NCBI GenBank assembly: GCA_902168115.1
Contig: CABHPB010000110.1
Span: 1-64,000, forward strand
DNA length: 64,000 nt
Reading direction: 5' to 3'
Source of the DNA: an uncultured Methylopila sp.
GTDB lineage: Bacteria > Pseudomonadota > Alphaproteobacteria > Rhizobiales > Methylopilaceae
The translations under genes and the position numbers were made by a program. Below the pieces are notes generated by a model. That model made no database searches. It worked only from the letters and a program-made list of their open reading frames with translations, and had not been told where the DNA came from. This document shows positions 1 through 64,000 of this stretch, piece after piece (positions within the stretch are counted from its first letter, which is position 1; each line of letters starts with the position of its first letter).

Positions 1-815
1 CCCCAATAGGCGGTCGCGAGCGCCGCGTGCAGCGCCTCCGCGGTCGCGCCGCCCGCGAGCCGCACCGTGATCGTCGCGTAGATGCCCCGGTTCATCGGGA
101 TCAGCATCGGCGTGAAGGTCGCGCGCGTCGTGCGGCCGGACGCTTTGTCGAACTCCTGGTCGAGCTCGGACGTGTGCCGATGCGCGCCGACGCCATAGGC
201 GTGGACGCCCTCCGACACCTCCGAGAACAGCATCGCCTCCTTGGCCGCCCTGCCCGCCCCCGACATGCCCGTCGCCGAAACGATCGAGATCGAATCCGGC
301 TCGATCAGCCGCTCCTTCAGCAGCGGCACGATCGGCAGGATCGACGTCGTCGAGTGGCAGCCGGGATTCGCGACCAGCCGCGCGCCCTTGATCGCCGGGC
401 GATAGAGCTCGCTGATCCCGAAGATCGCCTCGCCCTGCAGCTCGAGCGCCTGGTGCGGGTGGCCGTACCACTGCTCGTAGGCGGCGGGATCGGCCAGCCG
501 GAAGTCGGCCGACAGGTCGACGACCTTGATCTCGGGCTTCTTCTGGAACAGCTCGGAGATGACGGTCTGCGTCGTGCCATGCGGCAGCGCGCAGAAGACG
601 AGGTCGATCTCGTCAAGCGCAACCTCGGCGATCGTCGTCAGCTTCGGCAGATCGAGATGGACGAACTGCGGGAACACGTCCGCCATCGCCTGCCCGGCCT
701 TGCGGTCGGCGGTGAGCGCGCGGATCGCGACGCGCGGGTGCCGCGACAGCAGGCGCACGAGCTCCGAGCCGGTATAGCCGGAGGCTCCGAGAATGGCGAC
801 GTTCAAGGCGGTCAT
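1..815 (-). CDS. argC: N-acetyl-gamma-glutamyl-phosphate reductase ArgC (3' part cut by window edge)
   Basis: ArgC makes N-acetylglutamate semialdehyde from N-acetylglutamyl phosphate with NADPH in cytosolic arginine synthesis. The 271 codons present start at the ATG at 813-815. Residues 8-16 form the ILGASGYTG dinucleotide-binding loop, and the NPGCHST active-site motif puts the catalytic cysteine at residue 153. The C-terminus lies beyond base 1. I infer that it once sat near rpsI, as I recall for many Hyphomicrobiales; here about 13 kb of unrelated genes separate them. Assignment is very secure. Confidence 0.95.
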   Translation of the reverse strand, partial: MTALNVAILGASGYTGSELVRLLSRHPRVAIRALTADRKAGQAMADVFPQFVHLDLPKLTTIAEVALDEIDLVFCALPHGTTQTVISELFQKKPEIKVVDLSADFRLADPAAYEQWYGHPHQALELQGEAIFGISELYRPAIKGARLVANPGCHSTTSILPIVPLLKERLIEPDSISIVSATGMSGAGRAAKEAMLFSEVSEGVHAYGVGAHRHTSELDQEFDKASGRTTRATFTPMLIPMNRGIYATITVRLAGGATAEALHAALATAYW

Positions 816-862
816 GTTCTGCGCTCCGCGCATCGTCATCCCGGCCGCAGCCTAGCGGAGAG

Positions 863-881
863 CCGGGATCGTTTTCCGGAT
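863..881 (+). repeat. 19-bp dispersed repeat (copy 1)
   Basis: The 19 bases reading CCGGGATCGTTTTCCGGAT recur exactly, inverted, at 13965-13983. Both copies lie in intergenic DNA next to other palindromes, as expected of REP-type elements of G+C-rich alphaproteobacteria. Confidence 0.6.
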
Positions 882-900
882 GTCACTCTGGAAACGCTTC

Positions 901-989
901 GTCGTCCTCCGGCTTGACCGGAGGACCCACGTTTCGCGTCAAGCTCGATGCCCGGCGTGGATGGTCCGGTCAAGCCGGACCATGACGAC
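901..989 (+). repeat. REP-like double palindrome, copy A
   Basis: The left arm is a hairpin built on TCCGGCTTGACCGGA. About 30 bases later a second hairpin is built on GGTCCGGTCAAGCCGGACC, followed by ATGACGAC. The same arrangement in the same orientation recurs at 2078-2165, so two copies bracket the acrylyl-CoA reductase gene. It lies 25 bases after that gene's stop and may also act as a transcript end. Confidence 0.75.
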
Positions 990-1013
990 GTCTCATTCTG
1001 ATGACGTTCCTCG

Positions 1014-1997
1014 TCAGATCTCCACCACCACGCGCCCGCGCACCTTGCCGTCGATGATGGCCTTGGCGGTGGGCACGATTTCGTCAAACGAGATCGTCTT
1101 CGTGATCGCCGCGAGTTTTTCACGGGGAAGATCCTGCGCCAGCCGTCGGTAGGCCTCGACGCGGATCGGCTTCGGCACCGTCACGCTGTTGATGCCGAGC
1201 AGCGAGACGCCGCGCAGGATGAAGGGCGCGACCGAGGTCGGCAGGTCCATGCCGGCGGCGAGCCCGCAGGCCGCGACCGCGCCGCCCGACTTCACCTGCG
1301 CGATGGCGTTCGCGAGCGGGACCGAGCCGACCGAGTCCACGACGCCGGCGAAGCGCTCCTTCTGCAGCGGCTTGCCGGGCGCCGCGAATTCCTGCCGGTG
1401 GACGATCTCGCTCGCGCCGAGCGCCTTCAGCCACTCCGCCTCTTCGGGCCGGCCGGTCGAGGCGACCACGTGGTAGCCGAGCTTGCCGAGGATGGCGCAG
1501 GCGACCGATCCGACGCCGCCGGCCGCCCCGGTCACGAGCACAGGGCCCCGCTCGGGCGTGACGCCATGCTTTTCGAGCGCCATGACGCACAGCATCGAGG
1601 TGTAGCCGGCGGTGCCGATCGCCATCGCGTCGGCCGCCGAGATGCCCTCCGGCATCGGCACAAGCCAGTCCGACTTGACCCGCGCAGCCTCCGCATAGCC
1701 GCCGAGATGCGTCTCGCCGACGCCCCAGCCGTTCAGGATGACCTCGTCGCCGGCCTTGAACTCGTCGGTCTCGGAGGCCGTCACCACACCTGCGAAGTCG
1801 ATGCCGGGGATCATCGGAAAGCGGCGCACGACCGGCGACTTGCCGGTGATGGCGAGGCCGTCCTTGTAGTTCACGGTCGAGTGCGTCACGCGCACGACGA
1901 CGTCGCCCTCCATCAGCTCGCTCTCGGGGAAGTCGACCACCGAAACGGTCTGGCCGTCTTCGGCCTTGTCGATGCGCAGCGCGCGGAAGCTGGACAT
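1014..1997 (-). CDS. acuI: AcuI/YhdH-type acrylyl-CoA reductase (MDR family)
   Basis: This 327-residue zinc-independent medium-chain dehydrogenase/reductase is the length and pattern of YhdH/AcuI, which reduces acrylyl-CoA to propionyl-CoA with NADPH in the cytosol. The GroES-like half carries the PGIDFAG motif at 64-70 and the Rossmann half has TGAAGGVG at 156-163. No structural-zinc cysteine cluster is visible, which fits this subfamily. I chose the ATG at 1995-1997 because homologous similarity starts there; the frame is open for 54 more codons upstream through repeat DNA. Substrate in this organism is inferred from family only. Confidence 0.88.
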   Translation of the reverse strand: MSSFRALRIDKAEDGQTVSVVDFPESELMEGDVVVRVTHSTVNYKDGLAITGKSPVVRRFPMIPGIDFAGVVTASETDEFKAGDEVILNGWGVGETHLGGYAEAARVKSDWLVPMPEGISAADAMAIGTAGYTSMLCVMALEKHGVTPERGPVLVTGAAGGVGSVACAILGKLGYHVVASTGRPEEAEWLKALGASEIVHRQEFAAPGKPLQKERFAGVVDSVGSVPLANAIAQVKSGGAVAACGLAAGMDLPTSVAPFILRGVSLLGINSVTVPKPIRVEAYRRLAQDLPREKLAAITKTISFDEIVPTAKAIIDGKVRGRVVVEI

Positions 1998-2077
1998 TGC
2001 GGGTCCTTCGTCTGGGCTCTTCTCGGGACGGCTAGATAGGGAGCGGGCGAGCGTTCGACATCCCGCGAGACTCCGTC

Positions 2078-2165
2078 GTCGTCCTCCGGCTTGACCGGAG
2101 GACCCATCTCGGGCGTCGAGCTCGACGGCGGGGCGGATGGTCCGGTCAAGCCGGACCATGACGAG
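2078..2165 (+). repeat. REP-like double palindrome, copy B
   Basis: Second copy of the 901-989 element, same orientation, with near-identical arms and a divergent central 30 bases. It lies upstream of acuI and downstream of the MFS gene and is followed by a run of six T bases. Confidence 0.75.
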
Positions 2166-2181
2166 GTTTTTTCTGCTCGCG

Positions 2182-2212
2182 ATCCCGGATCGGCCTGTCG
2201 GCCGTCCGGGAT
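2182..2212. repeat. Intergenic hairpin of a second REP family
   Basis: The arms ATCCCGG.CGGCC and GGCCGTCCGGGAT form a stem with a short loop. The same arms occur at 45047-45080. It sits 10 bases beyond the stop of the MFS gene and could stop its transcript, though it has no T tract. Confidence 0.55.
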
Positions 2213-2222
2213 GACGGCGGCG

Positions 2223-3449
2223 TCACGCCAGCGCCGGTCGTCGCTCCACCGGGCGTTCGCGGATCGGCAGGTTCACCAGCGCCGACATGATCGAGAAGGC
2301 GATGCAGAGCTGCCAGATCAGGTCGTAGTTCCCGGTCGCCTTGTAGACGACGCCGCCGAGCCAGGCGCCGAGGAACGAGCCGATCTGGTGGCTGAGGAAC
2401 ACGATCCCGTAGAGCATCGTCATGTAGCGCGGGCCGAACATGGTCGCGACCAGCCCCGAGGTGGGCGGGATGGTCGAGAGCCAGAGCAGCCCGATCCCGA
2501 CGCCGAAGGCGAGCGCGGTCACGGGCGTGACCGGCAGGAACACGAAGGCCGAGATCAGCACGGCGCGCCCGAAATAGATGGCGGCGAGGATATGCCGCTT
2601 CGGCAGCCGCCCGGACAGCGCGCCGGACGACAGCGAGCCGACGATGTTGGCGAGCCCGATGAGCGCCAGCGTCCAGCCGCCGATCGCGGGCGACAGGCCC
2701 TTGTCGATCAGGAACGGCGGCAGATGCACCGTGATGAAGGCGAGATGGAAACCGCAGGTGAAGAAGCCGACCACCAGCAGCCAGTAGCTCGGCGTCGAGA
2801 ACGCCTCGGAGAGCGCCTGCCCGATCGACTGGTCGCCGCCCGGCGTGATCGAGGCCCCGTCCGTCTTCGGCGTTGAGAGAGCGAGCGACAGCGGCAGCAC
2901 CAGCAGCATCAGCGCGGCGAAGATGAGCAGCGTCTCCTGCCAGCCGACGCTCTGGATCAGGTTCGCGGCGAGCGGCGTGAACAGGAACTGGCCGAACGAG
3001 CCGGCCGCGGTCGCGAAGCCGAAGCCCATCGTGCGCCACTCTTCCGGCAGCAGCTTGCCGAAGGCGCCGATGATGATCGAGAACGACGCGCCCGACAGGG
3101 CGAAGCCGATCAGCACGCCGGCAGAAAAGTGCATCGCCGCGGGCGCGCCGGAGACCGGCATCAGGGCGAGGCCGGCGGCGTAGAGCAGGCCGCCGACGAT
3201 CAGCACCCTGCGCGCGCCGAACTTGTCGGCGATCCCGCCCGCGAAGGGCTGCCCCAGCCCCCAGAGCAGGTTCTGGATCGCGAAGGACATCGCGAAGACG
3301 TCGCGGCTCCAGCCGTTCGCCTCCGAGATCGGGGTCAGGAACAGGCCGGACGTCGCGCGCGGCCCGAACGTCAGGCACGCAATCGCGCAGCCGCAAAGGA
3401 TGATCAGCAGCGGCGCGCGCGTCTTCTGGGCAGGTCCGGTCGCGGGCAT
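2223..3449 (-). CDS. Major facilitator superfamily transporter
   Basis: The 408-residue protein has about twelve hydrophobic segments and the MFS signature GGIADKFGARRVL between helices 2 and 3, so it is an inner-membrane secondary carrier. The overall pattern resembles monocarboxylate or oxalate/formate-type carriers, but the substrate cannot be read from the sequence. The ATG at 3447-3449 is preceded by GGAG nine bases upstream; an open frame continues 16 codons further without a better start. It reads alone, in the same direction as acuI. Confidence 0.85.
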   Translation of the reverse strand: MPATGPAQKTRAPLLIILCGCAIACLTFGPRATSGLFLTPISEANGWSRDVFAMSFAIQNLLWGLGQPFAGGIADKFGARRVLIVGGLLYAAGLALMPVSGAPAAMHFSAGVLIGFALSGASFSIIIGAFGKLLPEEWRTMGFGFATAAGSFGQFLFTPLAANLIQSVGWQETLLIFAALMLLVLPLSLALSTPKTDGASITPGGDQSIGQALSEAFSTPSYWLLVVGFFTCGFHLAFITVHLPPFLIDKGLSPAIGGWTLALIGLANIVGSLSSGALSGRLPKRHILAAIYFGRAVLISAFVFLPVTPVTALAFGVGIGLLWLSTIPPTSGLVATMFGPRYMTMLYGIVFLSHQIGSFLGAWLGGVVYKATGNYDLIWQLCIAFSIMSALVNLPIRERPVERRPALA

Positions 3450-3544
3450 GGAGGCTCCAAGTGTCGGAGCCTTATAGCCGATGCCGCCGGACCGCATTCA
3501 TGAAAGCTTGCGATCGGCGGCATCGCTTCGCGTGATGCGCGACG

Positions 3545-4039
3545 TCAGTTCTTGAGTTCTTCGCCGGAGATCGTGCAGCTCGCCGAGACAGGCGGCCCGT
3601 TGAGGCGCGAGACGCGGATCGCCGGCCGGAAGTTCTTCGGAACGACGAACAGCGTGTCGACGAGCAGATTGATGACGATCTGGCCGGGCCCGGCGAACTC
3701 GGTCTGCAGCGGCGCGAGATACTGGCCGGCGACATAGGTCTTGCCGTTCTCCGTCAGGCGTCCCAGCGAGACGCCGGTGATCTCCTTCGACGGCGAGCCG
3801 CCCTCGGACGTCAGGATCGTGCAGGACGCCTTCAGGACCTTGAGCGGCGCCTTGTTGAGCGTGGAGAACTCCACCGTGCACGGCGCCTGATCCGGGTCCG
3901 TGCAGGAGGCCTGCCTGAACTCCTGGTAGACCCCGTCGAACCGCTGCTGCGCCGCCGCGGCGGATCCGGACGCGCCGTACAGGACGACTGCTGCGCCGGC
4001 GCAGATCAGCGCCGACGTTCTCGACTGACGAACCTTCAT
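3545..4039 (-). CDS. Exported protein of unknown function
   Basis: I do not recognise a family. The 164-residue product starts with a clear Sec signal peptide: basic residues, a hydrophobic stretch to about residue 25, and GSAAAA before a probable cleavage near residue 30. The mature part has four cysteines, in CTDPDQAPC, SCTI and ASCTI contexts, which could form two periplasmic disulfides. A GGGGAGAAC ribosome site precedes the ATG. It looks monocistronic. Confidence 0.75.
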   Translation of the reverse strand: MKVRQSRTSALICAGAAVVLYGASGSAAAAQQRFDGVYQEFRQASCTDPDQAPCTVEFSTLNKAPLKVLKASCTILTSEGGSPSKEITGVSLGRLTENGKTYVAGQYLAPLQTEFAGPGQIVINLLVDTLFVVPKNFRPAIRVSRLNGPPVSASCTISGEELKN

Positions 4040-4133
4040 GTTCTCCCCCCAGAGAGAAACGCCCCCGCTCGACTTGCGGTATCATAGGGGTGCGCAAAGT
4101 AAACTGAGATTTTCGTCAGTTCCCGGCCGACGT

Positions 4134-5477
4134 TCAACGCGGGGCCAGCGCGACGTCGACTTCCGGAGCGTCCGTCTTCGCGTCGTCCGGACGGTTCCGC
4201 GCCATCGCCTCCTGCCGCGTCCCGAGCCACCAGCCGACGCCCAGCCAGACCGCCGCGATCGGCAGGGCCGCGAGCGACAGGCCGACGATCCCGAGCCCGC
4301 CGAGCAGCGCGTAAGACCACGCGCCGACCTGGTCGCCGAGTCGGTAAACCACCGTGTCGACGACGTTTTTCGCCTTGTACTTGTCCTCGCGGGTCACGAC
4401 CGTGAAGAGCACCTCGCGGGTCGGCTTGGCGAGCGCGAAGTTGCCGACGCGGCGGGCGATCTGGAACAGGACCAGCGCCCCGATCGTCGGCGACCAGGCG
4501 AGAATCGCGAAGCCGAGAAACGTCATCGCCGGCAGCAGCGCCGCGCAGACCGGCGTACCGAGATGCTTCAGCATCTTGCCCGTCAGGAACAGCTGGATGG
4601 CGAGCGTCAGCAGGTTCACCGCGAGGTCGACCTGCGCGAAGAATGCGGTTCTGGCCGCCCGGTCCGCGAAGGAGGACTTCGCGATCTCGGCCTGCTGGAA
4701 ATAGAGGAACGTCGAGGTGACGGCGAACAGCAGAATGTAGACGCCGATGTTCAGCAGGTAGGGCGAGCGCGCCACGTGCCCGAGCCCCGCCAGCAGCCCG
4801 CCGCCGATCGCCTCGCGCTCCAGATCGGGATGGCTGCGGCTCGGGACGTTCCGCGCGAGATGCACGATCCGCGTCACGCAGACGATCGCGACGAGCAGCA
4901 GCGCGCCGGCGCAGGCCATCAGTAGATCCGCGCTCAGCACCTTCGCGAGCGTCGCGGCGATGGTCGATCCGAGGGTCGCGCCGAGGGTCGCTGCGGCGGA
5001 CAGGAAGCCGAACAGGCGTTTCGCGCCGCCGGAATCGAAGATGTCCACCATCAGCGTCCAGAAGATGGACACGACGAACAGATTGAACACCGACAGCCAG
5101 ACGAAGAAGGCCCGGCCGACCCAGACGATCCCTTGCGAATCAACGAGATGCGAGGCGAGGCCGAAGCCCGCGAGGGTGGTCAGGAAGAACAGGTAGACCA
5201 CGGTGACCACCCGCCTGGCCACCAGCCGCCTCACCAGAGCGGCATAGAGCGGATTGAGCGCGATCATCGCGACCAAGGTCGCGAAAAACAGCCAGGGCAG
5301 GTTCTCGATCCCGCTCTCGACCCCGAACGCGTCGCGAAGCGGCCGCAGGACGTAGTAGGCCGTCATCAGCGAGAAGACGTAGAGCGAGGCCCAGGCGATC
5401 AGCGCCCCCTCGCCTCGCCGCACGTCGACGAGCCGCCGCCAGCCGCGCCGGGATTCTCCAGCGTTTTCAACGCTCAC
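4134..5477 (-). CDS. ATP:ADP antiporter-like (NTT/Npt family) membrane carrier
   Basis: The 447-residue protein has roughly 10-12 membrane segments and resembles the bacterial COG3202 nucleotide-transporter-like group related to Tlc translocases (AYYVLRPLRDAFGVE near residue 40). Free-living bacteria carry this group without proven nucleotide exchange, so the substrate is open. It starts with GTG at 5475-5477, four bases after the stop of the exported aldo/keto reductase, so the two are one transcript. Confidence 0.75.
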   Translation of the reverse strand: MSVENAGESRRGWRRLVDVRRGEGALIAWASLYVFSLMTAYYVLRPLRDAFGVESGIENLPWLFFATLVAMIALNPLYAALVRRLVARRVVTVVYLFFLTTLAGFGLASHLVDSQGIVWVGRAFFVWLSVFNLFVVSIFWTLMVDIFDSGGAKRLFGFLSAAATLGATLGSTIAATLAKVLSADLLMACAGALLLVAIVCVTRIVHLARNVPSRSHPDLEREAIGGGLLAGLGHVARSPYLLNIGVYILLFAVTSTFLYFQQAEIAKSSFADRAARTAFFAQVDLAVNLLTLAIQLFLTGKMLKHLGTPVCAALLPAMTFLGFAILAWSPTIGALVLFQIARRVGNFALAKPTREVLFTVVTREDKYKAKNVVDTVVYRLGDQVGAWSYALLGGLGIVGLSLAALPIAAVWLGVGWWLGTRQEAMARNRPDDAKTDAPEVDVALAPR

Positions 5478-5481
5478 GCGG

Positions 5482-6396
5482 TCAGCCCAGCAGCTCGATC
5501 AACGACTTGCGCTGCGCCTCGTCGAGCGCGGGGCCCTTCCCCGCCAGCAGGTTGTCGGCCTGCCGGTTCGGCTTTCCTGTCGCCGGAATGACGACCGTGA
5601 CGGCCGGCTGGCTCAGCGCGAACTTCAGGAACGCCTGCGCCCAGGAGGAAACGCCCGTCTCCTTCGCCCAGCCGGGCAGCTCCTTGCCCTTCACCCGCCC
5701 GAACAGCTTGCCGTCCTCGAAGGCGCGGTTGATCATCACGGCGACGCCCAAGTCCTTGGCCGCCGGGAACAATTCCGTCTCCGCGCCGCGGACGCCGACC
5801 GAGTAGTTGATCTGGATGAAGTCCGGTTTGTGCGTCTTCATGGCCTCGAGCAGCCGGTCCTGCGCGCTTTCGAGATAGTGGGTCAGGCCGACATACTTGA
5901 CCTTGCCTTGGCTCTTCAGCTCCCGGGCGAGCGCGATCTGCGTATGCGTGTCGCCGAGATTGTGGACCTGCAGCAGCTCGACCTTGTCGGCCTTCAGGCT
6001 CTTGAGCGAGCCCTCGAACTGCGCGAGCCCCTCCTCCTTGCCGCGCACCCCGGAAAGCTTGGTCGCGAGCCAAGCCTTCGGCCGAAGATTCTGCTCGGCG
6101 AGCAGCGGGCCGAGGATGTCCTCGGCGTTGGAGTAGGTCGGCGCGGTGTCGATGACCGTCCCGCCGCCCTCGAAGAACACCTTAAGCACCTCGGCGAGCA
6201 TCCTGTGCTCCTCAGATCCCGGCCGGACCTCGAAGCTGCCGGAGGTTCCCATGCCGATGACCGGGATCTTCTCGCCGGTCGACGGGATCGCCCGCATCTC
6301 CATGGCGGCTCCTTCCGCGCTGGTCGTCGCCGGCCTGAAGGCTGCGCCGGCTCCAAGCGCCGCGGCGCAGGCGAGAATGGTGCGGCGGTCGATCAT
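5482..6396 (-). CDS. Exported aldo/keto reductase
   Basis: A 304-residue NADPH-dependent aldo/keto reductase fold. The catalytic tetrad is visible as D83 and Y88 (IDTAPTY), K113 (ATKLSG) and H145 (QVHNLGD). The N-terminus MIDRRTILACAAALGAG looks like a twin-arginine signal with an alanine-rich core, implying folded export with cofactor. Most family members are cytosolic, so the signal is the notable point. It heads a two-gene operon with the carrier that starts four bases downstream. Physiological substrate unknown. Confidence 0.82.
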   Translation of the reverse strand: MIDRRTILACAAALGAGAAFRPATTSAEGAAMEMRAIPSTGEKIPVIGMGTSGSFEVRPGSEEHRMLAEVLKVFFEGGGTVIDTAPTYSNAEDILGPLLAEQNLRPKAWLATKLSGVRGKEEGLAQFEGSLKSLKADKVELLQVHNLGDTHTQIALARELKSQGKVKYVGLTHYLESAQDRLLEAMKTHKPDFIQINYSVGVRGAETELFPAAKDLGVAVMINRAFEDGKLFGRVKGKELPGWAKETGVSSWAQAFLKFALSQPAVTVVIPATGKPNRQADNLLAGKGPALDEAQRKSLIELLG

Positions 6397-6617
6397 GGCG
6401 GGTTCCTCTCGGCGTCGACAATGGGTCGGGCGACGATGTCGACCTAGAGGAGCAACGTTCGATGTCGCCAGAAGAGGCCTTCAACTCTGGGCGATGCGCT
6501 GACGGAAAATCGTGATAGGCCCCGAGGCGTTCCAAGGAAGCGAAGGCGCCTCGCGGTCTCGCTGAGGGTCCCGGTCGTCCTGCCGCAGCGCAACATGACA
6601 TTTTCACGGCGCCGCTC

Positions 6618-6646
6618 TTCAAATCGGGATCGATCCACACTATCAT
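6618..6646 (+). promoter_or_regulatory. nadABC promoter
   Basis: TTCAAA at 6618-6623 and TATCAT at 6641-6646 are separated by 17 bases, matching a sigma-70 type promoter at 4 of 6 and 5 of 6 positions. Transcription would begin around 6653, inside the palindrome at 6649-6669. Confidence 0.5.
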
Positions 6647-6648
6647 AG

Positions 6649-6669
6649 TTATGCTCAAAACGAGCATAA
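6649..6669 (+). promoter_or_regulatory. Palindromic operator before nadABC
   Basis: Perfect inverted half-sites TTATGCTC and GAGCATAA are separated by five bases. The site covers the predicted start of transcription, the position of a repressor. Alphaproteobacterial nadABC operons are predicted to be controlled by NadQ, a NUDIX-HTH repressor; assignment to NadQ is inference because no regulator gene is in the window. Confidence 0.6.
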
Positions 6670-6698
6670 CGTGGTTCGGTTGATCATTGGAGGACGCC

Positions 6699-7778
6699 AT
6701 GTCCCCGCTCGCCGCCTCTCTGTCCAGGCCCTCTTCCCGTCTCGTGACCCCGCCGCCGCGGCGGTTCCAACCCGTGGCGATGCCGTCGCTCGAATGGACG
6801 CCGGAGGTCGAGGCCGCGACCGCGCATCTCTACGAGCGCGTGAAGACCTTCGTGCCGCCGGTCGAGTGGCCGTTCTTCGCGCCTTATGTGAAGGCGATCA
6901 ACGAGCTGAAAAAGGTTCGAAACGCGGTCATTCTGGCGCATAACTACCAGACGCCGGAGATCTACAACTGCGTGGCTGACGTCGTCGGCGACAGCTTCGC
7001 GCTGGCCCGCGAGGCGACCAAGACCGACGCGGACGTGATCGTCCAGTGCGGCGTCCACTTCATGGCCGAGACGTCGAAGATCCTCAACCCGGACAAGACG
7101 GTGCTGATCCCCGACAGCCGCGCCGGCTGCTCGCTCGCGACCTCCATCACCGCCGAGGACGTGCGTGCGCTGCGCCGCAAGCACCCCGGCGTGCCGGTCG
7201 CCGTCTACGTGAACACGACCGCCGAGGTGAAAGCCGAGTCCGACATCTGCCTCACCTCCGGCAACGCCGTGCAGGTGGTCGAGTCGCTCGGCGTTCCCGA
7301 GGTGATGGTCCTGCCCGACCAGTACCTCGCGATGTGGATCGCCTCGCAGACCAAGGTGAAGATCATCTCCTGGCACGGCGCCTGCGAGGTCCATGAGCGC
7401 TTCACCGCCGAGGAGCTCCGCGCTTATCGCGAGGCCGACCCTGAAGTGACGATCCTCGCCCATCCCGAGTGCCCGCCGGACGTAATCGCCGAGGCGGACT
7501 TCACCGGCTCGACCGCCAAGCTCGCGGACTATGTGAAGCTGAAGAGGCCGAAGAAGGTCGTGATGGTCACCGAGTGCTCCATGGCCGACAACATCATGTC
7601 GGAGGCGCCGGACGTCGAGTTCGTGAAGCCGTGCAATCTGTGCCCGCACATGAAGCGGATCACGCTGCCGAACATCCTCGAGTCGCTGGTGCACATGCGC
7701 GAGGAGGTCCTGGTCGACCCCGTGATCGCCGACCGCGCCCGCGCAAGCGTCGAGCGGATGGTGAACCTCAAGATCTGA
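6699..7778 (+). CDS. nadA: Quinolinate synthase NadA
   Basis: NadA condenses iminoaspartate with dihydroxyacetone phosphate to quinolinate in de novo NAD synthesis, using an oxygen-sensitive [4Fe-4S] cluster. The 359-residue sequence shows the AHNYQ motif at 80-84 and the cluster cysteines C117 (QCGVHFMAE), C229 (WHGACEVH) and C315 or C312 (CNLCPHMK). The ATG at 6699 has GGAGG six bases upstream; an in-frame TTG lies four codons before it. First gene of nadA-nadB-nadC. Confidence 0.97.
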
Positions 7779-7783
7779 GCTTC

Positions 7784-7807
7784 TTGTCCCGGCCTTGAGC
7801 CGGGACC
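7784..7807 (+). repeat. Palindromic repeat, left copy between nadA and nadB
   Basis: 24 bases beginning TTGTCCCGGC and ending CCGGGACC, itself a hairpin. Its near-exact inverted partner is at 7874-7897, so the nadA-nadB spacer is framed by two copies facing each other. It begins five bases after the nadA stop. Confidence 0.65.
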
Positions 7808-7873
7808 AGGTGACGCGACGACGCTCCCCGAACTTCGACGCTCGTCGCGCCTCTGCTCCCCCTGATGCGTCTG

Positions 7874-7897
7874 GGTCCCGGCTTAAGGCCGGGACAA
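7874..7897 (-). repeat. Palindromic repeat, right copy between nadA and nadB
   Basis: Inverted partner of 7784-7807, also a hairpin by itself. It ends 21 bases before the nadB start, so an alternative long-range stem of about 24 bp could form in the mRNA between the two cistrons. Confidence 0.65.
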
Positions 7898-7918
7898 GAG
7901 CGCGGAGGCGCTCGTTCG

Positions 7919-9535
7919 ATGACCGACCCCCTCGACACTGTCTCCCTCGACGATCTCGCCCCGGCCTCGTGGCCCGGCTCGGACGACGTCGTCATCGTCG
8001 GCGGCGGCCTCGCCGGCCTGTTCTGCGCGCTGAAACTGGCTCCGCGCCCGGTGACGATCGTCACCGCCGCCCCGCTCGGCCATGGCGCGTCCTCCGCTTG
8101 GGCGCAGGGCGGGATCGCGGCGGCCGTCGGCCTCGGCGACAGCCCGGAGTCGCACGCCGCCGACACGATCGTGGCCGGCGCCGGCATCGTCGACGAGGCG
8201 ATCGCCCACCTGATGACGCGGGAAGCCTCCGCCCGGATCGCGGACCTGCTCGCCTATGGCGTGCCGTTCGATCGCGACCTCCAGGGCAAGCTCATGCTCT
8301 CCCGCGAGGCGGCGCATTCCGAGCGACGGATCGTGCGGGTGAATGGCGACCTCGCCGGCAAGGCCATTATGGCGGCTCTCGTCGAAGCGGTGCGCCGGAC
8401 CCCCTCCATCCGCGTCCTCGAAGGCTTTGCGCTTGAGGAGCTGATCGTCGAGGGCCGCTTCGTCACCGGCGTGCTGGCGCGCGCTGTCGGCGCGCCGAAG
8501 GACCAGCCCATCCGCGTCACCGGCCGGGCCGTGGTGCTGGCCTCGGGCGGCGTCGGCCATCTCTTCGCCGTCACCACGAACCCGATCGAGGCGCGCGGCG
8601 CCGGACTCGCAGCGGCCGCGCGGGCGGGCGCGACGCTTGCCGACCTGGAGTTCGTGCAGTTCCATCCGACGGCGATCGCCGTGGGGCGCGACCCCGCCCC
8701 ACTTGCGACCGAAGCGCTGCGCGGCGAAGGCGCGATCCTCGTCGACGCCGACGGTCGCCGCATCATGGAAGGGGTTCATCCGGACCTCGACTTGGCCCCG
8801 CGCGACATCGTCGCCCGCGCCGTCTATGAGGCGGCCCGCAAGGACGGCGCCTTCCTCGACGCCCGCGCGAGCGTCGGCGACCGCTTCGCGACGCGCTTCC
8901 CGACCGTCTACGCCGCATGCGTGGCGGCGGGCGTCGACCCCGCGGCCGAGCCGATCCCTGTCGCGCCGGCGGCGCACTACCACATGGGCGGCGTGCTGAC
9001 GGACGCGAACGGGCGCAGCTCGCTCGACGGGCTCTGGGCCTGCGGCGAGACCGCCTCGACCGGCGCGCACGGCGCGAACAGGCTGGCCTCCAATTCACTG
9101 CTCGAGGCCGTCGTGTTCGGCGCGCGGATCGCCGAGGACATCGCGGGCCTTGCCCCGCCGGCGCCGCTCGCCGCGCGCGCGGCCTGCAGCCGCCCGATGC
9201 GCGCCGGCGGGTTCGCGGACGATGCGGCGACGGCGACGCTTCGGCGCACGATGACCGACATGGTCGGCGTGGTGCGCGACGGCGCGCGCATGACGCGGGC
9301 GGTCGAGATTCTGGACCGGCTTCGCCGCGACGCGGCTGCCGCCGATCTTCGCAACATGGCGACCTCCGCGCTGTTGATCGCGGTGTCCGCGCAGCGACGC
9401 GAGGAAAGCCGGGGCGGCCATTTCCGGTCGGACTTCGACGCCCCGCGCGAGGAATGGGCGCACAGGTCGACCATCACCCTCGCCGATGCGCTCGACGGCC
9501 TCGGCGCGCCGCTGGACGAGCGCGCCGCCTCGTGA
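7919..9535 (+). CDS. nadB: L-aspartate oxidase NadB
   Basis: NadB is the FAD enzyme that oxidises L-aspartate to iminoaspartate for NadA. The 538-residue product has the dinucleotide loop [10 protein letters not shown] at 25-34, the [11 protein letters not shown] motif shared by the succinate dehydrogenase flavoprotein superfamily, the EFVQFHPT stretch, and [18 protein letters not shown] near the FAD site. I chose the ATG at 7919 since the frame upstream runs into the repeat. Its stop overlaps the nadC start. Confidence 0.96.
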
Positions 9536-10386
9536 TCCCCGCCCCGCTCGATCCGATATCGGTCCGGCGCGCGGTTGAGGCCGCACTCGCGGAAGATTTG
9601 GGCCGCGCTGGCGACGTCACCAGCGCGGCGACCATTCCCGCCGACGCGACGGCGCGCGTCGCGATCGTGTCCCGGGGCGACGGGCGGCTCGCCGGGCTGC
9701 AACTCGCGCAGGCAGCGTTTGCATGTCTCGAGCCGGCTATCAGTTTCGATGCGCTTAGTTCGGACGGAGACCGTCTCTCGGCGTGCGACGTGGTGGCTCG
9801 CATCGAAGGTCCGGCTCGGGCGGTGCTGACCGCCGAGCGGACTGCCCTTAATTTCCTGGGCCATCTGTCCGGCGTCGCCACCGCGACGGCCGCCTACGCC
9901 GACCTGATCGCGCACACCACGGCCAAGGTCTGCTGCACCCGCAAGACCACGCCGGGCCTGCGCGTCTTCGAGAAATACGCCGTGCGTTGCGGCGGCGGCG
10001 CGAACCACCGCTTCGGCCTCGACGACGCGATCCTCATCAAGGACAACCACATCGCGGTCGCGGGCGGCGTCGCGGAGGCGCTGCGGGCGGCCAGGGCCTA
10101 TGCCGGCCATCTGGTGAAGATCGAGATCGAGGTCGACACGCTCGACCAGCTCGATCTCGTCATCGCCGAAAGCGCCGACGCGGTGCTGCTCGACAACATG
10201 TCGCCCGAGACGCTGCGCGAGGCGGTCGGCCGGATCGGCGGCCGGATGATCGCGGAGGCGAGCGGCAACGTCTCGTTGGAGACGATCCGCGACATCGCCG
10301 AGACGGGCGTCGACCTCATCTCGGTCGGGCGCATCACGCATTCCGCGCCCAACTTCGATTTCGGCCTCGACATCGATCTGGATTGA
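9532..10386 (+). CDS. nadC: Nicotinate-nucleotide pyrophosphorylase (carboxylating) NadC
   Basis: NadC converts quinolinate and PRPP to nicotinate mononucleotide with loss of CO2, completing the pathway begun by NadB and NadA. The 284 residues show the family motifs [27 protein letters not shown] and the EIEVDTLDQ and LLDNM strands. It starts with GTG at 9532, sharing GTGA with the nadB stop, so translation is coupled. The similarity begins right at this GTG. Confidence 0.96.
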
Positions 10387-10389
10387 CGC

Positions 10390-10411
10390 GGGCGGCGCCT
10401 GGGCGCCGCCC
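10390..10411. terminator. Hairpin between nadC and ohr
   Basis: A ten-base G+C stem (GGGCGGCGCC and its complement) with a minimal loop lies between the converging nadC and ohr stops. There is no T tract, so termination in both directions is plausible but unproven. Confidence 0.4.
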
Positions 10412-10425
10412 GACTGTCACGTCGC

Positions 10426-10848
10426 TCACGCGACCGACAGCTTCACGTCGAGGCCGTTTCTGGCGAGGTGCGAATACGGACACACGATGTGCGCCTTGGC
10501 GGCGAGATCTTCCGCGGCCGCCTTGTCGAGGCCGGGGATCGAGACGGTGAGAGCGACGTCGAGGCCAAAGCCCTGTCCGTCGTCGCGCGGGCCGATGCCC
10601 ACCTTCGCCTTCACGGTCGTGTCCTCGGGCAGCTTCACCTTCTCCTTGCCCGCGATGAACTTGAGCGCGCCGAGGAAGCAGGCCGAATAGCCGGAGGCGA
10701 ACAGCTGCTCGGGGTTGGTGCCCGCCCCGCCGCCGCCGCCGAGCTCCTTCGGCGTGTCGAGCGTGACCTTGAACGACCCGTCGGTGATCTCCGCGGATCC
10801 GGTGCGGCCGCCGGCAGCGACGGCTTCGGTGGAATACAGGACCTTCAT
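10426..10848 (-). CDS. ohr: Organic hydroperoxide resistance protein Ohr
   Basis: Ohr is a cytosolic thiol peroxidase of the OsmC superfamily that reduces organic and fatty-acid hydroperoxides using lipoylated partners. The 140-residue protein has both reactive cysteines in family context: C57 in SGYSACFLGAL and C123 in HIVCPYSHLAR. It is divergent from a MarR-type regulator gene of the OhrR group with 171 bases between them, the usual peroxide-responsive pairing. Confidence 0.95.
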   Translation of the reverse strand: MKVLYSTEAVAAGGRTGSAEITDGSFKVTLDTPKELGGGGGAGTNPEQLFASGYSACFLGALKFIAGKEKVKLPEDTTVKAKVGIGPRDDGQGFGLDVALTVSIPGLDKAAAEDLAAKAHIVCPYSHLARNGLDVKLSVA

Positions 10849-10907
10849 GTTGCCCTCCTCGGGTTCTGGCGAGGTCGATGGCCTCGCCGTTTCGATGCCC
10901 CGATATT

Positions 10908-10975
10908 CATTATCGCGATATGTTTGTGAACTGCGGAGATCGCATGGCTGGCATGCATATCATTATCGTGACAAT
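10908..10975. promoter_or_regulatory. Candidate OhrR operators between ohr and ohrR
   Basis: The sequence ATTATCGCGATAT at about 10909-10921 contains the palindrome TATCGCGATA, and ATTATCGTGACAAT at about 10962-10975 repeats its left half 53 bases away. The pair lies in an A+T-rich island between divergent starts. Binding by OhrR is inferred from position. Confidence 0.4.
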
Positions 10976-11019
10976 TATTATCTGACGATGGATCGTTCCG
11001 GGTCATTCTGGAGGGTGAT

Positions 11020-11466
11020 GTGTCCGACGCCTTGCGCCTGCAAGATCATCTCTGCTTCGCCGTCTATTCGACGGCGCTCGCGATCAACCGGCTCTACAAG
11101 CCGACGCTCGACGAGCTCGGGCTGACCTATCCGCAATACCTGGCGCTCGTCGCGCTCTGGGAGACGGACGGGTTGAGCGTGAAGGACATCGCCGAGCGGC
11201 TGATGCTCGAGTCGAGCACGCTGACGCCGCTGCTGAAGCGGCTTGAGGCGGCCGGGCTGGTCAAGCGGAAACGGAGCATTGAGGACGAGCGCCAGGTTCT
11301 GGTCACGCTGACCAAGGCCGGCAAGGAGATGCAGCAGCGCGCGGCCTGCGTGCCGATGTCGTTGCTGTCCGCCTCGGGCGCGTCAGTGGCGGAGCTTCGC
11401 CGGTTGAACGGCGAACTGCGCGAACTGCGGGACGCGCTCGTCGAACGCGCCCCGCACGCGGCCTGA
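11020..11466 (+). CDS. ohrR: MarR-family organic-peroxide sensor OhrR
   Basis: A 148-residue winged-helix repressor. C12 in LCFAVYS matches the peroxide-sensing cysteine of OhrR, and C110 could be the resolving cysteine of the two-cysteine subtype. The helix-turn-helix and wing are at about 55-95 (AERLMLESSTLTPLLKRLE, then KRSIEDERQV). Oxidation should release DNA and derepress ohr. The start is GTG at 11020; upstream GGAGGG is eight bases away. It converges on the pirin gene with a 3-base gap. Confidence 0.93.
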   Translation: MSDALRLQDHLCFAVYSTALAINRLYKPTLDELGLTYPQYLALVALWETDGLSVKDIAERLMLESSTLTPLLKRLEAAGLVKRKRSIEDERQVLVTLTKAGKEMQQRAACVPMSLLSASGASVAELRRLNGELRELRDALVERAPHAA

Positions 11467-11469
11467 GGG

Positions 11470-12336
11470 TCAGGCCGCGATCTCGCCGAACCGGCCGGAC
11501 TGGAAGTCCACGATCGCCTCGCGGATCTCGTCCACCGTATTCATCACGAACGGGCCATGCATCACGACCGGCTCGTCGATCGGCTCGCCGGTCAGCACCA
11601 GCACCTTGGCGTCGCGCTCCGCCTCAAGGCTGAGCGCGCCTCCCTCGCGAGACAGCCGGGCGAACTCGGCGTCACGAAGGGTCTCCTCGCCGTTCACCTT
11701 CACGGCGCCGGACAGGACGACCACCATCACGGTGTGGCCTTCGGGAGGCGTCAGCGTCGCCGCCTTGCCGGCCTGGAGCCTGACGTCCCAGAGGTTGACC
11801 GGCGTGAAGGTCTTCGCCGGCCCACTGGCGCCGTGAAGGTCGCCCGCGATGACGCGCGCCCTGCCCGCGCCGCCGTCGAGCTCGACGGTCGGAATGTCGG
11901 CGGCCGTCAGCGTCTGGTAGCCCGGCTCGGCGCCCTTGTCCCTGGCCGGGAGGTTCACCCAGAGCTGGACCACCTCGAAGCGGCCGCCGGCCTTGGTGAA
12001 CTCGTGGCTGTGGAACTCCTTGTGCAGGATCCCCGACGCGGCCGTCATCCACTGCACATCGCCCGGCCCGATCTTGCCGCCGGCGCCGGTCGAATCGTGA
12101 TGCTCGACCTCGCCCTCGAAGACGATGGTGACGGTCTCGAACCCCTTGTGCGGATGGACGTCGACGCCGCGGGGCGTGTCCGCCGGCGGGAAGTCGGCGG
12201 GGCCCGCATAGTCGAACAGCAGGAACGGGCTTACGTCCGCGCCGTGCGTCGGATGCGAAAACAGCGAGCGGACAGGAAAGCCGTCGCCGACCCAATGTCC
12301 GCGGGGCGCGCTATAGACGCCGATCACCTTTCTCAT
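11470..12336 (-). CDS. Pirin family protein
   Basis: A 288-residue bicupin. The metal ligands of the pirin N-terminal cupin are present: H61 and H63 (VHPHKGFETVT), H105 and E107 (ILHKEFHS). Bacterial pirins include quercetin dioxygenases and proteins of unknown role; nothing here selects among them. It converges with ohrR, so it is not part of the peroxide operon, although a redox role is possible. Confidence 0.9.
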   Translation of the reverse strand: MRKVIGVYSAPRGHWVGDGFPVRSLFSHPTHGADVSPFLLFDYAGPADFPPADTPRGVDVHPHKGFETVTIVFEGEVEHHDSTGAGGKIGPGDVQWMTAASGILHKEFHSHEFTKAGGRFEVVQLWVNLPARDKGAEPGYQTLTAADIPTVELDGGAGRARVIAGDLHGASGPAKTFTPVNLWDVRLQAGKAATLTPPEGHTVMVVVLSGAVKVNGEETLRDAEFARLSREGGALSLEAERDAKVLVLTGEPIDEPVVMHGPFVMNTVDEIREAIVDFQSGRFGEIAA

Positions 12337-12452
12337 GACTGAAGTCTCCCGAGCGACTGCGGAAGCAGCGCTATGTCGAGCGACAAGTAATGACGCCGCG
12401 CCCGAAACAATAGACGCCGGACGCGCGCCGGAGGCTCATGCGCGCAACCGCA

Positions 12453-12881
12453 TCATTGCGGCGTCGCAGGCTTCTGGGCTTGCGGCGGCGTCGCTGCTTG
12501 CGGAACCGCAGGGTCGCGCTTTTCAGCCGCCGGGCTGAAGCCATACTTCACGAGGAGTTCGTTCCAGTAGACCTCGCGGTCGACTCCGCCGAGCGACTTG
12601 AGGCGGGAGGCCTCCTCGGCCGTCAGCGACTTCAGCTTGTAGCCCTGCGAGCGCAGGCAGGCGTAGCGGTTGGAGAAGCGGTCCGTGGTCGGCGCGACGT
12701 CGCCGCCGACCGAGACGGAGACGCCGCCCTTCTCCGCCTGTTCGGCGCAATTCATCTCGTCGATATCGGCGTCCGAGGAGGACGCGCCTGAGCGCATCCA
12801 GACGCGGTCGTTGGCGCAGGCCGAGAGCGCGAGCGCGACGGCTGCGACCGCGACCGGGCGGAGGAAGAAGGCGCGGGTCAT
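12453..12881 (-). CDS. Small lipoprotein of unknown function
   Basis: About 142 residues. The N-terminus MTRAFFLRPVAVAAVALALSAC ends in an LSAC lipobox, so it should be lipidated and anchored in an envelope membrane. The mature part has two further cysteines (NCAEQ and YACLRSQG) and a Pro/Ala/Gln-rich tail. I chose the ATG at 12879-12881, which has AAGGGG just upstream; another ATG five codons earlier overlaps the agmatinase stop region. Likely co-transcribed with that gene. Confidence 0.78.
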   Translation of the reverse strand: MTRAFFLRPVAVAAVALALSACANDRVWMRSGASSSDADIDEMNCAEQAEKGGVSVSVGGDVAPTTDRFSNRYACLRSQGYKLKSLTAEEASRLKSLGGVDREVYWNELLVKYGFSPAAEKRDPAVPQAATPPQAQKPATPQ

Positions 12882-12892
12882 GGTTCCCCTTT

Positions 12893-13885
12893 TCAAGGCG
12901 CGACCGGCTTGCCGGCCCGTTTCCTCTCGGCGAGGAGGCCGAGATACATCTGCCCGATATGTGCGGCCGCGAGCGCCGTCACGCCCGCATGGTCATAGGG
13001 CGGCGAGACCTCGACCACGTCGAACCCCTTGAGGTCGAGCGCGCCGAGGCGGCGCAGGCACTGCAGCGCCCAGGCGCTGGAGACGCCGCCGGACACCGGC
13101 GTCCCCGTGCCGGGCGCATAGGCCGGATCGAGGCAGTCGATGTCGAAGCTGGCATAGACCGGCGTATCCTCGACATGGCCGAGGATGCGGCTCGCGGTCG
13201 CCATCGGCCCGAGCTCGTCGCAGAGAAAGCCGTCGACGATCGATATGCCGTAGTCCTGCGGCGCGTTGGTGCGGATGCCGATCTGGATCGAGCGCTCCGG
13301 AATGATGAGGCCGTCGCGGACGGCGCGCGTGATCATGGTCCCGTGGTCGATCCGGCTGCCGTCGTCGTCCCAGGTGTCCTGATGCGCGTCGAACTGGACC
13401 AGCGCGACCGGCCGGCCGAGCCTCTTCACCAGTGCCTTCAGCACCGGATAGGTCAGGAAGTGGTCGCCGCCGAGCGTGACGAGATGCGCGCCGGTCGCAA
13501 GCCGCGCCGTGGCCTGCGCCTCAATCGCGTCGGGCATCTGCTCGACGCGGCCGTAGTCGAGCGAGCAGTCGCCCGTGTCGGCGACGGAAAGGTCCTCGAA
13601 GATGTCGAACGTGAAGGGGTAGGCGGGGTCGCCGCACATGATCGTCGACGCCTCGCGGATCGCGCGCGGGCCGAAGCGCGTGCCCGGCCGGTTCGAGACC
13701 GAGGTGTCGAGCGGAACGCCCCAGACCGAGACGTCGAAGCCGCTGGCGTCCGGCGCGTAGGGGCGGCGCAGGAATGAGACGGCGCCGGCGTAGTTCGCCT
13801 CCGTCGACTCGCCGAAGCGGCGGGACGGCTTCAGCGCGTCGTCGATCGGGCGGGGATGAAGCGGATCGGCGTGCAGCTCTGCCAT
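12893..13885 (-). CDS. speB: Agmatinase/ureohydrolase family enzyme
   Basis: A manganese ureohydrolase of about 330 residues that would cleave agmatine (or a guanidino acid) to urea. The dinuclear metal motifs are present: GGDH (139-142), DAHQD (166-170) and SFDIDCLDP. The ATG at 13885 has GGAG eight bases upstream; a GTG five codons earlier is the alternative. Agmatinase is the best guess; guanidinobutyrase or related activities cannot be excluded from motifs alone. Confidence 0.85.
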   Translation of the reverse strand: MAELHADPLHPRPIDDALKPSRRFGESTEANYAGAVSFLRRPYAPDASGFDVSVWGVPLDTSVSNRPGTRFGPRAIREASTIMCGDPAYPFTFDIFEDLSVADTGDCSLDYGRVEQMPDAIEAQATARLATGAHLVTLGGDHFLTYPVLKALVKRLGRPVALVQFDAHQDTWDDDGSRIDHGTMITRAVRDGLIIPERSIQIGIRTNAPQDYGISIVDGFLCDELGPMATASRILGHVEDTPVYASFDIDCLDPAYAPGTGTPVSGGVSSAWALQCLRRLGALDLKGFDVVEVSPPYDHAGVTALAAAHIGQMYLGLLAERKRAGKPVAP

Positions 13886-13964
13886 CGACGTCTCCGTCAC
13901 CCCGGCGGCCGCGACGCCAGAGCCGGGATCGTTCTCAGGACGGGGCAGTCCTTAGCAGCGTGCG

Positions 13965-13983
13965 ATCCGGAAAACGATCCCGG
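13965..13983 (-). repeat. 19-bp dispersed repeat (copy 2)
   Basis: Exact reverse complement of 863-881. With CCGGGATCGTT at about 13925 it also forms a local inverted repeat about 60 bases across, between the agmatinase start and the rpsI terminator. Confidence 0.6.
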
Positions 13984-14020
13984 ATCGACCTTCAGGCGTC
14001 CAGGAAGACGCCTTGCCCGG

Positions 14021-14052
14021 AAAAGAAAAAGGCGGGTTCCGAAGAACCCGCC
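14021..14052 (-). terminator. Rho-independent terminator of rplM-rpsI
   Basis: On the minus strand a nine-base stem GGCGGGTTC / GAACCCGCC closes a TTCG loop and is followed by TTTTTCTTTT. It lies about 30 bases after the rpsI stop. Confidence 0.93.
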
Positions 14053-14083
14053 TTTCGATGCGAAGCCGAAATGGCCCGTAAGA

Positions 14084-14563
14084 TCAGCGCTTCGAGAACT
14101 GGAAGCTGCGGCGGGCCTTGGCGCGGCCGTACTTCTTGCGCTCGACGACGCGGCTGTCGCGGGTGAGGAAGCCGCCCTTCTTGAGGACGCCGCGCAGCTC
14201 CGGCTCGAAATAGGTCAGAGCCTTCGACAGGCCGTGGCGCACCGCGCCGGCCTGGCCCGAAAGTCCGCCGCCGGCGACCGTGACGATGACGTCGTACTGG
14301 CCCTTGCGGTTGGCGACGTTCAGCGGCTGCTCGAGGATCATGCGCAGCACGGGGCGCGCGAAATAGACCTCGAACGGGCGCTTGTTGATCTCGACTTTGC
14401 CGGAGCCCGGACGGATCCAGACGCGGGCGACCGCGTCCTTGCGCTTGCCGGTCGCGTAGGCGCGGCCCTGGGCATCGACCTTCTTGACGTGGCGGGGAGC
14501 CTCGGACTGGCCGGCCTGGACCGCGCCGCCGAGCTCGCTGAGCGACTGGAGATTCTCAGCCAT
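14084..14563 (-). CDS. rpsI: 30S ribosomal protein S9
   Basis: S9 contacts the tRNA anticodon region of the 30S head through its C-terminal tail. The 159-residue product has a variable N-terminal extension of about 35 residues, then [14 protein letters not shown], the [14 protein letters not shown] motif and the basic end [17 protein letters not shown] typical of S9. The ATG at 14561 is two bases after the rplM stop, so the genes are coupled. Confidence 0.98.
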
Positions 14564-14565
14564 GG

Positions 14566-15045
14566 TCAGGCGCTCCGCTTGTTCTTGCGATTGAGGGCGC
14601 CGACGTCGAGAGCTGCCGGCTGCTGAGCCTCGTGCGGGTGGCTCTCGCCGGCGTAGACGCGCAGATTGCCGAGCTGCTTGCGGCCGAGCGGGCCGCGCGG
14701 GAGCATGCGCTCCACGGCCTTCTCGATCACGCGCTCCGGGAATCGGCCCTCGAGGATCTGGTGCGCCTTGCGCTCCTTGATGCCGCCCGGATAGCCGGTG
14801 TGCCAGAAGTACGACTTGTTCTCGCGCTTGCGGCCGGTGAAGTGGACCTTCGCCGCGTTCACGACGATGACGTTGTCGCCGTCGTCGACATGGGGCGTGA
14901 AGGAAGCGAGATGCTTGCCGCGGAGACGCATGGCGATGAGCGAAGCCAGACGGCCGACCACGAGGCCGGAGGCGTCGATCACCACCCACTTCTTCTCCAC
15001 GTCGGCGGGCTTGGTCACAAAGGACCGGGCCGGCTCAGGTCGCAT
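14566..15045 (-). CDS. rplM: 50S ribosomal protein L13
   Basis: L13 is an early-assembly protein of the large subunit. The 159 residues include [18 protein letters not shown] near 19-36, [12 protein letters not shown], and the LPRGPLGRK loop. I chose the ATG at 15043-15045 with GAGG about eight bases upstream; the frame is open 41 codons further, but that part does not resemble L13. It is first of the rplM-rpsI operon. Confidence 0.97.
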
Positions 15046-15075
15046 GGAAAGACCTCGGGTTGAGACAAAAGAAAT

Positions 15076-15096
15076 GCGCGGGAAACGGTCCCGCGC
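15076..15096 (-). promoter_or_regulatory. Hairpin in the rplM leader
   Basis: An eight-base perfect stem GCGCGGGA / TCCCGCGC with a five-base loop sits 31 bases before the rplM ATG. A leader structure here could serve L13 autoregulation; that role is inference from position. Confidence 0.35.
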
Positions 15097-15237
15097 TGTG
15101 GCAGGGTGATACGTGAAGGCGCAGCGCTTTGCAATAGATCTGCGTGGCAGATTTGCCTTGTAAAACAATGCGTTATAAAAAGGGTAATTTGATACCTCGT
15201 TCTATCGCTCTGTTTTCCCGCGCAAGCCGCGGTTTGT

Positions 15238-15720
15238 TCAGCGCTTGGGAGGTATCGAGTAGGTGCCGACGACATGGGCGATCGCCTCGTCCCCGCCCGC
15301 CATGAGCAATTCGCCCTCCCCGACCGCGAGCGTCCGGCCGATCTTGAGGTACCGGCAGGACGCGACGACGTCCTGCGGGTCAGGACGCCTGAGGAAGTTG
15401 ATCGAGAAGTTGGTCGTGACGGCGAGCGGGACCGGCCCGATGGCGCCGAGCAGCGCGACGTAGAGCGCGATGTCGGCCAGCGCCATCATCGCCGGCCCCG
15501 ACACGGTCCCGCCCGGGCGCAGGTGCTCGTCCCGCACGAGCAGGCGCATCCTCGCCGTCCCGAATCCGACGTCCTCGATGACGTAGGTCGGTCCGCCATG
15601 GGCCATCTGAGGGAACTCGACGGCAAGAAACGCTTCGGTTTCCGCGAGAGTAAGGCGTGGGGTGCGATCGGAGGATGAGCGTGGCATTTCCGTCATGGTC
15701 GCGACCATATCCATCGTCAT
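15238..15720 (-). CDS. PaaI/YigI-type hotdog thioesterase
   Basis: About 160 residues forming one hotdog domain: HLRPGGTVSGPAMMALADIALY matches the HxxxGG..G helix motif of PaaI-like acyl-CoA thioesterases, followed by the TTNFSINFLRRP strand. It should hydrolyse an aryl- or acyl-CoA; the substrate is unknown. Four in-frame ATG codons lie between 15694 and 15720 and none has a good ribosome site, so the start is uncertain by eight residues. It runs in the same direction as rplM and ends 190 bases before it. Confidence 0.82.
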   Translation of the reverse strand: MTMDMVATMTEMPRSSSDRTPRLTLAETEAFLAVEFPQMAHGGPTYVIEDVGFGTARMRLLVRDEHLRPGGTVSGPAMMALADIALYVALLGAIGPVPLAVTTNFSINFLRRPDPQDVVASCRYLKIGRTLAVGEGELLMAGGDEAIAHVVGTYSIPPKR

Positions 15721-15828
15721 AGTGTCGGCCAAACGAAGCGCGTCTAGATAAGACGCGTCCCACTGCGGCCGTCGAAGCCGCAAGCGGCGCGTCGCGCACC
15801 CCGCGTGGCGTGCCAACCGGAGGTCGTC

Positions 15829-16554
15829 ATGCTGATCGATGCGGGCCGAGTCACGCGATTCCTGCTCCTCGCCGGATTGCTGGGGAGCGTCGCGGTCGCG
15901 ACCGCGCCTGTCGCCTTCGCCCAGCAACCGCAAAACGAACAGAAGACCGAGGAGCCCTCGGCGGCCGACATCGAACCGAAGCAGGTTCCGCTCGAAGGCA
16001 AGAAGGTCGAGGCCTTCATCGCCGCTTGGCCGGAGTTCGAGGCGCTGCGCGAGAAGCTCGCCGCCGCCAACCCGGCGACTGCGAACCAGGGCAAGGACAA
16101 GAAGGACCAGGCCGACAGCGATGAGGCGGAGGTCGGCGAGGCCGAGGATCCGGTCGGCGCGCTCGCGGCCTATCTCGACGATCCGAAGGCCAAGCCCGAG
16201 ATCGAGGCGATTCTGAAGAAGCACGGCTTCGCCACCTACTCCGACTGGGCCGACGTCGCGCAGTCCGTGCTGCTGGCCTTCGGCGCGACCGACTCGGAAG
16301 GCGGCGGAACCGACCTCGCGGCGGAGAAGAAGAAGGTTCAGGACGAGATCCAGAACGACGCCGCCCTGTCGGAGGACGAGAAGAAGTCGGCGCTCAAGGA
16401 TCTCGACGAGCAGTTCGCCGCGCTCGAGAGCTTCCAGCCGCTTCCGGGCAACGTCGACGCCGTGAAGCCCTACCTCGCCAAGATCAAGGATCTGTTCGGC
16501 GACGACGACGAGGAAGACGGCAAGGCCGGCGGCGGCGCGGGCGACAAGAAGTAA
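15829..16554 (+). CDS. Exported acidic protein of unknown function
   Basis: 241 residues. A signal peptide is clear (RVTRFLLLAGLLGSVAVATAPVAFAQQ, cleavage about residue 27-30). The mature protein is dominated by Lys, Asp, Glu and Ala, with a conserved-looking core AFIAAWPEFEALREKLAA and AILKKHGFATYSDWADVAQ and a tail rich in D/E then G. I do not recognise a named domain; helical, possibly metal-binding, periplasmic. The ATG at 15829 has GGAGG six bases upstream. Its stop overlaps the next start (TAATG). Confidence 0.75.
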   Translation: MLIDAGRVTRFLLLAGLLGSVAVATAPVAFAQQPQNEQKTEEPSAADIEPKQVPLEGKKVEAFIAAWPEFEALREKLAAANPATANQGKDKKDQADSDEAEVGEAEDPVGALAAYLDDPKAKPEIEAILKKHGFATYSDWADVAQSVLLAFGATDSEGGGTDLAAEKKKVQDEIQNDAALSEDEKKSALKDLDEQFAALESFQPLPGNVDAVKPYLAKIKDLFGDDDEEDGKAGGGAGDKK

Positions 16555-16985
16555 TGCCCGTCACAGACGACGCCGCGATCACCGAGATCCTCAAGCGCGT
16601 CCGCTCCGTCGCGGTCGTCGGCGCAAGCCCGAACCCCGCGCGGCCGAGCTACGGCGTCACCCGCGTGCTCGTCGCGCACGGCTACGACGTGTTCCCGGTC
16701 AATCCGGGGCACGGCGGCGGCGAGATCGCCGGCCTGAAGGCCTATGCGACGCTCGCCGACCTGCCTCAGCCGGTGGACATGATTGACGTCTTTCGCGCCC
16801 CCGACCACGTCTCGGCGCTGCTCGACGAGGTGCTGGCGATGAACCCTCGTCCGAGCGTGTTCTGGACGCAGCTCGACGTCGTCGATCTGGAGGCGGCCGC
16901 CCGGGCCGAAGCCGAGGGACTGACGGTCGTCATGGACCGCTGCCCCGCGATCGAGATCTCGCGCGAGACCGGCGTGCCGCACTGA
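16554..16985 (+). CDS. CoA-binding (YccU-like) protein
   Basis: A 143-residue single Rossmann CoA-binding domain of the YccU/YneT kind: VAVVGASPNPARPSYGV near 18-34, VFPVNPGHGG, and MDRCPAIEISR close to the C-terminus. Family members bind CoA, but no reaction is established. It is translationally coupled to the exported acidic protein, which gives no clear functional clue. Confidence 0.88.
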   Translation: MPVTDDAAITEILKRVRSVAVVGASPNPARPSYGVTRVLVAHGYDVFPVNPGHGGGEIAGLKAYATLADLPQPVDMIDVFRAPDHVSALLDEVLAMNPRPSVFWTQLDVVDLEAAARAEAEGLTVVMDRCPAIEISRETGVPH

Positions 16986-17138
16986 CAGTCGGGCGGACGA
17001 CCGTTCAACCGGCTCGGTGACAGTAGCGGGCTGGTCGACGCCCATCCCCCTGATCACGAGCAGGCGCAGGTCGTCACGCCGTCGCCGTAACAGACGTGCT
17101 GGTCCGAGACGAAACCGTGAGAACCCGCAGCGCTCGCG

Positions 17139-18230
17139 CTATTCGGCGGGCTCCGGCAGCGCCCGGGGCGAGCCTGCCTGGAGCGCCGGCGCGGTCCGCC
17201 GGACAAGCGCCAGGTTGACCACGCCCAGCGCGAACACGACGACCGCGCCGAACTGGTGCGCGAGCCCGAGGTGGAGCGGCACGACCATCACCAGCGTGGC
17301 GATCCCGAGCCCGGCCTGCGCGAGCATCAGGCCGACGAGCCAGCCGGCGCGGCGTCTTGCGCGGCGGTCGGCCGAAGAACGGAGCGTGGTCCAGGCGTAG
17401 GCGATCACGGCCGCCAGCAGCGCATAGGCGGCGAGCCTGTGGTTGAGCTGCACCAGCGCGACGTTGTCGACGAAGTTCTCCCACCACGGCGTGACGGCGA
17501 AGAGCGACTCGCGCGACGGCGAGAAGCCGCCGTCCATCAGCGGCCAGGTGTTGAAGGTGAAGCCCGCCCGCGATCCCGCCACCAGCCCGCCGAGCAGGAT
17601 CTGCAGGAAGGTCAGGACCAGCACGCCGTGGGCCCCTGCCCTCACGCCAGGCGTCGATGCGCGCTGGTCGCGACCGAACTGGCCCGCATGGACGAGGAAG
17701 AGCAGAAGCGTGGCGAAGAACAGCAGCGCGAACCCGAGATGCAGGGTCAGCTTCACCGGCGCGACGGCGGTCATCCCCGGCTGCAGGCCGGAAGCCACCA
17801 TGACCCAGCCGATCGCGCCCTGCGTGCCGAGCAGCAGGCCCATGCCGAACAGCACGAGGCCTTCCTTCAGGCTGACGCGGCGGGTGACCGCCGCGATCAG
17901 GAGGCCGAGCGCGAAGACGAGGCCGATCACGCGGCCGAGCTGCCGGTGGCCCCATTCCCACCAGTAGATGAACTGGAACTCGCCGAGCGACATGCCCTCG
18001 TTCAGCAGCTTGTACTGCGGGCTCGCGCGGTACTTCGCGAACTCGTCCGCCCAGGCCGCCTCCCCGATCGGCGGAAGCGCGCCCGCGACCGGCTTCCATT
18101 CGGTGATGGAGAGTCCGGAGCCGGTGAGCCGCGTCGCGCCGCCAACCACCACCATCAGCGCGACGAGCGCAAGGGTCAGAAGCAGCCAGGCGCGGACGAA
18201 ACGGCGTGGTTCGGTCAAGGCGGCGGGCAC
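17139..18230 (-). CDS. ctaA: Heme A synthase CtaA (COX15 type)
   Basis: A 363-residue inner-membrane protein with eight membrane segments that oxidises heme O to heme A for aa3-type oxidases. Family marks include GGATRLTGSGLSITEWKP in the first periplasmic loop, WEWGHRQLGR with a heme-ligand histidine, and the paired C-terminal half with LNHRLAAY and HLGLAHQFGA. The long form without the Bacillus-type truncation is usual for alphaproteobacteria. It starts with GTG at 18228-18230. No other cytochrome oxidase gene is nearby. Confidence 0.94.
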   Translation of the reverse strand: MPAALTEPRRFVRAWLLLTLALVALMVVVGGATRLTGSGLSITEWKPVAGALPPIGEAAWADEFAKYRASPQYKLLNEGMSLGEFQFIYWWEWGHRQLGRVIGLVFALGLLIAAVTRRVSLKEGLVLFGMGLLLGTQGAIGWVMVASGLQPGMTAVAPVKLTLHLGFALLFFATLLLFLVHAGQFGRDQRASTPGVRAGAHGVLVLTFLQILLGGLVAGSRAGFTFNTWPLMDGGFSPSRESLFAVTPWWENFVDNVALVQLNHRLAAYALLAAVIAYAWTTLRSSADRRARRRAGWLVGLMLAQAGLGIATLVMVVPLHLGLAHQFGAVVVFALGVVNLALVRRTAPALQAGSPRALPEPAE

Positions 18231-18332
18231 GGCGCTCGGTTCGTCTGTTGATCGTTGTCGGGCGGAGGCTGTAAGTCCCCGTCAAGGCGGGCGCAAGGCG
18301 GCGCGCCGCCGCGTCCTCGGAGCCATCGAGCC

Positions 18333-18542
18333 ATGCGCCCCCGCGTCAAGAAGCTGATCGGCGGACTCGTGCTGGTGGTCGGCCTGATTGTCTATTCGTT
18401 CATCGTGCTGATGATCGGCCAGTTCCGGCTGGCGCAATCCGGCCCGGTCGTCCAGCTCGCCTTCTTCGCCTTTTTCGGCCTGATCTGGACGGTTCCCGCA
18501 GCGATCCTGATCCGCTGGATGGAACGCGTCGATCGCCGCTAG
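18333..18542 (+). CDS. DUF2842 small membrane protein
   Basis: 69 residues with two membrane helices (about 8-30 and 40-62) and a basic N-terminus MRPRVKKLIGG. The size and the ending IWTVPAAILIRWMERVD fit the DUF2842 group of Hyphomicrobiales, of unknown function. Its stop overlaps the stop of the deacetylase gene read from the other strand. Confidence 0.75.
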   Translation: MRPRVKKLIGGLVLVVGLIVYSFIVLMIGQFRLAQSGPVVQLAFFAFFGLIWTVPAAILIRWMERVDRR

Positions 18543-19597
18543 CCCCGCCTCAGCGCGCGCCTTGCGAGGTCCATCATCGCAAAGGGCGCACCCGAGAGCA
18601 GGGCGTCCACCGCGGACCGGTTCTGGAAATGGCCGTTCAGCGAGACGCGCGGCAGCGCGTGAAGAGCTTGCGCGTGGGCGGCGGTCAGGTGACCCGGCCG
18701 CGTGGTCACCGCCGTCTCGAAGCCGAGGTCCCGCACGAGGTCGTAGTCGCGCGGGCCGGCGGCCGATAGATCCCCGACCGGATAGGCGAAATGGCGAGGG
18801 ACGACGCCGAGTCGGGCCGCGATCGCATCGCGCCCGTTGGCGATTTCGGCCCGCGCGACCTCGGCGGGATGCTTGGCGAGCATGGGATGGCTGACCGTGT
18901 GAGCGCCGATCTCGACGAGCGGGCGCCGGGCGATGTCCGCGAGCTCGTCCCAGCGCATGCAAAGGGTCTTCGCGAAGCCGAGGATGTCGACGCCGTTCGC
19001 CAGCGCCATCTCGCGGACCTCGTCCCGCAGCCGCTCTTCCGGACCCGCCCGCAGCGTCCAGTAGATCTTCGCCCAGGCCTCGTACTTCTCCGTCGTCGAC
19101 TGGCAGGCGACGAACCGCTCCTCCGTGCCGAGATCGAGGTTCAGCACCTTCGCGCGGCGGATGGCCTCTTCGAGCGAGAGCCACCAGAGCTCGGCCTCGC
19201 CGTCCGCGAAGGACGAGGCGATGTAGAGCGTGGCGGGAGCGCCGTGCCGTTCGAGAATCGGGAGCGCCAGATCGCGCACGTCCCGGTACCCGTCGTCGAA
19301 CGTCAGGTGCAGGAACGGTCGGTCGGAGCTTCCGGCCTTCACGCGCCGGACAGCCTCGTCGAGCGTGACGAAGTCGAAGCCGAGCTCTGCGGCGCGCGTC
19401 AGCGTCAGGTCGAGAAAGTCAGGCTCGACCTCGAGCAAGCGGTTGGGCGCGAACGGCTCTCCGGAGAACGGGCGGACATGATGGAGCGTCAGAATTAGCC
19501 CGAGGCCGCGCGTGCGGGACGCGAGGCGGGCGTTCGCGCCCGTCTTGTCCAGTGCGTCGAACACCGCCTGGAAGGCGCGGTTCCGCCATCCGCCCAT
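18539..19597 (-). CDS. Polysaccharide deacetylase (NodB/CE4 family)
   Basis: A 352-residue carbohydrate esterase 4 protein. The catalytic TFDDGY is at 99-104, with the metal-binding HTVSHP motif about 130 residues later and the FAYPVGD strand. No signal peptide is obvious, so it may act on cytosolic intermediates or be membrane associated. It lies at the edge of the exopolysaccharide locus and diverges from the GNAT-like gene, so removal of N-acetyl or O-acetyl groups from the exopolysaccharide is likely. Confidence 0.87.
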   Translation of the reverse strand: MGGWRNRAFQAVFDALDKTGANARLASRTRGLGLILTLHHVRPFSGEPFAPNRLLEVEPDFLDLTLTRAAELGFDFVTLDEAVRRVKAGSSDRPFLHLTFDDGYRDVRDLALPILERHGAPATLYIASSFADGEAELWWLSLEEAIRRAKVLNLDLGTEERFVACQSTTEKYEAWAKIYWTLRAGPEERLRDEVREMALANGVDILGFAKTLCMRWDELADIARRPLVEIGAHTVSHPMLAKHPAEVARAEIANGRDAIAARLGVVPRHFAYPVGDLSAAGPRDYDLVRDLGFETAVTTRPGHLTAAHAQALHALPRVSLNGHFQNRSAVDALLSGAPFAMMDLARRALRRG

Positions 19598-19761
19598 CGC
19601 CCGTCAACCCCGCACTCGTCCGCGCCGCGGATCGCAAACCGCTTTGAAACCATATTGGCAAGACCTTTCCGGAGGTTCACCGATCGCAGATCATTGCGGC
19701 CTAGTCTCCCGCATGAAATCGCCCGCGTGACGTCCGCGGGCCGGCGACCTGGACCAGACCG

Positions 19762-21027
19762 ATGCGTGCCCACGCCATCAAACGTGGCGGCGACCTCGAA
19801 GCCGAGACGACGACGACGCCCGGCTCCGTTCCCGGAGCCGTCGGCGATGCGCGCGTCCGTCCGGCCCGCGCCTTCGAGACGGTTGAGGTCCATGACGAGA
19901 TCGCTCCGGTGGCCGGGCTGTGGGACGATCTGCGTCGTCAGTCGCTCGCGACGCCCTACCAGTCGCCCGGCTTTCTCGGCCCATGGGCGCGGCACGTCGC
20001 GTTCTATGAAGGCTTCACGCCGGCCGTCGTGATCGCCCGCGACGCGGAGGGCCGCGCCGCCGCGCTTGTCCCGCTCGGGGTCCGGATCAAGATGGGCGTG
20101 CGGGTCGCCCGCTTCATGGGCGGCACGCACGTCAACTACAATTTGCCCGTCATCCGGCGCGACCTGATCGGCGTCTTCGACGAATCCGAGGTCCGCCGGC
20201 TGCTGACGGAAGCGGCGCGCGCCCTGCGTCTCGACGCCTTCGCGCTGTGCAGCCAGCCTTACGAGTGGGAGGGCGTCGCCAATCCGTTCGCGGCGCTGCC
20301 CCGGCAGCCCTCGCCCGACGCCGGCTTCTGCGGCCCGCTTGCGCCGAGCCTTGAGGATCATCTCAAGCTGTTTATGTCCGCGAAGTCGCGCTCGAACCAG
20401 CGCCGCAAGATGCGCCGCTTCGAGGAGCGCGGGACGCCACGCGCCTATCGCGCGGTCGAGCCGGCAGATCGCACGCGCCTGCTCGACGCCTATTTCCACC
20501 AGAAGGCGCAGCAGTTCGCCGTCCGCGGCATCCCGAACGTGTTCGAGCGGCCGGGCGTCCACGACTTCCTCGCCGAGGCCGCCGCGACGTCCGGCGGCGC
20601 GCCGGTCATCGATCTGTACGGCTTCGACCTCGACGACGAGGTGATCGCCGTCACCGGAGGCGTGACCGACGGCGGCCGCTACTGCGGCATGTTCATCTCG
20701 ATCACCAATGGCGAGCACGCCAAGTACAGCCCTGGCGAGATGCTGATGAACTTCGTGGTCGAGGATTCGATCGTGCGCGGCATCCGCACCTTCGACCTCG
20801 GCGTCGGCGCCGCGATCTACAAGAAGATGTACTGCCCGCGGGAAGAGCCGCTGTTCGACACGATCTTCGGCGTGACGCCCAAGGGCAAGGCCGCGGCCTT
20901 CGCCTTCTCGGCCATGACCCGCGCCAAGGCGAAGATCAAGTCGACGCCCTGGGCCTACCGGCTGGCCCAGCGCATCCGGAAGCTGAAGTCCGGGCGGGAC
21001 GAGCTTCCGTCCGGCGACGAGGCCTGA
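19762..21027 (+). CDS. GNAT/CelD-BcsL-like acyltransferase family protein
   Basis: 421 residues with the double-GNAT (FemAB-like) fold of the BioF2/CelD group, seen as SAKSRSNQRRKMRRFEERG around 210 and the C-terminal FDLGVGAAIYKKMYC motif. Such genes accompany exopolysaccharide and cellulose loci and probably transfer an acyl group to the polymer precursor. The first 30 residues are low complexity and the ATG at 19762 lacks a good ribosome site, so a later start is possible. Its stop abuts, with no spacer, the stop of the chain-length gene from the other strand. Confidence 0.78.
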   Translation: MRAHAIKRGGDLEAETTTTPGSVPGAVGDARVRPARAFETVEVHDEIAPVAGLWDDLRRQSLATPYQSPGFLGPWARHVAFYEGFTPAVVIARDAEGRAAALVPLGVRIKMGVRVARFMGGTHVNYNLPVIRRDLIGVFDESEVRRLLTEAARALRLDAFALCSQPYEWEGVANPFAALPRQPSPDAGFCGPLAPSLEDHLKLFMSAKSRSNQRRKMRRFEERGTPRAYRAVEPADRTRLLDAYFHQKAQQFAVRGIPNVFERPGVHDFLAEAAATSGGAPVIDLYGFDLDDEVIAVTGGVTDGGRYCGMFISITNGEHAKYSPGEMLMNFVVEDSIVRGIRTFDLGVGAAIYKKMYCPREEPLFDTIFGVTPKGKAAAFAFSAMTRAKAKIKSTPWAYRLAQRIRKLKSGRDELPSGDEA

Positions 21028-23292
21028 TCAGGCGGCGACCGCGCGTCCCTTAGGCGATCCGTCGCCGTCCGGCACCAGCAGAACGACCACATCGTCGATG
21101 CCGGTCGCCCGCAGCCGGTCATGCGCCGCAACCGTCGCGGCGTCGGCCGAACCTGCGTTCGAGACCAGCACGGCGGCGGCGCAGAACGGCGCGAAGGCGT
21201 CAGCCGCGCCGGGCCCGCCAGGCGCGCTGATCATCACGAAGTCATAGGTCAGCGCGAGCGCCTCGAGGACGATCGCGAGCCGCGACTGCGCGGCGGGCTC
21301 CAGCCGGTCGAAGGGCTCGCTTCCGCGCGGCACGAAGTGCACGCGCGAGCCGTTGTCGCGGTGGATTGCGTTGGCGAAGGTCGTGTCGCCGGTCAGGAGA
21401 TCGCTGAGCCCCGGTTCGGGATCGCCCGCACCGCCGCCGGCCGCGTCGACCGCGACCACGCGCCTGCCCTGCTCCGAGATTGTCGCGGCGAGTTGCGCCG
21501 CGACCGAGGAGACGGAGAGCCCGGGAGACGAAGACGTGGCGAGGATCCGCAGCGCGCCGCCGTCTCTCGGCATGGCCGCCAGCTGGCGAGCCAGCGACGT
21601 GATGAGCGTGGCGTCGGCGCATTCGATCGCGGCCGGCTTCGACCGAGGCTTTTCGGCGTCGGCGCTCTTCGCCGCCGCGGCCGGCGCCGCGGCCAACTCA
21701 TCGTCCGCCGGCGAATCGCCCGCCGCCTTGGCGGCGGGAGCGTCCTTGGCCTGTGTCACCGGTCTTGGCGGCGAGATAGGCGCCGCCTGGACGTCCGGAG
21801 CCGGCTCCTGCTCGACGGTCTCGGGACCGCGCAGGCGTTCGCGCGGGGTCGTGCGCAGCGCGGGCGGCGGAACCGCGTCGCCCTCGTAGCCGCGCGGCTG
21901 CGCGCCGAACACCTCCGCCGCCGCGGCGGCGAACAGCGAGAGCGCGAAGGCGCCGATCGTGACGAGCAGGACGGTCGGAACCTTCTTCGGGAAATAGGGC
22001 TCCGTGGCGGCCGACCCCTTGGCGATCACGCGTGCGTCCGCCAGCAGCGCCTCCGGATTGTCGCGGGCGCTCGCCTCGCGATACCGGGTCAGCATCTGTT
22101 CGAGCAGGTCCCGCTGGGAACGGGCGTCACGCTCGAGAGCGCGAAGCTGGACGTCCTGGCTGTTCGCCGCGGCCGACGTCGTCTTGAGCTGATCGAGCTG
22201 CCTGGTGAGCGCCGCGACCCGGCCGCCGGCGGTCTTCGCGTCGTTCTCGAAGGCGCGGGCGAGCTTTTCGGCCTCGCCGCGAACCTGCTTTTCCAGACCG
22301 TCGAGCTGAGCCTGCAGTTCGCGCATGCGCGGGTGCTGCGGCAGCAGGGTGCGGCCTTCGCTGGCGATCTGGGCGGCGAGTTGGGAGCGTTGCTGCGACA
22401 GCGCGCGGACGAGCTCGGAATTGGCGATCTCAAGCGCCTCCGCTGGCCGTCCCTGCTTGAGCACGGACCGGATGACGTCGGCCTTGGCCTGCGCCTCGGC
22501 CTGCTGGGTGCGGGACGTCGAGAGCTGGTTTGCGGTTTCGCCAAGTTGCTGGGCGACGATGGTGGTGTTGTTGGAGCCCACGAGGAGGCCGGCCTTGGCG
22601 CGGAACGCCTCGACCCGCTCGTCGGCGTCAGAGACCCGGCCGCGCAGATTCGCGATCTCGTCGGCGAGGTACTGGCTGGCCTGCTTGTTGACCTCGCGCT
22701 TGGCGCCGCGCTGGACGTCGAGATAGGCGTCGACGAAGGCGTTCACGACGCGCGCGGCGAGATCGGGGTCGGTCGCCACGAACTCGACGCCGACGACGCG
22801 CGAGCCGGTGACGGGAAACACCGACAGGTTCTCGGCGACCCGATCGACCACGCGTTCGGTCTGAGACTGGCTGCTTCCGTGGCGGCCGAGGCCGACCGCA
22901 CGTAGCGCTCTCTCGATAAGCCCCGCCTGGGAGAACTCCGGCGCCTTTTCGAGATCCGCCGCGACGACGACCGTGCGAACTAGGTCGCGCGACTGGATCA
23001 GCTGGACCTGCGAGACGACGGCCTGTTCGTCCGGCAGCGGCACGTCCCGATCGGCGGCGCCCGAGCGCGGCGCGGCGCCCTCGCGATTCTCGATCAGGAC
23101 CATCGCGCTGGAGCGGTAGTAGGGCGCGCTGAGCTGGACGAAGGCGACCGCCGCCAGCGCCGCCAGGATCGTCGGAACGAGAATCCAGAGCTTGCGGCGC
23201 CAGATGCCCCGCCCGAGCGCGCGCAAATCGATCTCGCCGCCGCCGTCGGCGGCGCGGGAGACGTCCAGATCGCGAGCGCCGCTCTGGGCCAT
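21028..23292 (-). CDS. Wzc/GumC-like chain-length protein with degenerate BY-kinase domain
   Basis: 754 residues. Wzz domain: helix at 36-54, periplasmic coiled coil about 200-410, second helix at 437-458. After an Ala/Pro/Lys linker (465-555) comes a ParA/BY-kinase-like domain (580-745). Its Walker A region at 586-597 reads TSSSPGLSVSSV without the GK[S/T], the A' strand at 612-618 lacks the second Asp and Arg, the B strand at 684-692 lacks Asp, and there is no C-terminal tyrosine cluster. It should set chain length but not phosphorylate. The ATG at 23290-23292 follows GAGG. Confidence 0.85.
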   Translation of the reverse strand: MAQSGARDLDVSRAADGGGEIDLRALGRGIWRRKLWILVPTILAALAAVAFVQLSAPYYRSSAMVLIENREGAAPRSGAADRDVPLPDEQAVVSQVQLIQSRDLVRTVVVAADLEKAPEFSQAGLIERALRAVGLGRHGSSQSQTERVVDRVAENLSVFPVTGSRVVGVEFVATDPDLAARVVNAFVDAYLDVQRGAKREVNKQASQYLADEIANLRGRVSDADERVEAFRAKAGLLVGSNNTTIVAQQLGETANQLSTSRTQQAEAQAKADVIRSVLKQGRPAEALEIANSELVRALSQQRSQLAAQIASEGRTLLPQHPRMRELQAQLDGLEKQVRGEAEKLARAFENDAKTAGGRVAALTRQLDQLKTTSAAANSQDVQLRALERDARSQRDLLEQMLTRYREASARDNPEALLADARVIAKGSAATEPYFPKKVPTVLLVTIGAFALSLFAAAAAEVFGAQPRGYEGDAVPPPALRTTPRERLRGPETVEQEPAPDVQAAPISPPRPVTQAKDAPAAKAAGDSPADDELAAAPAAAAKSADAEKPRSKPAAIECADATLITSLARQLAAMPRDGGALRILATSSSPGLSVSSVAAQLAATISEQGRRVVAVDAAGGGAGDPEPGLSDLLTGDTTFANAIHRDNGSRVHFVPRGSEPFDRLEPAAQSRLAIVLEALALTYDFVMISAPGGPGAADAFAPFCAAAVLVSNAGSADAATVAAHDRLRATGIDDVVVLLVPDGDGSPKGRAVAA

Positions 23293-23455
23293 GCCCGAAA
23301 ACCTCGTTGAAGCGCGAGCGAGTCTCGCTGCTCCATTAAGACCACGCCATGGTTGCCGCGCAGTTAACCCGTCGCCTCGTGCGGCGTCGGACAACCAAAT
23401 CTTAACCATGCAAGGCCTAGTGAAGCACAGACTTGCCGCACTGCAGAAGGACTCG

Positions 23456-24022
23456 ATGATGAAGCCGGGCAGACTGTCGTCAGCGCTCGCGCTCGCAGCC
23501 GCGCTCGCCGGTTGCGCATCCGCCCCGCGTGCGGTGCCGCCGCCCCTCGCAGCGCAGTTCGACGAACCTTATCAGCTCGCCTCGGGTGACAAGCTCAAGG
23601 TCAACGTCTTCGGCCAGCAGAATCTCTCCAACAGCTACGCCATCGAGCCCGACGGCTCGATCGCGATGCCGCTGGTCGGACGGCTGAAGGTCGCCGGCCA
23701 GACGTCGGACCAGGTCCGGACGGGAATCGAGTCCCGGCTCAAGAATGGCTATCTCCGTGATCCGAATGTCTCAGTGGAGATCGAGTCTTACAGGCCGTTC
23801 TTCATCCTCGGTGAAGTCACGCAGGCCGGACAGTATCCTTATGTCGCCGGCATGACCGCGCAGAACGCCGTCGCCATCGCCAACGGATTTTCGCCGCGCG
23901 CCCAGCAGAACAAGGTCGAGCTCACGCGCCGGATCGGCGACCGCGTCTACAAGGCCGACGTGCCGCTCACCTACCCCATTCGCCCCGGCGACACGATCAC
24001 GGTGCAGGAGCGCTGGTTCTGA
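23456..24022 (+). CDS. Wza-like polysaccharide export lipoprotein
   Basis: 188 residues. A lipobox LAGC puts the lipidated cysteine at residue 20. Then follow a Poly_export domain (YQLASGDKLKVNVFGQQNLS to about residue 110) and one SLBB-like segment (FFILGEVTQAGQYPYVAGMT). This is the short ExoF/GumB type of outer-membrane polysaccharide exporter. It starts at ATG 23456 with AAGGA upstream, and is divergent from the chain-length gene with which it should form the export machine. Confidence 0.9.
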   Translation: MMKPGRLSSALALAAALAGCASAPRAVPPPLAAQFDEPYQLASGDKLKVNVFGQQNLSNSYAIEPDGSIAMPLVGRLKVAGQTSDQVRTGIESRLKNGYLRDPNVSVEIESYRPFFILGEVTQAGQYPYVAGMTAQNAVAIANGFSPRAQQNKVELTRRIGDRVYKADVPLTYPIRPGDTITVQERWF

Positions 24023-24122
24023 TCGCCGACTCGTGGGGTGCAAGTCACCAACGTCTAAGATATTCGCCTTATGATGCCTGCGAACTTCTTGGCGTAATCG
24101 GACGGACGACGCGAACCATTCC

Positions 24123-25274
24123 ATGAGCGCCCCTACGCCGCTGCGCATCATGCACGTCGTCCGGTCTCCGGTCGGCGGGATCTTCCGTCACATCGAGGAC
24201 CTCGCGATCTCTCAGGCCGCAGCCGGCCATGAGGTCGGGGTCGTCTGCGACAATCTCACCGGCGGCAGCTTCGAGGACGACCGGATCGCACGCCTCGGGC
24301 CGCACCTCGCGCTCGGCTCCGTGCGCATGCCGATGGCCCGGCAGGTCGGCATCTCGGACGTCGGCGCGCTCGCCAAGGCGCGATCGATCCTCGAACCGCT
24401 CCGGCCCGACGTCATTCACACCCACGGCGCCAAGGGCGGCGTCTTCGGCAGGGTCGTCGGGGCCTGGCTTGGCCGCTCCCGTCCGGTCGCGACGTTCTAC
24501 GCCCCGCACGGCGGCAGCCTGCATTACAGGCCGGGATCGATCGAGGGTCGCGTCTATTTCCGGGTCGAGCGCGCCCTGGAGCGGATCACCGACGCGCTGA
24601 TCCACGTCTCCGGCTACGAGCAGGTCGCCTACGCCGAGAAGATCGGTCAGCCCCGCTGCGACGCCTTCGTCGTGCGCAACGGCGTTCGCCCGGAGGAGTT
24701 CGAGCCGGTCAAGCCGAATCCCGACGCCAGGGATTTCCTGTTCCTCGGCATGCTGCGCGACGTGAAGGGCGTCGACGTGCTGATCGAGGCGCTGGCGAGG
24801 CTCCGTGCGGAAGGGCGGCCCTCCACCGCCATCATCGTCGGCGACGGTCCGGACGAAGCGTTGTGCCGCGCCCTCGTCGCCGAGAAGGGGCTCGACGACC
24901 TCATCTCCTTCCGGCCTTCGACGCCGGCCCGCGAGGCCTTCGCGCTCGGCCGCACGATCGTGGTGCCGTCGCGGGCGGAATCGATGCCTTACGTCGTGCT
25001 CGAGGCGATCGCCGCGCGGCTGCCGATCATCACGACGCGGGTCGGAGGCATCCCCGAAATCTTCGGTCCTCATTCCGGCGAACTGCTCGCGCCGGACGAC
25101 GTCGAGGGCCTGCGCGCCGCGATGAGAGCGGTGCTGGACGATCCCGACGGCGCGGCGAACGCCGCCGCCGCGCGCCAGGCCCACATCGGCTCCGAGTTCT
25201 CCGTCGGCGAAATGTCACGCCGGATCGAGAAAATTTATAAGGATGCGCTCGCACGTCGAAGTAAGACTTTTTAG
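24123..25274 (+). CDS. Group 4 glycosyltransferase
   Basis: 383 residues with the GT-B fold: an N-terminal donor/acceptor domain starting RIMHVVRSPVGGIFRHIEDL and a C-terminal Glycos_transf_1 domain with FLGMLRDVKGVDVLIEAL, VGDGPD and the E-x7-E motif in PSRAESMPYVVLEAIA. It should add a sugar from a nucleotide donor to the lipid-linked exopolysaccharide unit at the cytosolic face. Sugar specificity unknown. Only one such transferase lies in the locus. Confidence 0.9.
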   Translation: MSAPTPLRIMHVVRSPVGGIFRHIEDLAISQAAAGHEVGVVCDNLTGGSFEDDRIARLGPHLALGSVRMPMARQVGISDVGALAKARSILEPLRPDVIHTHGAKGGVFGRVVGAWLGRSRPVATFYAPHGGSLHYRPGSIEGRVYFRVERALERITDALIHVSGYEQVAYAEKIGQPRCDAFVVRNGVRPEEFEPVKPNPDARDFLFLGMLRDVKGVDVLIEALARLRAEGRPSTAIIVGDGPDEALCRALVAEKGLDDLISFRPSTPAREAFALGRTIVVPSRAESMPYVVLEAIAARLPIITTRVGGIPEIFGPHSGELLAPDDVEGLRAAMRAVLDDPDGAANAAAARQAHIGSEFSVGEMSRRIEKIYKDALARRSKTF

Positions 25275-25343
25275 ACGGTCAGCGTAAGTCGTTGTTGGGG
25301 TTTAGCGCGTAGGTTTCCGATCGAATTGAGGAGCCTGGATCGC

Positions 25344-26864
25344 GTGAACGATATGTCCCTCACGCAATTGAACCTTCACGAGCCGACGCCTCAGGAGCGC
25401 CCGAGACCATCGACGCTCAACGAGGAAGCGCGCGAGATCGCCGAGCGCTTCAGCGCCAAGTCGATCTCTCAGATCCTGCTCGTTGGGGGCGTGCGCCTCG
25501 CCGACGCCGCGCTCGTGATCGCGGCCGGCGCGGCGGCCTATGTCATGGTGTTTCCGGGCGAGCCCCGCATCGGCTGGCAGTATCTGCTCGCCATGGGGGT
25601 CGGCGCGCTGCTCACCTCGATCTTCGCACAGGCCGCCGACGCCTATCACATTGTCGCGTTCCGGATGCTGCGCGGCCAGATCGGCCGGATGCTGGGCGCC
25701 TGGGTGCTGGTCTTCGCAGGCTTCGCCGTGGCCGGCGCCTTCTTCGATTTCGGTGGCGTGGTTCCACGCACCTGGCTCGGCTACTGGTTTGCGCTCGGCG
25801 CGTCGGGGTTGATCGTCGGCCACACGTTGTTGGCGATTCTGGTCAAGAAATGGGCCCGTGACGGCCGGCTCGGCCGCAAGGCGGTCATCGTCGGCGGCGG
25901 CGAGCCGGCGGCCGAACTGATCCGAGCGCTCGAGTCGACGCCCGGCAACGACGTCAACATCTGCGGCGTGTTCGACGACCGCTCGAACGACCGCTCGCCT
26001 CCGATCGTCGCCGGCTATCCGAAGCTCGGCAACGTCGCCGAACTCGTCGAGTTCGGCCGCCTCGCCAAGGTCGACCTTCTGATCGTCACGATTCCCGTCA
26101 GCGCGCAGGGGCGCGTCGCGGAGATCCTGAAGACGCTGTGGGTGCTGCCCGTCGACATCCGCCTCTCCGCGCACACCGACAAGCTGCGCTTCCGCCCGCG
26201 CGCCTATTCCTATCTCGGCGCGATCCCGATGGTGGAGCTTGCCGAAAAGCCCATCCAGAACTGGGACTTCGTGGCGAAGCGCGCCTTCGACATCATCGTC
26301 GGCTCGCTTGCGCTGCTGTTCCTCAGCCCGCTGATGATCGGCACCGCGATCGCCATCAAGCTCGACACCAAGGGACCGGTGTTCTTCCGGCAGAAGCGCT
26401 ACGGCTTCAACAACGAGGTCATCGACGTCTTCAAGTTCCGCTCGATGCGCCACGACATGGCCGACCCGACGGCCAAGAAGGTCGTGACCAAGGGCGATCC
26501 GCGCGTCACCCGCGTCGGCCGCTTCATCCGCCGCGCCTCGATCGACGAGCTGCCGCAGCTGTTCAACGTGCTGAAGGGCGAGCTGTCGCTGGTCGGGCCC
26601 CGCCCCCACGCCGTCAACGCCCACACCTCCGAGCGGCTCTGGAACGACGTCGTCGACGGCTACTTCGCCCGTCACAAGGTGAAGCCCGGCGTCACCGGCT
26701 GGGCGCAGATCAACGGCTGGCGCGGCGAGGTCGACACCCCCGAGAAGCTGCGCGCCCGCGTCGACCACGACCTCTACTACATCGAGAACTGGTCGATCCT
26801 GTTCGACGCCATGATCCTGGCGAAGACCCCGTTCGCACTGGCCAAGGGCGAGAACGCCTATTGA
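25344..26864 (+). CDS. Undecaprenyl-phosphate glucose phosphotransferase (WcaJ/ExoY type)
   Basis: Initiates exopolysaccharide repeat assembly by moving a sugar-1-phosphate to undecaprenyl phosphate at the inner membrane. About 506 residues: four N-terminal helices (about 48-180), a CoA-binding-like Rossmann domain (KAVIVGGGEPAAELIRALE), a further helix, and the catalytic bacterial sugar transferase domain with KRAFDIIVGSLAL, DVFKFRSMRHDMAD, RRASIDELPQLFNVL and LVGPRPHA. I prefer the GTG at 25344, ten bases after AGGAG; ATG 25353 is the alternative. Confidence 0.92.
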   Translation: MNDMSLTQLNLHEPTPQERPRPSTLNEEAREIAERFSAKSISQILLVGGVRLADAALVIAAGAAAYVMVFPGEPRIGWQYLLAMGVGALLTSIFAQAADAYHIVAFRMLRGQIGRMLGAWVLVFAGFAVAGAFFDFGGVVPRTWLGYWFALGASGLIVGHTLLAILVKKWARDGRLGRKAVIVGGGEPAAELIRALESTPGNDVNICGVFDDRSNDRSPPIVAGYPKLGNVAELVEFGRLAKVDLLIVTIPVSAQGRVAEILKTLWVLPVDIRLSAHTDKLRFRPRAYSYLGAIPMVELAEKPIQNWDFVAKRAFDIIVGSLALLFLSPLMIGTAIAIKLDTKGPVFFRQKRYGFNNEVIDVFKFRSMRHDMADPTAKKVVTKGDPRVTRVGRFIRRASIDELPQLFNVLKGELSLVGPRPHAVNAHTSERLWNDVVDGYFARHKVKPGVTGWAQINGWRGEVDTPEKLRARVDHDLYYIENWSILFDAMILAKTPFALAKGENAY

Positions 26865-28171
26865 GCGAAGCCGGCGCCCTCCGGCCGGGGACCGCGCGGC
26901 GTCCGCTCACCTTCTCGATGGACGGGTTTCGCGAAGGGCTGGTCTTCGTCGCGGTCCTGTCGAGCTTCTTCGTCCAGTTCGAGCCTGCGCCCTACGACCT
27001 GCTGATCGTCGCGGCCTTCGCGCTGTTCGCATTCACGGGGCTGCGGCTGCCGCGTGCGCTGCTGCCGTTCCTGCTGCTGGTGATCCTCTACCAGCTCGGC
27101 GCGGTCCTCACCCTGACGACGGTGCTCGACCGCGCCAACACCGCCCGCTGGACGATGATCGGCGCGTTCCTTGCCGTGACGGGCGTGTTCTTCTCGTTCT
27201 ATCTCGCCGAGCGGACCGAATTTCGCGCCCAGCGCGTCACGCAGGCCTGGCTGATCGCCGGCACGATCGGCGGCGCGCTCGCGATCGTCGGCTACTTCCA
27301 CCTCCTGCCGTTTTCCGAGAGCCTGCTGCGCTACGGGCGGGCGATGGGCCTGTTCAAGGACCCGAACGTCTACGCGCCGTGGCTGGTGTTTCCGGCGGTG
27401 GTGATCATCCAGCGGCTCTACGGCAGCGGCCTGAAGCGCTGCGTGCTGCTGATGATCCCGCTCGGGCTGATCGTCGCCGGCGTGCTGCTGTCGTTCTCGC
27501 GCGGAGCATGGGGCCACCTGGCCGCCTCGACCGCGATGATGACCGCCTTCACCGTGCTCGTCGCGCCCTCCTCCGGCCGCCGTGCGCGCATTCTGGTGAC
27601 CTGCGTCGCCGCCGTTGTCGGCGCCGCGATTCTGATCGCCGGACTTCTGCAGATCCCGGCCGTCTCTCAACTGATGGAGCAGCGGGCGAGCCTTGAGCAG
27701 TCCTATGACGTCGGCCATGGCGGCCGCTTCGCCAACCACACCATCGGCTGGCGGATGGCGCTCGAGGAGCCGCTGGGCATCGGCATCTTCCAGTTCGCCA
27801 AGAAGGTCGGCGCCGACGTCCACAACACCTATCTGAACGGCTTCTTGTCCTATGGTTGGCTCGGGGGCCTGTCCCTCCTCGCCATCACCAGCCTGACCGT
27901 CGTTCTCGGCTTCCGCTACGTGCTGGCGCCGACGCCGTGGCGGCCGATCTTCATCTGCGCCTTCTCGACCTGGGCGGTGCTGATGATCGAGGCCGCCGTC
28001 ATCGACGTCGACCACTGGCGCCACCAGTGGATGCTGCTCGGCATGATGTGGGGCTTCTTCGTCGCGACCGCGCGCTACGAGCGGCGGACGAGCGCGCAGC
28101 CGTCTCCCGATCCCCGCCCCGCGGCGTCCGGGTGGGATCAGGGGCGGCGCAGCTTGCGCGCGGCGATGTAA
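26861..28171 (+). CDS. O-antigen ligase/polymerase-like membrane protein
   Basis: About 436 residues and ten or more membrane segments, with a long periplasmic loop holding the Wzy_C-type GRFANHTIGWRMALEEPLGIGIFQF and HNTYLNGFLSYGWLGG motifs. It likely polymerises the exopolysaccharide repeat at the periplasmic face. The most upstream plausible start is TTG at 26861, overlapping the previous stop; ATG 26918 is the conservative alternative. Its 3' end overlaps murJ on the other strand by 34 bases. Confidence 0.83.
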   Translation: MSEAGALRPGTARRPLTFSMDGFREGLVFVAVLSSFFVQFEPAPYDLLIVAAFALFAFTGLRLPRALLPFLLLVILYQLGAVLTLTTVLDRANTARWTMIGAFLAVTGVFFSFYLAERTEFRAQRVTQAWLIAGTIGGALAIVGYFHLLPFSESLLRYGRAMGLFKDPNVYAPWLVFPAVVIIQRLYGSGLKRCVLLMIPLGLIVAGVLLSFSRGAWGHLAASTAMMTAFTVLVAPSSGRRARILVTCVAAVVGAAILIAGLLQIPAVSQLMEQRASLEQSYDVGHGGRFANHTIGWRMALEEPLGIGIFQFAKKVGADVHNTYLNGFLSYGWLGGLSLLAITSLTVVLGFRYVLAPTPWRPIFICAFSTWAVLMIEAAVIDVDHWRHQWMLLGMMWGFFVATARYERRTSAQPSPDPRPAASGWDQGRRSLRAAM

Positions 28172-29661
28172 CCGAGACCCGCCACCGCGCCGTACGCCGC
28201 CACCGCCGCCAATCCGATCAGCGCGGCAGGCGCGAGATCGGGCAGCTGCGGAATCAGACCTTTCATCGCCTTCGCCCTCTCGAGCGTCAGCAGGATCGCG
28301 CCGATCGCGGCTCCGGTCGCGACCGTCACCGACAGGAGGTTGATCCAGAACCGCCGGTCCGGCGCGAAGCCGTCCCGTCGGCGGAGCAGGATCACCAGGA
28401 GGCCGAGATTGATCCAGGCGCCGACAGACGTCGCGAAGGCGAGGCCTGCGTGCAGGAACGAGCCGACCAGCGCGACCTTCAGAGCGACGTTCGCGATGGT
28501 CGCGACCGCGAGCGCCTTGACCGGCGTCGCGGTGTCGCCGGCGGCGTGGAAGGCCGGAGTGACGCAGCGGAGCGCCACCACCGCCGGCAGGCCAAAGGCG
28601 TAGGCCTGGAGCGCGGCCGCCGAACCGGCGATCGCCGCTTGGTCGAACGCGCCGCGTCCGAACAGCGCCGCCACGACCGGCCCGGGCGCCGCCGCGAACA
28701 GCGCGACGAAGGGCAGCGTCATCAGCAGCGCGCCCTCGAGCGCGCGGTTCAGCCGGTCTCGCGCGCCCGACCGGTCGTCGGCCGCGAGCCGTCGCGCAAG
28801 CTCGGGAAGAAGGACGGTGCCGACCGCGATGCCGACGACGGCGAGCGGCAGCTGGTAGAGCCGGTCCGCGTAATAGAGGTAGGAGACCGAGCCCGACGGC
28901 AGGAACGAGGCGAGGATCGTGTCCGCGAACATCGCGATCTGAACGCCGGCGGAGCCGAGCACGGCGGGGCCGAAGCGCTTCAGGAAATCCCGGACGTTCT
29001 GGGTGAGGCGCGGCAGCCGCAGCTTCAGGCCGACGCCCGCCCGGCGCATGTCCCAGACGACCAGCCCGAGCTGGGCGAAGCCCGAGACCAGCACGCCGAC
29101 GGCGAGCGCATGGGCGACCGTCGGAAACCAGCCGGCGACCAGCAGCGCGGCGATCATGCAGACGTTGAGCAGGATCGACGCCGAGGCGGCGGCCGCGAAG
29201 CGATCATGCGCGTTGAGCACGCCGGCGACGAGCGTCATCGCCGAGATCAGGGCGAGATAGGGGAAGGTGATCCGCGTCAGCTCGGCAGTGAGCGCGAGCT
29301 GCGGCGGATCGTCGGAGAACCCCGGCGCGAGAGCCGTCACGACGAGCGGGGTGAAGGCGAGCGCGAGCACCAGGAGAACGAGCTGCGCCAGCATCGTGAT
29401 GGACAGGACGTCCTCGCCGAACGCCTTGGCGGCGCCCTCCCCCTCGCGGGTCAGCTGGTAGGCGTAGCGCGGCACGAAGGCGGCGTTGAACGCGCCTTCC
29501 GCGAAGATCGCCCGAAAATGGTTGGGCAGGCGGAACGCCACCATGAAGGCGTCGGCGAGCGGCCCGGCGCCGAGCAGCGCCGCCATCATGGCGTCGCGCA
29601 CGAAGCCGAAGGCGCGGCTGAGCAGCGTCAGCCCGCCGACCGAGGCCGCCTTACGCCACAT
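28138..29661 (-). CDS. murJ: Lipid II flippase MurJ
   Basis: A 507-residue MOP-superfamily protein with 14 helices that flips lipid II across the inner membrane for peptidoglycan synthesis. The N-terminus has LLSRAFGFVRDAMMAALLGAGPLADAF and RLPNHFRAIFAEGAFNAAFVP, both family signatures. It starts 33 bases after glmS stops, so wall-precursor genes are together. Because the adjacent polysaccharide locus lacks its own Wzx, an additional role was considered, but the sequence is plain MurJ. Confidence 0.95.
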   Translation of the reverse strand: MWRKAASVGGLTLLSRAFGFVRDAMMAALLGAGPLADAFMVAFRLPNHFRAIFAEGAFNAAFVPRYAYQLTREGEGAAKAFGEDVLSITMLAQLVLLVLALAFTPLVVTALAPGFSDDPPQLALTAELTRITFPYLALISAMTLVAGVLNAHDRFAAAASASILLNVCMIAALLVAGWFPTVAHALAVGVLVSGFAQLGLVVWDMRRAGVGLKLRLPRLTQNVRDFLKRFGPAVLGSAGVQIAMFADTILASFLPSGSVSYLYYADRLYQLPLAVVGIAVGTVLLPELARRLAADDRSGARDRLNRALEGALLMTLPFVALFAAAPGPVVAALFGRGAFDQAAIAGSAAALQAYAFGLPAVVALRCVTPAFHAAGDTATPVKALAVATIANVALKVALVGSFLHAGLAFATSVGAWINLGLLVILLRRRDGFAPDRRFWINLLSVTVATGAAIGAILLTLERAKAMKGLIPQLPDLAPAALIGLAAVAAYGAVAGLGYIAARKLRRP

Positions 29662-29694
29662 GGGCCGGGATCGCGCGCGCGGTCGGAATCGGCC

Positions 29695-31518
<1,824 letters not shown>

Positions 31519-31597
31519 GGGCCGATACGCTCCCGCTGATCCGCGGCGCGGTTGATAGCACGTTTCGCGTTAGCGGCGACTGAAGCGCGAAGGCGTC

Positions 31598-32956
31598 TCA
31601 GCCCTCCTTGGCGGCCTTCAACATCGCCTTCAGCTTCTTGCCCCTTCCGGGCATCGTCACCTGCCGCGCGCGGGCGATCGCGAGGGCGTCGGCCGGCACG
31701 TCCTCGGTGACGACGCTGCCAGTGCCGACATAGGCGCCCTCGCCCACCGTCACCGGCGCGACGAGCGCGGAGTTCACGCCGACGAAGGCGTCGGCGCCGA
31801 TCGTCGTGCGGTGCTTTGAGAAGCCGTCATAGTTGCAGGTGATGGTGCCGGCGCCGAGATTGGCGCGTGGTCCCACCTCGGCGTCGCCGACGTAAGTCAG
31901 GTGATTGAGCTTGGCGCCCTCGCCTATCTTCGCGTTCTTCACTTCGACGAAGTTGCCGGCGCGCGAGCCTGCGGCCATGTCCGCGCCGGGCCGCAGCCGC
32001 GCGAAGGGCCCGATCGAGACGCCCTCGCCGACGCTCGCGCCCTCGAGATGGCTGAAGGCGTGGATGACGGCCCGGTCGGCCACGGTTACGCCCGGACCGA
32101 AGACGACGTTCGGTTCGACGACGACGTCGCGGCCGATCCGGGTGTCGTGGGACAGGAACACGGTTTCCGGCGCGATCATCGTCACGCCCTCCGCCATCGC
32201 GGCCGCCCGAAGCCTGCGCTGCAGCTCGGCCTCGACGGCGGCGAGCTGGGCGCGGTCGTTGACGCCCTGCACCTCGGCTTCCGGCGCGGCCTCGACCGCG
32301 ACGCCGAGCCCGCTCAGCACGGCGACCTCGACGATGTCGGTCAGGTAGAATTCGTTCTTGGCGTTGCGGTTTCCGATCCTGTCGAGCAGTTCGATCGCGC
32401 GCCGGCCGTCGATCGCCATCAGGCCGCCGTTGGAGAGCCGGATCGCGCGCTCGTCCTCGCTGGCGTCCTTCTCCTCGCGGATGGCGACGAGGCTGGGACC
32501 CTGGCTGATGAGCCGGCCATAGCCGGTCGGGTTCTCGGCCTCAAAGCCCAGCACGACGACGGAGGCGCCGTGGGCGAGCGGCGCCCTGAGGCGCTTCAGC
32601 GTCTCCGGCCGCACCAGCGGTGTGTCGCCATAGACGACGAGAACGTCGTCAAAGCCGGGCTCGAAGGCTTCACGCGCCGCGAGCACGGCGTGGGCGGTGC
32701 CGCGGCGCTCGCCCTGCACGAAGATCTTGGCGTCGGGCGCGGCGCGCAGGACGTCGGCGGCGACGTCCTCCCGGTCCGGACCGATGACGACCGCGAGCCC
32801 CGTCGAGCCCGCCGCCTCCGCGGCGGCGAGGACGTGCCCGACGAGCGTGCGGCCCGCCGCCTTGTGCAGGACTTTCGGGGTGTCAGACCGCATCCGCGTG
32901 CCCTCGCCTGCCGCGAGGACGACGGTCAGGCAGCTACGGTCCGAAGGAGAGCTCAT
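31598..32956 (-). CDS. glmU: Bifunctional GlcN-1-P acetyltransferase/GlcNAc-1-P uridyltransferase GlmU
   Basis: 452 residues. The uridyltransferase half starts [21 protein letters not shown] with the GxGTxM nucleotide motif; YGDTPLV and EFYLTDIVE follow. From about residue 250 the left-handed beta-helix hexapeptide domain holds the acetyltransferase site, with [21 protein letters not shown] and [10 protein letters not shown]. The ATG at 32956 fits the family start; eight more open codons lie upstream. It forms the UDP-GlcNAc branch with glmS. Confidence 0.96.
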
Positions 32957-33129
32957 GTGGAATTCAGTCTCGCTGGGCAAGCGGGTTCATCGGCGCCGCG
33001 ACACTCGCGCGTCCCGCGGCCGGCCGCAACAGACGCCGGCGTATCGGCGAGGCGCAGCCGGAAAGCAACCCATCGAAGATGCACGCGACTCAGCTACTGT
33101 CGCCGCATATTCGCCGGCGGAGCGGCTGC

Positions 33130-33741
33130 TTGGACACTCATCGTTACGACGAGCAAATTCAGTACGACGAGGAGCAGTCGACCAGAAGCTTCGCGCCGCT
33201 GGCGCCGGCCGCGCTCTGGGGACTGGTCATGCTCGCCGCGATCGGCGCCGCGGGCGCCGCGGTCTGGCGGGGCGAACCCGCGTCCGGGCAGCGCCTGGTG
33301 ACGGCGGACGCCGAGGCGCCGTTGCGCCGCGACCTGGCGCGGCTCGGCTCCGAGCGCGACGCCCTCGCGCTGCGGGTGGCGGCGCTCGAACGCGGCTTCG
33401 GCGACATGAAGCTCGCGCGCCGCGCCACGGAGCCGGAAAGCACCGGCTCGATCCAGCGTCCGGGCGACCGTCCTGCGGCGGGATACGGCCTTTCGCTCGG
33501 GATCGAGCCGTCGCTGGACGCGGCCAAGCGCCGCTGGACCACGCTCGCCGCGCGATTTCCCGGTCAGCTCGCGAAACTGACGCCGCTGGCGCGCAAGGAA
33601 GCCGGCAAGACGCCGCTGTTCGAGCTCGTCGCGGGCCCCTATCCTGGCCGTCCGGACGCCGAGGCGGCTTGCGGGACGCTTGCAGATCAGGGCCTCGCCT
33701 GCGATACGACGGACTATGCCGGAGACCCAATCGGACGCTAG
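33130..33741 (+). CDS. Membrane-anchored SPOR-like protein
   Basis: About 203 residues. One membrane helix lies near 31-50 (LWGLVMLAAIGAAGAAVW), followed by a short coiled-coil region (RRDLARLGSERDALALRVAALERGF). The C-terminal 70 residues (YGLSLGIEPSLDAAKRRWTTL to CGTLADQGLACDT) look like a SPOR fold that binds denuded glycan strands. I chose TTG at 33130 with GGAG seven bases before; an ATG 17 codons upstream is the alternative. Peptidoglycan association is inferred. Confidence 0.65.
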   Translation: MDTHRYDEQIQYDEEQSTRSFAPLAPAALWGLVMLAAIGAAGAAVWRGEPASGQRLVTADAEAPLRRDLARLGSERDALALRVAALERGFGDMKLARRATEPESTGSIQRPGDRPAAGYGLSLGIEPSLDAAKRRWTTLAARFPGQLAKLTPLARKEAGKTPLFELVAGPYPGRPDAEAACGTLADQGLACDTTDYAGDPIGR

Positions 33742-33870
33742 CCGCAACGTCTCGCGTCGCCGCCCGATCGCGGGCGCGCACTGGACTTCTCGACCGTTCA
33801 CCACATCATCCCGGTCTTGTATCCCGTATTCCATCGGGCGGCCCTGCCACGCCCGGATCGCGTCGCACAC

Positions 33871-35418
33871 ATGAATCGCAGAGACCTGCTCACCGGGGTC
33901 GCAGCTGTCGCGCTGTCAGCCGCTTCCGCCCACGCCCAGGAACAGCCCAAACCGACGACGCCGCCCGCGCCGCCGGACCTGTTCGCGAACGGTTCTCCGT
34001 TCACGCGTGACGGTCTGCAGGATCTCGCGCGCACCCTCGCGACCCGCGGCTACGAGGAGCCGAAGGGCTTCCTGCCGCAGGCGTTCGCCGATCTGCCGCT
34101 CGACGTCTACCGGACCATCCAGCCCAAGCCCGACCGCGAGATCTGGGCGAACGAGTCTCGCGGCTTCACGCTCAACCCGCTTCCCGGCGGCTTCATCTAC
34201 CGCCAGCCGATGCGGATCGGCCTGATCGAGGACGGCGCGGTCAAGATGCTGGCGGACGAGCCAGGCTGGTTCGACTTCGGCAAGGCGCCCCAGCCGCAGG
34301 GCGACAAGCCGTTCCCGCTGTCCGGCTTCACGGCGCGCGCGCCGGTCGACCGGTCCTCCGAGCTGCGGGACGTGCTGACGTTCCAGGGCGCGACGATCTT
34401 CCGCGCGCTGGCGCGGGGACAGGTCTTCGGCGCCTCGTCCAGAGGCCTCGCCATCGACGTCGCCGAGCAGAACGGCGAGGAGTTCCCGATGTTCCGAGCG
34501 CTGTGGATCGAGCGCCCCGGGCAGAGCTCGGATGCGCTCACGGTCCATGCGCTGCTGGACAGCCGCCGCGTCTCGGGCGCCTACCGTTTCCTGATCCGTC
34601 CCGGCGAGATCACGACGGTCGACGTCGAGCTGACCCTGTTCGCGCGCGAGAAGCTCGGACATGTCGGCGTGGCGCCGATGACCTCGATGTTCCTGTTTGC
34701 CCCGAACGACCGGATCGGCTTCGACGACGTGCGCGGCGAGGTCCACCGCAGCGACGGGCTCCAGATCTGGTACGGCGGCGGGGAATGGGTCTGGCGGCCC
34801 CTCACCAATCCGGCCGAGCTGCAGATCAGCGTGTTCGGCGACAACAGCCCGCGCGGCTTCGGCCTGTTCCAGCGCGAGCGCTCGTTCCGTCCCTACAATG
34901 ATCTCGGCCGACGCTACGACCGCATGCCGAGCGTCTGGATCCAGCCGATCGGCGACTGGGGCGAAGGCCAGCTCCAACTGGTCGAGATCCCGACCGACAC
35001 CGACATCCACGAGAACATCGTCGCCTACTGGCGACCCAAGACGCCGATCGAGCCCGGTAAGCCCTTCAGCATGACCTACCGCATGCACTGGTGCTGGACG
35101 CCGCCTGACAGGGCGGCCGGCGCCTATGTGGTGCAGACCGCCTGCGGCACGGCCGGAGCGAAGCGGCGACGCTTCTTCGTGGACTTCCAGGGCGAGGGCG
35201 TGGCCGATCCGACGCGGGCGACCGCGATCCGTCCCAACGTCTCGACATCGGTGGGAACGATCCGTGACGTCGTCGGCGTCGCCAATCCAGACATCAAGGG
35301 ATATCGCGTGGCCTTCACGCTCGATCCGAACGACGAAGAACTCTGTGAGCTGCGGCTCACGCTGGAGACAGACGCCGGCCGCGTCGGCGAGACATGGCTG
35401 TACCGGTGGACGGCATGA
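33871..35418 (+). CDS. opgG: Periplasmic glucan biosynthesis protein OpgG/OpgD
   Basis: 515 residues, exported by a twin-arginine-like signal MNRRDLLTGVAAVALSAASAHA. The mature protein is the MdoG beta-sandwich enzyme of osmoregulated periplasmic glucan synthesis, with FIYRQPMRIGLIEDG, YAF-like RALARGQVFGASSRGLA, FLIRPGEITTVDVE and WGEGQLQLVEIPTDTDIHENIVAYW. It acts on the glucan backbone made by OpgH, whose start overlaps its stop (ATGA). A Tat signal is more usual for OpgD, so the paralogue name is uncertain. Confidence 0.9.
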   Translation: MNRRDLLTGVAAVALSAASAHAQEQPKPTTPPAPPDLFANGSPFTRDGLQDLARTLATRGYEEPKGFLPQAFADLPLDVYRTIQPKPDREIWANESRGFTLNPLPGGFIYRQPMRIGLIEDGAVKMLADEPGWFDFGKAPQPQGDKPFPLSGFTARAPVDRSSELRDVLTFQGATIFRALARGQVFGASSRGLAIDVAEQNGEEFPMFRALWIERPGQSSDALTVHALLDSRRVSGAYRFLIRPGEITTVDVELTLFAREKLGHVGVAPMTSMFLFAPNDRIGFDDVRGEVHRSDGLQIWYGGGEWVWRPLTNPAELQISVFGDNSPRGFGLFQRERSFRPYNDLGRRYDRMPSVWIQPIGDWGEGQLQLVEIPTDTDIHENIVAYWRPKTPIEPGKPFSMTYRMHWCWTPPDRAAGAYVVQTACGTAGAKRRRFFVDFQGEGVADPTRATAIRPNVSTSVGTIRDVVGVANPDIKGYRVAFTLDPNDEELCELRLTLETDAGRVGETWLYRWTA

Positions 35419-37577
35419 CGGCGGACGTCGCCGCAAACACGCCGGAGGCCATGCCGCCGGAATCGCCGATGGCGATGCCGACCCAGCCGCTGAATCGCTG
35501 GTCCGACGACCAGGTGCGCGAGCTCGTGGCGCCCCAGAGCTGGCGCACGCCGTGGGTCAGCCGCCTGTTCGTGGCGACGGGCCTGATCGCAGCCGTCCTG
35601 CTCGGCGGCCGCGAGATGTACCGCGTCGTCGAGGTCGGCGGCGTCACGGTGCTCGAATGGGCGCTGCTTGCGCTGTTCCTCGTCAACTTCTCCTGGATCG
35701 CGCTCGCTTTCGTTTCGGCGATCGTCGGTTTCTTCGCCCTGTTCGGGAAACCGGCCATCGCGACGCCCGAGCCGCCTGAGAAGCTGACCTCGCGCAACGC
35801 GCTCGTCATGCCGATCTACAACGAGCAGCCAAGCCGCGTGTTCGGCGCCATGCAGGCGGTCTACGAGGAGATCGCGAAGCTCGGCTTCGCCGCCCATTTC
35901 GACTGCTTCCTCGTCTCCGACACCACTGACCCGGACGTCTGGATCGCCGAGGAGCGCGCCTTCATCGCACTGCGCGAGGCGCTCGGGCCGGAGGCCCGGG
36001 TCTATTACCGGCACCGTCCGAAGAACCACCGGCGCAAGGCCGGCAACATCGAGGACTTCGTCACGCGCTGGGGCGGCGCCTACGACCATATGGTCATCTT
36101 CGACGCCGACAGCCTGATGACCGGCCACGCCATCCTCGCCCTCGCCGCGGCGATGGAGGCTGACCCCGACGCCGGCATCATCCAGACGCTGCCGCTCGTC
36201 ATCAACCGCAACACCCTCTTCGCCCGCACCCAGCAGTTCGCGAGCCGCGTCTACGGGCCGGTGATCGCCGCCGGCATCGGCGTCTGGTACGGCCGCGACG
36301 GCAACTACTGGGGCCACAACGCCATCATCCGGATGGAGGCCTTCGCCGGCGGCGGCGGCTTGCCGGACCTCAAGGGCCGGCCGCCCTTCGGCGGTCTGAT
36401 CATGAGCCACGACTTCGTCGAGGCGGCGCTGATCCGGCGCAAGGGCTGGGCGGTCTACATGCTGCCGCGCCTGGAAGGCTCGTACGAGGAAAGCCCGCCC
36501 TCGCTGATCGACCTCGCGGCGCGCGACCGGCGCTGGTGCCAGGGCAACCTGCAGCACTCCGCCCTGCTCGCGACGCGCGGGCTCTACCCGCTCAGCCGTC
36601 AGCATTTCCTGAACGGCATCTTCTCTTACCTGGCCTCCCCGTTCTGGATGTTCATGCTGCTGTGCGGCATCGCGCTCGCACTGCAGTCGAAGTTCATCCG
36701 GCCCGAATATTTCACCGACGAGTTCGCGCTGTTCCCGGCCTGGCCGCGCTTCGACGCCGAGCGCGCCTTGACGCTGTTCGCCATCACCATGGCGATCCTG
36801 ATCGCGCCGAAGGTCTTCGGGCTCGTCATTCACCTGATGAACGGCGCCTCCCGGCGCGGCTCGGGCGGCGCCTTCCGGACCATCGTGTCTGCGATCCTCG
36901 AGATCATCCTGTCGTCGCTGTTCGCCCCGATCATGATGCTGGTGCAGTCGAGCTCGGTGTTCGAGATCCTCGCTGGGCGCGCGACCGGCTGGAACCCGCA
37001 GCGCCGCGACGACGGCTCGATTCCATTCAAGGACATCGCCTGGAACCACGGCTGGCACACGGCGCTCGGGGTGGTCACGCTGATTTCGGGCGCGCTGATC
37101 GCGCCCTCGCTGGTCGCCTGGATGTCGCCGACGATCGCCGGCCTGCTGCTTGCGATCCCGCTGTCCTGGGCCTCCGGCAACCTCGCCTGGGGCCTCGCGC
37201 TGAAGCGGCTCGGCCTGATGCTGATCCCCGAAGAGACCAACGTGCCGCCGATCGCGACCGCCGCGCGGGAGTACGGCAAGCGGCTGGCCGGGCTCGGCGT
37301 CGACGGCGCGGACGCGCTGAAGGCGCTCCACGGCGACGAGCGGCTGTTCCGCGAGCACGGCCGGATGCTGCCGAAAGGCGTCTCGCGGCCGCGCGGCCAG
37401 ATCGAGCCGGACCGCTGCATGGCGGCCGCCAAGGTCACGGAGGCGGAGACGCTGGACGAGGCGATCTCCTGGCTGACGCCGAAGGAAAAGACCGCCCTCC
37501 TCCACGACCGCGCTCTGCTGGCGCTCGCGGCGAAGCTGCCGGACGGCGCCGAGCCCGCGCCGGCCGGAGCCGCCTGA
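35415..37577 (+). CDS. opgH: Glucans biosynthesis glucosyltransferase OpgH
   Basis: 720 residues. An inner-membrane family-2 glucosyltransferase that polymerises and exports the linear beta-glucan backbone from UDP-glucose. Two helices precede the catalytic domain, which shows VMPIYNEQPSRVFG, VSDTTDP, the DxD motif in IFDADS and the RRWCQGNLQH (QxxRW-like) motif; five or more helices follow. Start at ATG 35415 overlaps the opgG stop; ATG 35394 is an alternative. It converges on moeA with only four bases between stops. Confidence 0.94.
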   Translation: MTADVAANTPEAMPPESPMAMPTQPLNRWSDDQVRELVAPQSWRTPWVSRLFVATGLIAAVLLGGREMYRVVEVGGVTVLEWALLALFLVNFSWIALAFVSAIVGFFALFGKPAIATPEPPEKLTSRNALVMPIYNEQPSRVFGAMQAVYEEIAKLGFAAHFDCFLVSDTTDPDVWIAEERAFIALREALGPEARVYYRHRPKNHRRKAGNIEDFVTRWGGAYDHMVIFDADSLMTGHAILALAAAMEADPDAGIIQTLPLVINRNTLFARTQQFASRVYGPVIAAGIGVWYGRDGNYWGHNAIIRMEAFAGGGGLPDLKGRPPFGGLIMSHDFVEAALIRRKGWAVYMLPRLEGSYEESPPSLIDLAARDRRWCQGNLQHSALLATRGLYPLSRQHFLNGIFSYLASPFWMFMLLCGIALALQSKFIRPEYFTDEFALFPAWPRFDAERALTLFAITMAILIAPKVFGLVIHLMNGASRRGSGGAFRTIVSAILEIILSSLFAPIMMLVQSSSVFEILAGRATGWNPQRRDDGSIPFKDIAWNHGWHTALGVVTLISGALIAPSLVAWMSPTIAGLLLAIPLSWASGNLAWGLALKRLGLMLIPEETNVPPIATAAREYGKRLAGLGVDGADALKALHGDERLFREHGRMLPKGVSRPRGQIEPDRCMAAAKVTEAETLDEAISWLTPKEKTALLHDRALLALAAKLPDGAEPAPAGAA

Positions 37578-37581
37578 GGGA

Positions 37582-38832
37582 CTAGAGCTCGGCCGCCGCC
37601 TCGAACGGGAGGAAGCCGATCCGGTCGCCCTGCCGGACCCCGTCGACGCCGGCCGGGATCACAGCGAGACCATCGGCGGCGATCAGAGGGGCGAGCCTCG
37701 CCGACCCGCCTCGCCCGAGCTTCTCGACCCGGGGCAAACCACCCTCGTCCGATCCGACGACGCGCGCCGGGGCGAACTCGGTCCGCCCGCCAGGCCCGCG
37801 TTGCGAGAAGGCGGCGACGGCGGCCAGCGGCGTCAGCGGCTTCGGCTCGAGGCCCGCGAGCCGCTCGAGCGCGCTCCGCCCGACCAGAAGCCAGGCGACG
37901 AGGGCCGCGAAGGGATTGCCGGGCAGCCCGATCAGCACCGCCTTGCCCGCGCGCCCTGCGACGACCGGCTTTCCGGGCTTCATCGCCACCCGGGCGAGCT
38001 CCAGCGAGCCGCCGGCGGCAAGCACCGCGGCGGCGAGATGGTCCTCCTCGCCGACCGAGGTCGCGCCGCTGGTCACTACCAGGTCGCAGCGATCCGAGGC
38101 CTCTGCCACAAGCCGCGCCAGCTCCGCGCGGTCGTCCGGGGCGACGCCGAGATCGACGAGCTCGATCGCGGGCTGCGCGAGCAGCGCCGCCAGCATCGGA
38201 CGGTTGGCGTCATGGATCAGCCCGGGACCGATCGCGCGGCCCGGCCGCACGAGCTCGTCGCCGGTCGACATCAGCCCGACCACGACGCGCCGCCGGACCG
38301 AAGCCTCGGTGACGCCGGCCGCCGCGAGAATGGCGACATGGCGCGCGTCGAGCCGCACGCCGGCCGGGACGATGACGTCGCCGACGCGCACGTCCTCGCC
38401 CTCCCGGCGGATGTTGGCGCCCTCCGCGGGGGCGCTCTCCAGCGAGATGCGGCCGCCGCTCCGTCTCACCCGCTCCTGCATCGCGACGGCGACCGTGCCG
38501 GGCGGCAGCGGCGCGCCGGTCATGACGCGGGCGGCCTCGCCCGGCTTCAGCGCGTCGCGAACGCCGGCGGCGCCCGCCGCGAGCCGCGCCAGCACCCGAT
38601 GCTCCGGATCGAGCGAGCCGAGGGCGTAGCCATCCATGGCGGAGTGGTCGAAGGGCGGCAGCGGCGTCGGGCTTGCGACGTCCGCCGCCGAGACGCGGCC
38701 GGACAGCGAGGCGAGCGCGACGGTCTCGGCGCCCACCGGCCGCTCGACGATCAGGGCGGCGTGCGCCTGCGCGGCCTCGACCGTCAGCAGGCCGGGAACG
38801 GCGCAGAAATCCTTGAGGGCGGTGACTGTCAC
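37582..38832 (-). CDS. moeA: Molybdopterin molybdenumtransferase MoeA
   Basis: MoeA inserts molybdate into adenylylated molybdopterin to form active Moco, needed by the formate dehydrogenase encoded nearby. 416 residues show PPFDHSAMDGYAL (N-terminal active loop), GAPLPPGTVAVAMQE, ATGDELVRPGR-like STGDELVRPG, and the MoCF domain SGATSVGEEDH and GLPGNPFAA. It starts at GTG 38832, sharing GTGA with the stop of the unknown gene upstream, and is last in the selenium/formate gene string. Confidence 0.96.
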   Translation of the reverse strand: MTVTALKDFCAVPGLLTVEAAQAHAALIVERPVGAETVALASLSGRVSAADVASPTPLPPFDHSAMDGYALGSLDPEHRVLARLAAGAAGVRDALKPGEAARVMTGAPLPPGTVAVAMQERVRRSGGRISLESAPAEGANIRREGEDVRVGDVIVPAGVRLDARHVAILAAAGVTEASVRRRVVVGLMSTGDELVRPGRAIGPGLIHDANRPMLAALLAQPAIELVDLGVAPDDRAELARLVAEASDRCDLVVTSGATSVGEEDHLAAAVLAAGGSLELARVAMKPGKPVVAGRAGKAVLIGLPGNPFAALVAWLLVGRSALERLAGLEPKPLTPLAAVAAFSQRGPGGRTEFAPARVVGSDEGGLPRVEKLGRGGSARLAPLIAADGLAVIPAGVDGVRQGDRIGFLPFEAAAEL

Positions 38833-39203
38833 TGCGCGGTCTCGTCCTCGTCGATCCGCATGCGCCGCCCCTTGCGGTCGAAGAAAGCGCCTTCGTTGAT
38901 GGCGAGCCTGTCGTCGTGGATCATCTGTTCGACGCGGCGCAGCTCGATGCGCGCCAGCGGCTCCTCGAGCGGGCCGCCGGCCTTGGAGGTTTCGGCAAAG
39001 AACACCACACCGTCCCAGCCGCCCGGCGCGGTCGCGAAGAGCCGGCGGACGTCCGCCCAGCGCGCCTCGTCGCCGATCACATGGAAGAACGTCGACGCCA
39101 CCGGAACGGCGTCGCTTGCGGTGATCTCGACCAGCACCGCGAGCGCGGTGAAGCCGCCGCCGGCCGCGTAGGTCGCGGGCAGCCAGTCGTCGAAATCCTC
39201 CAT
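38829..39203 (-). CDS. Unrecognised gene between selB and moeA (1)
   Basis: 124 residues, no signal peptide or helix anchor, no family recognised. The sequence is acidic and compact, beginning MEDFDDWLPATYAAGGG and ending in KGRRMRIDEDETAQ, with WDGVVFFAETSKAGGPLEEPLARIELRRVEQ in the middle. Starts and stops are overlapped or nearly so on both sides (4-base overlap with moeA; 4 bases after the next gene), which makes it a real cistron of the selenium operon. A role in Moco or formate dehydrogenase maturation is a guess from context. Confidence 0.72.
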   Translation of the reverse strand: MEDFDDWLPATYAAGGGFTALAVLVEITASDAVPVASTFFHVIGDEARWADVRRLFATAPGGWDGVVFFAETSKAGGPLEEPLARIELRRVEQMIHDDRLAINEGAFFDRKGRRMRIDEDETAQ

Positions 39204-39207
39204 CGCC

Positions 39208-39735
39208 TCAGAAGTCGACAAGAGGCGTCTCCGCGAAGGTGCGGTCGAACTGGGCGGCGAAGGGCTTTCCCCTGATTTCCTCGTATCGCTCCTCAAACGC
39301 CGCAAGCGCGAACAGGATCGCGGGGGCACGCGCGGCGGCGGGATCCTCGATCGAGGCCGAGACGGGGACAGGCCGGTCATCAGGCGTCTGCGTCTCGAGG
39401 TCCGATGTCGCGAGAAGGCGCTCGTCATGGACCGCGTCCGCGAGTGGCGTCATCGCCTCCAGCAGGGTCGCGGTCGACGGATCGGAGTCGGGCCAGTCCA
39501 GCTCGTCGATCGCCGCGGCGCGCTGGAACGAGCGCGACGCCTCGCGGTCGACCGCGGAGGCGTCCGCAGCCACGAGCGCGGCGAGAAAGTTGAACCGCCG
39601 CCAAGCCCGCTGCCGCTCGCGCTCCAGCCTCGCGATTTCGGTCGCATAGCTCTCGCGAAACCCGCGTTCGGCGGCTGCGGCCTCGACGGCGTGCGTCTCC
39701 AGCGTCGAGAGAGCCGCGGGGCGGAAGATGCTCAT
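39208..39735 (-). CDS. Unrecognised gene between selB and moeA (2)
   Basis: 175 residues, no family recognised, predicted cytosolic and largely helical. The N-terminal half is basic and heptad-like (AVEAAAAERGFRESYATEIARLERERQRAW), and the C-terminal half ends RGKPFAAQFDRTFAETPLVDF. The ATG at 39733-39735 shares a base with the selB stop (TGATG), so it is translated by coupling to SelB. Context ties it to selenoprotein synthesis or formate dehydrogenase; the sequence itself does not say which. Confidence 0.72.
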   Translation of the reverse strand: MSIFRPAALSTLETHAVEAAAAERGFRESYATEIARLERERQRAWRRFNFLAALVAADASAVDREASRSFQRAAAIDELDWPDSDPSTATLLEAMTPLADAVHDERLLATSDLETQTPDDRPVPVSASIEDPAAARAPAILFALAAFEERYEEIRGKPFAAQFDRTFAETPLVDF

Positions 39736-41687
39736 CAGACTGCTTTCTCTGTGTCTGGCCGTGTCAGGTCCGCCCGACGGAACAGGTCGCGCCGGTGGCG
39801 GTTGATGCGCCGCTCGTCGCCGCGGCGGATCGTGACGCCATGTCGGTCGAAGAACTCGAGGATCTGGATCGCGACCTTGCGGCCGTTGTCCATTCGGTCG
39901 CGGAAACGCGCCGCGGTCACGACGCCCTCGGCCTCCGCGATGTCGACCGCGATCTCGACCATTTCGGCGACGGTCTCGCGCAGGAAGAAATGATCGTGCG
40001 CGACCTCGTCCACCCGGCCGAGCCGCCCAACGAGCTTGAGGGCGCGCCGCACGTCCGTCTCGTCCTCGCCCATCGCGGCGGCGAGATCGCGGATGCGGGG
40101 CGGACGGAACCGGGCGTCGGCGGCGATCAGCGGCGCCGCCGCCTCCCAAATCGCCTCATCCGCCGGCGCGAGTCGAGCGACATGTCCCGGCAGCCGGATC
40201 CAGGCGCCGTCGACGCCCACCGCGCCCTGACGCTGAAGAGCCGCGACGGCGGCGAGGAAAGCCGGCGCAGGCAGCCGAGGCTCGATCGACAGCCGCAGCC
40301 GCTCCGCGCCGACGCCCTGCAGATCGGGGTTTTCGGCGTGATACGCGCCGAGCGCCGCGATGATCGCCGCCTCGAAGCTCGACCAGGTCTCGGCGGAGAG
40401 CGTCGCAGGGCTCTTGCCGCCGAGTCGCACGAGGCCAAGCTCGGCGGCGAGCGCTGCGGCGGCTTCCAGGCCGACGTTGCGGTCCCTGAAAAAGGCGTCG
40501 AGATCGACCGCATAGGGCGGGGAGGCGAGCAGGCCGCGCAAGGCCGCGGCGTGGTCTTCGAGCTCCATCGCGGCAAGCTGGGCGCGGCGCTCGGGCGAAC
40601 GCCGGCGTCGGGCGGGCGCCCGGAGATCGACGATCCGTCCGCCGGCGATGGTGCGCGAGCCGCCAACGTCCCGCAGCACGAAGCGGTCGAGCGCCGCGGC
40701 GGCGAGCGGACGGTCCAGCGCGAGCTGCGCGTGCGCCTCCTGCCCCGGCGCGAGCGCCTCGCCCTCCAGCGGGATCAGGCGGGCGGGGATGTCCGCCGCG
40801 CCGTGATGCAGACGAACCGGCGACCAGGGTCCGAGCGCCCGCGGCTCGTCGGGAAGAATCTTCAACGCGACGTCGATCCGGTCGGTCGGCGCGTGCAGCT
40901 CGGGCGCGCAGACGACGTCGCCGCGCGAGATCGCGTCCTTCGTGATGCGCGGACCGACGAGATTCAGCGCGCAGCGTTCGCCCGGCCGGCCCTCCTGGGC
41001 GGGGCGATTCTGCGCATGGATCGAGCGCACGCGCGCCTCGAGCCCGGACGGCGAGATCACCACATGGTCGCCGACCCGGACCGCGCCGTCGCGGACGGAG
41101 CCGGTCACCACCGTGCCGGCGCCCTGGAGGGTGAAACAGCGATCGATCGACATGCGGAAACGGCCTTCGGCCGCGTGGCGCTCCGTGACGGCGCGCGCGG
41201 CGTCGAGCTTGGCCTGCAGCGCGTTGACGCCCTCGCCGGTGACGACGGAGACCGGGACGATCTCGGCGTCCTCAAGGGCCGTGCCGTGCAGCATCGACGC
41301 GATCTCGTTCGTCGCCGCGGCCCGCCGCGCCTCGTCGGCAAGATCGGCCTTGGTGAGCGCGACGAGCCCCCGCCTGACGCCGAGGAGATCGACGATGGCG
41401 AGATGCTCGCGCGTCTGCGGCATGGGGCCGTCGTCCGCCGCGACGACCAAAAGCGCCAGATCGACCCCGCTCGCGCCCGCCAGCATGTTGCGCACGAAGC
41501 GCTCGTGGCCCGGCACGTCGACGAAGCCGAGCACCGAGCCGTCGGGGCGCGGCAGATAGGCGAAGCCGAGGTCGATCGAGACGCCGCGGCGCTTTTCCTC
41601 GGCGAGCCGGTCCGGGTCGACGCCCGTCAGCGCGCGCACCAGAGCCGACTTGCCGTGATCGACATGGCCGGCGGTGCCGACGATCAC
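39735..41687 (-). CDS. selB: Selenocysteine-specific elongation factor SelB
   Basis: SelB delivers Sec-tRNA to UGA codons marked by a SECIS hairpin. 650 residues: the GTPase domain starts IVGTAGHVDHGKSALV (G1), with RRGVSIDLGFAY (switch 1), DVPGHERF (G3) and TKAD (G4). EF-Tu-like domains 2 and 3 follow, then about 230 residues of winged-helix repeats (domain IV) that bind SECIS. It starts at GTG 41687, overlapping the Sel1-repeat gene stop (GTGA); the frame is open far upstream but that part does not match SelB. Confidence 0.96.
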   Translation of the reverse strand: MIVGTAGHVDHGKSALVRALTGVDPDRLAEEKRRGVSIDLGFAYLPRPDGSVLGFVDVPGHERFVRNMLAGASGVDLALLVVAADDGPMPQTREHLAIVDLLGVRRGLVALTKADLADEARRAAATNEIASMLHGTALEDAEIVPVSVVTGEGVNALQAKLDAARAVTERHAAEGRFRMSIDRCFTLQGAGTVVTGSVRDGAVRVGDHVVISPSGLEARVRSIHAQNRPAQEGRPGERCALNLVGPRITKDAISRGDVVCAPELHAPTDRIDVALKILPDEPRALGPWSPVRLHHGAADIPARLIPLEGEALAPGQEAHAQLALDRPLAAAALDRFVLRDVGGSRTIAGGRIVDLRAPARRRRSPERRAQLAAMELEDHAAALRGLLASPPYAVDLDAFFRDRNVGLEAAAALAAELGLVRLGGKSPATLSAETWSSFEAAIIAALGAYHAENPDLQGVGAERLRLSIEPRLPAPAFLAAVAALQRQGAVGVDGAWIRLPGHVARLAPADEAIWEAAAPLIAADARFRPPRIRDLAAAMGEDETDVRRALKLVGRLGRVDEVAHDHFFLRETVAEMVEIAVDIAEAEGVVTAARFRDRMDNGRKVAIQILEFFDRHGVTIRRGDERRINRHRRDLFRRADLTRPDTEKAV

Positions 41688-42511
41688 CGGTGCTGCTCCA
41701 CCGGCGCGAGCGGCTTGCGCGCGGCCTCCTCGGCCAGCCCGCGATCCTGTTCGGACAGGTTGGCGCGCACGGCGTTCATGAAGGGCGCGGCGAGCGCGCT
41801 GCCGCCCTGCTCCGCGCGCAGCAGCCAGATCATCGCGGCGCGATCGTCCTGCTCCACGCCAGCGCCGAGATGGAGCGCCGCCCCGAGCATCGCCTGGCCG
41901 TCGGCCTCGCCGCGGCGCGAGGCCTCGTACCACCAGCGCGCGGCCTCCTCGGCGTCTCGATCCATGCCGAGCGCGTTGTGCGCGATCAGGCCGAGACGGG
42001 TCATCGAGCTCGCGACGCCCTGCTCGGCCGCGGCGAGCGCCCATTCGCGCGCCTCGACAGGGTCGTAGTCGATGCCTTGGCCCTCGAGCTTCATCCAGCT
42101 GAGCATGTCCTGCGCCGCGGCGTCGCCCTGCTCGGCCGCCAGCTCGAACAGGTCGGCGGCCTTCTCGTCGTCCTGCTCGACGCCGCCCTCGCCCTTGAAA
42201 TGCAGGGTCGCGAGATTGCGCTGCCCGATCGCGTCGCCCTGTTTCGCGGCCGCGCGGAACAGGCGAGCGGCCTTGTCCAGGTCGCGCGGCACGCCGAGCC
42301 CCTCGGCGAAGCAGGCGCCAAGATTGCTCTGGGCGCGGGGCCACTTCTCGCGCGCGAGCGGGCGCCAGACGCCGATGGCGGTCGCATAGTCGCCCTTCGC
42401 GGCGGCCTTGAAGGCCATCTCCATGAGGGCGTCGATCTCGTCCTCGTCCTGCTCCGCGTCGGTCGGCTCGTCCTCGGGGTCGCGCCGGGAAAAGATCTTT
42501 CTCAGCCACAT
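41684..42511 (-). CDS. Sel1-repeat protein inside the selA-selB operon
   Basis: 275 residues with about five 36-residue Sel1-like (TPR-related) repeats between 50 and 235, for example AQSNLGACFAEGLGVPRDLDKAARLF and GQRNLATLHFKGEGGVEQDDEKAADLF. An acidic segment (PEDEPTDAEQDEDEIDA) follows the basic start MWLRKIFSRR. No signal peptide. Sel1 repeats are named after an unrelated worm gene, so the link to selenium rests only on position: it overlaps selA by 10 bases and selB by 4. It may be an assembly or interaction scaffold. Confidence 0.85.
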   Translation of the reverse strand: MWLRKIFSRRDPEDEPTDAEQDEDEIDALMEMAFKAAAKGDYATAIGVWRPLAREKWPRAQSNLGACFAEGLGVPRDLDKAARLFRAAAKQGDAIGQRNLATLHFKGEGGVEQDDEKAADLFELAAEQGDAAAQDMLSWMKLEGQGIDYDPVEAREWALAAAEQGVASSMTRLGLIAHNALGMDRDAEEAARWWYEASRRGEADGQAMLGAALHLGAGVEQDDRAAMIWLLRAEQGGSALAAPFMNAVRANLSEQDRGLAEEAARKPLAPVEQHR

Positions 42512-43941
42512 GACGGAGCCTCCCCGGCCATCGCGGCCTTCAGTTCGCGCAGGCTCGCCAGAAGCGCCTCCTCGTCGTCGAGCGCGCGCAGGTCCAGCAG
42601 CAGGCGGTCCTCGGCGATCCGGCCGATGACGGGAACGGACAGCGAGCGGAACGCGGCGGCGAGACGCAGCAATGCGGCGCCGCTCTCGCCCGGCGCGGAG
42701 ATCGCGAGGCCCCCGCTCGGGATCTGCGCGAGCGGCAGCGCGCCCGAGCCGATCTGGCTGGCGAGATCCACCGTCTCGACCCCGTACGCGGGGCCGACCG
42801 CCGCTTCCACTGCGCGCTTCAGCCGCCCCGCAAGCGCCTTGAGCTGGTCGGCGGGGCGCGAGAGCAAGGCCAGCGTCGGCAGGCGCTCCGTCAGGCGGTC
42901 GGGGTCGCGGTAGAGCTTCAGCGTCGCCTCCAGCGCGGCGAGCCGCAGCTTGTCGAGCCGCAGCGCGCGCTTCAGGTGGTTCTTCGCGAGCCGCTTCACG
43001 AGGTCGGCGCGGCCGACGACGAGCCCGGCCTGCGGCCCGCCGAGCAGCTTGTCTCCGGAGAAGGTGACGAGGTCGGCGCCGTCCGCGACGGCGTCCTGCA
43101 CGGTGCGCTCGCGTTCGAGACCGTAGTGCGAAAGGTCGACGAGCACGCCGGAGCCGAGGTCGTCGACCAGCGGCAGGCCGCGCTCGCGCGCCAGCGGGGC
43201 AAGCTCGGCCGCGCGCACCTCCTTCGTAAAACCCTCGATCCGGTAGTTCGAGGGATGCACCTTCATGAGGAGCGCGGTCTCCGGGCCGATCGCGTCCGCG
43301 TAGTCCGCCACATGCGTGCGGTTGGTCGTGCCGACCTCGACGAGCCGGGCGCCCGCGCGCTTCATGATCGAAGGCATGCGGAACGCGCCGCCGATCTCGA
43401 TGAGTTCGCCGCGTGACACGATCGTCTCGCGGCCTTCCGACAGCGAGTTGAGGGTCAGCAGCACCGCGGCCGCGTTGTTGTTGACGGCGACCGCGTCCTC
43501 CGCGCCGGTGAGCTCGCGCAGCAGGCCCCGGACATGGTCGTCGCGTTCCCCGCGCTGGCCGTCGGAGAGCCGGAACTCGAGCGAAGTCGGATGCCGCATG
43601 GCGGCCGTCACGGCCGCGATCGCCTCCTCCGCGATCAGGGCGCGGCCGAGATTGGTGTGCAGCACCGTACCGGTGAGGTTGATCACGCGGCGCTGGCTGG
43701 GAACGTCTTCGCTCTCCAGCCGCGCAAGCGCGATCGCCGCGATCCGATCGGGCGAGACGTCGATCGCGGCGCCCGCGCGCCAGGCCGGCCGCGCCTCGGC
43801 GATGCGCGCGCGCACGCTCGCCACCGTGGCCGGACGTCCGAAGCGCTCGGTCGCGACGCGGGCCGCGTCGGTCGCCAGCACCCTGTCGACCGATGGCAGC
43901 GGAGCCCGGTCCGAAGTCTCAATGCCCGACGACTGGTCCAT
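42502..43941 (-). CDS. selA: L-seryl-tRNA(Sec) selenium transferase SelA
   Basis: SelA is a decameric PLP enzyme that converts Ser-tRNA(Sec) to Sec-tRNA(Sec) with selenophosphate. 479 residues, the usual bacterial length: INLTGTVLHTNLGRALI, NNNAAAVLLTLNSL, RGELIEIGGAFRMPSIM, and the PLP-lysine motif FSGDKLLGGPQAG. The ATG at 43939-43941 is chosen; a GTG immediately before is also possible. It lies between fdhE and the Sel1-repeat gene on the same strand. Confidence 0.97.
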   Translation of the reverse strand: MDQSSGIETSDRAPLPSVDRVLATDAARVATERFGRPATVASVRARIAEARPAWRAGAAIDVSPDRIAAIALARLESEDVPSQRRVINLTGTVLHTNLGRALIAEEAIAAVTAAMRHPTSLEFRLSDGQRGERDDHVRGLLRELTGAEDAVAVNNNAAAVLLTLNSLSEGRETIVSRGELIEIGGAFRMPSIMKRAGARLVEVGTTNRTHVADYADAIGPETALLMKVHPSNYRIEGFTKEVRAAELAPLARERGLPLVDDLGSGVLVDLSHYGLERERTVQDAVADGADLVTFSGDKLLGGPQAGLVVGRADLVKRLAKNHLKRALRLDKLRLAALEATLKLYRDPDRLTERLPTLALLSRPADQLKALAGRLKRAVEAAVGPAYGVETVDLASQIGSGALPLAQIPSGGLAISAPGESGAALLRLAAAFRSLSVPVIGRIAEDRLLLDLRALDDEEALLASLRELKAAMAGEAPSCG

Positions 43942-43989
43942 CACGCAGTTTCGATGCTCATCCGCCCGGCCGCGCCGGCGCGTCGCCCA

Positions 43990-44952
43990 TCAATATCCCA
44001 GCAGATAAGGATTGAAAGCCGCCCGCGCCCATCCCGCCTCGCGAACCTTGAGATCAAGGCCGAGCGTCGCGACGTCGTCCGCAACGGGATCGATTTCCGG
44101 AACAAGGTGTTGCTGCATGATCTTCACGTAGCACCTGCATTTGTCGCAGGTCTCCGCGCGCACGATGTCGACCTCCGAACGGTCCTTCGGCCGCGCACCC
44201 TCGGGCGCTGCTTCGGCGTCTTCGGCCGCCAGCGAGCGGTAGGCGACGCCCTCGGTGCTGTCGCAGGCGACGCATTTTACGCGGACATGGTTCCAGTGGG
44301 TTCCGCAGAGCGCGCAGACGACGTAGCGCACGCCATGCGCATGCTCCCAGCCGACGACGAGGCTCGCGACCGGCGGTCCGCCGCAGCAGGGACAGGCCCC
44401 GACGCCGACCGACTTGAGGCGGCTGGCGTCGAGGCGCGCCGCGAGCCGTGCGAAATGGACCTGCAGGGCGGCCGAGGCGAAGACGTGATCGGCGAGCGTC
44501 TCGATCGCCGAAGCGCTTTCGAGCGCTTCCCGCAGGACGCGACCCCGGAGCGGCTCGTCCTTCGCGAGCCGATCGCGCGCCTCCGCCGCCGGATGGGGCA
44601 TCTTCACCGCGACGGCGTAGTCGAGCAGCCGCGTCAGCGTGGCGAGCGCGGCCTCGTCGGGCTCGAACCGCCCGCGATCGAGCGGCGGCATGCCGAACTC
44701 GTAGGACCGCTCGAGCGCTTCTTGCGGCGGCAGGTCCGGTTCCGGCAGGCTGTGCTGGATCTCGTGCTGGATCCGCGAAAGCTCTCCGAGGAAGATCAGG
44801 TAGTCCTGCAAGGGGTGCGCAGGCGCCAGCGCCTTGAAGCGCGCCGCACGGGCGGCGAAGAGGGACTCGGGCTTCGGCGCGACCGCGAAGGGCGCGTCCG
44901 GCACGCCGCCGATCACGTCCGGCTGGGGGAGAATGTCGGCCGGGCCGGCCAT
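43990..44952 (-). CDS. fdhE: Formate dehydrogenase accessory protein FdhE
   Basis: FdhE is a cytosolic rubredoxin-like protein needed to mature respiratory formate dehydrogenases. The 320-residue product carries four CxxC motifs, C187/C190, C213/C216, C227/C230 and C269/C272, the expected metal knuckles, and the family strings LSRIQHEIQ, CPCCGGPPVASLV and AAFNPYLLGY. The ATG at 44952 has GGAG about eight bases upstream; the open frame continues 46 codons through a hairpin repeat and is not credible there. Confidence 0.94.
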   Translation of the reverse strand: MAGPADILPQPDVIGGVPDAPFAVAPKPESLFAARAARFKALAPAHPLQDYLIFLGELSRIQHEIQHSLPEPDLPPQEALERSYEFGMPPLDRGRFEPDEAALATLTRLLDYAVAVKMPHPAAEARDRLAKDEPLRGRVLREALESASAIETLADHVFASAALQVHFARLAARLDASRLKSVGVGACPCCGGPPVASLVVGWEHAHGVRYVVCALCGTHWNHVRVKCVACDSTEGVAYRSLAAEDAEAAPEGARPKDRSEVDIVRAETCDKCRCYVKIMQQHLVPEIDPVADDVATLGLDLKVREAGWARAAFNPYLLGY

Positions 44953-45046
44953 GGGGAACTCCGAACTCGAGGATGCGCGGGAGGACGTGGCGTGTGACGC
45001 CGCCTGATAGCCGGAACCCGCCGGGGCCTCCAACCCCTGAAAACGG

Positions 45047-45080
45047 CGATCCCGGGCGGCCTCGCGGCCGTCCGGGATCG
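45047..45080. repeat. Long perfect hairpin between fdnI and fdhE
   Basis: Arms CGATCCCGG.CGGCC and GGCCGTCCGGGATCG with a four-base loop. The same arms occur at 2182-2212. Placed 24 bases after the fdnI stop, it may stop or attenuate transcription between the structural genes and fdhE-selA-selB. Confidence 0.55.
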
Positions 45081-45103
45081 AACTCGTCACATGCGCCGGC
45101 GGC

Positions 45104-45778
45104 TCAGTCGACGTGCGTGTGCTTCGTCCCCGCCTCGCGCCGCAGCCACTTGCGGTGATGACGCCAGGCCCAGCCGCCGGTGACCTTGCCGCGGGTCATG
45201 CTCGCCACCGTGCCCCGGACCCAGATGCCGGCGTAGATGTGCACGATGATCAGCATGATCGCGAAGAAGGCCATGGCGGCGTGGATCAGCGCCGCCAGCC
45301 GGTTGGTCTCGATCGAGACGTAGCCGCCGAAGTACTGGTCCCAGATCACGAGCCCCGTGCAGAACAGCACCAGGATCATGAGGGCCTGGCCCCAGAACAC
45401 GCCCTTCTGGCCGGCGTTGTACTTGTCGAGCTCGGGGAGTTTCTCCTCGTCGCCCTTCACTACGTCGCCGATCTGGCTGATCCACTGGGTGTCGTCCCGG
45501 TTCCAGAGGTTCAGCCGCCAGAACTGCAGGAACATGCCGGCGAAGCTGATCAGCAGGATCACTCCGAGCCACGGATGCAGAATCCGCGTCGTCGCTCCCC
45601 CGCCGAACAGGCCGGTGAGGAAGTAGAGGCTCGGATGGAACAGCGCGAGCCCGCTCAGCGCGAGCAGCACGAAGGTGATCGCGGTGATCCAGTGGTTCAC
45701 CCGCGCGATGGCCGAGTAGCGGTCGATGGAGGTCCGCACCCTGAGCCGAGGCGGCCTGTGTTCGATGTCGATCGTCAT
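45104..45778 (-). CDS. fdnI: Formate dehydrogenase cytochrome b556 subunit (gamma)
   Basis: 224 residues, four membrane helices. This subunit binds two b hemes and passes electrons from the beta subunit to quinone at the inner membrane. Heme-ligand histidines sit in ARVNHWITAITFVLLALSG, ILHPWLGV, LIHAAMAFFAIMLIIVHIY. It starts within the stop of fdxH (TGATG). The type is the FdnI/FdoI family of respiratory formate dehydrogenases. Confidence 0.94.
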   Translation of the reverse strand: MTIDIEHRPPRLRVRTSIDRYSAIARVNHWITAITFVLLALSGLALFHPSLYFLTGLFGGGATTRILHPWLGVILLISFAGMFLQFWRLNLWNRDDTQWISQIGDVVKGDEEKLPELDKYNAGQKGVFWGQALMILVLFCTGLVIWDQYFGGYVSIETNRLAALIHAAMAFFAIMLIIVHIYAGIWVRGTVASMTRGKVTGGWAWRHHRKWLRREAGTKHTHVD

Positions 45779-46713
45779 CAGACGGGCCTCGTCTCATGCG
45801 CGGACGGCCCGCGCTTGCCTTCCTCGATCAGTTCGGCGGCGTTCTCCTCGTCGTGCTCGCTCACCTTGTTCGGGCCGACGATCGTGTGGTGCACGAACGC
45901 GCCGACCGCGGCGAGGGCGAGCGCGCCGAGGGCGAACACCTTGCCGGTCCCCTTCCACGCCGAGACCAGCGCGCTGATCTTCGGCTTGTCCGGCAGGCCG
46001 GCGTAGATGTGCGGCTTGTCGTTGTGGTGCAGCACATACATCACATGCGTGCCGCCGACGCCCTCGGGGTCATAGAGGCCCGCGTTGGAGAAGCCGCGGG
46101 ACTTCAGATCCGCGATGCGCTTCTCGGCCTGGGTCTTCATGGCCTCCTTGGTGCCGAACATGATCGCCGTGGTCGGGCAGGCCTTGGCGCATGCGGGCCC
46201 CTGACCGACCGCCACGCGATCGGAGCACAGGCTGCACTTGTAGGCCTTGTGGTCGACCTTGGAGACCCGCGGGATGTTGAACGGACATCCCTTGATGCAG
46301 TAGCCGCAGCCGATGCAGTTCTCGTGGATGAAGTCCACGATGCCGTTGGTGTACTGCACGATCGCGCCCGGCGCCGGGCACGCCTTGAGGCACCCCGGAT
46401 CGGCGCAATGCATGCAGCCGTCCTTGCGGATCAGCCACTCCAGATTGCCGTTGTCCGGGTTGTCCCACTCGGCGAAGCGCATCAGCGTCCAGGAGTTGGG
46501 CGTGAGGTCGTGCGGGTTGTCGTAGACGCCCGTGTTGACCCCCACCTCCTCGCGGAGGTTGTTCCACTCCAGGCACGCCGACTGGCACGCCTTGCAGCCG
46601 ATGCACTTCGAGACGTCGATCAGCTTGGCGACCTCGATCGCCGCCCCGCCCGCCTGGGCGGGGGTGTCGGTCGACGCCGAACGACGCTGAAGGTTCAGGG
46701 ATTGGTTCGCCAT
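45778..46713 (-). CDS. fdxH: Formate dehydrogenase iron-sulfur subunit (beta)
   Basis: 311 residues. Four ferredoxin-type cysteine groups, for four [4Fe-4S] clusters, are visible: C37/40/43/47 ([11 protein letters not shown]), [30 protein letters not shown], and CSLCSDR...CAKACP. A single C-terminal helix ([22 protein letters not shown]) anchors it to the membrane, as in FdnH. It moves electrons from the alpha subunit to the cytochrome. A GGGAGGG ribosome site precedes the ATG. Confidence 0.96.
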
Positions 46714-46728
46714 GTTCCGAGCCCTCCC

Positions 46729-49700
46729 TTACGCCACAGGTCCCGAGGCGATCGCCTCGATGTTGACCAGGAACGCCTTGTATTCCGGCGTCTCGATGTT
46801 CGCGTCGCCCACGAAGGGGGTCAGCGAGTTCGGGTTCATGCCCTTCTTGGCCGCGCCCATGAATCCCCAGTGCTGCGGGATGCCGACGATGTGGGTCGGC
46901 TTGCCGTCGACCATCAGCGGCTTGATGCGCTTGGTGACCACCGCCTTGGCCTTGATCGACCCGCGGTTTGACCAGACGCGCACCCAGCCGCCCTTGGCGA
47001 TGCCCTTTTCCTTCGCGAGCTCTTCCGAGATCTCGACGAAGAATTCAGGCTGCAGCGCCGCGTTGACCCAGACGTGCTTGGTCCACTGGTGGAAGTGCTC
47101 GGTCAGCCGGTAGCTCGTCGCGACGTACGGATACTTCTCGCTGGAGCCGAGCGCCGCGAAGTCGCCCTTGAAGATGCGCGCGGCGGGATTGCCGCGGATC
47201 TTCGGCGCGACCGCGTTTGCGACCGGTGACTCGAAGGGCTCGTAGTGCGTCGGGAACGGTCCGTCCCGCATCATCTTGCGGGTGAAGAACCGCGCGACGC
47301 CCTCCGGGTTCATGATGAACGGGCCGATCGCCTGCTCCGGCTTGAAGGCCGGGCTGTAGTCAGGCACGTCGAGGCCGCTCCACTTCTCGCCGTTCCACCA
47401 GACGAGCTTGCGGGTGTCGTCCCACGGCTTGCCGGCCGGGTCCGACGATGCGCGGTTGTAGAGGATGCGGCGGTTGGCCGGCCACGACCACGCCCACTTG
47501 GGCGCAAGGCCGGCGTCCTCCGGATCGCTCTTGTCGCGACGGGCCATGTTGTTGCCCGCCTCCGTCCAGCAGCCGGCGTAGATCCAGCAGAAGCCCTGCG
47601 TGGAGCCGTCGTCGCGCATCTGCGCGAAGCCGTCGAGCTGCTTGCCCTTGGCCAGGATGACCTTGGTCGCGTCCTTCGGATCGAACACGTCGCCGAGGGC
47701 CGAGCCGTTCATCTCCTTTGCGAGCTCCTGAGGGGTCGGATCCTCGGGATTCGCATAGGGCCAGTTGAGCTTGAGGATCGGGTCTGGGAACGCCCCGCCC
47801 TCGGCCTCGTAGAGCTTCTTCAGCCGGAGCCAGACCTGGGCCATGATCCAGGTGTCGAGCTTGGCCTCTCCGGGCGGCTTCTGTCCCGGATAGTGCCACT
47901 GCAGCCAGCGCCCGGAGTTGACCAGCGAACCCTCGTCCTCGGCGAAGCAGCTCGTCGGCAGCTGGAACACCTCGGTCTGGATGTCCGCCGACTTCACGTC
48001 GTTGAACTCGCCGTGGTTCTCCCAGAAGCGCGACGTCTCCGTGTCGAGCGGATCCATCGTCACGAGGAACTTGAGCTTCGACAGGCCCTCCGTGAGCTTC
48101 GCCCGGTTGGGGAAGGTCATCAGCGGGTTGAAGCCCTGGCAGAAGTAGCCCGACATCTTGCCCTGCGCCATCAGGTCGAAGGCGCGCAGGACGTCGTAGG
48201 TGACGTCGAGCTTGGGCAGCCAGTCGTAGTTCCAGTTGTTCTCCGCCGTCGCCGTCGCGCCCCACATGGACTTGGTGAACGAGACGAAGAACTTCTTGTA
48301 GTTCTGCCAGTAGCTCATCTGGTTCGGCCGCAACGGCTTGAAGCCGCGGGTCGACATGTAGGCGTTGAAGTCCGGCTCCTTCTCCGTCGGCATCGTGAGA
48401 TAGCCGGGGATGAGGTTCGACATCAGGCCGAGGTCGGTGAGCCCCTGGATGTTGGAGTGGCCGCGCAGCGCGTTCATGCCGCCGCCCCGAACGCCGATGT
48501 TGCCCAGCAGCAGCTGGATCATCGCCATGCAGCGGATGTTCTGCGAGCCCTTGGAGTGCTGCGTCCAGCCGAGCGCGTACATCGACGTCATCGTCTTCGT
48601 CGGCGTCGAGCACGTGGCCATCATCTCGGCCACCTTCAGGAACTTGTCCTTCGGCGAGCCGCAGATCTTCTCGACCAGCTCCGGCGTGTAGACCGCGAAG
48701 TGCTTCTTCATCAGCTGGAAGACGCAGTTCGGGTCCTGCAGCGTGTCGTCGACCTTCGCGAAGCCGTCCTCGCCCATCTGGTATTCCCAGTTGGACATGT
48801 CGTAGCCGCGCTTGGCCTCGTCGTAGCCGACGAACAGGCCGTCCGTGAAACCGAACTCCGGTTTCACGAGGAAGCCGACGTTGGTGTAGGACTTGACGTA
48901 CTCGTGCTGGATCTTGTCGTTCGACAAGAGGTAGTTGATCACGCCGCCGAGGAACGCGATGTCGGTTCCGGGCCGGATCGGGCAGTAATAGTCGGCCACC
49001 GACGCCGTGCGCGTGTAGCGCGGGTCGACGACGATCAGCTTGGCGCCGCGGGTCTCCTTGGCCTTGACGACCCATTTGAAGCCGCAGGGATGCGCTTCAG
49101 CGGCGTTGCCGCCCATGACGACGACAAGGTCCGTCGAGGCGATGTCGCCCCAGGAGTTGGTCATCGCGCCGCGACCGAATGTTGGGGCGAGACTCGCCAC
49201 CGTCGGTCCGTGTCAAACGCGCGCCTGGTTGTCGAACACCACCATGCCGGTCGAACGCACGACCTTCCAGGTCAGCGTCGCCGTTTCGTTGGTCGTGGCC
49301 GAGGCCGCGAGGAAGCCCGTGGTCGCCCACCGGTTGACGGTCACGCCGTCCTTGGACTGCGCGACGAAGTTCTTGTCGCGATCGTCCTTCAACAGCCGGG
49401 CGATGCGGTCGAGCGCGACGTCCCACGACACCCGCTCGAACTTGTCCGAGCCGGGCTTGCGATGCATCGGGTACTTGAGGCGCGTGTCCGAATGCACGAA
49501 GTCGAGCAGGGCAGCGCCCTTCGGGCAGAGCGTGCCCCGGTTCACCGGATGGTCCGGGTCGCCCTCGATGTGCATGATCGCCGGCTCGTTGCCGGCCGAA
49601 CCGTCGCCGACGCCGTACATCAGGACGCCGCAGGCAACCGAGCAATACGGGCACGTGTTCCGGGTTTCCGTCGTCTTCGCGAGCTTGAAGGGCCGCACCG

Positions 49701-49812
49701 TCTGGGCCAAAGCCTGTTCGGCGCCGCCGAAGCCCATCGCTCCGAGCGTCGTCCCGGCGATGCCCGCGCTTGCAGTTCGCAAGAACTGCCTCCGCGAAAT
49801 GTCGCCGATCAT
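46729..49812 (-). CDS. fdnG: Selenocysteine-containing formate dehydrogenase major subunit
   Basis: A 1027-residue molybdo-bis-MGD subunit that oxidises formate in the periplasm. It begins with a twin-arginine signal (SRRQFLRTASAG), then the [4Fe-4S] motif CPYCSVACGV..TLCPKGA. Codon 200 is an in-frame TGA at 49213-49215 in the context V-U-HGPTVA, the active-site selenocysteine of FdnG/FdoG. A SECIS hairpin follows at once, and selA and selB lie in the same gene string. Automated calling will split it into two ORFs (49213-49812 and 46729-49200). First gene of fdnG-fdxH-fdnI. Confidence 0.96.
49184..49201 (-). promoter_or_regulatory. SECIS element of fdnG
   Basis: Counting U of the UGA as 1, bases 15-32 fold as GG-U-GGCGA-GUC-UCGCC-CC. 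That gives a bulged U at 17 and G23, U24 in the apical loop, the same positions as in the E. coli fdhF SECIS that SelB reads. Genomic positions are 49199 for U17 and 49193/49192 for G23/U24. Confidence 0.92.
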
Positions 49813-49901
49813 CGGGGAAGCATCCTCCCTTCTATTGGCCGCTGGACCCCCCGGTCCCGCAACGCAATGGCGCCGGCGCCATGCCGACCCGCATTGAATG
49901 A

Positions 49902-49931
49902 AAATTACGATCGCCTGATAGCCAATGTCAA
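49902..49931 (-). promoter_or_regulatory. Candidate fdnG promoter
   Basis: On the minus strand a perfect TTGACA (49926-49931) is followed after 18 bases by TAATTT (49902-49907). The leader to the ATG at 49812 is about 85 bases, with GGGAGGAT as a ribosome site. The -10 match is weak, so the call is tentative. Confidence 0.35.
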
Positions 49932-50079
49932 ACTGTTCCAGATCGTGTTGCGGCGCAAAAATGGTTTGCTTGGAGCGACTTAGCGCTCTGGAGCCGGCTG
50001 GTCGCGAAGCTGTGTACGAGACGCGCGGGACCCTGGACCGGCGCGGTGGCCCTTATCTGGCGGACGGAACGGCAACCCG

Positions 50080-50313
50080 ATGAAATCGCTCGATCTTCGA
50101 GGCCTGCGCTGCCCGCTTCCCGTTCTCAGGACGCGCAAGGCGCTGGCGGGGCTGGAAGCCGGCGAGTCGCTGGCGGTGATCAGCGACGATCCGCTCGCGG
50201 CCGTCGACATCCCGCACCTCCTGCGTGAATCGGGCGACGAACTGGTCCTCGCGGAGGCCCATGAGGGCGGCGGACGGCGATTCTTGATCCGCCGGGCGGC
50301 CCGGCGAAGCTGA
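50080..50313 (+). CDS. TusA-family sulfur carrier protein
   Basis: 77 residues of the TusA/SirA fold. The persulfide cysteine is C11 in DLRGLRCPLPVLRTRKAL, the family signature; the DDPLAAVDIPHLLRESGDE segment follows. It is divergent from fdnG. In Enterobacteria sulfur relay from IscS/TusA and FdhD supports formate dehydrogenase activity, so a role in sulfurating Moco is attractive, but tRNA thiolation or other sulfur transfer is equally possible from sequence. Confidence 0.88.
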   Translation: MKSLDLRGLRCPLPVLRTRKALAGLEAGESLAVISDDPLAAVDIPHLLRESGDELVLAEAHEGGGRRFLIRRAARRS

Positions 50314-50399
50314 CGGCGAAGCGGTCGGACAAGTCGCCGCTTGAACGGCGACGCGGCTGCCACTAGGGTCCGCCGCGCCGCGCCCTCCGCGCCGCGGTC

Positions 50400-50475
50400 G
50401 AGCGCGTAGCTCAGCTGGTAGAGCAACGGACTTTTAATCTGTAGGTCCTGGGTTCGAGTCCCAGCGCGCTCACCA
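50400..50475 (+). tRNA. tRNA-Lys (anticodon UUU)
   Basis: A complete 76-base cloverleaf: acceptor GAGCGCG/CGCGCTC, D arm with AGCTGGTAGAG, anticodon loop CTTTTAA giving UUU, T arm with GGTTCGAGTCC, discriminator A and encoded CCA at 50473-50475. A short GC hairpin follows at 50477-50492 without a T tract. Confidence 0.97.
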
Positions 50476-50908
50476 CGCCGCTTGCGCGGCGCCCCGAGCT
50501 CCTCCCGCCCCTGCCTGGTTCTACGAGCCAGACCGGCCGTCGGCGCGACGTGAGGCTTTCCGCGGCCGCCCGCCGTCATCGCGGCCCGCCTCCGCGACAG
50601 ATGACTGAGACAATTGATTAAATTGCCATTCAGTTATCAGGCTTCCGGTCGACGTATCGAAGTCGGCGCCAAGAATATCGATAAGTAGTTTCCCTTATTG
50701 AACCATTTCCCCTGCGTCTCACACTCAGGATACGGGTCTCGCTCGTCGTGAAAGGGGGCGGGAGGCGCCGAGGTATCGCTCGGCGCCGCCAAGTCGGCGC
50801 TGGCGCGTCGACGGCATGACGCGTCGCCGGTCTCGAATCGGCGGCGCGGGCCCCACGCGTATCGCGAAGACGAGCGTCAACACCAACAGGAACAGGGGGT
50901 AAGCTTCC
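50476..50908. other. Gene-free stretch after tRNA-Lys
   Basis: About 430 bases. It contains an A+T-rich patch near 50610-50720, unlike the rest of the window, and a perfect nine-base stem GGCGCCGAG / CTCGGCGCC at 50764-50787 (loop six). I find no credible ORF: those on the minus strand here are shadows. It probably holds the promoter and leader of the secreted-protein gene. Confidence 0.5.
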
Positions 50909-51454
50909 ATGCGTACGCATTTGAACAGCCGCACGCCGGTCGTCATGAAAGGCCTGCTCGTGGCGCTGGCCACGGTCTGCATACCCGCCGTCGCGGGCGC
51001 CGTCGTGACGGACGTCCAGGGCGGCCCGATCCAGTCGATCAAGATCCTGCGCAACGATAGCTCCGCCTCGACCACGTCCACGACCTTCCTGGACGTTCCG
51101 GGCGCGACGACCACCCTCAAGGTGAAGCAGGACGACACCCTGGTCACCGTCCGGTACAGCGCCGAATCCCAGTGCAACGGAGGCGGCGCCGGCAACTGGT
51201 GTTCGCTGAGGATCGTCGCCGAGCGTAATGGCGACGAAACCGAGCTTCGACCTGCGTCCGGGCAAGACTTCGCGTTCGACTCGGTGGAAACGGGCGGCGA
51301 CGGCTTCTGGACCAGCGCGTCCATGGACCGCTCGATCGTGCTGCCCAAGGGCAAGTACAAGATCAAGCTGCAGTGGTCGACGACCAGCGCCTCGACGACG
51401 TTCCGGCTGGACGATTCGAGCCTCACGATCGAGACGGCGCTCTCGACCGAATGA
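50909..51454 (+). CDS. Secreted protein of unknown function
   Basis: 181 residues. A signal peptide covers about 1-31 (VVMKGLLVALATVCIPAVAGA). The mature part is rich in Ser, Thr, Asp and beta-prone, with one likely disulfide (QCNGGGAGNWC), and no recognised domain; repeated ST stretches occur (SSASTTSTTF and STTSASTTF). A GGGGG ribosome site precedes the ATG at 50909. It converges with the Pro/Asp-rich gene next to a type I secretion pair, but having its own Sec signal it is unlikely to be that system's substrate. Confidence 0.72.
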   Translation: MRTHLNSRTPVVMKGLLVALATVCIPAVAGAVVTDVQGGPIQSIKILRNDSSASTTSTTFLDVPGATTTLKVKQDDTLVTVRYSAESQCNGGGAGNWCSLRIVAERNGDETELRPASGQDFAFDSVETGGDGFWTSASMDRSIVLPKGKYKIKLQWSTTSASTTFRLDDSSLTIETALSTE

Positions 51455-51465
51455 CGAAAACCTTT

Positions 51466-51492
51466 CCGCGGCGGGCGTGACGTCCGCCGCGG
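51466..51492. terminator. Convergent hairpin terminator
   Basis: A 12-base stem CCGCGGCGGGCG / CGTCCGCCGCGG with a three-base loop lies between two converging stops. On the minus strand it is followed by AAAGGTTTTC, weakly terminator-like. Confidence 0.5.
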
Positions 51493-51495
51493 CCC

Positions 51496-51744
51496 TTACA
51501 CGGCCGGAGGATCGATGATCGGCTCTTCCGGCGGAACCGGCTCGTCGATCGATGGATCGAGGTCCGGATCTGGATTCGGCACGATGTCGGGATCCTGCAC
51601 CGGCGCCTCGTCCGGCGGCGCGGGCGGATAAACCGGCTGGCCGGGATTCGGCGGAATGTCCGGCTGGGGCACGTTCGGGCCGAGCCTCGCGGCGACCGGC
51701 GCGCCGCCGCCGACGGACGCCGGCCGTGTTTCGATATGGAGCAT
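51496..51744 (-). CDS. Pro/Asp-rich small protein
   Basis: 82 residues; about a third are proline, with many Asp and Glu, in irregular PxP and PDxDPD units (VPNPDPDLDPSIDEPVPPEE). No signal peptide, no helix, no cysteine, so intrinsically disordered. The ribosome site AAAGGAGG sits five bases before the ATG at 51744, one of the best in the window, which argues that it is expressed. It lies just downstream of the type I secretion adaptor in the same direction and could be a small secreted substrate; that is inference. Confidence 0.65.
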   Translation of the reverse strand: MLHIETRPASVGGGAPVAARLGPNVPQPDIPPNPGQPVYPPAPPDEAPVQDPDIVPNPDPDLDPSIDEPVPPEEPIIDPPAV

Positions 51745-51841
51745 CACAGCCTCCTTTCGCGCGGCGGCCCGTCCGGCCGCGACGCTCGGGAGTCAAACCG
51801 CGCGGAGGCGGACCGGTTCCGTCACGAGCGGGCCGGCGCGC

Positions 51842-53194
51842 TCACTGCTCCCGGAAGCTCCGGCGGAACGAGTGGATGACGGGCTCGAGAAAATACTCCA
51901 TCGCGACCCGCTTCTTGGCCTCGATATAGGCCTCCACCGGCGAGCCCGGCTTCATCTCCTCGACGCGCGCATAGGCGGCGAAGGCGGACCGGTCGACCGC
52001 GACCTTGGCGACGTAATAGGTCTGCTGGGTCTGCTGGTCGGTGAGCGCGTCGGCGCCGACCATGATCACCCTCCCCGGCAGCAGCGGCATGTCGCGCATG
52101 GGGAACGCCGTAAAAGAGACCCGAGCCGCCTGGCCCGCCTCGATGTTGCGGATCTCCTGCGGCGCGACCTTGCCCTCGATGATGAGGTCGCCCTCGGTCG
52201 GCACGATCTGCATGATCATGTCGCCGGGCTTGACCACGCCGCCCACGGTCTTGACCTGGCTGTTGAGCACGTAGCCCGTATCGGGCGCGAGCACCTGGGT
52301 GCGCCCGAGAATGTCGGAACTGGCGTTGAGCTTCGCTCTCAGCCCGGCCGCCTCCGACCGCGCCTTGGCCAGTTCCGCCGAGGACTCGTTCAGGAAGGCG
52401 GTGCGGGTGTTGTCGAGGGTGATCGACTTCTCGACCTGCTCGATCTCCGCACGCTTGATGTCCGACTGCAGGGCCGCCATCTCGGTCTCGAGTTCGGACT
52501 TGCGGCGCTGCAGGTCGAGCAGCAGCGGCTTGCGGGCGAGCCCCTTCTCCATGAGCTGTTCGGCGTCGGCGATCTGGATCTCGATCAGCTTCAGCTGATC
52601 CTTGGATCCGGCGATGCGCGCCCGCCCGCCCTTCGCCTGCTCGCCGAGCTTGGCGATCTGCGCGCGGAGCAGGCTCTCCTTCTCCTTGACGTCGCGCACG
52701 CTCGTCTCGAACAGGTCCCGCTGCTCCTTCATGAAACCGGCGAAGCCGGGATCGTCCTCCGCCACCGCGAGCGCCTCGCCGAAGTCGATCGTCTGGGCGC
52801 CGCTGATCTGGGCCTCGAGGCGGGCGGACTCCGCGAGCCGTCGCGAAAGCGTGTCGCGGCTCTGTCCGACCGCCGCGAGCGCCTGCGCCCGCTCGAGCGT
52901 GACGAGCGGCTGGCCCTTCTTCACGAGGTCGCCGTCGCGCGCCAGGATCTCGCGGACGATGCCGCCCTCCAGATGCTGCACCGACTTGCGGCTCGCCTCG
53001 GGACCGATCGCGCCCTTCACGACCGCGCCGGCCGACAGCGGCGCCGTCGAGGCCCAGACCGTGAAGCCGCCCATGAAGCCGAAGATCACGATCGCGCCGG
53101 TGATCGCGACGCCGCGCAGCCTGATCGCCAGTCCGGGCGGCCGGCGCGCCACGTCGACCGGCGCCGGGGCGGGCGCAGTTTCACGTCCGCTCAT
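51842..53194 (-). CDS. Type I secretion membrane-fusion (HlyD/PrtE) protein
   Basis: 450 residues: one N-terminal helix (AITGAIVIFGFMGGFTVWAS), a barrel-lipoyl segment (SVQHLEGGIVREILARDGDLVKKGQPL), a long periplasmic coiled coil (about 120-290), and the second lipoyl half and beta-barrel with VLAPDTGYVLN and GGVVKPGDMIMQIVP. This is the adaptor that bridges the ABC transporter to a TolC-type channel. Its start overlaps the transporter stop by four bases. Confidence 0.94.
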   Translation of the reverse strand: MSGRETAPAPAPVDVARRPPGLAIRLRGVAITGAIVIFGFMGGFTVWASTAPLSAGAVVKGAIGPEASRKSVQHLEGGIVREILARDGDLVKKGQPLVTLERAQALAAVGQSRDTLSRRLAESARLEAQISGAQTIDFGEALAVAEDDPGFAGFMKEQRDLFETSVRDVKEKESLLRAQIAKLGEQAKGGRARIAGSKDQLKLIEIQIADAEQLMEKGLARKPLLLDLQRRKSELETEMAALQSDIKRAEIEQVEKSITLDNTRTAFLNESSAELAKARSEAAGLRAKLNASSDILGRTQVLAPDTGYVLNSQVKTVGGVVKPGDMIMQIVPTEGDLIIEGKVAPQEIRNIEAGQAARVSFTAFPMRDMPLLPGRVIMVGADALTDQQTQQTYYVAKVAVDRSAFAAYARVEEMKPGSPVEAYIEAKKRVAMEYFLEPVIHSFRRSFREQ

Positions 53195-54942
53195 CGCGGC
53201 GCTCCCGGAACGGCGCGGACGTCCGCGCCGCTTTTCACGGGGGCGACCAGCTCGCGCAGGATTTCGGTCGGGGGCCCGAGCTTGGTGATCTGGCCGTTCT
53301 GCATGACCGCGACCCGATCCGCGAGATGCGCCAGCGCCGGTTTGTGCGTCACGATGAGGACCGTCACCTTGCGTTGCTTGAGCGCAGCGATGCAGTTCAC
53401 GAGCGCGCGCTCGCCGTCGCCGTCGAGGCTCGCGTTCGGCTCGTCGAGCACGACGAGGCGCGTCTGGCCATAGACGGCGCGGGCCAGCGCCACACGCTGG
53501 CGCTGGCCTCCGGAGAGCATGGCGCCGCCATTGGCCAGCATTGTGTCGTAACCCTCGGGCAGCGACAGGATCAGGTCATGGCAGCCGGCGAGCTTCGCGG
53601 CCTCCACGACGGCAGCGTCGTCGGGGTCGTCGAAGCGTGAGATGACATCGCGCACCCGTCCCGAGAACAGCTCGGTGCCCTGCGCAAGATAGCCGATATA
53701 CTTGCGGCGCTGGTCGTCGCGCCAGAGCATGACGTCGCCGCCGTCGAGCCTCACCACGCCGCGCGTCGGCGTCCGGCTCCCGACGATGGCGCGGCACAGG
53801 GTCGATTTTCCCGAGCCCGACGGGCCGATGAAGGCCAGGCTGCTGCCGGCGTCGATCTTCAGCGAGACGTTGGCGAGGATCGCCTTGTCGTTGGAGGGCG
53901 TCAGGATCGTCACCTTCTCGATGACGACCCTGCCCTCCGGCGCCGGAAGCGCGATCGGATCCTCGATCGTGCGGCTCGCCGCGTTGAGCAGCTCCTTGAT
54001 CCGCCCCCAGGCCGACCTGCACTGCTGCAGCCCGCGCCAGGCCGCGATCGACTGGTCGAGCGGCGCGAGCGCGCGCGACAGCAGGATCGAGCTCGCGATC
54101 ATGCCGCCCGGCGTGATGTGTCCCCCGAGCGTGAGATAGGCGCCGAGCGCGAGCGTGCAGATCTGGGCGACGACGCGCAGGAACTTGCCCGAGCCGATCA
54201 TCACCGTGCCGCGGTCGGTCGCCTCGGCCAGCAGCGCGGTGGAGGTCGCGTTCGCCGCGCTGGCGCGGGCCGCGAGCCGGCGGCTCATTCCCATCGCCGC
54301 GACCGTGTCGACGTTGCGCGCTGCCTCCGCAAGGACGCGCTGAGCCTCCGCATGGCCCTGCGCCACCTTCTCCGTCGCGGGTTTCGTCACCCGGTCGTTG
54401 ATCAGCGCGAGCCCGACGATCAGAACGGCGAAGACGAGACCGAGCAGTCCGAGATCGGGATGGATCAGCGTGCAGCCGAGCAGGAAGACGGGCATCCACG
54501 GCACGTCGCAGAGCGAAGGCAGCGTCGGTCCCGACAGGAAGCCGCGCACGGTGCGCAGGTCGTTGAACGGCGCGCCTTCCTGCGCGCCGAGCTTGATCAT
54601 GCCGCGCTCCGCCGACATCGCGGCGGCGAAGACCGGCTCGAACAGGATGTCCTCGATCCACTCGCCGATGCGAGCGAGCGCGCGCAGGCGCAGCGCCTCG
54701 AGCCAGGCGTAGACGCCGATCGCGGCGGCGGCGATCAGTGTGACGTAGATGAGCGTCTCGACCACGCCGGACCGCAGCACGCGGTCGTAGACCTGCATCA
54801 TGTAGAGGGAGGGGACGAGCAGCAGCAGGTTGATCGCGATCGAGAACACCGCGAGCAGGCCGATCGCCGAGTTCAGCTCGCGCCGAACCGTTCGGAGGAT
54901 TTCGACCCCCGGTCCGTCTCGACTGCCTTGCGCCTGCGCCAT
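53191..54942 (-). CDS. Type I secretion ABC transporter (PrtD family)
   Basis: 583 residues fusing a six-helix membrane domain (about 25-310) to an ATPase. Walker A is GPSGSGKS (373-380), the signature LSGGQ 476-480, Walker B LVVLDE 496-501, and the H-loop is in IVTHKPALA. The short N-terminus lacks a C39 peptidase or CLD, as in PrtD/AprD exporters of RTX-type proteases and adhesins. It exports an unfolded protein directly across both membranes. No RTX protein or TolC gene is in the window. Confidence 0.94.
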   Translation of the reverse strand: MAQAQGSRDGPGVEILRTVRRELNSAIGLLAVFSIAINLLLLVPSLYMMQVYDRVLRSGVVETLIYVTLIAAAAIGVYAWLEALRLRALARIGEWIEDILFEPVFAAAMSAERGMIKLGAQEGAPFNDLRTVRGFLSGPTLPSLCDVPWMPVFLLGCTLIHPDLGLLGLVFAVLIVGLALINDRVTKPATEKVAQGHAEAQRVLAEAARNVDTVAAMGMSRRLAARASAANATSTALLAEATDRGTVMIGSGKFLRVVAQICTLALGAYLTLGGHITPGGMIASSILLSRALAPLDQSIAAWRGLQQCRSAWGRIKELLNAASRTIEDPIALPAPEGRVVIEKVTILTPSNDKAILANVSLKIDAGSSLAFIGPSGSGKSTLCRAIVGSRTPTRGVVRLDGGDVMLWRDDQRRKYIGYLAQGTELFSGRVRDVISRFDDPDDAAVVEAAKLAGCHDLILSLPEGYDTMLANGGAMLSGGQRQRVALARAVYGQTRLVVLDEPNASLDGDGERALVNCIAALKQRKVTVLIVTHKPALAHLADRVAVMQNGQITKLGPPTEILRELVAPVKSGADVRAVPGAPR

Positions 54943-55105
54943 GCGCCTTCACTCAACTCCGTCGCGCCGCGCCAGCATCTTCACGGCCGGCCTGGCGAAA
55001 GCTCATCGCGTCGTTTCGCTCATGATGCAACATGGCCCTTGCGTTTCGGTTGCACGCAAAGGGCCTCATGCGCCCGATCATCGCTCCTGGAGCCGGAAAC
55101 CTCTC

Positions 55106-56224
55106 TCAGTCCAGCCCCTTGGCCCAGCCTTCCGAGCAGGCCTGCGCATAGTCCGCGAAGCGCCGCTCCGCGATGGCGGCTCGCGCCCCGCTCATGAGCT
55201 GCTGGTAATAGGAGATATTGTTCCAGCTCAGAAGCGTCATGCCGAGAATTTCACCGCACTTCACCAGATGGTGGAGATAGGCGCGGGAATAGTCGCGCGC
55301 CGCCGGACAGTCGCTTTCCTCATCGAGCGGCCGGGGATCGTCCGCGAAGCGCGCGTTCTTGAGGTTGATCTTGCCGAAGCGGGTGAAGGCCTGGCCGTGC
55401 CGGCCGGCGCGAGTCGGCATCACGCAGTCGAACATGTCGATCCCCCGCGCGACCGACTTCAGCATGTCGTCGGGCGTGCCGACGCCCATCAGGTAGCGCG
55501 GGCGCTCGGCCGGCAGCTCCGGGACCGTCTCGTCGAGCATGGCGAGCATCACGTCCTGCGGCTCGCCGACCGCGAGGCCTCCGACCGCATAGCCGTCGAA
55601 GCCGATATCGACGAGGCCGCGCGCCGACACGCGCCGCAGATCCGGGACGTCGCCGCCCTGGACGATGCCGAACAGCGCCCTGCCCTCCGGCGTCCCGAAC
55701 GCCGCCTTCGACCGCTCGGCCCAGTCCAGCGACAGCCGCATGGCGCGCTCCACCTCCTCGCGCGAGGCGGGCAGTCGCACGCATTCGTCGAGCTGCATGG
55801 TGACGTCCGCGCCGAGCAGACGCTGGATCTCGACGGAGCGCTCGGGCGTCAGCCGGTGGGTCGAGCCGTCGATGTGGGACTGGAAGGTGACGCCGTCCTT
55901 ATCGAGCTTCCTCAGCGCCGCGAGCGACATGACCTGGAAGCCGCCGGAATCGGTGAGGATCGGGCGCGGCCAGCGCATGAAATGATGCAGCCCGCCGAGC
56001 GCCGCCACCCGTTCCGCGCCCGGCCGCAGCATCAGGTGGTAGACGTTGCCGAGCACGACGTCGGCGCCGGTCTGGCGGACCTGGTCGACGGTCAGCGCCT
56101 TCACGGTCGCCGCGGTGCCGACCGGCATGAAGGCGGGCGTGCGGATCTCTCCGCGCGGAAACACGATCTCGCCAGTGCGCGCCGCGCCGTCCGTCGCGGA
56201 GACGGAGAAGGGGATCTTGCTCAT
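55106..56224 (-). CDS. tgt: tRNA-guanine transglycosylase Tgt
   Basis: Tgt exchanges G34 for preQ1 in GUN-anticodon tRNAs during queuosine synthesis. 372 residues with [12 protein letters not shown] (active-site Asp), [28 protein letters not shown] and [12 protein letters not shown]. The canonical zinc site CxCxxC(...)H reads SDCPAARDY here: only one of the three cysteines is kept, though AYLHHL is intact. Start at ATG 56224 overlaps the queA stop by four bases. Confidence 0.95.
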
Positions 56225-57315
56225 CGCCTCGGCTCCTGCGGCAGGAACAGGCAGGCGTCGCCATAGGAGTAGAAGCGGTATCGCTGCTCGATCGCATGCG
56301 CATAGGCGCGCTTCACCACGTCGAGCCCGGCGAAGGCGGAGATCAGCATCATCAGCGTCGAGCGTGGCAGGTGGAAGTTGGTCATCAGCGCGTCGACCGC
56401 CCGATAGCGGAAGCCGGGCGTGATAAAGATGTCGGTCTCGCCAGCGAACGGCGCGATCCGGCCAGTCGGCGCAGCCGCGCTCTCGAGCAGGCGGGTCGAA
56501 GTGGTGCCGACCGCGACGACGCGCCCGCCGGCCGCCCTGGTCTCGTTGAGCGCTTGCGCCGTCGCGGCGTCGAGGACGCCGAACTCGGCGTGCATTCGGT
56601 GATCGTCTGTGTCTTCGACCTTCACCGGCAGAAAGGTGCCGGCGCCGACATGAAGCACGGTCTCGTGGCGCGCGACGCCACGGGCGGCCAGCGCGTCCGA
56701 CAGCGCGGGCGTGAAATGCAGCCCCGCGGTCGGGGCCGCGACCGCCCCCGGCTCGCGCGCGAACATCGTCTGGTAGTCCTGCTCGTCGGCGCCGTCGGTC
56801 GCGCGGCGGCCTGCGATGTATGGCGGCAGCGGAATGTCGCCGGCGACGGCGATCGCGGCGTCGAGGTCCGGACCGGCGAGATCGAAGGCGAGGGTCACCT
56901 CCCCCTCCTCCCCGCGCTCCTCCACCGTCGCGTCGAGCCGACCGAGCAGGCAGGCCGCGCCTTCTCCCGCGTCGCCGAAGCTGATCCGATCGCCCGCCGC
57001 GAGCTTCTTGGCGGGCCGCGCGAATGCGCGCCAGCGGGCCCCGTCGAGCCGGCGATGCAGCAGGCATTCGATTCGCGCGACCGCCTCGCCGCGCGTGCGC
57101 CGGCCGAACAGCCGCGCCGGGATCACGCGCGTCGCGTTGACGACGAGGGCGTCGCCCGGGGCGAGCAGTTCCGGCAGATCGCGGACGTAGCGGTGCTCGA
57201 GCTCCGGCGCGCCTCCCGGCCTGACCACGAGCAGCCTCGCGCTGTCGCGCGGGACCGCCGGCCTGAGCGCGATCAGGTCCTCCGGCAGATCGAAGTCGAA
57301 CAGCGAAACGTCCAA
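56221..57315 (-). CDS. queA: S-adenosylmethionine:tRNA ribosyltransferase-isomerase QueA
   Basis: QueA adds epoxycyclopentane to preQ1-tRNA, the step after Tgt. 364 residues: [24 protein letters not shown] at the start, [30 protein letters not shown] and [19 protein letters not shown]. Family alignment places the start at TTG 57315, as no ATG or GTG lies near; the upstream frame is open but runs through the next gene. Coupled to tgt by a 4-base overlap. Confidence 0.95.
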
Positions 57316-57326
57316 GCGAGGTCCGT

Positions 57327-57779
57327 TCAGAAAAACCGCACGAGCAGCGCGCCGCCGAGCAGCATGGCGATGCCGAGAGCGCGCATGGCGCTGATCGGCT
57401 GGACCTGTAGGCCGAGGAGCCCGAAGTGGTCCAGCGCCGCGGCCGCGAGCAGCTGACCGGCGATCACGAAGGCCATCGCCGCGCCGACGCCGATCTTCGG
57501 CACCGTGAAGGTGATCGTCGCGATATAGGCCGCGCCGAGTAGTCCTCCGGCGATCCACCAGCCGACCGGAAGATCGCGCGCGGCGCTGACCGCGGCGCCG
57601 AATCCGCCAATGGCCAGCGAAATCGCGCTGAGGGCGATCGCGCCGACCCAGAACGAGACAGTCGCTGCGAAGAAGGACGACCCGAGGCCCCGCGCCAGTC
57701 CAGCGTTGACGACGCCCTGCAGCGCAACGCCGATGCCGACCAGGAAGGCCGGGATCACGAAGATCAGCTTGTCGATCAT
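57327..57779 (-). CDS. YdcZ/DUF606-type DMT membrane protein
   Basis: 150 residues, five membrane helices, no soluble domain. The repeated GxxxxxxGxxxAxQ pattern ([22 protein letters not shown]) and [21 protein letters not shown] fit the DUF606 half-size members of the drug/metabolite transporter clan. Substrate unknown. It runs 11 bases ahead of queA and is likely co-transcribed, though a shared role is not implied. Confidence 0.85.
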
Positions 57780-57818
57780 TCCGGGACCAAACCTGGCGCG
57801 GCGCCGTTCGAGACGCGA

Positions 57819-57847
57819 CGAACGCCCGGATCGTCTCCGGGCGTTCG
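57819..57847. terminator. Hairpin downstream of ppiB
   Basis: A 12-base stem CGAACGCCCGGA / TCCGGGCGTTCG with loop TCGTC, 24 bases after the ppiB stop. No clear T tract follows, so it may end or only attenuate the coaD-ppiA-ppiB transcript before the YdcZ-type gene. Confidence 0.5.
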
Positions 57848-57870
57848 TTCAGCGACGGCGGATTGTCAGT

Positions 57871-58335
57871 TCAGGCCGCGTCCGCCGCGACCTTCATGGA
57901 GATGATCTTGTCGGGATCGCGCACCGGCTCGCCGCGCTTGATCTGGTCGACGTTCTCCATGCCCTCGGTGACCTTGCCCCACACCGAGTACTGGCCGTCG
58001 AGCCAGGGCGCGTCCTCGAACACGATGAAGAACTGGCTGTCGGCCGAGTTCGGGTCCATGGCGCGCGCCGCGGAGACGGTGCCGCGCACGTGCTTCTCCT
58101 TCGAGAACTCAGCCTTCAGCTTCTTTCCCGAGCCGCCGGTGCCGGTGCCGTTAGGGCAGCCGGTCTGCGCCATGAAGCCGTCGATCACGCGGTGGAAGAC
58201 GATGCCGTCATAGAAGCCCTCGCGGACGAGCTCCTTGATGCGGGCAACGTGGCCGGGCGCGAGGTCGGGACGCATCTCGACGACCACCTTGCCCTTGGTG
58301 GTCTCGATCAGGAGGGTGTTTTCGGGATCGCTCAT
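57871..58335 (-). CDS. ppiB: Cytosolic cyclophilin peptidylprolyl isomerase
   Basis: 154 residues, a minimal cyclophilin without a signal peptide, so a cytosolic folding catalyst for prolyl bonds. Active-site motifs are FHRVIDGFMAQTGCPNGTG and SADSQFFIVF-like NSADSQFFIVFEDAPWLDGQYSVWGKV. It follows ppiA by 33 bases; the two are recent relatives with the same active-site stretch. Confidence 0.95.
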   Translation of the reverse strand: MSDPENTLLIETTKGKVVVEMRPDLAPGHVARIKELVREGFYDGIVFHRVIDGFMAQTGCPNGTGTGGSGKKLKAEFSKEKHVRGTVSAARAMDPNSADSQFFIVFEDAPWLDGQYSVWGKVTEGMENVDQIKRGEPVRDPDKIISMKVAADAA

Positions 58336-58368
58336 TGGAGTCTCCTTGGAAATCGGGGGAGGCGGCGC

Positions 58369-58902
58369 TCAGTTCGCGCCTTCGAGCCTCACGGTCTTGA
58401 CCTTGTCCGGCTGCGAGACGGTTCCAGAACCTTCCGCGCCTTTCTTCAGCTGGTCGACGACGTCCATGCCCGCCGTCACCTCGCCGATCACCGTGTACTG
58501 GCCGTCGAGCCAGGGCGAGGGGGCGAAGCAGATGAAGAACTGGCTGTTGGCGCTGTTCGGATCGGCGGTGCGCGCCATGCCGACGGTGCCGCGCTTGAAG
58601 CTCTCGCGTGAGAATTCGGCCGGAAGGTCCGGATATTTGGAGCCGCCGGTGCCGGTTCCGGTCGGATCGCCGGTCTGGGCCATGAAGCCGGCGATGACCC
58701 GGTGGAACGGCACGCCGTCGTAAAACTTCTCGGCCACGAGCGCCTTGATCCGCTCGACGTGCTTCGGCGCGAGATCGGGCCGAAGCCGGATCTTCACCGC
58801 CCCCTTGGTCGTGTCGAGGACCACGACCGGGCCGGACGGCGCCGCGGCGGCCGGTCCGGACATCAGGCCGACGGCGACGAAGAGAGCGAGCAGCAGCTTC
58901 AT
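58369..58902 (-). CDS. ppiA: Periplasmic cyclophilin peptidylprolyl isomerase
   Basis: 177 residues; the first 20 (MKLLLALFVAVGLMSGPAAA) are a signal peptide, so it acts in the periplasm. The cyclophilin core has FHRVIAGFMAQTGDPTGTG and NSANSQFFICFAPSPWLDGQYTVIGEV. It lies between coaD and ppiB on one strand, an arrangement common in Hyphomicrobiales. Confidence 0.95.
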   Translation of the reverse strand: MKLLLALFVAVGLMSGPAAAAPSGPVVVLDTTKGAVKIRLRPDLAPKHVERIKALVAEKFYDGVPFHRVIAGFMAQTGDPTGTGTGGSKYPDLPAEFSRESFKRGTVGMARTADPNSANSQFFICFAPSPWLDGQYTVIGEVTAGMDVVDQLKKGAEGSGTVSQPDKVKTVRLEGAN

Positions 58903-58958
58903 GGGAGTCCTCTGGGCGCGTGGCGGACGGCGATCGTTCGGCGATCATCCGGCGGCTG

Positions 58959-59456
58959 TCATCTCGCGAACCGCGTGTTCAGGCGAGCGACGACCGACGG
59001 AGGCGCGAAGGCGGAAATGTCGCCGCCCATCGCGGCGATTTGCCGGACGAATGTGGCGCTGATCGATCGAACCGCGGCGGATGGCGGCAGAAGCACGGTG
59101 GTGACGTCAGGGGCGAGTTCGGCGTTCATCCCGGCCATCTGCATCTCGTAGTCGAAATCGGCGCCGTCACGCACCCCGCGGATGATGACGGAAGAGCCTG
59201 CGGCGCGGGCCGCGTCGACCACGAGACCGTCGAACGTCGTCGCCTCGAACGCGCCGCCGGACTTCCGGACGACCAGCCCCAGCGTCTCCTCGAGCATCTC
59301 GCGCCGGTCCTCCACGGAGAACAGCGGCGTCTTGCCCGGATGCGTCCCGATCGCGACCACGAGCTTGTCGGCGAGCCGGCAGGCGCGCTCGGCCACCTCG
59401 ATATGTCCGTTGGTCACCGGGTCGAACGAACCGGGATAGAACGCGACGCGCGGCAT
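58959..59456 (-). CDS. coaD: Phosphopantetheine adenylyltransferase CoaD
   Basis: CoaD adenylylates 4'-phosphopantetheine to dephospho-CoA. 165 residues: AFYPGSFDPVTNGHIEVAERA (T/HxGH class), VAIGTHPGKTPLFSVEDR, RGVRDGADFDYEMQMAGMN and the ISATFVRQIAAMGGDI end. The ATG at 59456 matches the family start; the open frame continues 32 codons upstream without similarity. Confidence 0.96.
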   Translation of the reverse strand: MPRVAFYPGSFDPVTNGHIEVAERACRLADKLVVAIGTHPGKTPLFSVEDRREMLEETLGLVVRKSGGAFEATTFDGLVVDAARAAGSSVIIRGVRDGADFDYEMQMAGMNAELAPDVTTVLLPPSAAVRSISATFVRQIAAMGGDISAFAPPSVVARLNTRFAR

Positions 59457-59637
59457 TGACGCCCTCGGGTCAGGGCCGCGCGAAATGCGGCCGGCGGATC
59501 GCTCCGCGGGGAGCGAAGCGCCGTCTCTACCGGCCCCTCCGGCCCGCCGCAAGGCCGTGAACGTCGGATGAACGTCAGCGCCAGATTAGGTTCAGCGCCC
59601 CCGCCTAGGATGCGCGCCAACATCAAGGGAGGTCGCG

Positions 59638-59865
59638 ATGACGGACGCGAAGTCTCGCATGGGGGGAATCAGGGGCGCGGTCGCCGTGTTCCTGGTCCTG
59701 TATGCGGCGGCGGCGCTGGTGATCATTGCGACCGCGTCGCCGAGCCGGGGGGCGGCGGTCGCGGGAAGGCTCGCCGAGGCGGCCTCTCTCGATCAGAGTC
59801 CCCTCGGGCGTTGGCCCCTCGCCTCTAAAGGGCGACCGGTCACGGATTCCCGCCCCTCTCCGTGA
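59638..59865 (+). CDS. Putative small single-helix membrane protein
   Basis: 75 residues. A single hydrophobic helix (GAVAVFLVLYAAAALVIIATA, about 13-33) follows a short basic start and is followed by a low-complexity Pro/Arg/Ser tail. AAGGGAGG lies six bases before the ATG, a strong site that supports translation. No family recognised. It lies alone on the plus strand between coaD and the tRNA-like gene, both on the other strand. Confidence 0.5.
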   Translation: MTDAKSRMGGIRGAVAVFLVLYAAAALVIIATASPSRGAAVAGRLAEAASLDQSPLGRWPLASKGRPVTDSRPSP

Positions 59866-59935
59866 CGGAGGCGCGCGAGGACGCCCGGTCGCGTGGGGCG
59901 CGGCCGGGCGACTGATTCTTCTACTGCCGGAAATG

Positions 59936-59970
59936 AAAAAGCGGCGTCCCGATCATCGGGAGCGCCGCTT
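59936..59970 (-). terminator. Terminator of the tRNA-like RNA
   Basis: On the minus strand, 11 bases after the CCA end, GCGGCGCTCCCGAT pairs with ATCGGGACGCCGC (one base unpaired) and is followed by TTTTTC. It is a strong Rho-independent terminator, showing that the RNA upstream of it is a transcript end. Confidence 0.85.
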
Positions 59971-59980
59971 CTTCGCATCC

Positions 59981-60055
59981 TGGAGGCCCAGCCTGGATTT
60001 GAACCAGGATGTGAGGATGTTCCCATCCCCTGGGTAGCCATTCCCCCACCGGGCC
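59981..60055 (-). ncRNA. tRNA-like RNA lacking an anticodon loop
   Basis: 75 bases fold as a tRNA: acceptor GGCCCGG/CTGGGCC (one G-U), D arm GGG-AATGGCTA-CCC with the usual A14, GG and A21 features, T arm CCTGG-TTCAAAT-CCAGG, discriminator T and encoded CCA. The third arm is a seven-pair stem (positions 26-32 with 37-43) closed by GGAA, a GNRA-type tetraloop. No anticodon or U33 is presented. It lies between gyrA and a strong terminator, so it may be processed from the gyrA transcript or have its own promoter. Confidence 0.7.
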
Positions 60056-60162
60056 GACGCCCAAAATGTGCCATGCGGCCGGGTCGGCGGCAACCGTACC
60101 AGGTTGTTAAGGTTAATGTTTTCGCTCCGAGAGGGCGCCGCGGCCGAACGCGTCGCCTCCCC

Positions 60163-62883
<2,721 letters not shown>

Positions 62884-63047
62884 GTTCTTGAGGCTTTCGG
62901 ATCGTTTCAGTCGGGCCGGAACCTAGACGATTCCGGCCCGAAAAGCCAACCACGCGGCGCCGGCGCCGCGTGCGGATTACGCAATATGTTTCAGTAACTT
63001 AGAGCAGCCCGCGTCGATCGCCCACAGGCTTCTCGCGCGACCGAGGC

Positions 63048-63314
63048 TCAGGCCGGGCGCGCCGCGGACGGACGGGCAGGTCCCGGACGCGGCTTGCGCT
63101 TCGGGCCCGGAAGCAGTCCCTCGCGCTGCGCCTGCTTGCGGGCGGCCTTGCGCGCGCGCCGAACGGCCTGCGCCTTGAGCCGCGCGCGCTTCTCGGACGG
63201 CTTCTCATAGGCCTTCCGCAGCTTCATCTCGCGGAAGACGCCCTCGCGCTGCATCTTCTTCTTCAGGACCTTCAGCGCCTGGTCGACGTTGTTCTCTCGT
63301 ACAAGTACCTGCAA
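63048..63314 (-). CDS. rpsU: 30S ribosomal protein S21
   Basis: 88 residues: [24 protein letters not shown] and [19 protein letters not shown] are the S21 signature, with the alphaproteobacterial extension [23 protein letters not shown] and a Pro/Arg tail. The start is TTG at 63312-63314, five bases after AGGAG; the frame is open upstream, but similarity begins exactly here. S21 aids mRNA binding on the 30S platform. Confidence 0.93.
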
Positions 63315-63649
63315 AACATCTCCTAACTCGCCGCTTCGAAAATATCCGACAGTCGGCGCCTTGCGCCTGACAGATATGGGGATTTTGGCCGGATGAGCAA
63401 CCATCCGCGACGATTGCGGCGCCCGTTCGCTTGATTTTCGGCGCGGCCGTCACGTCTGCGCTTCGACTCCAAAGAATTTTTTCCGGCGACCGGAAAAACC
63501 TGAGGCGCCGCGCGCGCCTCGGGGAGACGGCCGACGCGTTGCGGGACTGTGTTCGTCCCGCTAGCTTGAGGCCGGGGTTCGTCGCGACTACCCCGTGAGG
63601 CTGACGCCCAAAGCTCGCGTCCAAACTCCTGAAACGGAGACGGGCGCTT
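63315..63649. other. Divergent region between rpsU and the chromate-transporter gene
   Basis: 335 bases without a gene. It holds a perfect inverted repeat TTTTTCCGG / CCGGAAAAA around CGA (63478-63498) and, four bases on, a second hairpin GAGGCGC / GCGCCTC (63502-63520). They lie between two divergent starts and could be operators, a leader structure or remnants of REP DNA. No promoter is clear enough to call. Confidence 0.45.
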
Positions 63650-64000
63650 ATGCCGTCAGCACAGGTTCCGAACATGGCCGAGACCACGGACGAGGCGGAC
63701 GCCACGGCGGCGGCGCTCGAGCGGCCCACGCTCGGCGCGGCGACGCGCGTCTGGGCGAAGATCGGACTGCTCAGCTTCGGCGGGCCTGCGGGCCAGATCG
63801 CGCTGATGCACAAGGAGCTGGTCGAGGAACGGCGCTGGATCGGCGAGGAGCGGTTCCTGCACGCGCTGAACTACTGCATGCTCCTGCCAGGGCCCGAGGC
63901 GCAGCAGCTCGCGACTTATATCGGCTGGCTGATGCACCGCACGATCGGCGGGCTGATCGCGGGGTTGCTGTTCGTCGTCCCCGGCGCGCTGGTCATGCTG
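63650..64000 (+). CDS. chrA: Chromate transporter (ChrA family), 5' part
   Basis: 117 codons to the window edge. The N-terminal CHR domain is clear: [35 protein letters not shown] and [17 protein letters not shown] match the ChrA signature. ChrA proteins export chromate, or transport sulfate-like anions, at the inner membrane. The ATG at 63650 is used, with GGAG 13 bases upstream; a second ATG eight codons later is possible. The rest lies outside. Confidence 0.93.

What the first reader, a model, noticed from the sequence alone, without database searches (positions are those of the whole stretch)
59981..60055. tRNA-shaped RNA whose anticodon loop is replaced by a GNRA tetraloop
Seen directly: acceptor stem, D arm, T arm with TTCAAAT, and encoded CCA are those of a tRNA. 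The central arm is a seven-base-pair stem closed by GGAA, and forcing a normal seven-base loop breaks two pairs and leaves G at position 33. A strong terminator follows 11 bases after the CCA. Inference: an aminoacylatable or EF-Tu-binding, non-decoding tRNA mimic, possibly a donor for tRNA-dependent lipid or wall modification, an RNase decoy, or a regulator next to gyrA. It could be a known but poorly described alphaproteobacterial family.
Basis: partly seen in the sequence, partly recalled or inferred. Interest (0 to 1): 0.78.

Follow-up and report, generated by a model that had tools for sequence, protein, structure and literature searches.

The report
Cysteine tRNA copy without anticodon
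A family of bacterial RNAs, descended from the cysteine tRNA and still shaped like one, has lost the loop needed to read the genetic code, so it probably does a job outside normal protein synthesis for which I found no description.

Summary
Window 59981-60055, minus strand, encodes a tRNA cloverleaf with CCA whose central arm is seven base pairs closed by GGAA. It is conserved: 13 of 13 sampled genomes of the window's genus (named members are Methylopila) carry it; the stem is fully paired in all 11 distinct sequences, with compensatory changes, and GGAA never varies. It is a paralogue of tRNA-Cys (closest own-genome tRNA; keeps U73, G2-C71, C3-G70); a canonical tRNA-Cys and one CysRS exist besides. 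A wider family (77 distinct sequences: Bradyrhizobium, Rhodopseudomonas, Nitrobacter, Afipia, Pseudolabrys and others) has the same arm with contracted loops that keep GCA in 66 of 66 members outside the genus. A site near GTTARSSYTAAC, about 58 bases upstream, accompanies most copies in different gene neighbourhoods; none of 31 other tRNA upstreams tested in this genome has it. Best reading: a regulated, non-decoding tRNA-Cys derivative, perhaps cysteinylated through its acceptor arm and used outside the ribosome. Main rival: a mascRNA-like uncharged mimic that binds CysRS. Charging, expression and partner are untested. The gyrA neighbourhood is not conserved beyond the genus. My literature searches found no description.

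The parts
59981..60055 (-). tRNA-Cys-derived, tRNA-shaped RNA, 75 nt, with encoded CCA
   Evidence: homologues
60049..60055 (-). acceptor stem 5' strand GGCCCGG (pairs with 59985-59991)
60032..60046 (-). D arm GGG-GAATGGCTA-CCC, keeps a GG like that of positions 18-19
60013..60030 (-). central arm: 7-bp stem GGGGATG/CATCCTC in place of a normal anticodon arm
60020..60023 (-). GGAA tetraloop in place of the anticodon loop
   Evidence: GGAA in 11 of 11 distinct genus sequences
59992..60008 (-). T arm CCTGG-TTCAAAT-CCAGG
   Evidence: CCTGGTTCRANTCCAGG in 72 of 77 distinct family sequences (GGTTC[AG]AN[TC]CC was forced by the selection filter)
59985..59991 (-). acceptor stem 3' strand CTGGGCC
59984..59984 (-). 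discriminator U73, a major cysteine identity base
   Evidence: identity role from PMC9976931 (passages)
59981..59983 (-). encoded CCA
59936..59970 (-). GC-rich hairpin and T-run just after the CCA: probable intrinsic terminator
   Evidence: 12 of 13 genus loci; not found by the simple scan
60107..60116 (-). TTAACCTTAA: upstream palindrome-like site, probable regulator site
   Evidence: the only TTARSSYTAA in the 64 kb window; similar position upstream of most family members
60091..60093 (-). TTG at -38: possible -35 box
   Evidence: a TTG starts at -38 in 9 of 13 and at -37 to -39 in 12 of 13 genus loci; weak, no sigma-70 match
60163..62883 (-). gyrA, upstream neighbour (context only)
   Evidence: Pfam PF00521 and PF03989
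58959..59552 (-). coaD-like gene, downstream neighbour (context only; gene name from reading, start codon uncertain)
   Evidence: Pfam PF01467

Best explanation
A tRNA-Cys gene was duplicated in the Hyphomicrobiales and one copy became a dedicated, non-decoding tRNA-like RNA. Shown by sequence: kinship to tRNA-Cys; the cysteine acceptor identity set U73, G2-C71, C3-G70; a covarying central arm with a GGAA tetraloop here and mostly 4-6 nt loops in relatives, which cannot present a normal anticodon; a conserved T arm; a specific upstream site; in this genus a terminator. Inferred: it is transcribed alone, folds and is processed like a tRNA, is cysteinylated at least weakly by the cell's only CysRS through the acceptor arm, and, being unable to decode, supplies cysteine to a reaction outside the ribosome, under a regulator also tied to division, surface and motility genes. 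Non-decoding RNA with a function: about 0.85. The cysteine-donor mechanism: about 0.4.
For: Closest own-genome tRNA is tRNA-Cys, 68% against 58% for the next. [quoted passage not shown] GCA is kept in the middle of the arm in 66 of 66 distinct sequences outside the genus. A separate canonical tRNA-Cys exists and one full CysRS match in each of 32 of 32 genomes. Conservation: 13 of 13 genus genomes and 14 of 14 of genus g37. The T-stem pair 51-63 is U-A where the canonical tRNA of this genome has C-G, and a G18G19-like GG is missing in 51 of 66 other members, parallel to the weak-EF-Tu changes of non-proteinogenic staphylococcal tRNA-Gly (PMC4052509, passages). Upstream site at 6 or more of 8 fixed bases in 81 of 96 distinct upstreams (shuffles about 5%), against 4 of 43 tRNA-Cys upstreams.
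Against: No charging, expression or partner was shown. In the window's genus GCA, a major determinant, is gone, so charging may be very weak. The window copy keeps G18G19. No second CysRS was found, no Lant_dehydr_N family in 32 genomes although the control rang nowhere, and no neighbouring gene common to the family. Other amino-acid transferase families were not searched. 15 of 96 upstreams lack the site, two of them in the genus. The terminator is not seen outside the genus (3 of 82 against 15 of 410 shuffled).
Confidence: 0.4

Rival explanations
1. An uncharged tRNA mimic that binds CysRS or another tRNA-binding protein to stabilise, titrate or regulate it, as mammalian mascRNA does with GlnRS.
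For: mascRNA is the top, sub-threshold Rfam match (22.1 bits against 42.5 needed, E 0.026). mascRNA is a near-cloverleaf without a conserved anticodon loop, inactive in charging, that stabilises GlnRS (PMC9976931, passages). GCA is lost in the window's genus and a G18G19-like GG in 51 of 66 others. One CysRS per genome in 32 of 32.
Against: Encoded CCA, U73 and the acceptor identity pairs are kept, which a pure mimic would not need. GCA is kept in 66 of 66 members outside the genus.
Confidence: 0.3
2. A decoy or resistant substitute for anticodon-cleaving toxins or phage-stress nucleases that act on tRNA-Cys.
For: The contracted loop might resist cleavage while the tRNA body is kept (inference). 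GCA is retained in members outside the genus.
Against: No nuclease was linked or searched for. The RNA is present in 13 of 13 and 14 of 14 genomes of two genera; no match in the phage and plasmid collections and no family member among five viral-contig stretches.
Confidence: 0.1
3. A decoding tRNA with an 8-nt loop and a four-base anticodon GGAA (frameshift suppressor), as ARAGORN's call suggests.
For: ARAGORN reads 'ggaa' as the anticodon.
Against: Stem pairs 6 and 7 are kept (CG, TG, TA; and GC) in 11 of 11 distinct genus sequences and close the loop to four bases. Relatives have short loops around GCA.
Confidence: 0.05
4. A regulatory small RNA or a 3'-end structure of the gyrA transcript that merely kept a tRNA fold.
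For: In the genus it lies between gyrA and coaD and is followed by a terminator.
Against: Relatives sit at other places (carA, carB and greA; lepA; names from reading) with the same upstream site.
Confidence: 0.08
5. A decaying tRNA-Cys duplicate without function.
For: Anticodon lost; duplicates of tRNA genes are common (recalled).
Against: Covariation, fixed tetraloop, presence in all sampled genomes of two genera, and a conserved upstream site.
Confidence: 0.03

Closest known systems
Canonical tRNA-Cys (GCA)
   Same: Acceptor identity bases U73, G2-C71, C3-G70, D-arm shape, size, CCA
   Different: No seven-base anticodon loop and no GCA in this genus; different T-stem pair 51-63
Non-proteinogenic tRNA-Gly isoacceptors of Staphylococcus aureus (peptidoglycan donors)
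   Same: Extra copies of an ordinary tRNA with changes that should keep them off the ribosome; loss of G18G19, as in most relatives here (PMC4052509, passages)
   Different: Different amino acid; those keep an anticodon loop (recalled); the window copy keeps G18G19; no Fem-like partner is known here
mascRNA / menRNA (RF01684)
   Same: Cloverleaf without a usable anticodon loop; best sub-threshold Rfam similarity
   Different: Mammalian, cut from a long RNA; below threshold; no cysteine identity
Bacillus cereus tRNA-Other (pseudo-tRNA)
   Same: tRNA-like RNA that works outside translation (PMC3399842, passages)
   Different: Carries a Trp anticodon, is part of a longer RNA, iron-regulated; no sequence comparison was made
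[quoted passage not shown]
   Same: tRNA-Cys variants with odd structure; a CysRS lacking the anticodon-binding domain can charge selC* tRNA-Cys (PMC7609411, passages)
   Different: Those have an 8-bp acceptor, a longer variable arm and an anticodon; this is 7/5 with a four-base variable region

Membership tests
tRNA-Cys (decoding) | U73, G2-C71, C3-G70 acceptor identity | tested here: met
   identity set from PMC9976931 (passages)
tRNA-Cys (decoding) | GCA anticodon in a 7-nt loop after U33 | tested here: not met
tRNA-Cys (decoding) | match to Rfam tRNA model RF00005 | tested here: not met
Non-proteinogenic donor tRNA | extra copy beside a normal isoacceptor | tested here: met
Non-proteinogenic donor tRNA | G18G19 replaced | tested here: not met
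   window copy and 11 of 11 distinct genus sequences keep GG; 51 of 66 relatives lack it
Non-proteinogenic donor tRNA | aminoacylated and used by a non-ribosomal transferase | not testable with these tools
   needs charging assays; no partner gene found
mascRNA/menRNA RF01684 | score above the family cut-off | tested here: not met
   22.1 against 42.5 bits
tRNA-Sec RF01852 | score above cut-off, 8-bp acceptor, long variable arm | tested here: not met
   17.2 against 47 bits; 7-bp acceptor and 4-nt variable region
selC* tRNA-Cys | 8/4 acceptor-T arms; in some lineages an extra CysRS without anticodon domain | tested here: not met
   7/5 arms; single full CysRS in 32 of 32 genomes
CtrA-controlled gene | TTAA-N7-TTAA site upstream | tested here: not met
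   4 of 95 upstreams; the site here is TTA-N4-TAA, 64 of 95; consensus from PMC9437464 (passages)

The most novel reading that the evidence does not exclude
A conserved non-decoding cysteine tRNA in Bradyrhizobium, Methylopila and relatives feeds an undiscovered tRNA-dependent cysteine transfer (to a lipid, cell-wall precursor, peptide or cofactor) and is switched on by an unidentified regulator together with cell-division, pilus, flagellin and outer-membrane genes.
Probability: 0.25. Interest if true: 0.92.

Novelty: new variant of a known kind. Interest (0 to 1): 0.72.

Why it matters
The two tRNA finders used here either missed this gene (Rfam model) or gave it no amino acid (ARAGORN; one relative was called tRNA-Pro), so a conserved RNA of a large and well-studied bacterial group (nitrogen-fixing symbionts, nitrifiers, methylotrophs) seems to have gone without a name. 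If charged, it would point to a cysteine-consuming pathway outside the ribosome; if uncharged, it would be a bacterial counterpart of mascRNA. Either outcome is directly testable in harmless strains. The series from normal loop to GCA-bearing short loop to GGAA also shows how a tRNA can leave decoding step by step.

Tried and rejected
Wrong turns: one search folded the plus strand; one search replaces it. The covariance model R1 also finds canonical tRNA-Cys, so its 274 of 297 genomes say nothing about the family's spread. One search used a gap one base too short, so its matches (300 of 397 genomes) are mostly canonical tRNA-Cys; replace it. The first terminator count (12 of 95 against 17 of 950 shuffled) used a narrow rule; folds the region instead and finds terminators above chance only in the genus. 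Its rows that are not tRNA-like (chance matches, largely in other phyla) were dropped by requiring GGTTC[AG]AN[TC]CC, which leaves, with the session's other loci, 101 loci and 77 distinct sequences. Some genomes are in that set twice through two collections, hence counts on distinct sequences. The automatic arm parser chose other hairpins in a few sequences (for example L122, L224); the loop counts given are those.

Rejected: tRNA-Sec and selC* (and structure); frameshift tRNA; the CtrA site (4 of 95) and the CenR site TGA-N8-TGA (PMC9275681, passages) as the upstream motif; a CysRS paralogue; a PEARL-type partner (0 of 32, control silent, so not conclusive); phage or plasmid origin (no match; one search gave five viral-contig stretches, of which L304 reads as an ordinary tRNA-Cys with a normal CTGCAAA loop and the other four are not tRNA-like, by eye).

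Papers: ten library searches found no description of this family. PMC5082802 and PMC4842269 on Bradyrhizobium transcripts do not use the word tRNA in their main text; supplements were not readable. PMC8124441 was seen as the first of three parts; PMC8762117, PMC7609411, PMC3399842, PMC9275681, PMC10469942, PMC9437464, PMC4052509 and PMC9976931 as passages; the rest as listings.

Full report
WHAT IS THERE. The feature lies on the minus strand at 59981-60055. It has the parts of a tRNA, including an encoded CCA, except an anticodon loop: the central arm is GGGGATG-GGAA-CATCCTC, 18 nt (a normal arm has 17), and folds as seven pairs closed by a GNRA tetraloop (there the D stem is shifted in register). 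It sits between gyrA (60163-62883, Pfam PF00521 and PF03989) and a coaD-like gene (58959-59552, Pfam PF01467), all on the minus strand. One copy was found in the genome. ARAGORN lists it as tRNA-???; Rfam's tRNA model does not report it.

NOT CHANCE, NOT DECAY. A DNA search of 101 genomes, own included, gave full-length matches in 13 of 13 genomes of the genus (84-100% identity) and in three others (78, 74, 73%); the other matches at E up to 1 were short and were set aside. G004 and G011 carry contigs of the same lengths as named Methylopila jiangsuensis and Methylopila sp. Yamaguchi records, so the genus is Methylopila in that sense. Over the 11 distinct genus sequences the seven central pairs are standard in 77 of 77 cells, with GC, AT, GU and UA exchanged at inner pairs, and the loop is GGAA throughout. 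On the 16-row alignment each of the five pairing measures is reached by at most 1 of 500 shuffles, and 5 of 7 central pairs change on both sides. The fold of the single sequence is not remarkable (10 of 200 shuffles as good).

DESCENT FROM tRNA-Cys. Among the tRNAs that ARAGORN recovered from the loci of the 41 own-genome tRNA matches, tRNA-Cys is by far the closest to the element, 68% against 58% for the next, tails included. The canonical tRNA-Cys is a separate gene (in L056). [quoted passage not shown] Each of 32 genomes tested has one full CysRS match (32 of 32); the other matches are weak and partial.

THE WIDER FAMILY. With the session's other loci, 101 loci with a tRNA-like T loop remain, 77 distinct sequences. 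Named sources include Bradyrhizobium, Rhodopseudomonas, Nitrobacter, Afipia, Tardiphaga, Pseudolabrys, Pseudorhodoplanes, Lutibaculum and Methylopila; a few labels such as 'Frankia sp. RB7' and 'Rhizobium sp. Q54' look misassigned (inference). All 66 distinct members outside the genus carry GCA in the middle of the arm, nearly all in a contracted loop. Read as six-base windows: GTGCAA 26, GTGCAT 18, ATGCAT 6, CCGCAA 5, ATGCAA 4, others 7; the six flanking pairs are standard in 92.9% of cells against a shuffled mean of 77.6% and maximum of 81.6%. In the GTGCAT and ATGCAT types the outer two bases can pair, leaving UGCA. Four of the 66 (CCGCAAA and CAGCAAA) pair better with a seven-base loop but then have C or A at position 33. 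So the ordinary state of this family is a tRNA-Cys whose loop shrank around GCA; the window's genus went further and has GGAA. With a stricter pattern, 31 of 397 sampled genomes of the order match: 13 of 13 of the window's genus, 14 of 14 of g37, 1 of 1 of g110, 1 of 1 of g138 and 2 of 2 of g66; other sampled genera of these families (among them g2, g3, g31, g68, g107, g126) do not, though G014 (g3) has a variant found. In a class-wide sample with a related pattern, 0 of 285 genomes outside the order matched (1 of 289 in all, the own genome). A second tRNA-Cys with a normal loop and the same T stem exists in genus g91 and may resemble the ancestor (inference).

CONTEXT. In the genus, gyrA was found beside the element in 12 of 13 three-kb loci and coaD in 11 of 13; in none of the family loci outside the genus was either found. 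Elsewhere the element lies near genes read as carA, carB and greA, or lepA, or a glycosyltransferase (these names come from reading the proteins, no family scan). No neighbour is shared by all, so a partner, if any, acts in trans.

CONTROL REGION. A site close to GTTARSSYTAAC stands at a nearly fixed distance, mostly starting at -58 (-60 to -62 in the genus). TTA-N4-TAA between -75 and -40 occurs in 64 of 96 distinct upstreams, 2 of 1920 shuffles and 0 of 31 other tRNA upstreams of the window's genome. At 6 or more of 8 fixed bases it is 81 of 96 (shuffles about 5%), at 7 or more 70 of 96 (0.4%); tRNA-Cys upstreams of the order, three of them the second copy of g91, give 4 of 43 and 1 of 43. 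15 of 96 element upstreams lack it, two in the genus and one cut by masked bases. The window holds a single TTARSSYTAA, at 60107-60116. Three genus genomes hold 11, 12 and 8 such sites, about as many as the reversed control pattern (5, 12, 14), so many single sites may be chance; but some recur beside the same genes: a MraW/RsmH gene in 3 of 3 genomes, and flagellin, CarD, an outer-membrane barrel protein, an M23 peptidase and a CpoB-like gene in at least 2 (one copy of each was scanned, and the CpoB-like fragment has no Pfam match). In three g37 genomes the strict motif has only 2, 2 and 4 sites (controls 5, 10, 19); an outer-membrane-type gene follows one in 3 of 3 (one copy Pfam-scanned), and a gene read as leucyl aminopeptidase follows another in 3 of 3, with a divergent TPR gene read as TadD visible in 2 of 3. 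The spacing is not that of CtrA (TTAA-N7-TTAA, 4 of 95) nor the CenR motif (TGA-N8-TGA). The regulator is unknown. In the genus a hairpin and T-run end the gene (12 of 13); outside it none is seen above chance.

HOW IT MAY WORK. Shown by sequence: it cannot present a normal anticodon, yet keeps the acceptor end of a cysteine tRNA and a conserved T arm. Inferred: charging by CysRS through the acceptor end, then use outside the ribosome. The changes parallel those of staphylococcal tRNA-Gly copies thought to escape translation for the cell wall: there, weak EF-Tu pairs and loss of G18G19 (PMC4052509, passages); here, 51-63 is U-A instead of C-G and a G18G19-like GG is missing in 51 of 66 relatives, although the window copy keeps it. 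Whether U51-A63 weakens EF-Tu binding is not tested. The main rival is a mascRNA-like uncharged binder of CysRS. Loss of GCA in Methylopila weakens the donor model for this genus.

NOVELTY. Ten searches of the open-access library found known pseudo-tRNAs and unusual tRNA-Cys variants but not this family. Most subscription papers and bioRxiv are outside that library, so a description elsewhere is possible. I rate it a new variant of a known kind, the non-decoding tRNA-like RNAs.

Noticed in passing
L062 (G000:C141:13559-13698, own genome): Two tRNA-like genes directly following each other; the first has an arm CCGGG-CCGAAAG-CCCGG that could form a GAAA tetraloop. The stretch resembles tRNA arrays of Rhizobium and Caulobacter phages (270 phage records match, 17 over most of the query), so it is probably prophage-borne.
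   Followed up: partly
L070 (G000:C13:2799-2915, own genome): tRNA-Leu-like gene (113 nt in the Rfam match) whose anticodon arm looks extended into a long hairpin without a normal loop; among 16 genomes its full length matches only the own genome, the other 15 match only its tRNA ends; no plasmid match.
   Followed up: partly
L069 (G000:C23:15957-16031, own genome): Extra tRNA-Gly(GCC), low-scoring, with U73 but apparently no encoded CCA.
   Followed up: no
L072-L074 (genus g91): Second tRNA-Cys with a normal GCA loop and the same T stem as the element, in addition to another tRNA-Cys match in the same genomes; no upstream palindrome.
   Followed up: partly
window 49160-49218, minus strand: SECIS_3 element, 82.7 bits: a selenoprotein mRNA nearby.
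   Followed up: no
window 63569-63652, plus strand: chrB-a RNA motif, 48.2 bits against a cut-off of 43.9.
   Followed up: no
G213:C1:4247461-4247535: A 75-nt second tRNA-Cys with a normal GCA loop and what looks like a longer T stem.
   Followed up: no
G000, G010, G012, G051, G205, G226: Uncharacterised palindrome GTTARSSYTAAC beside MraW, flagellin, CarD, outer-membrane, M23 peptidase and TadD-like genes: a possible regulon of an unidentified alphaproteobacterial regulator.
   Followed up: partly
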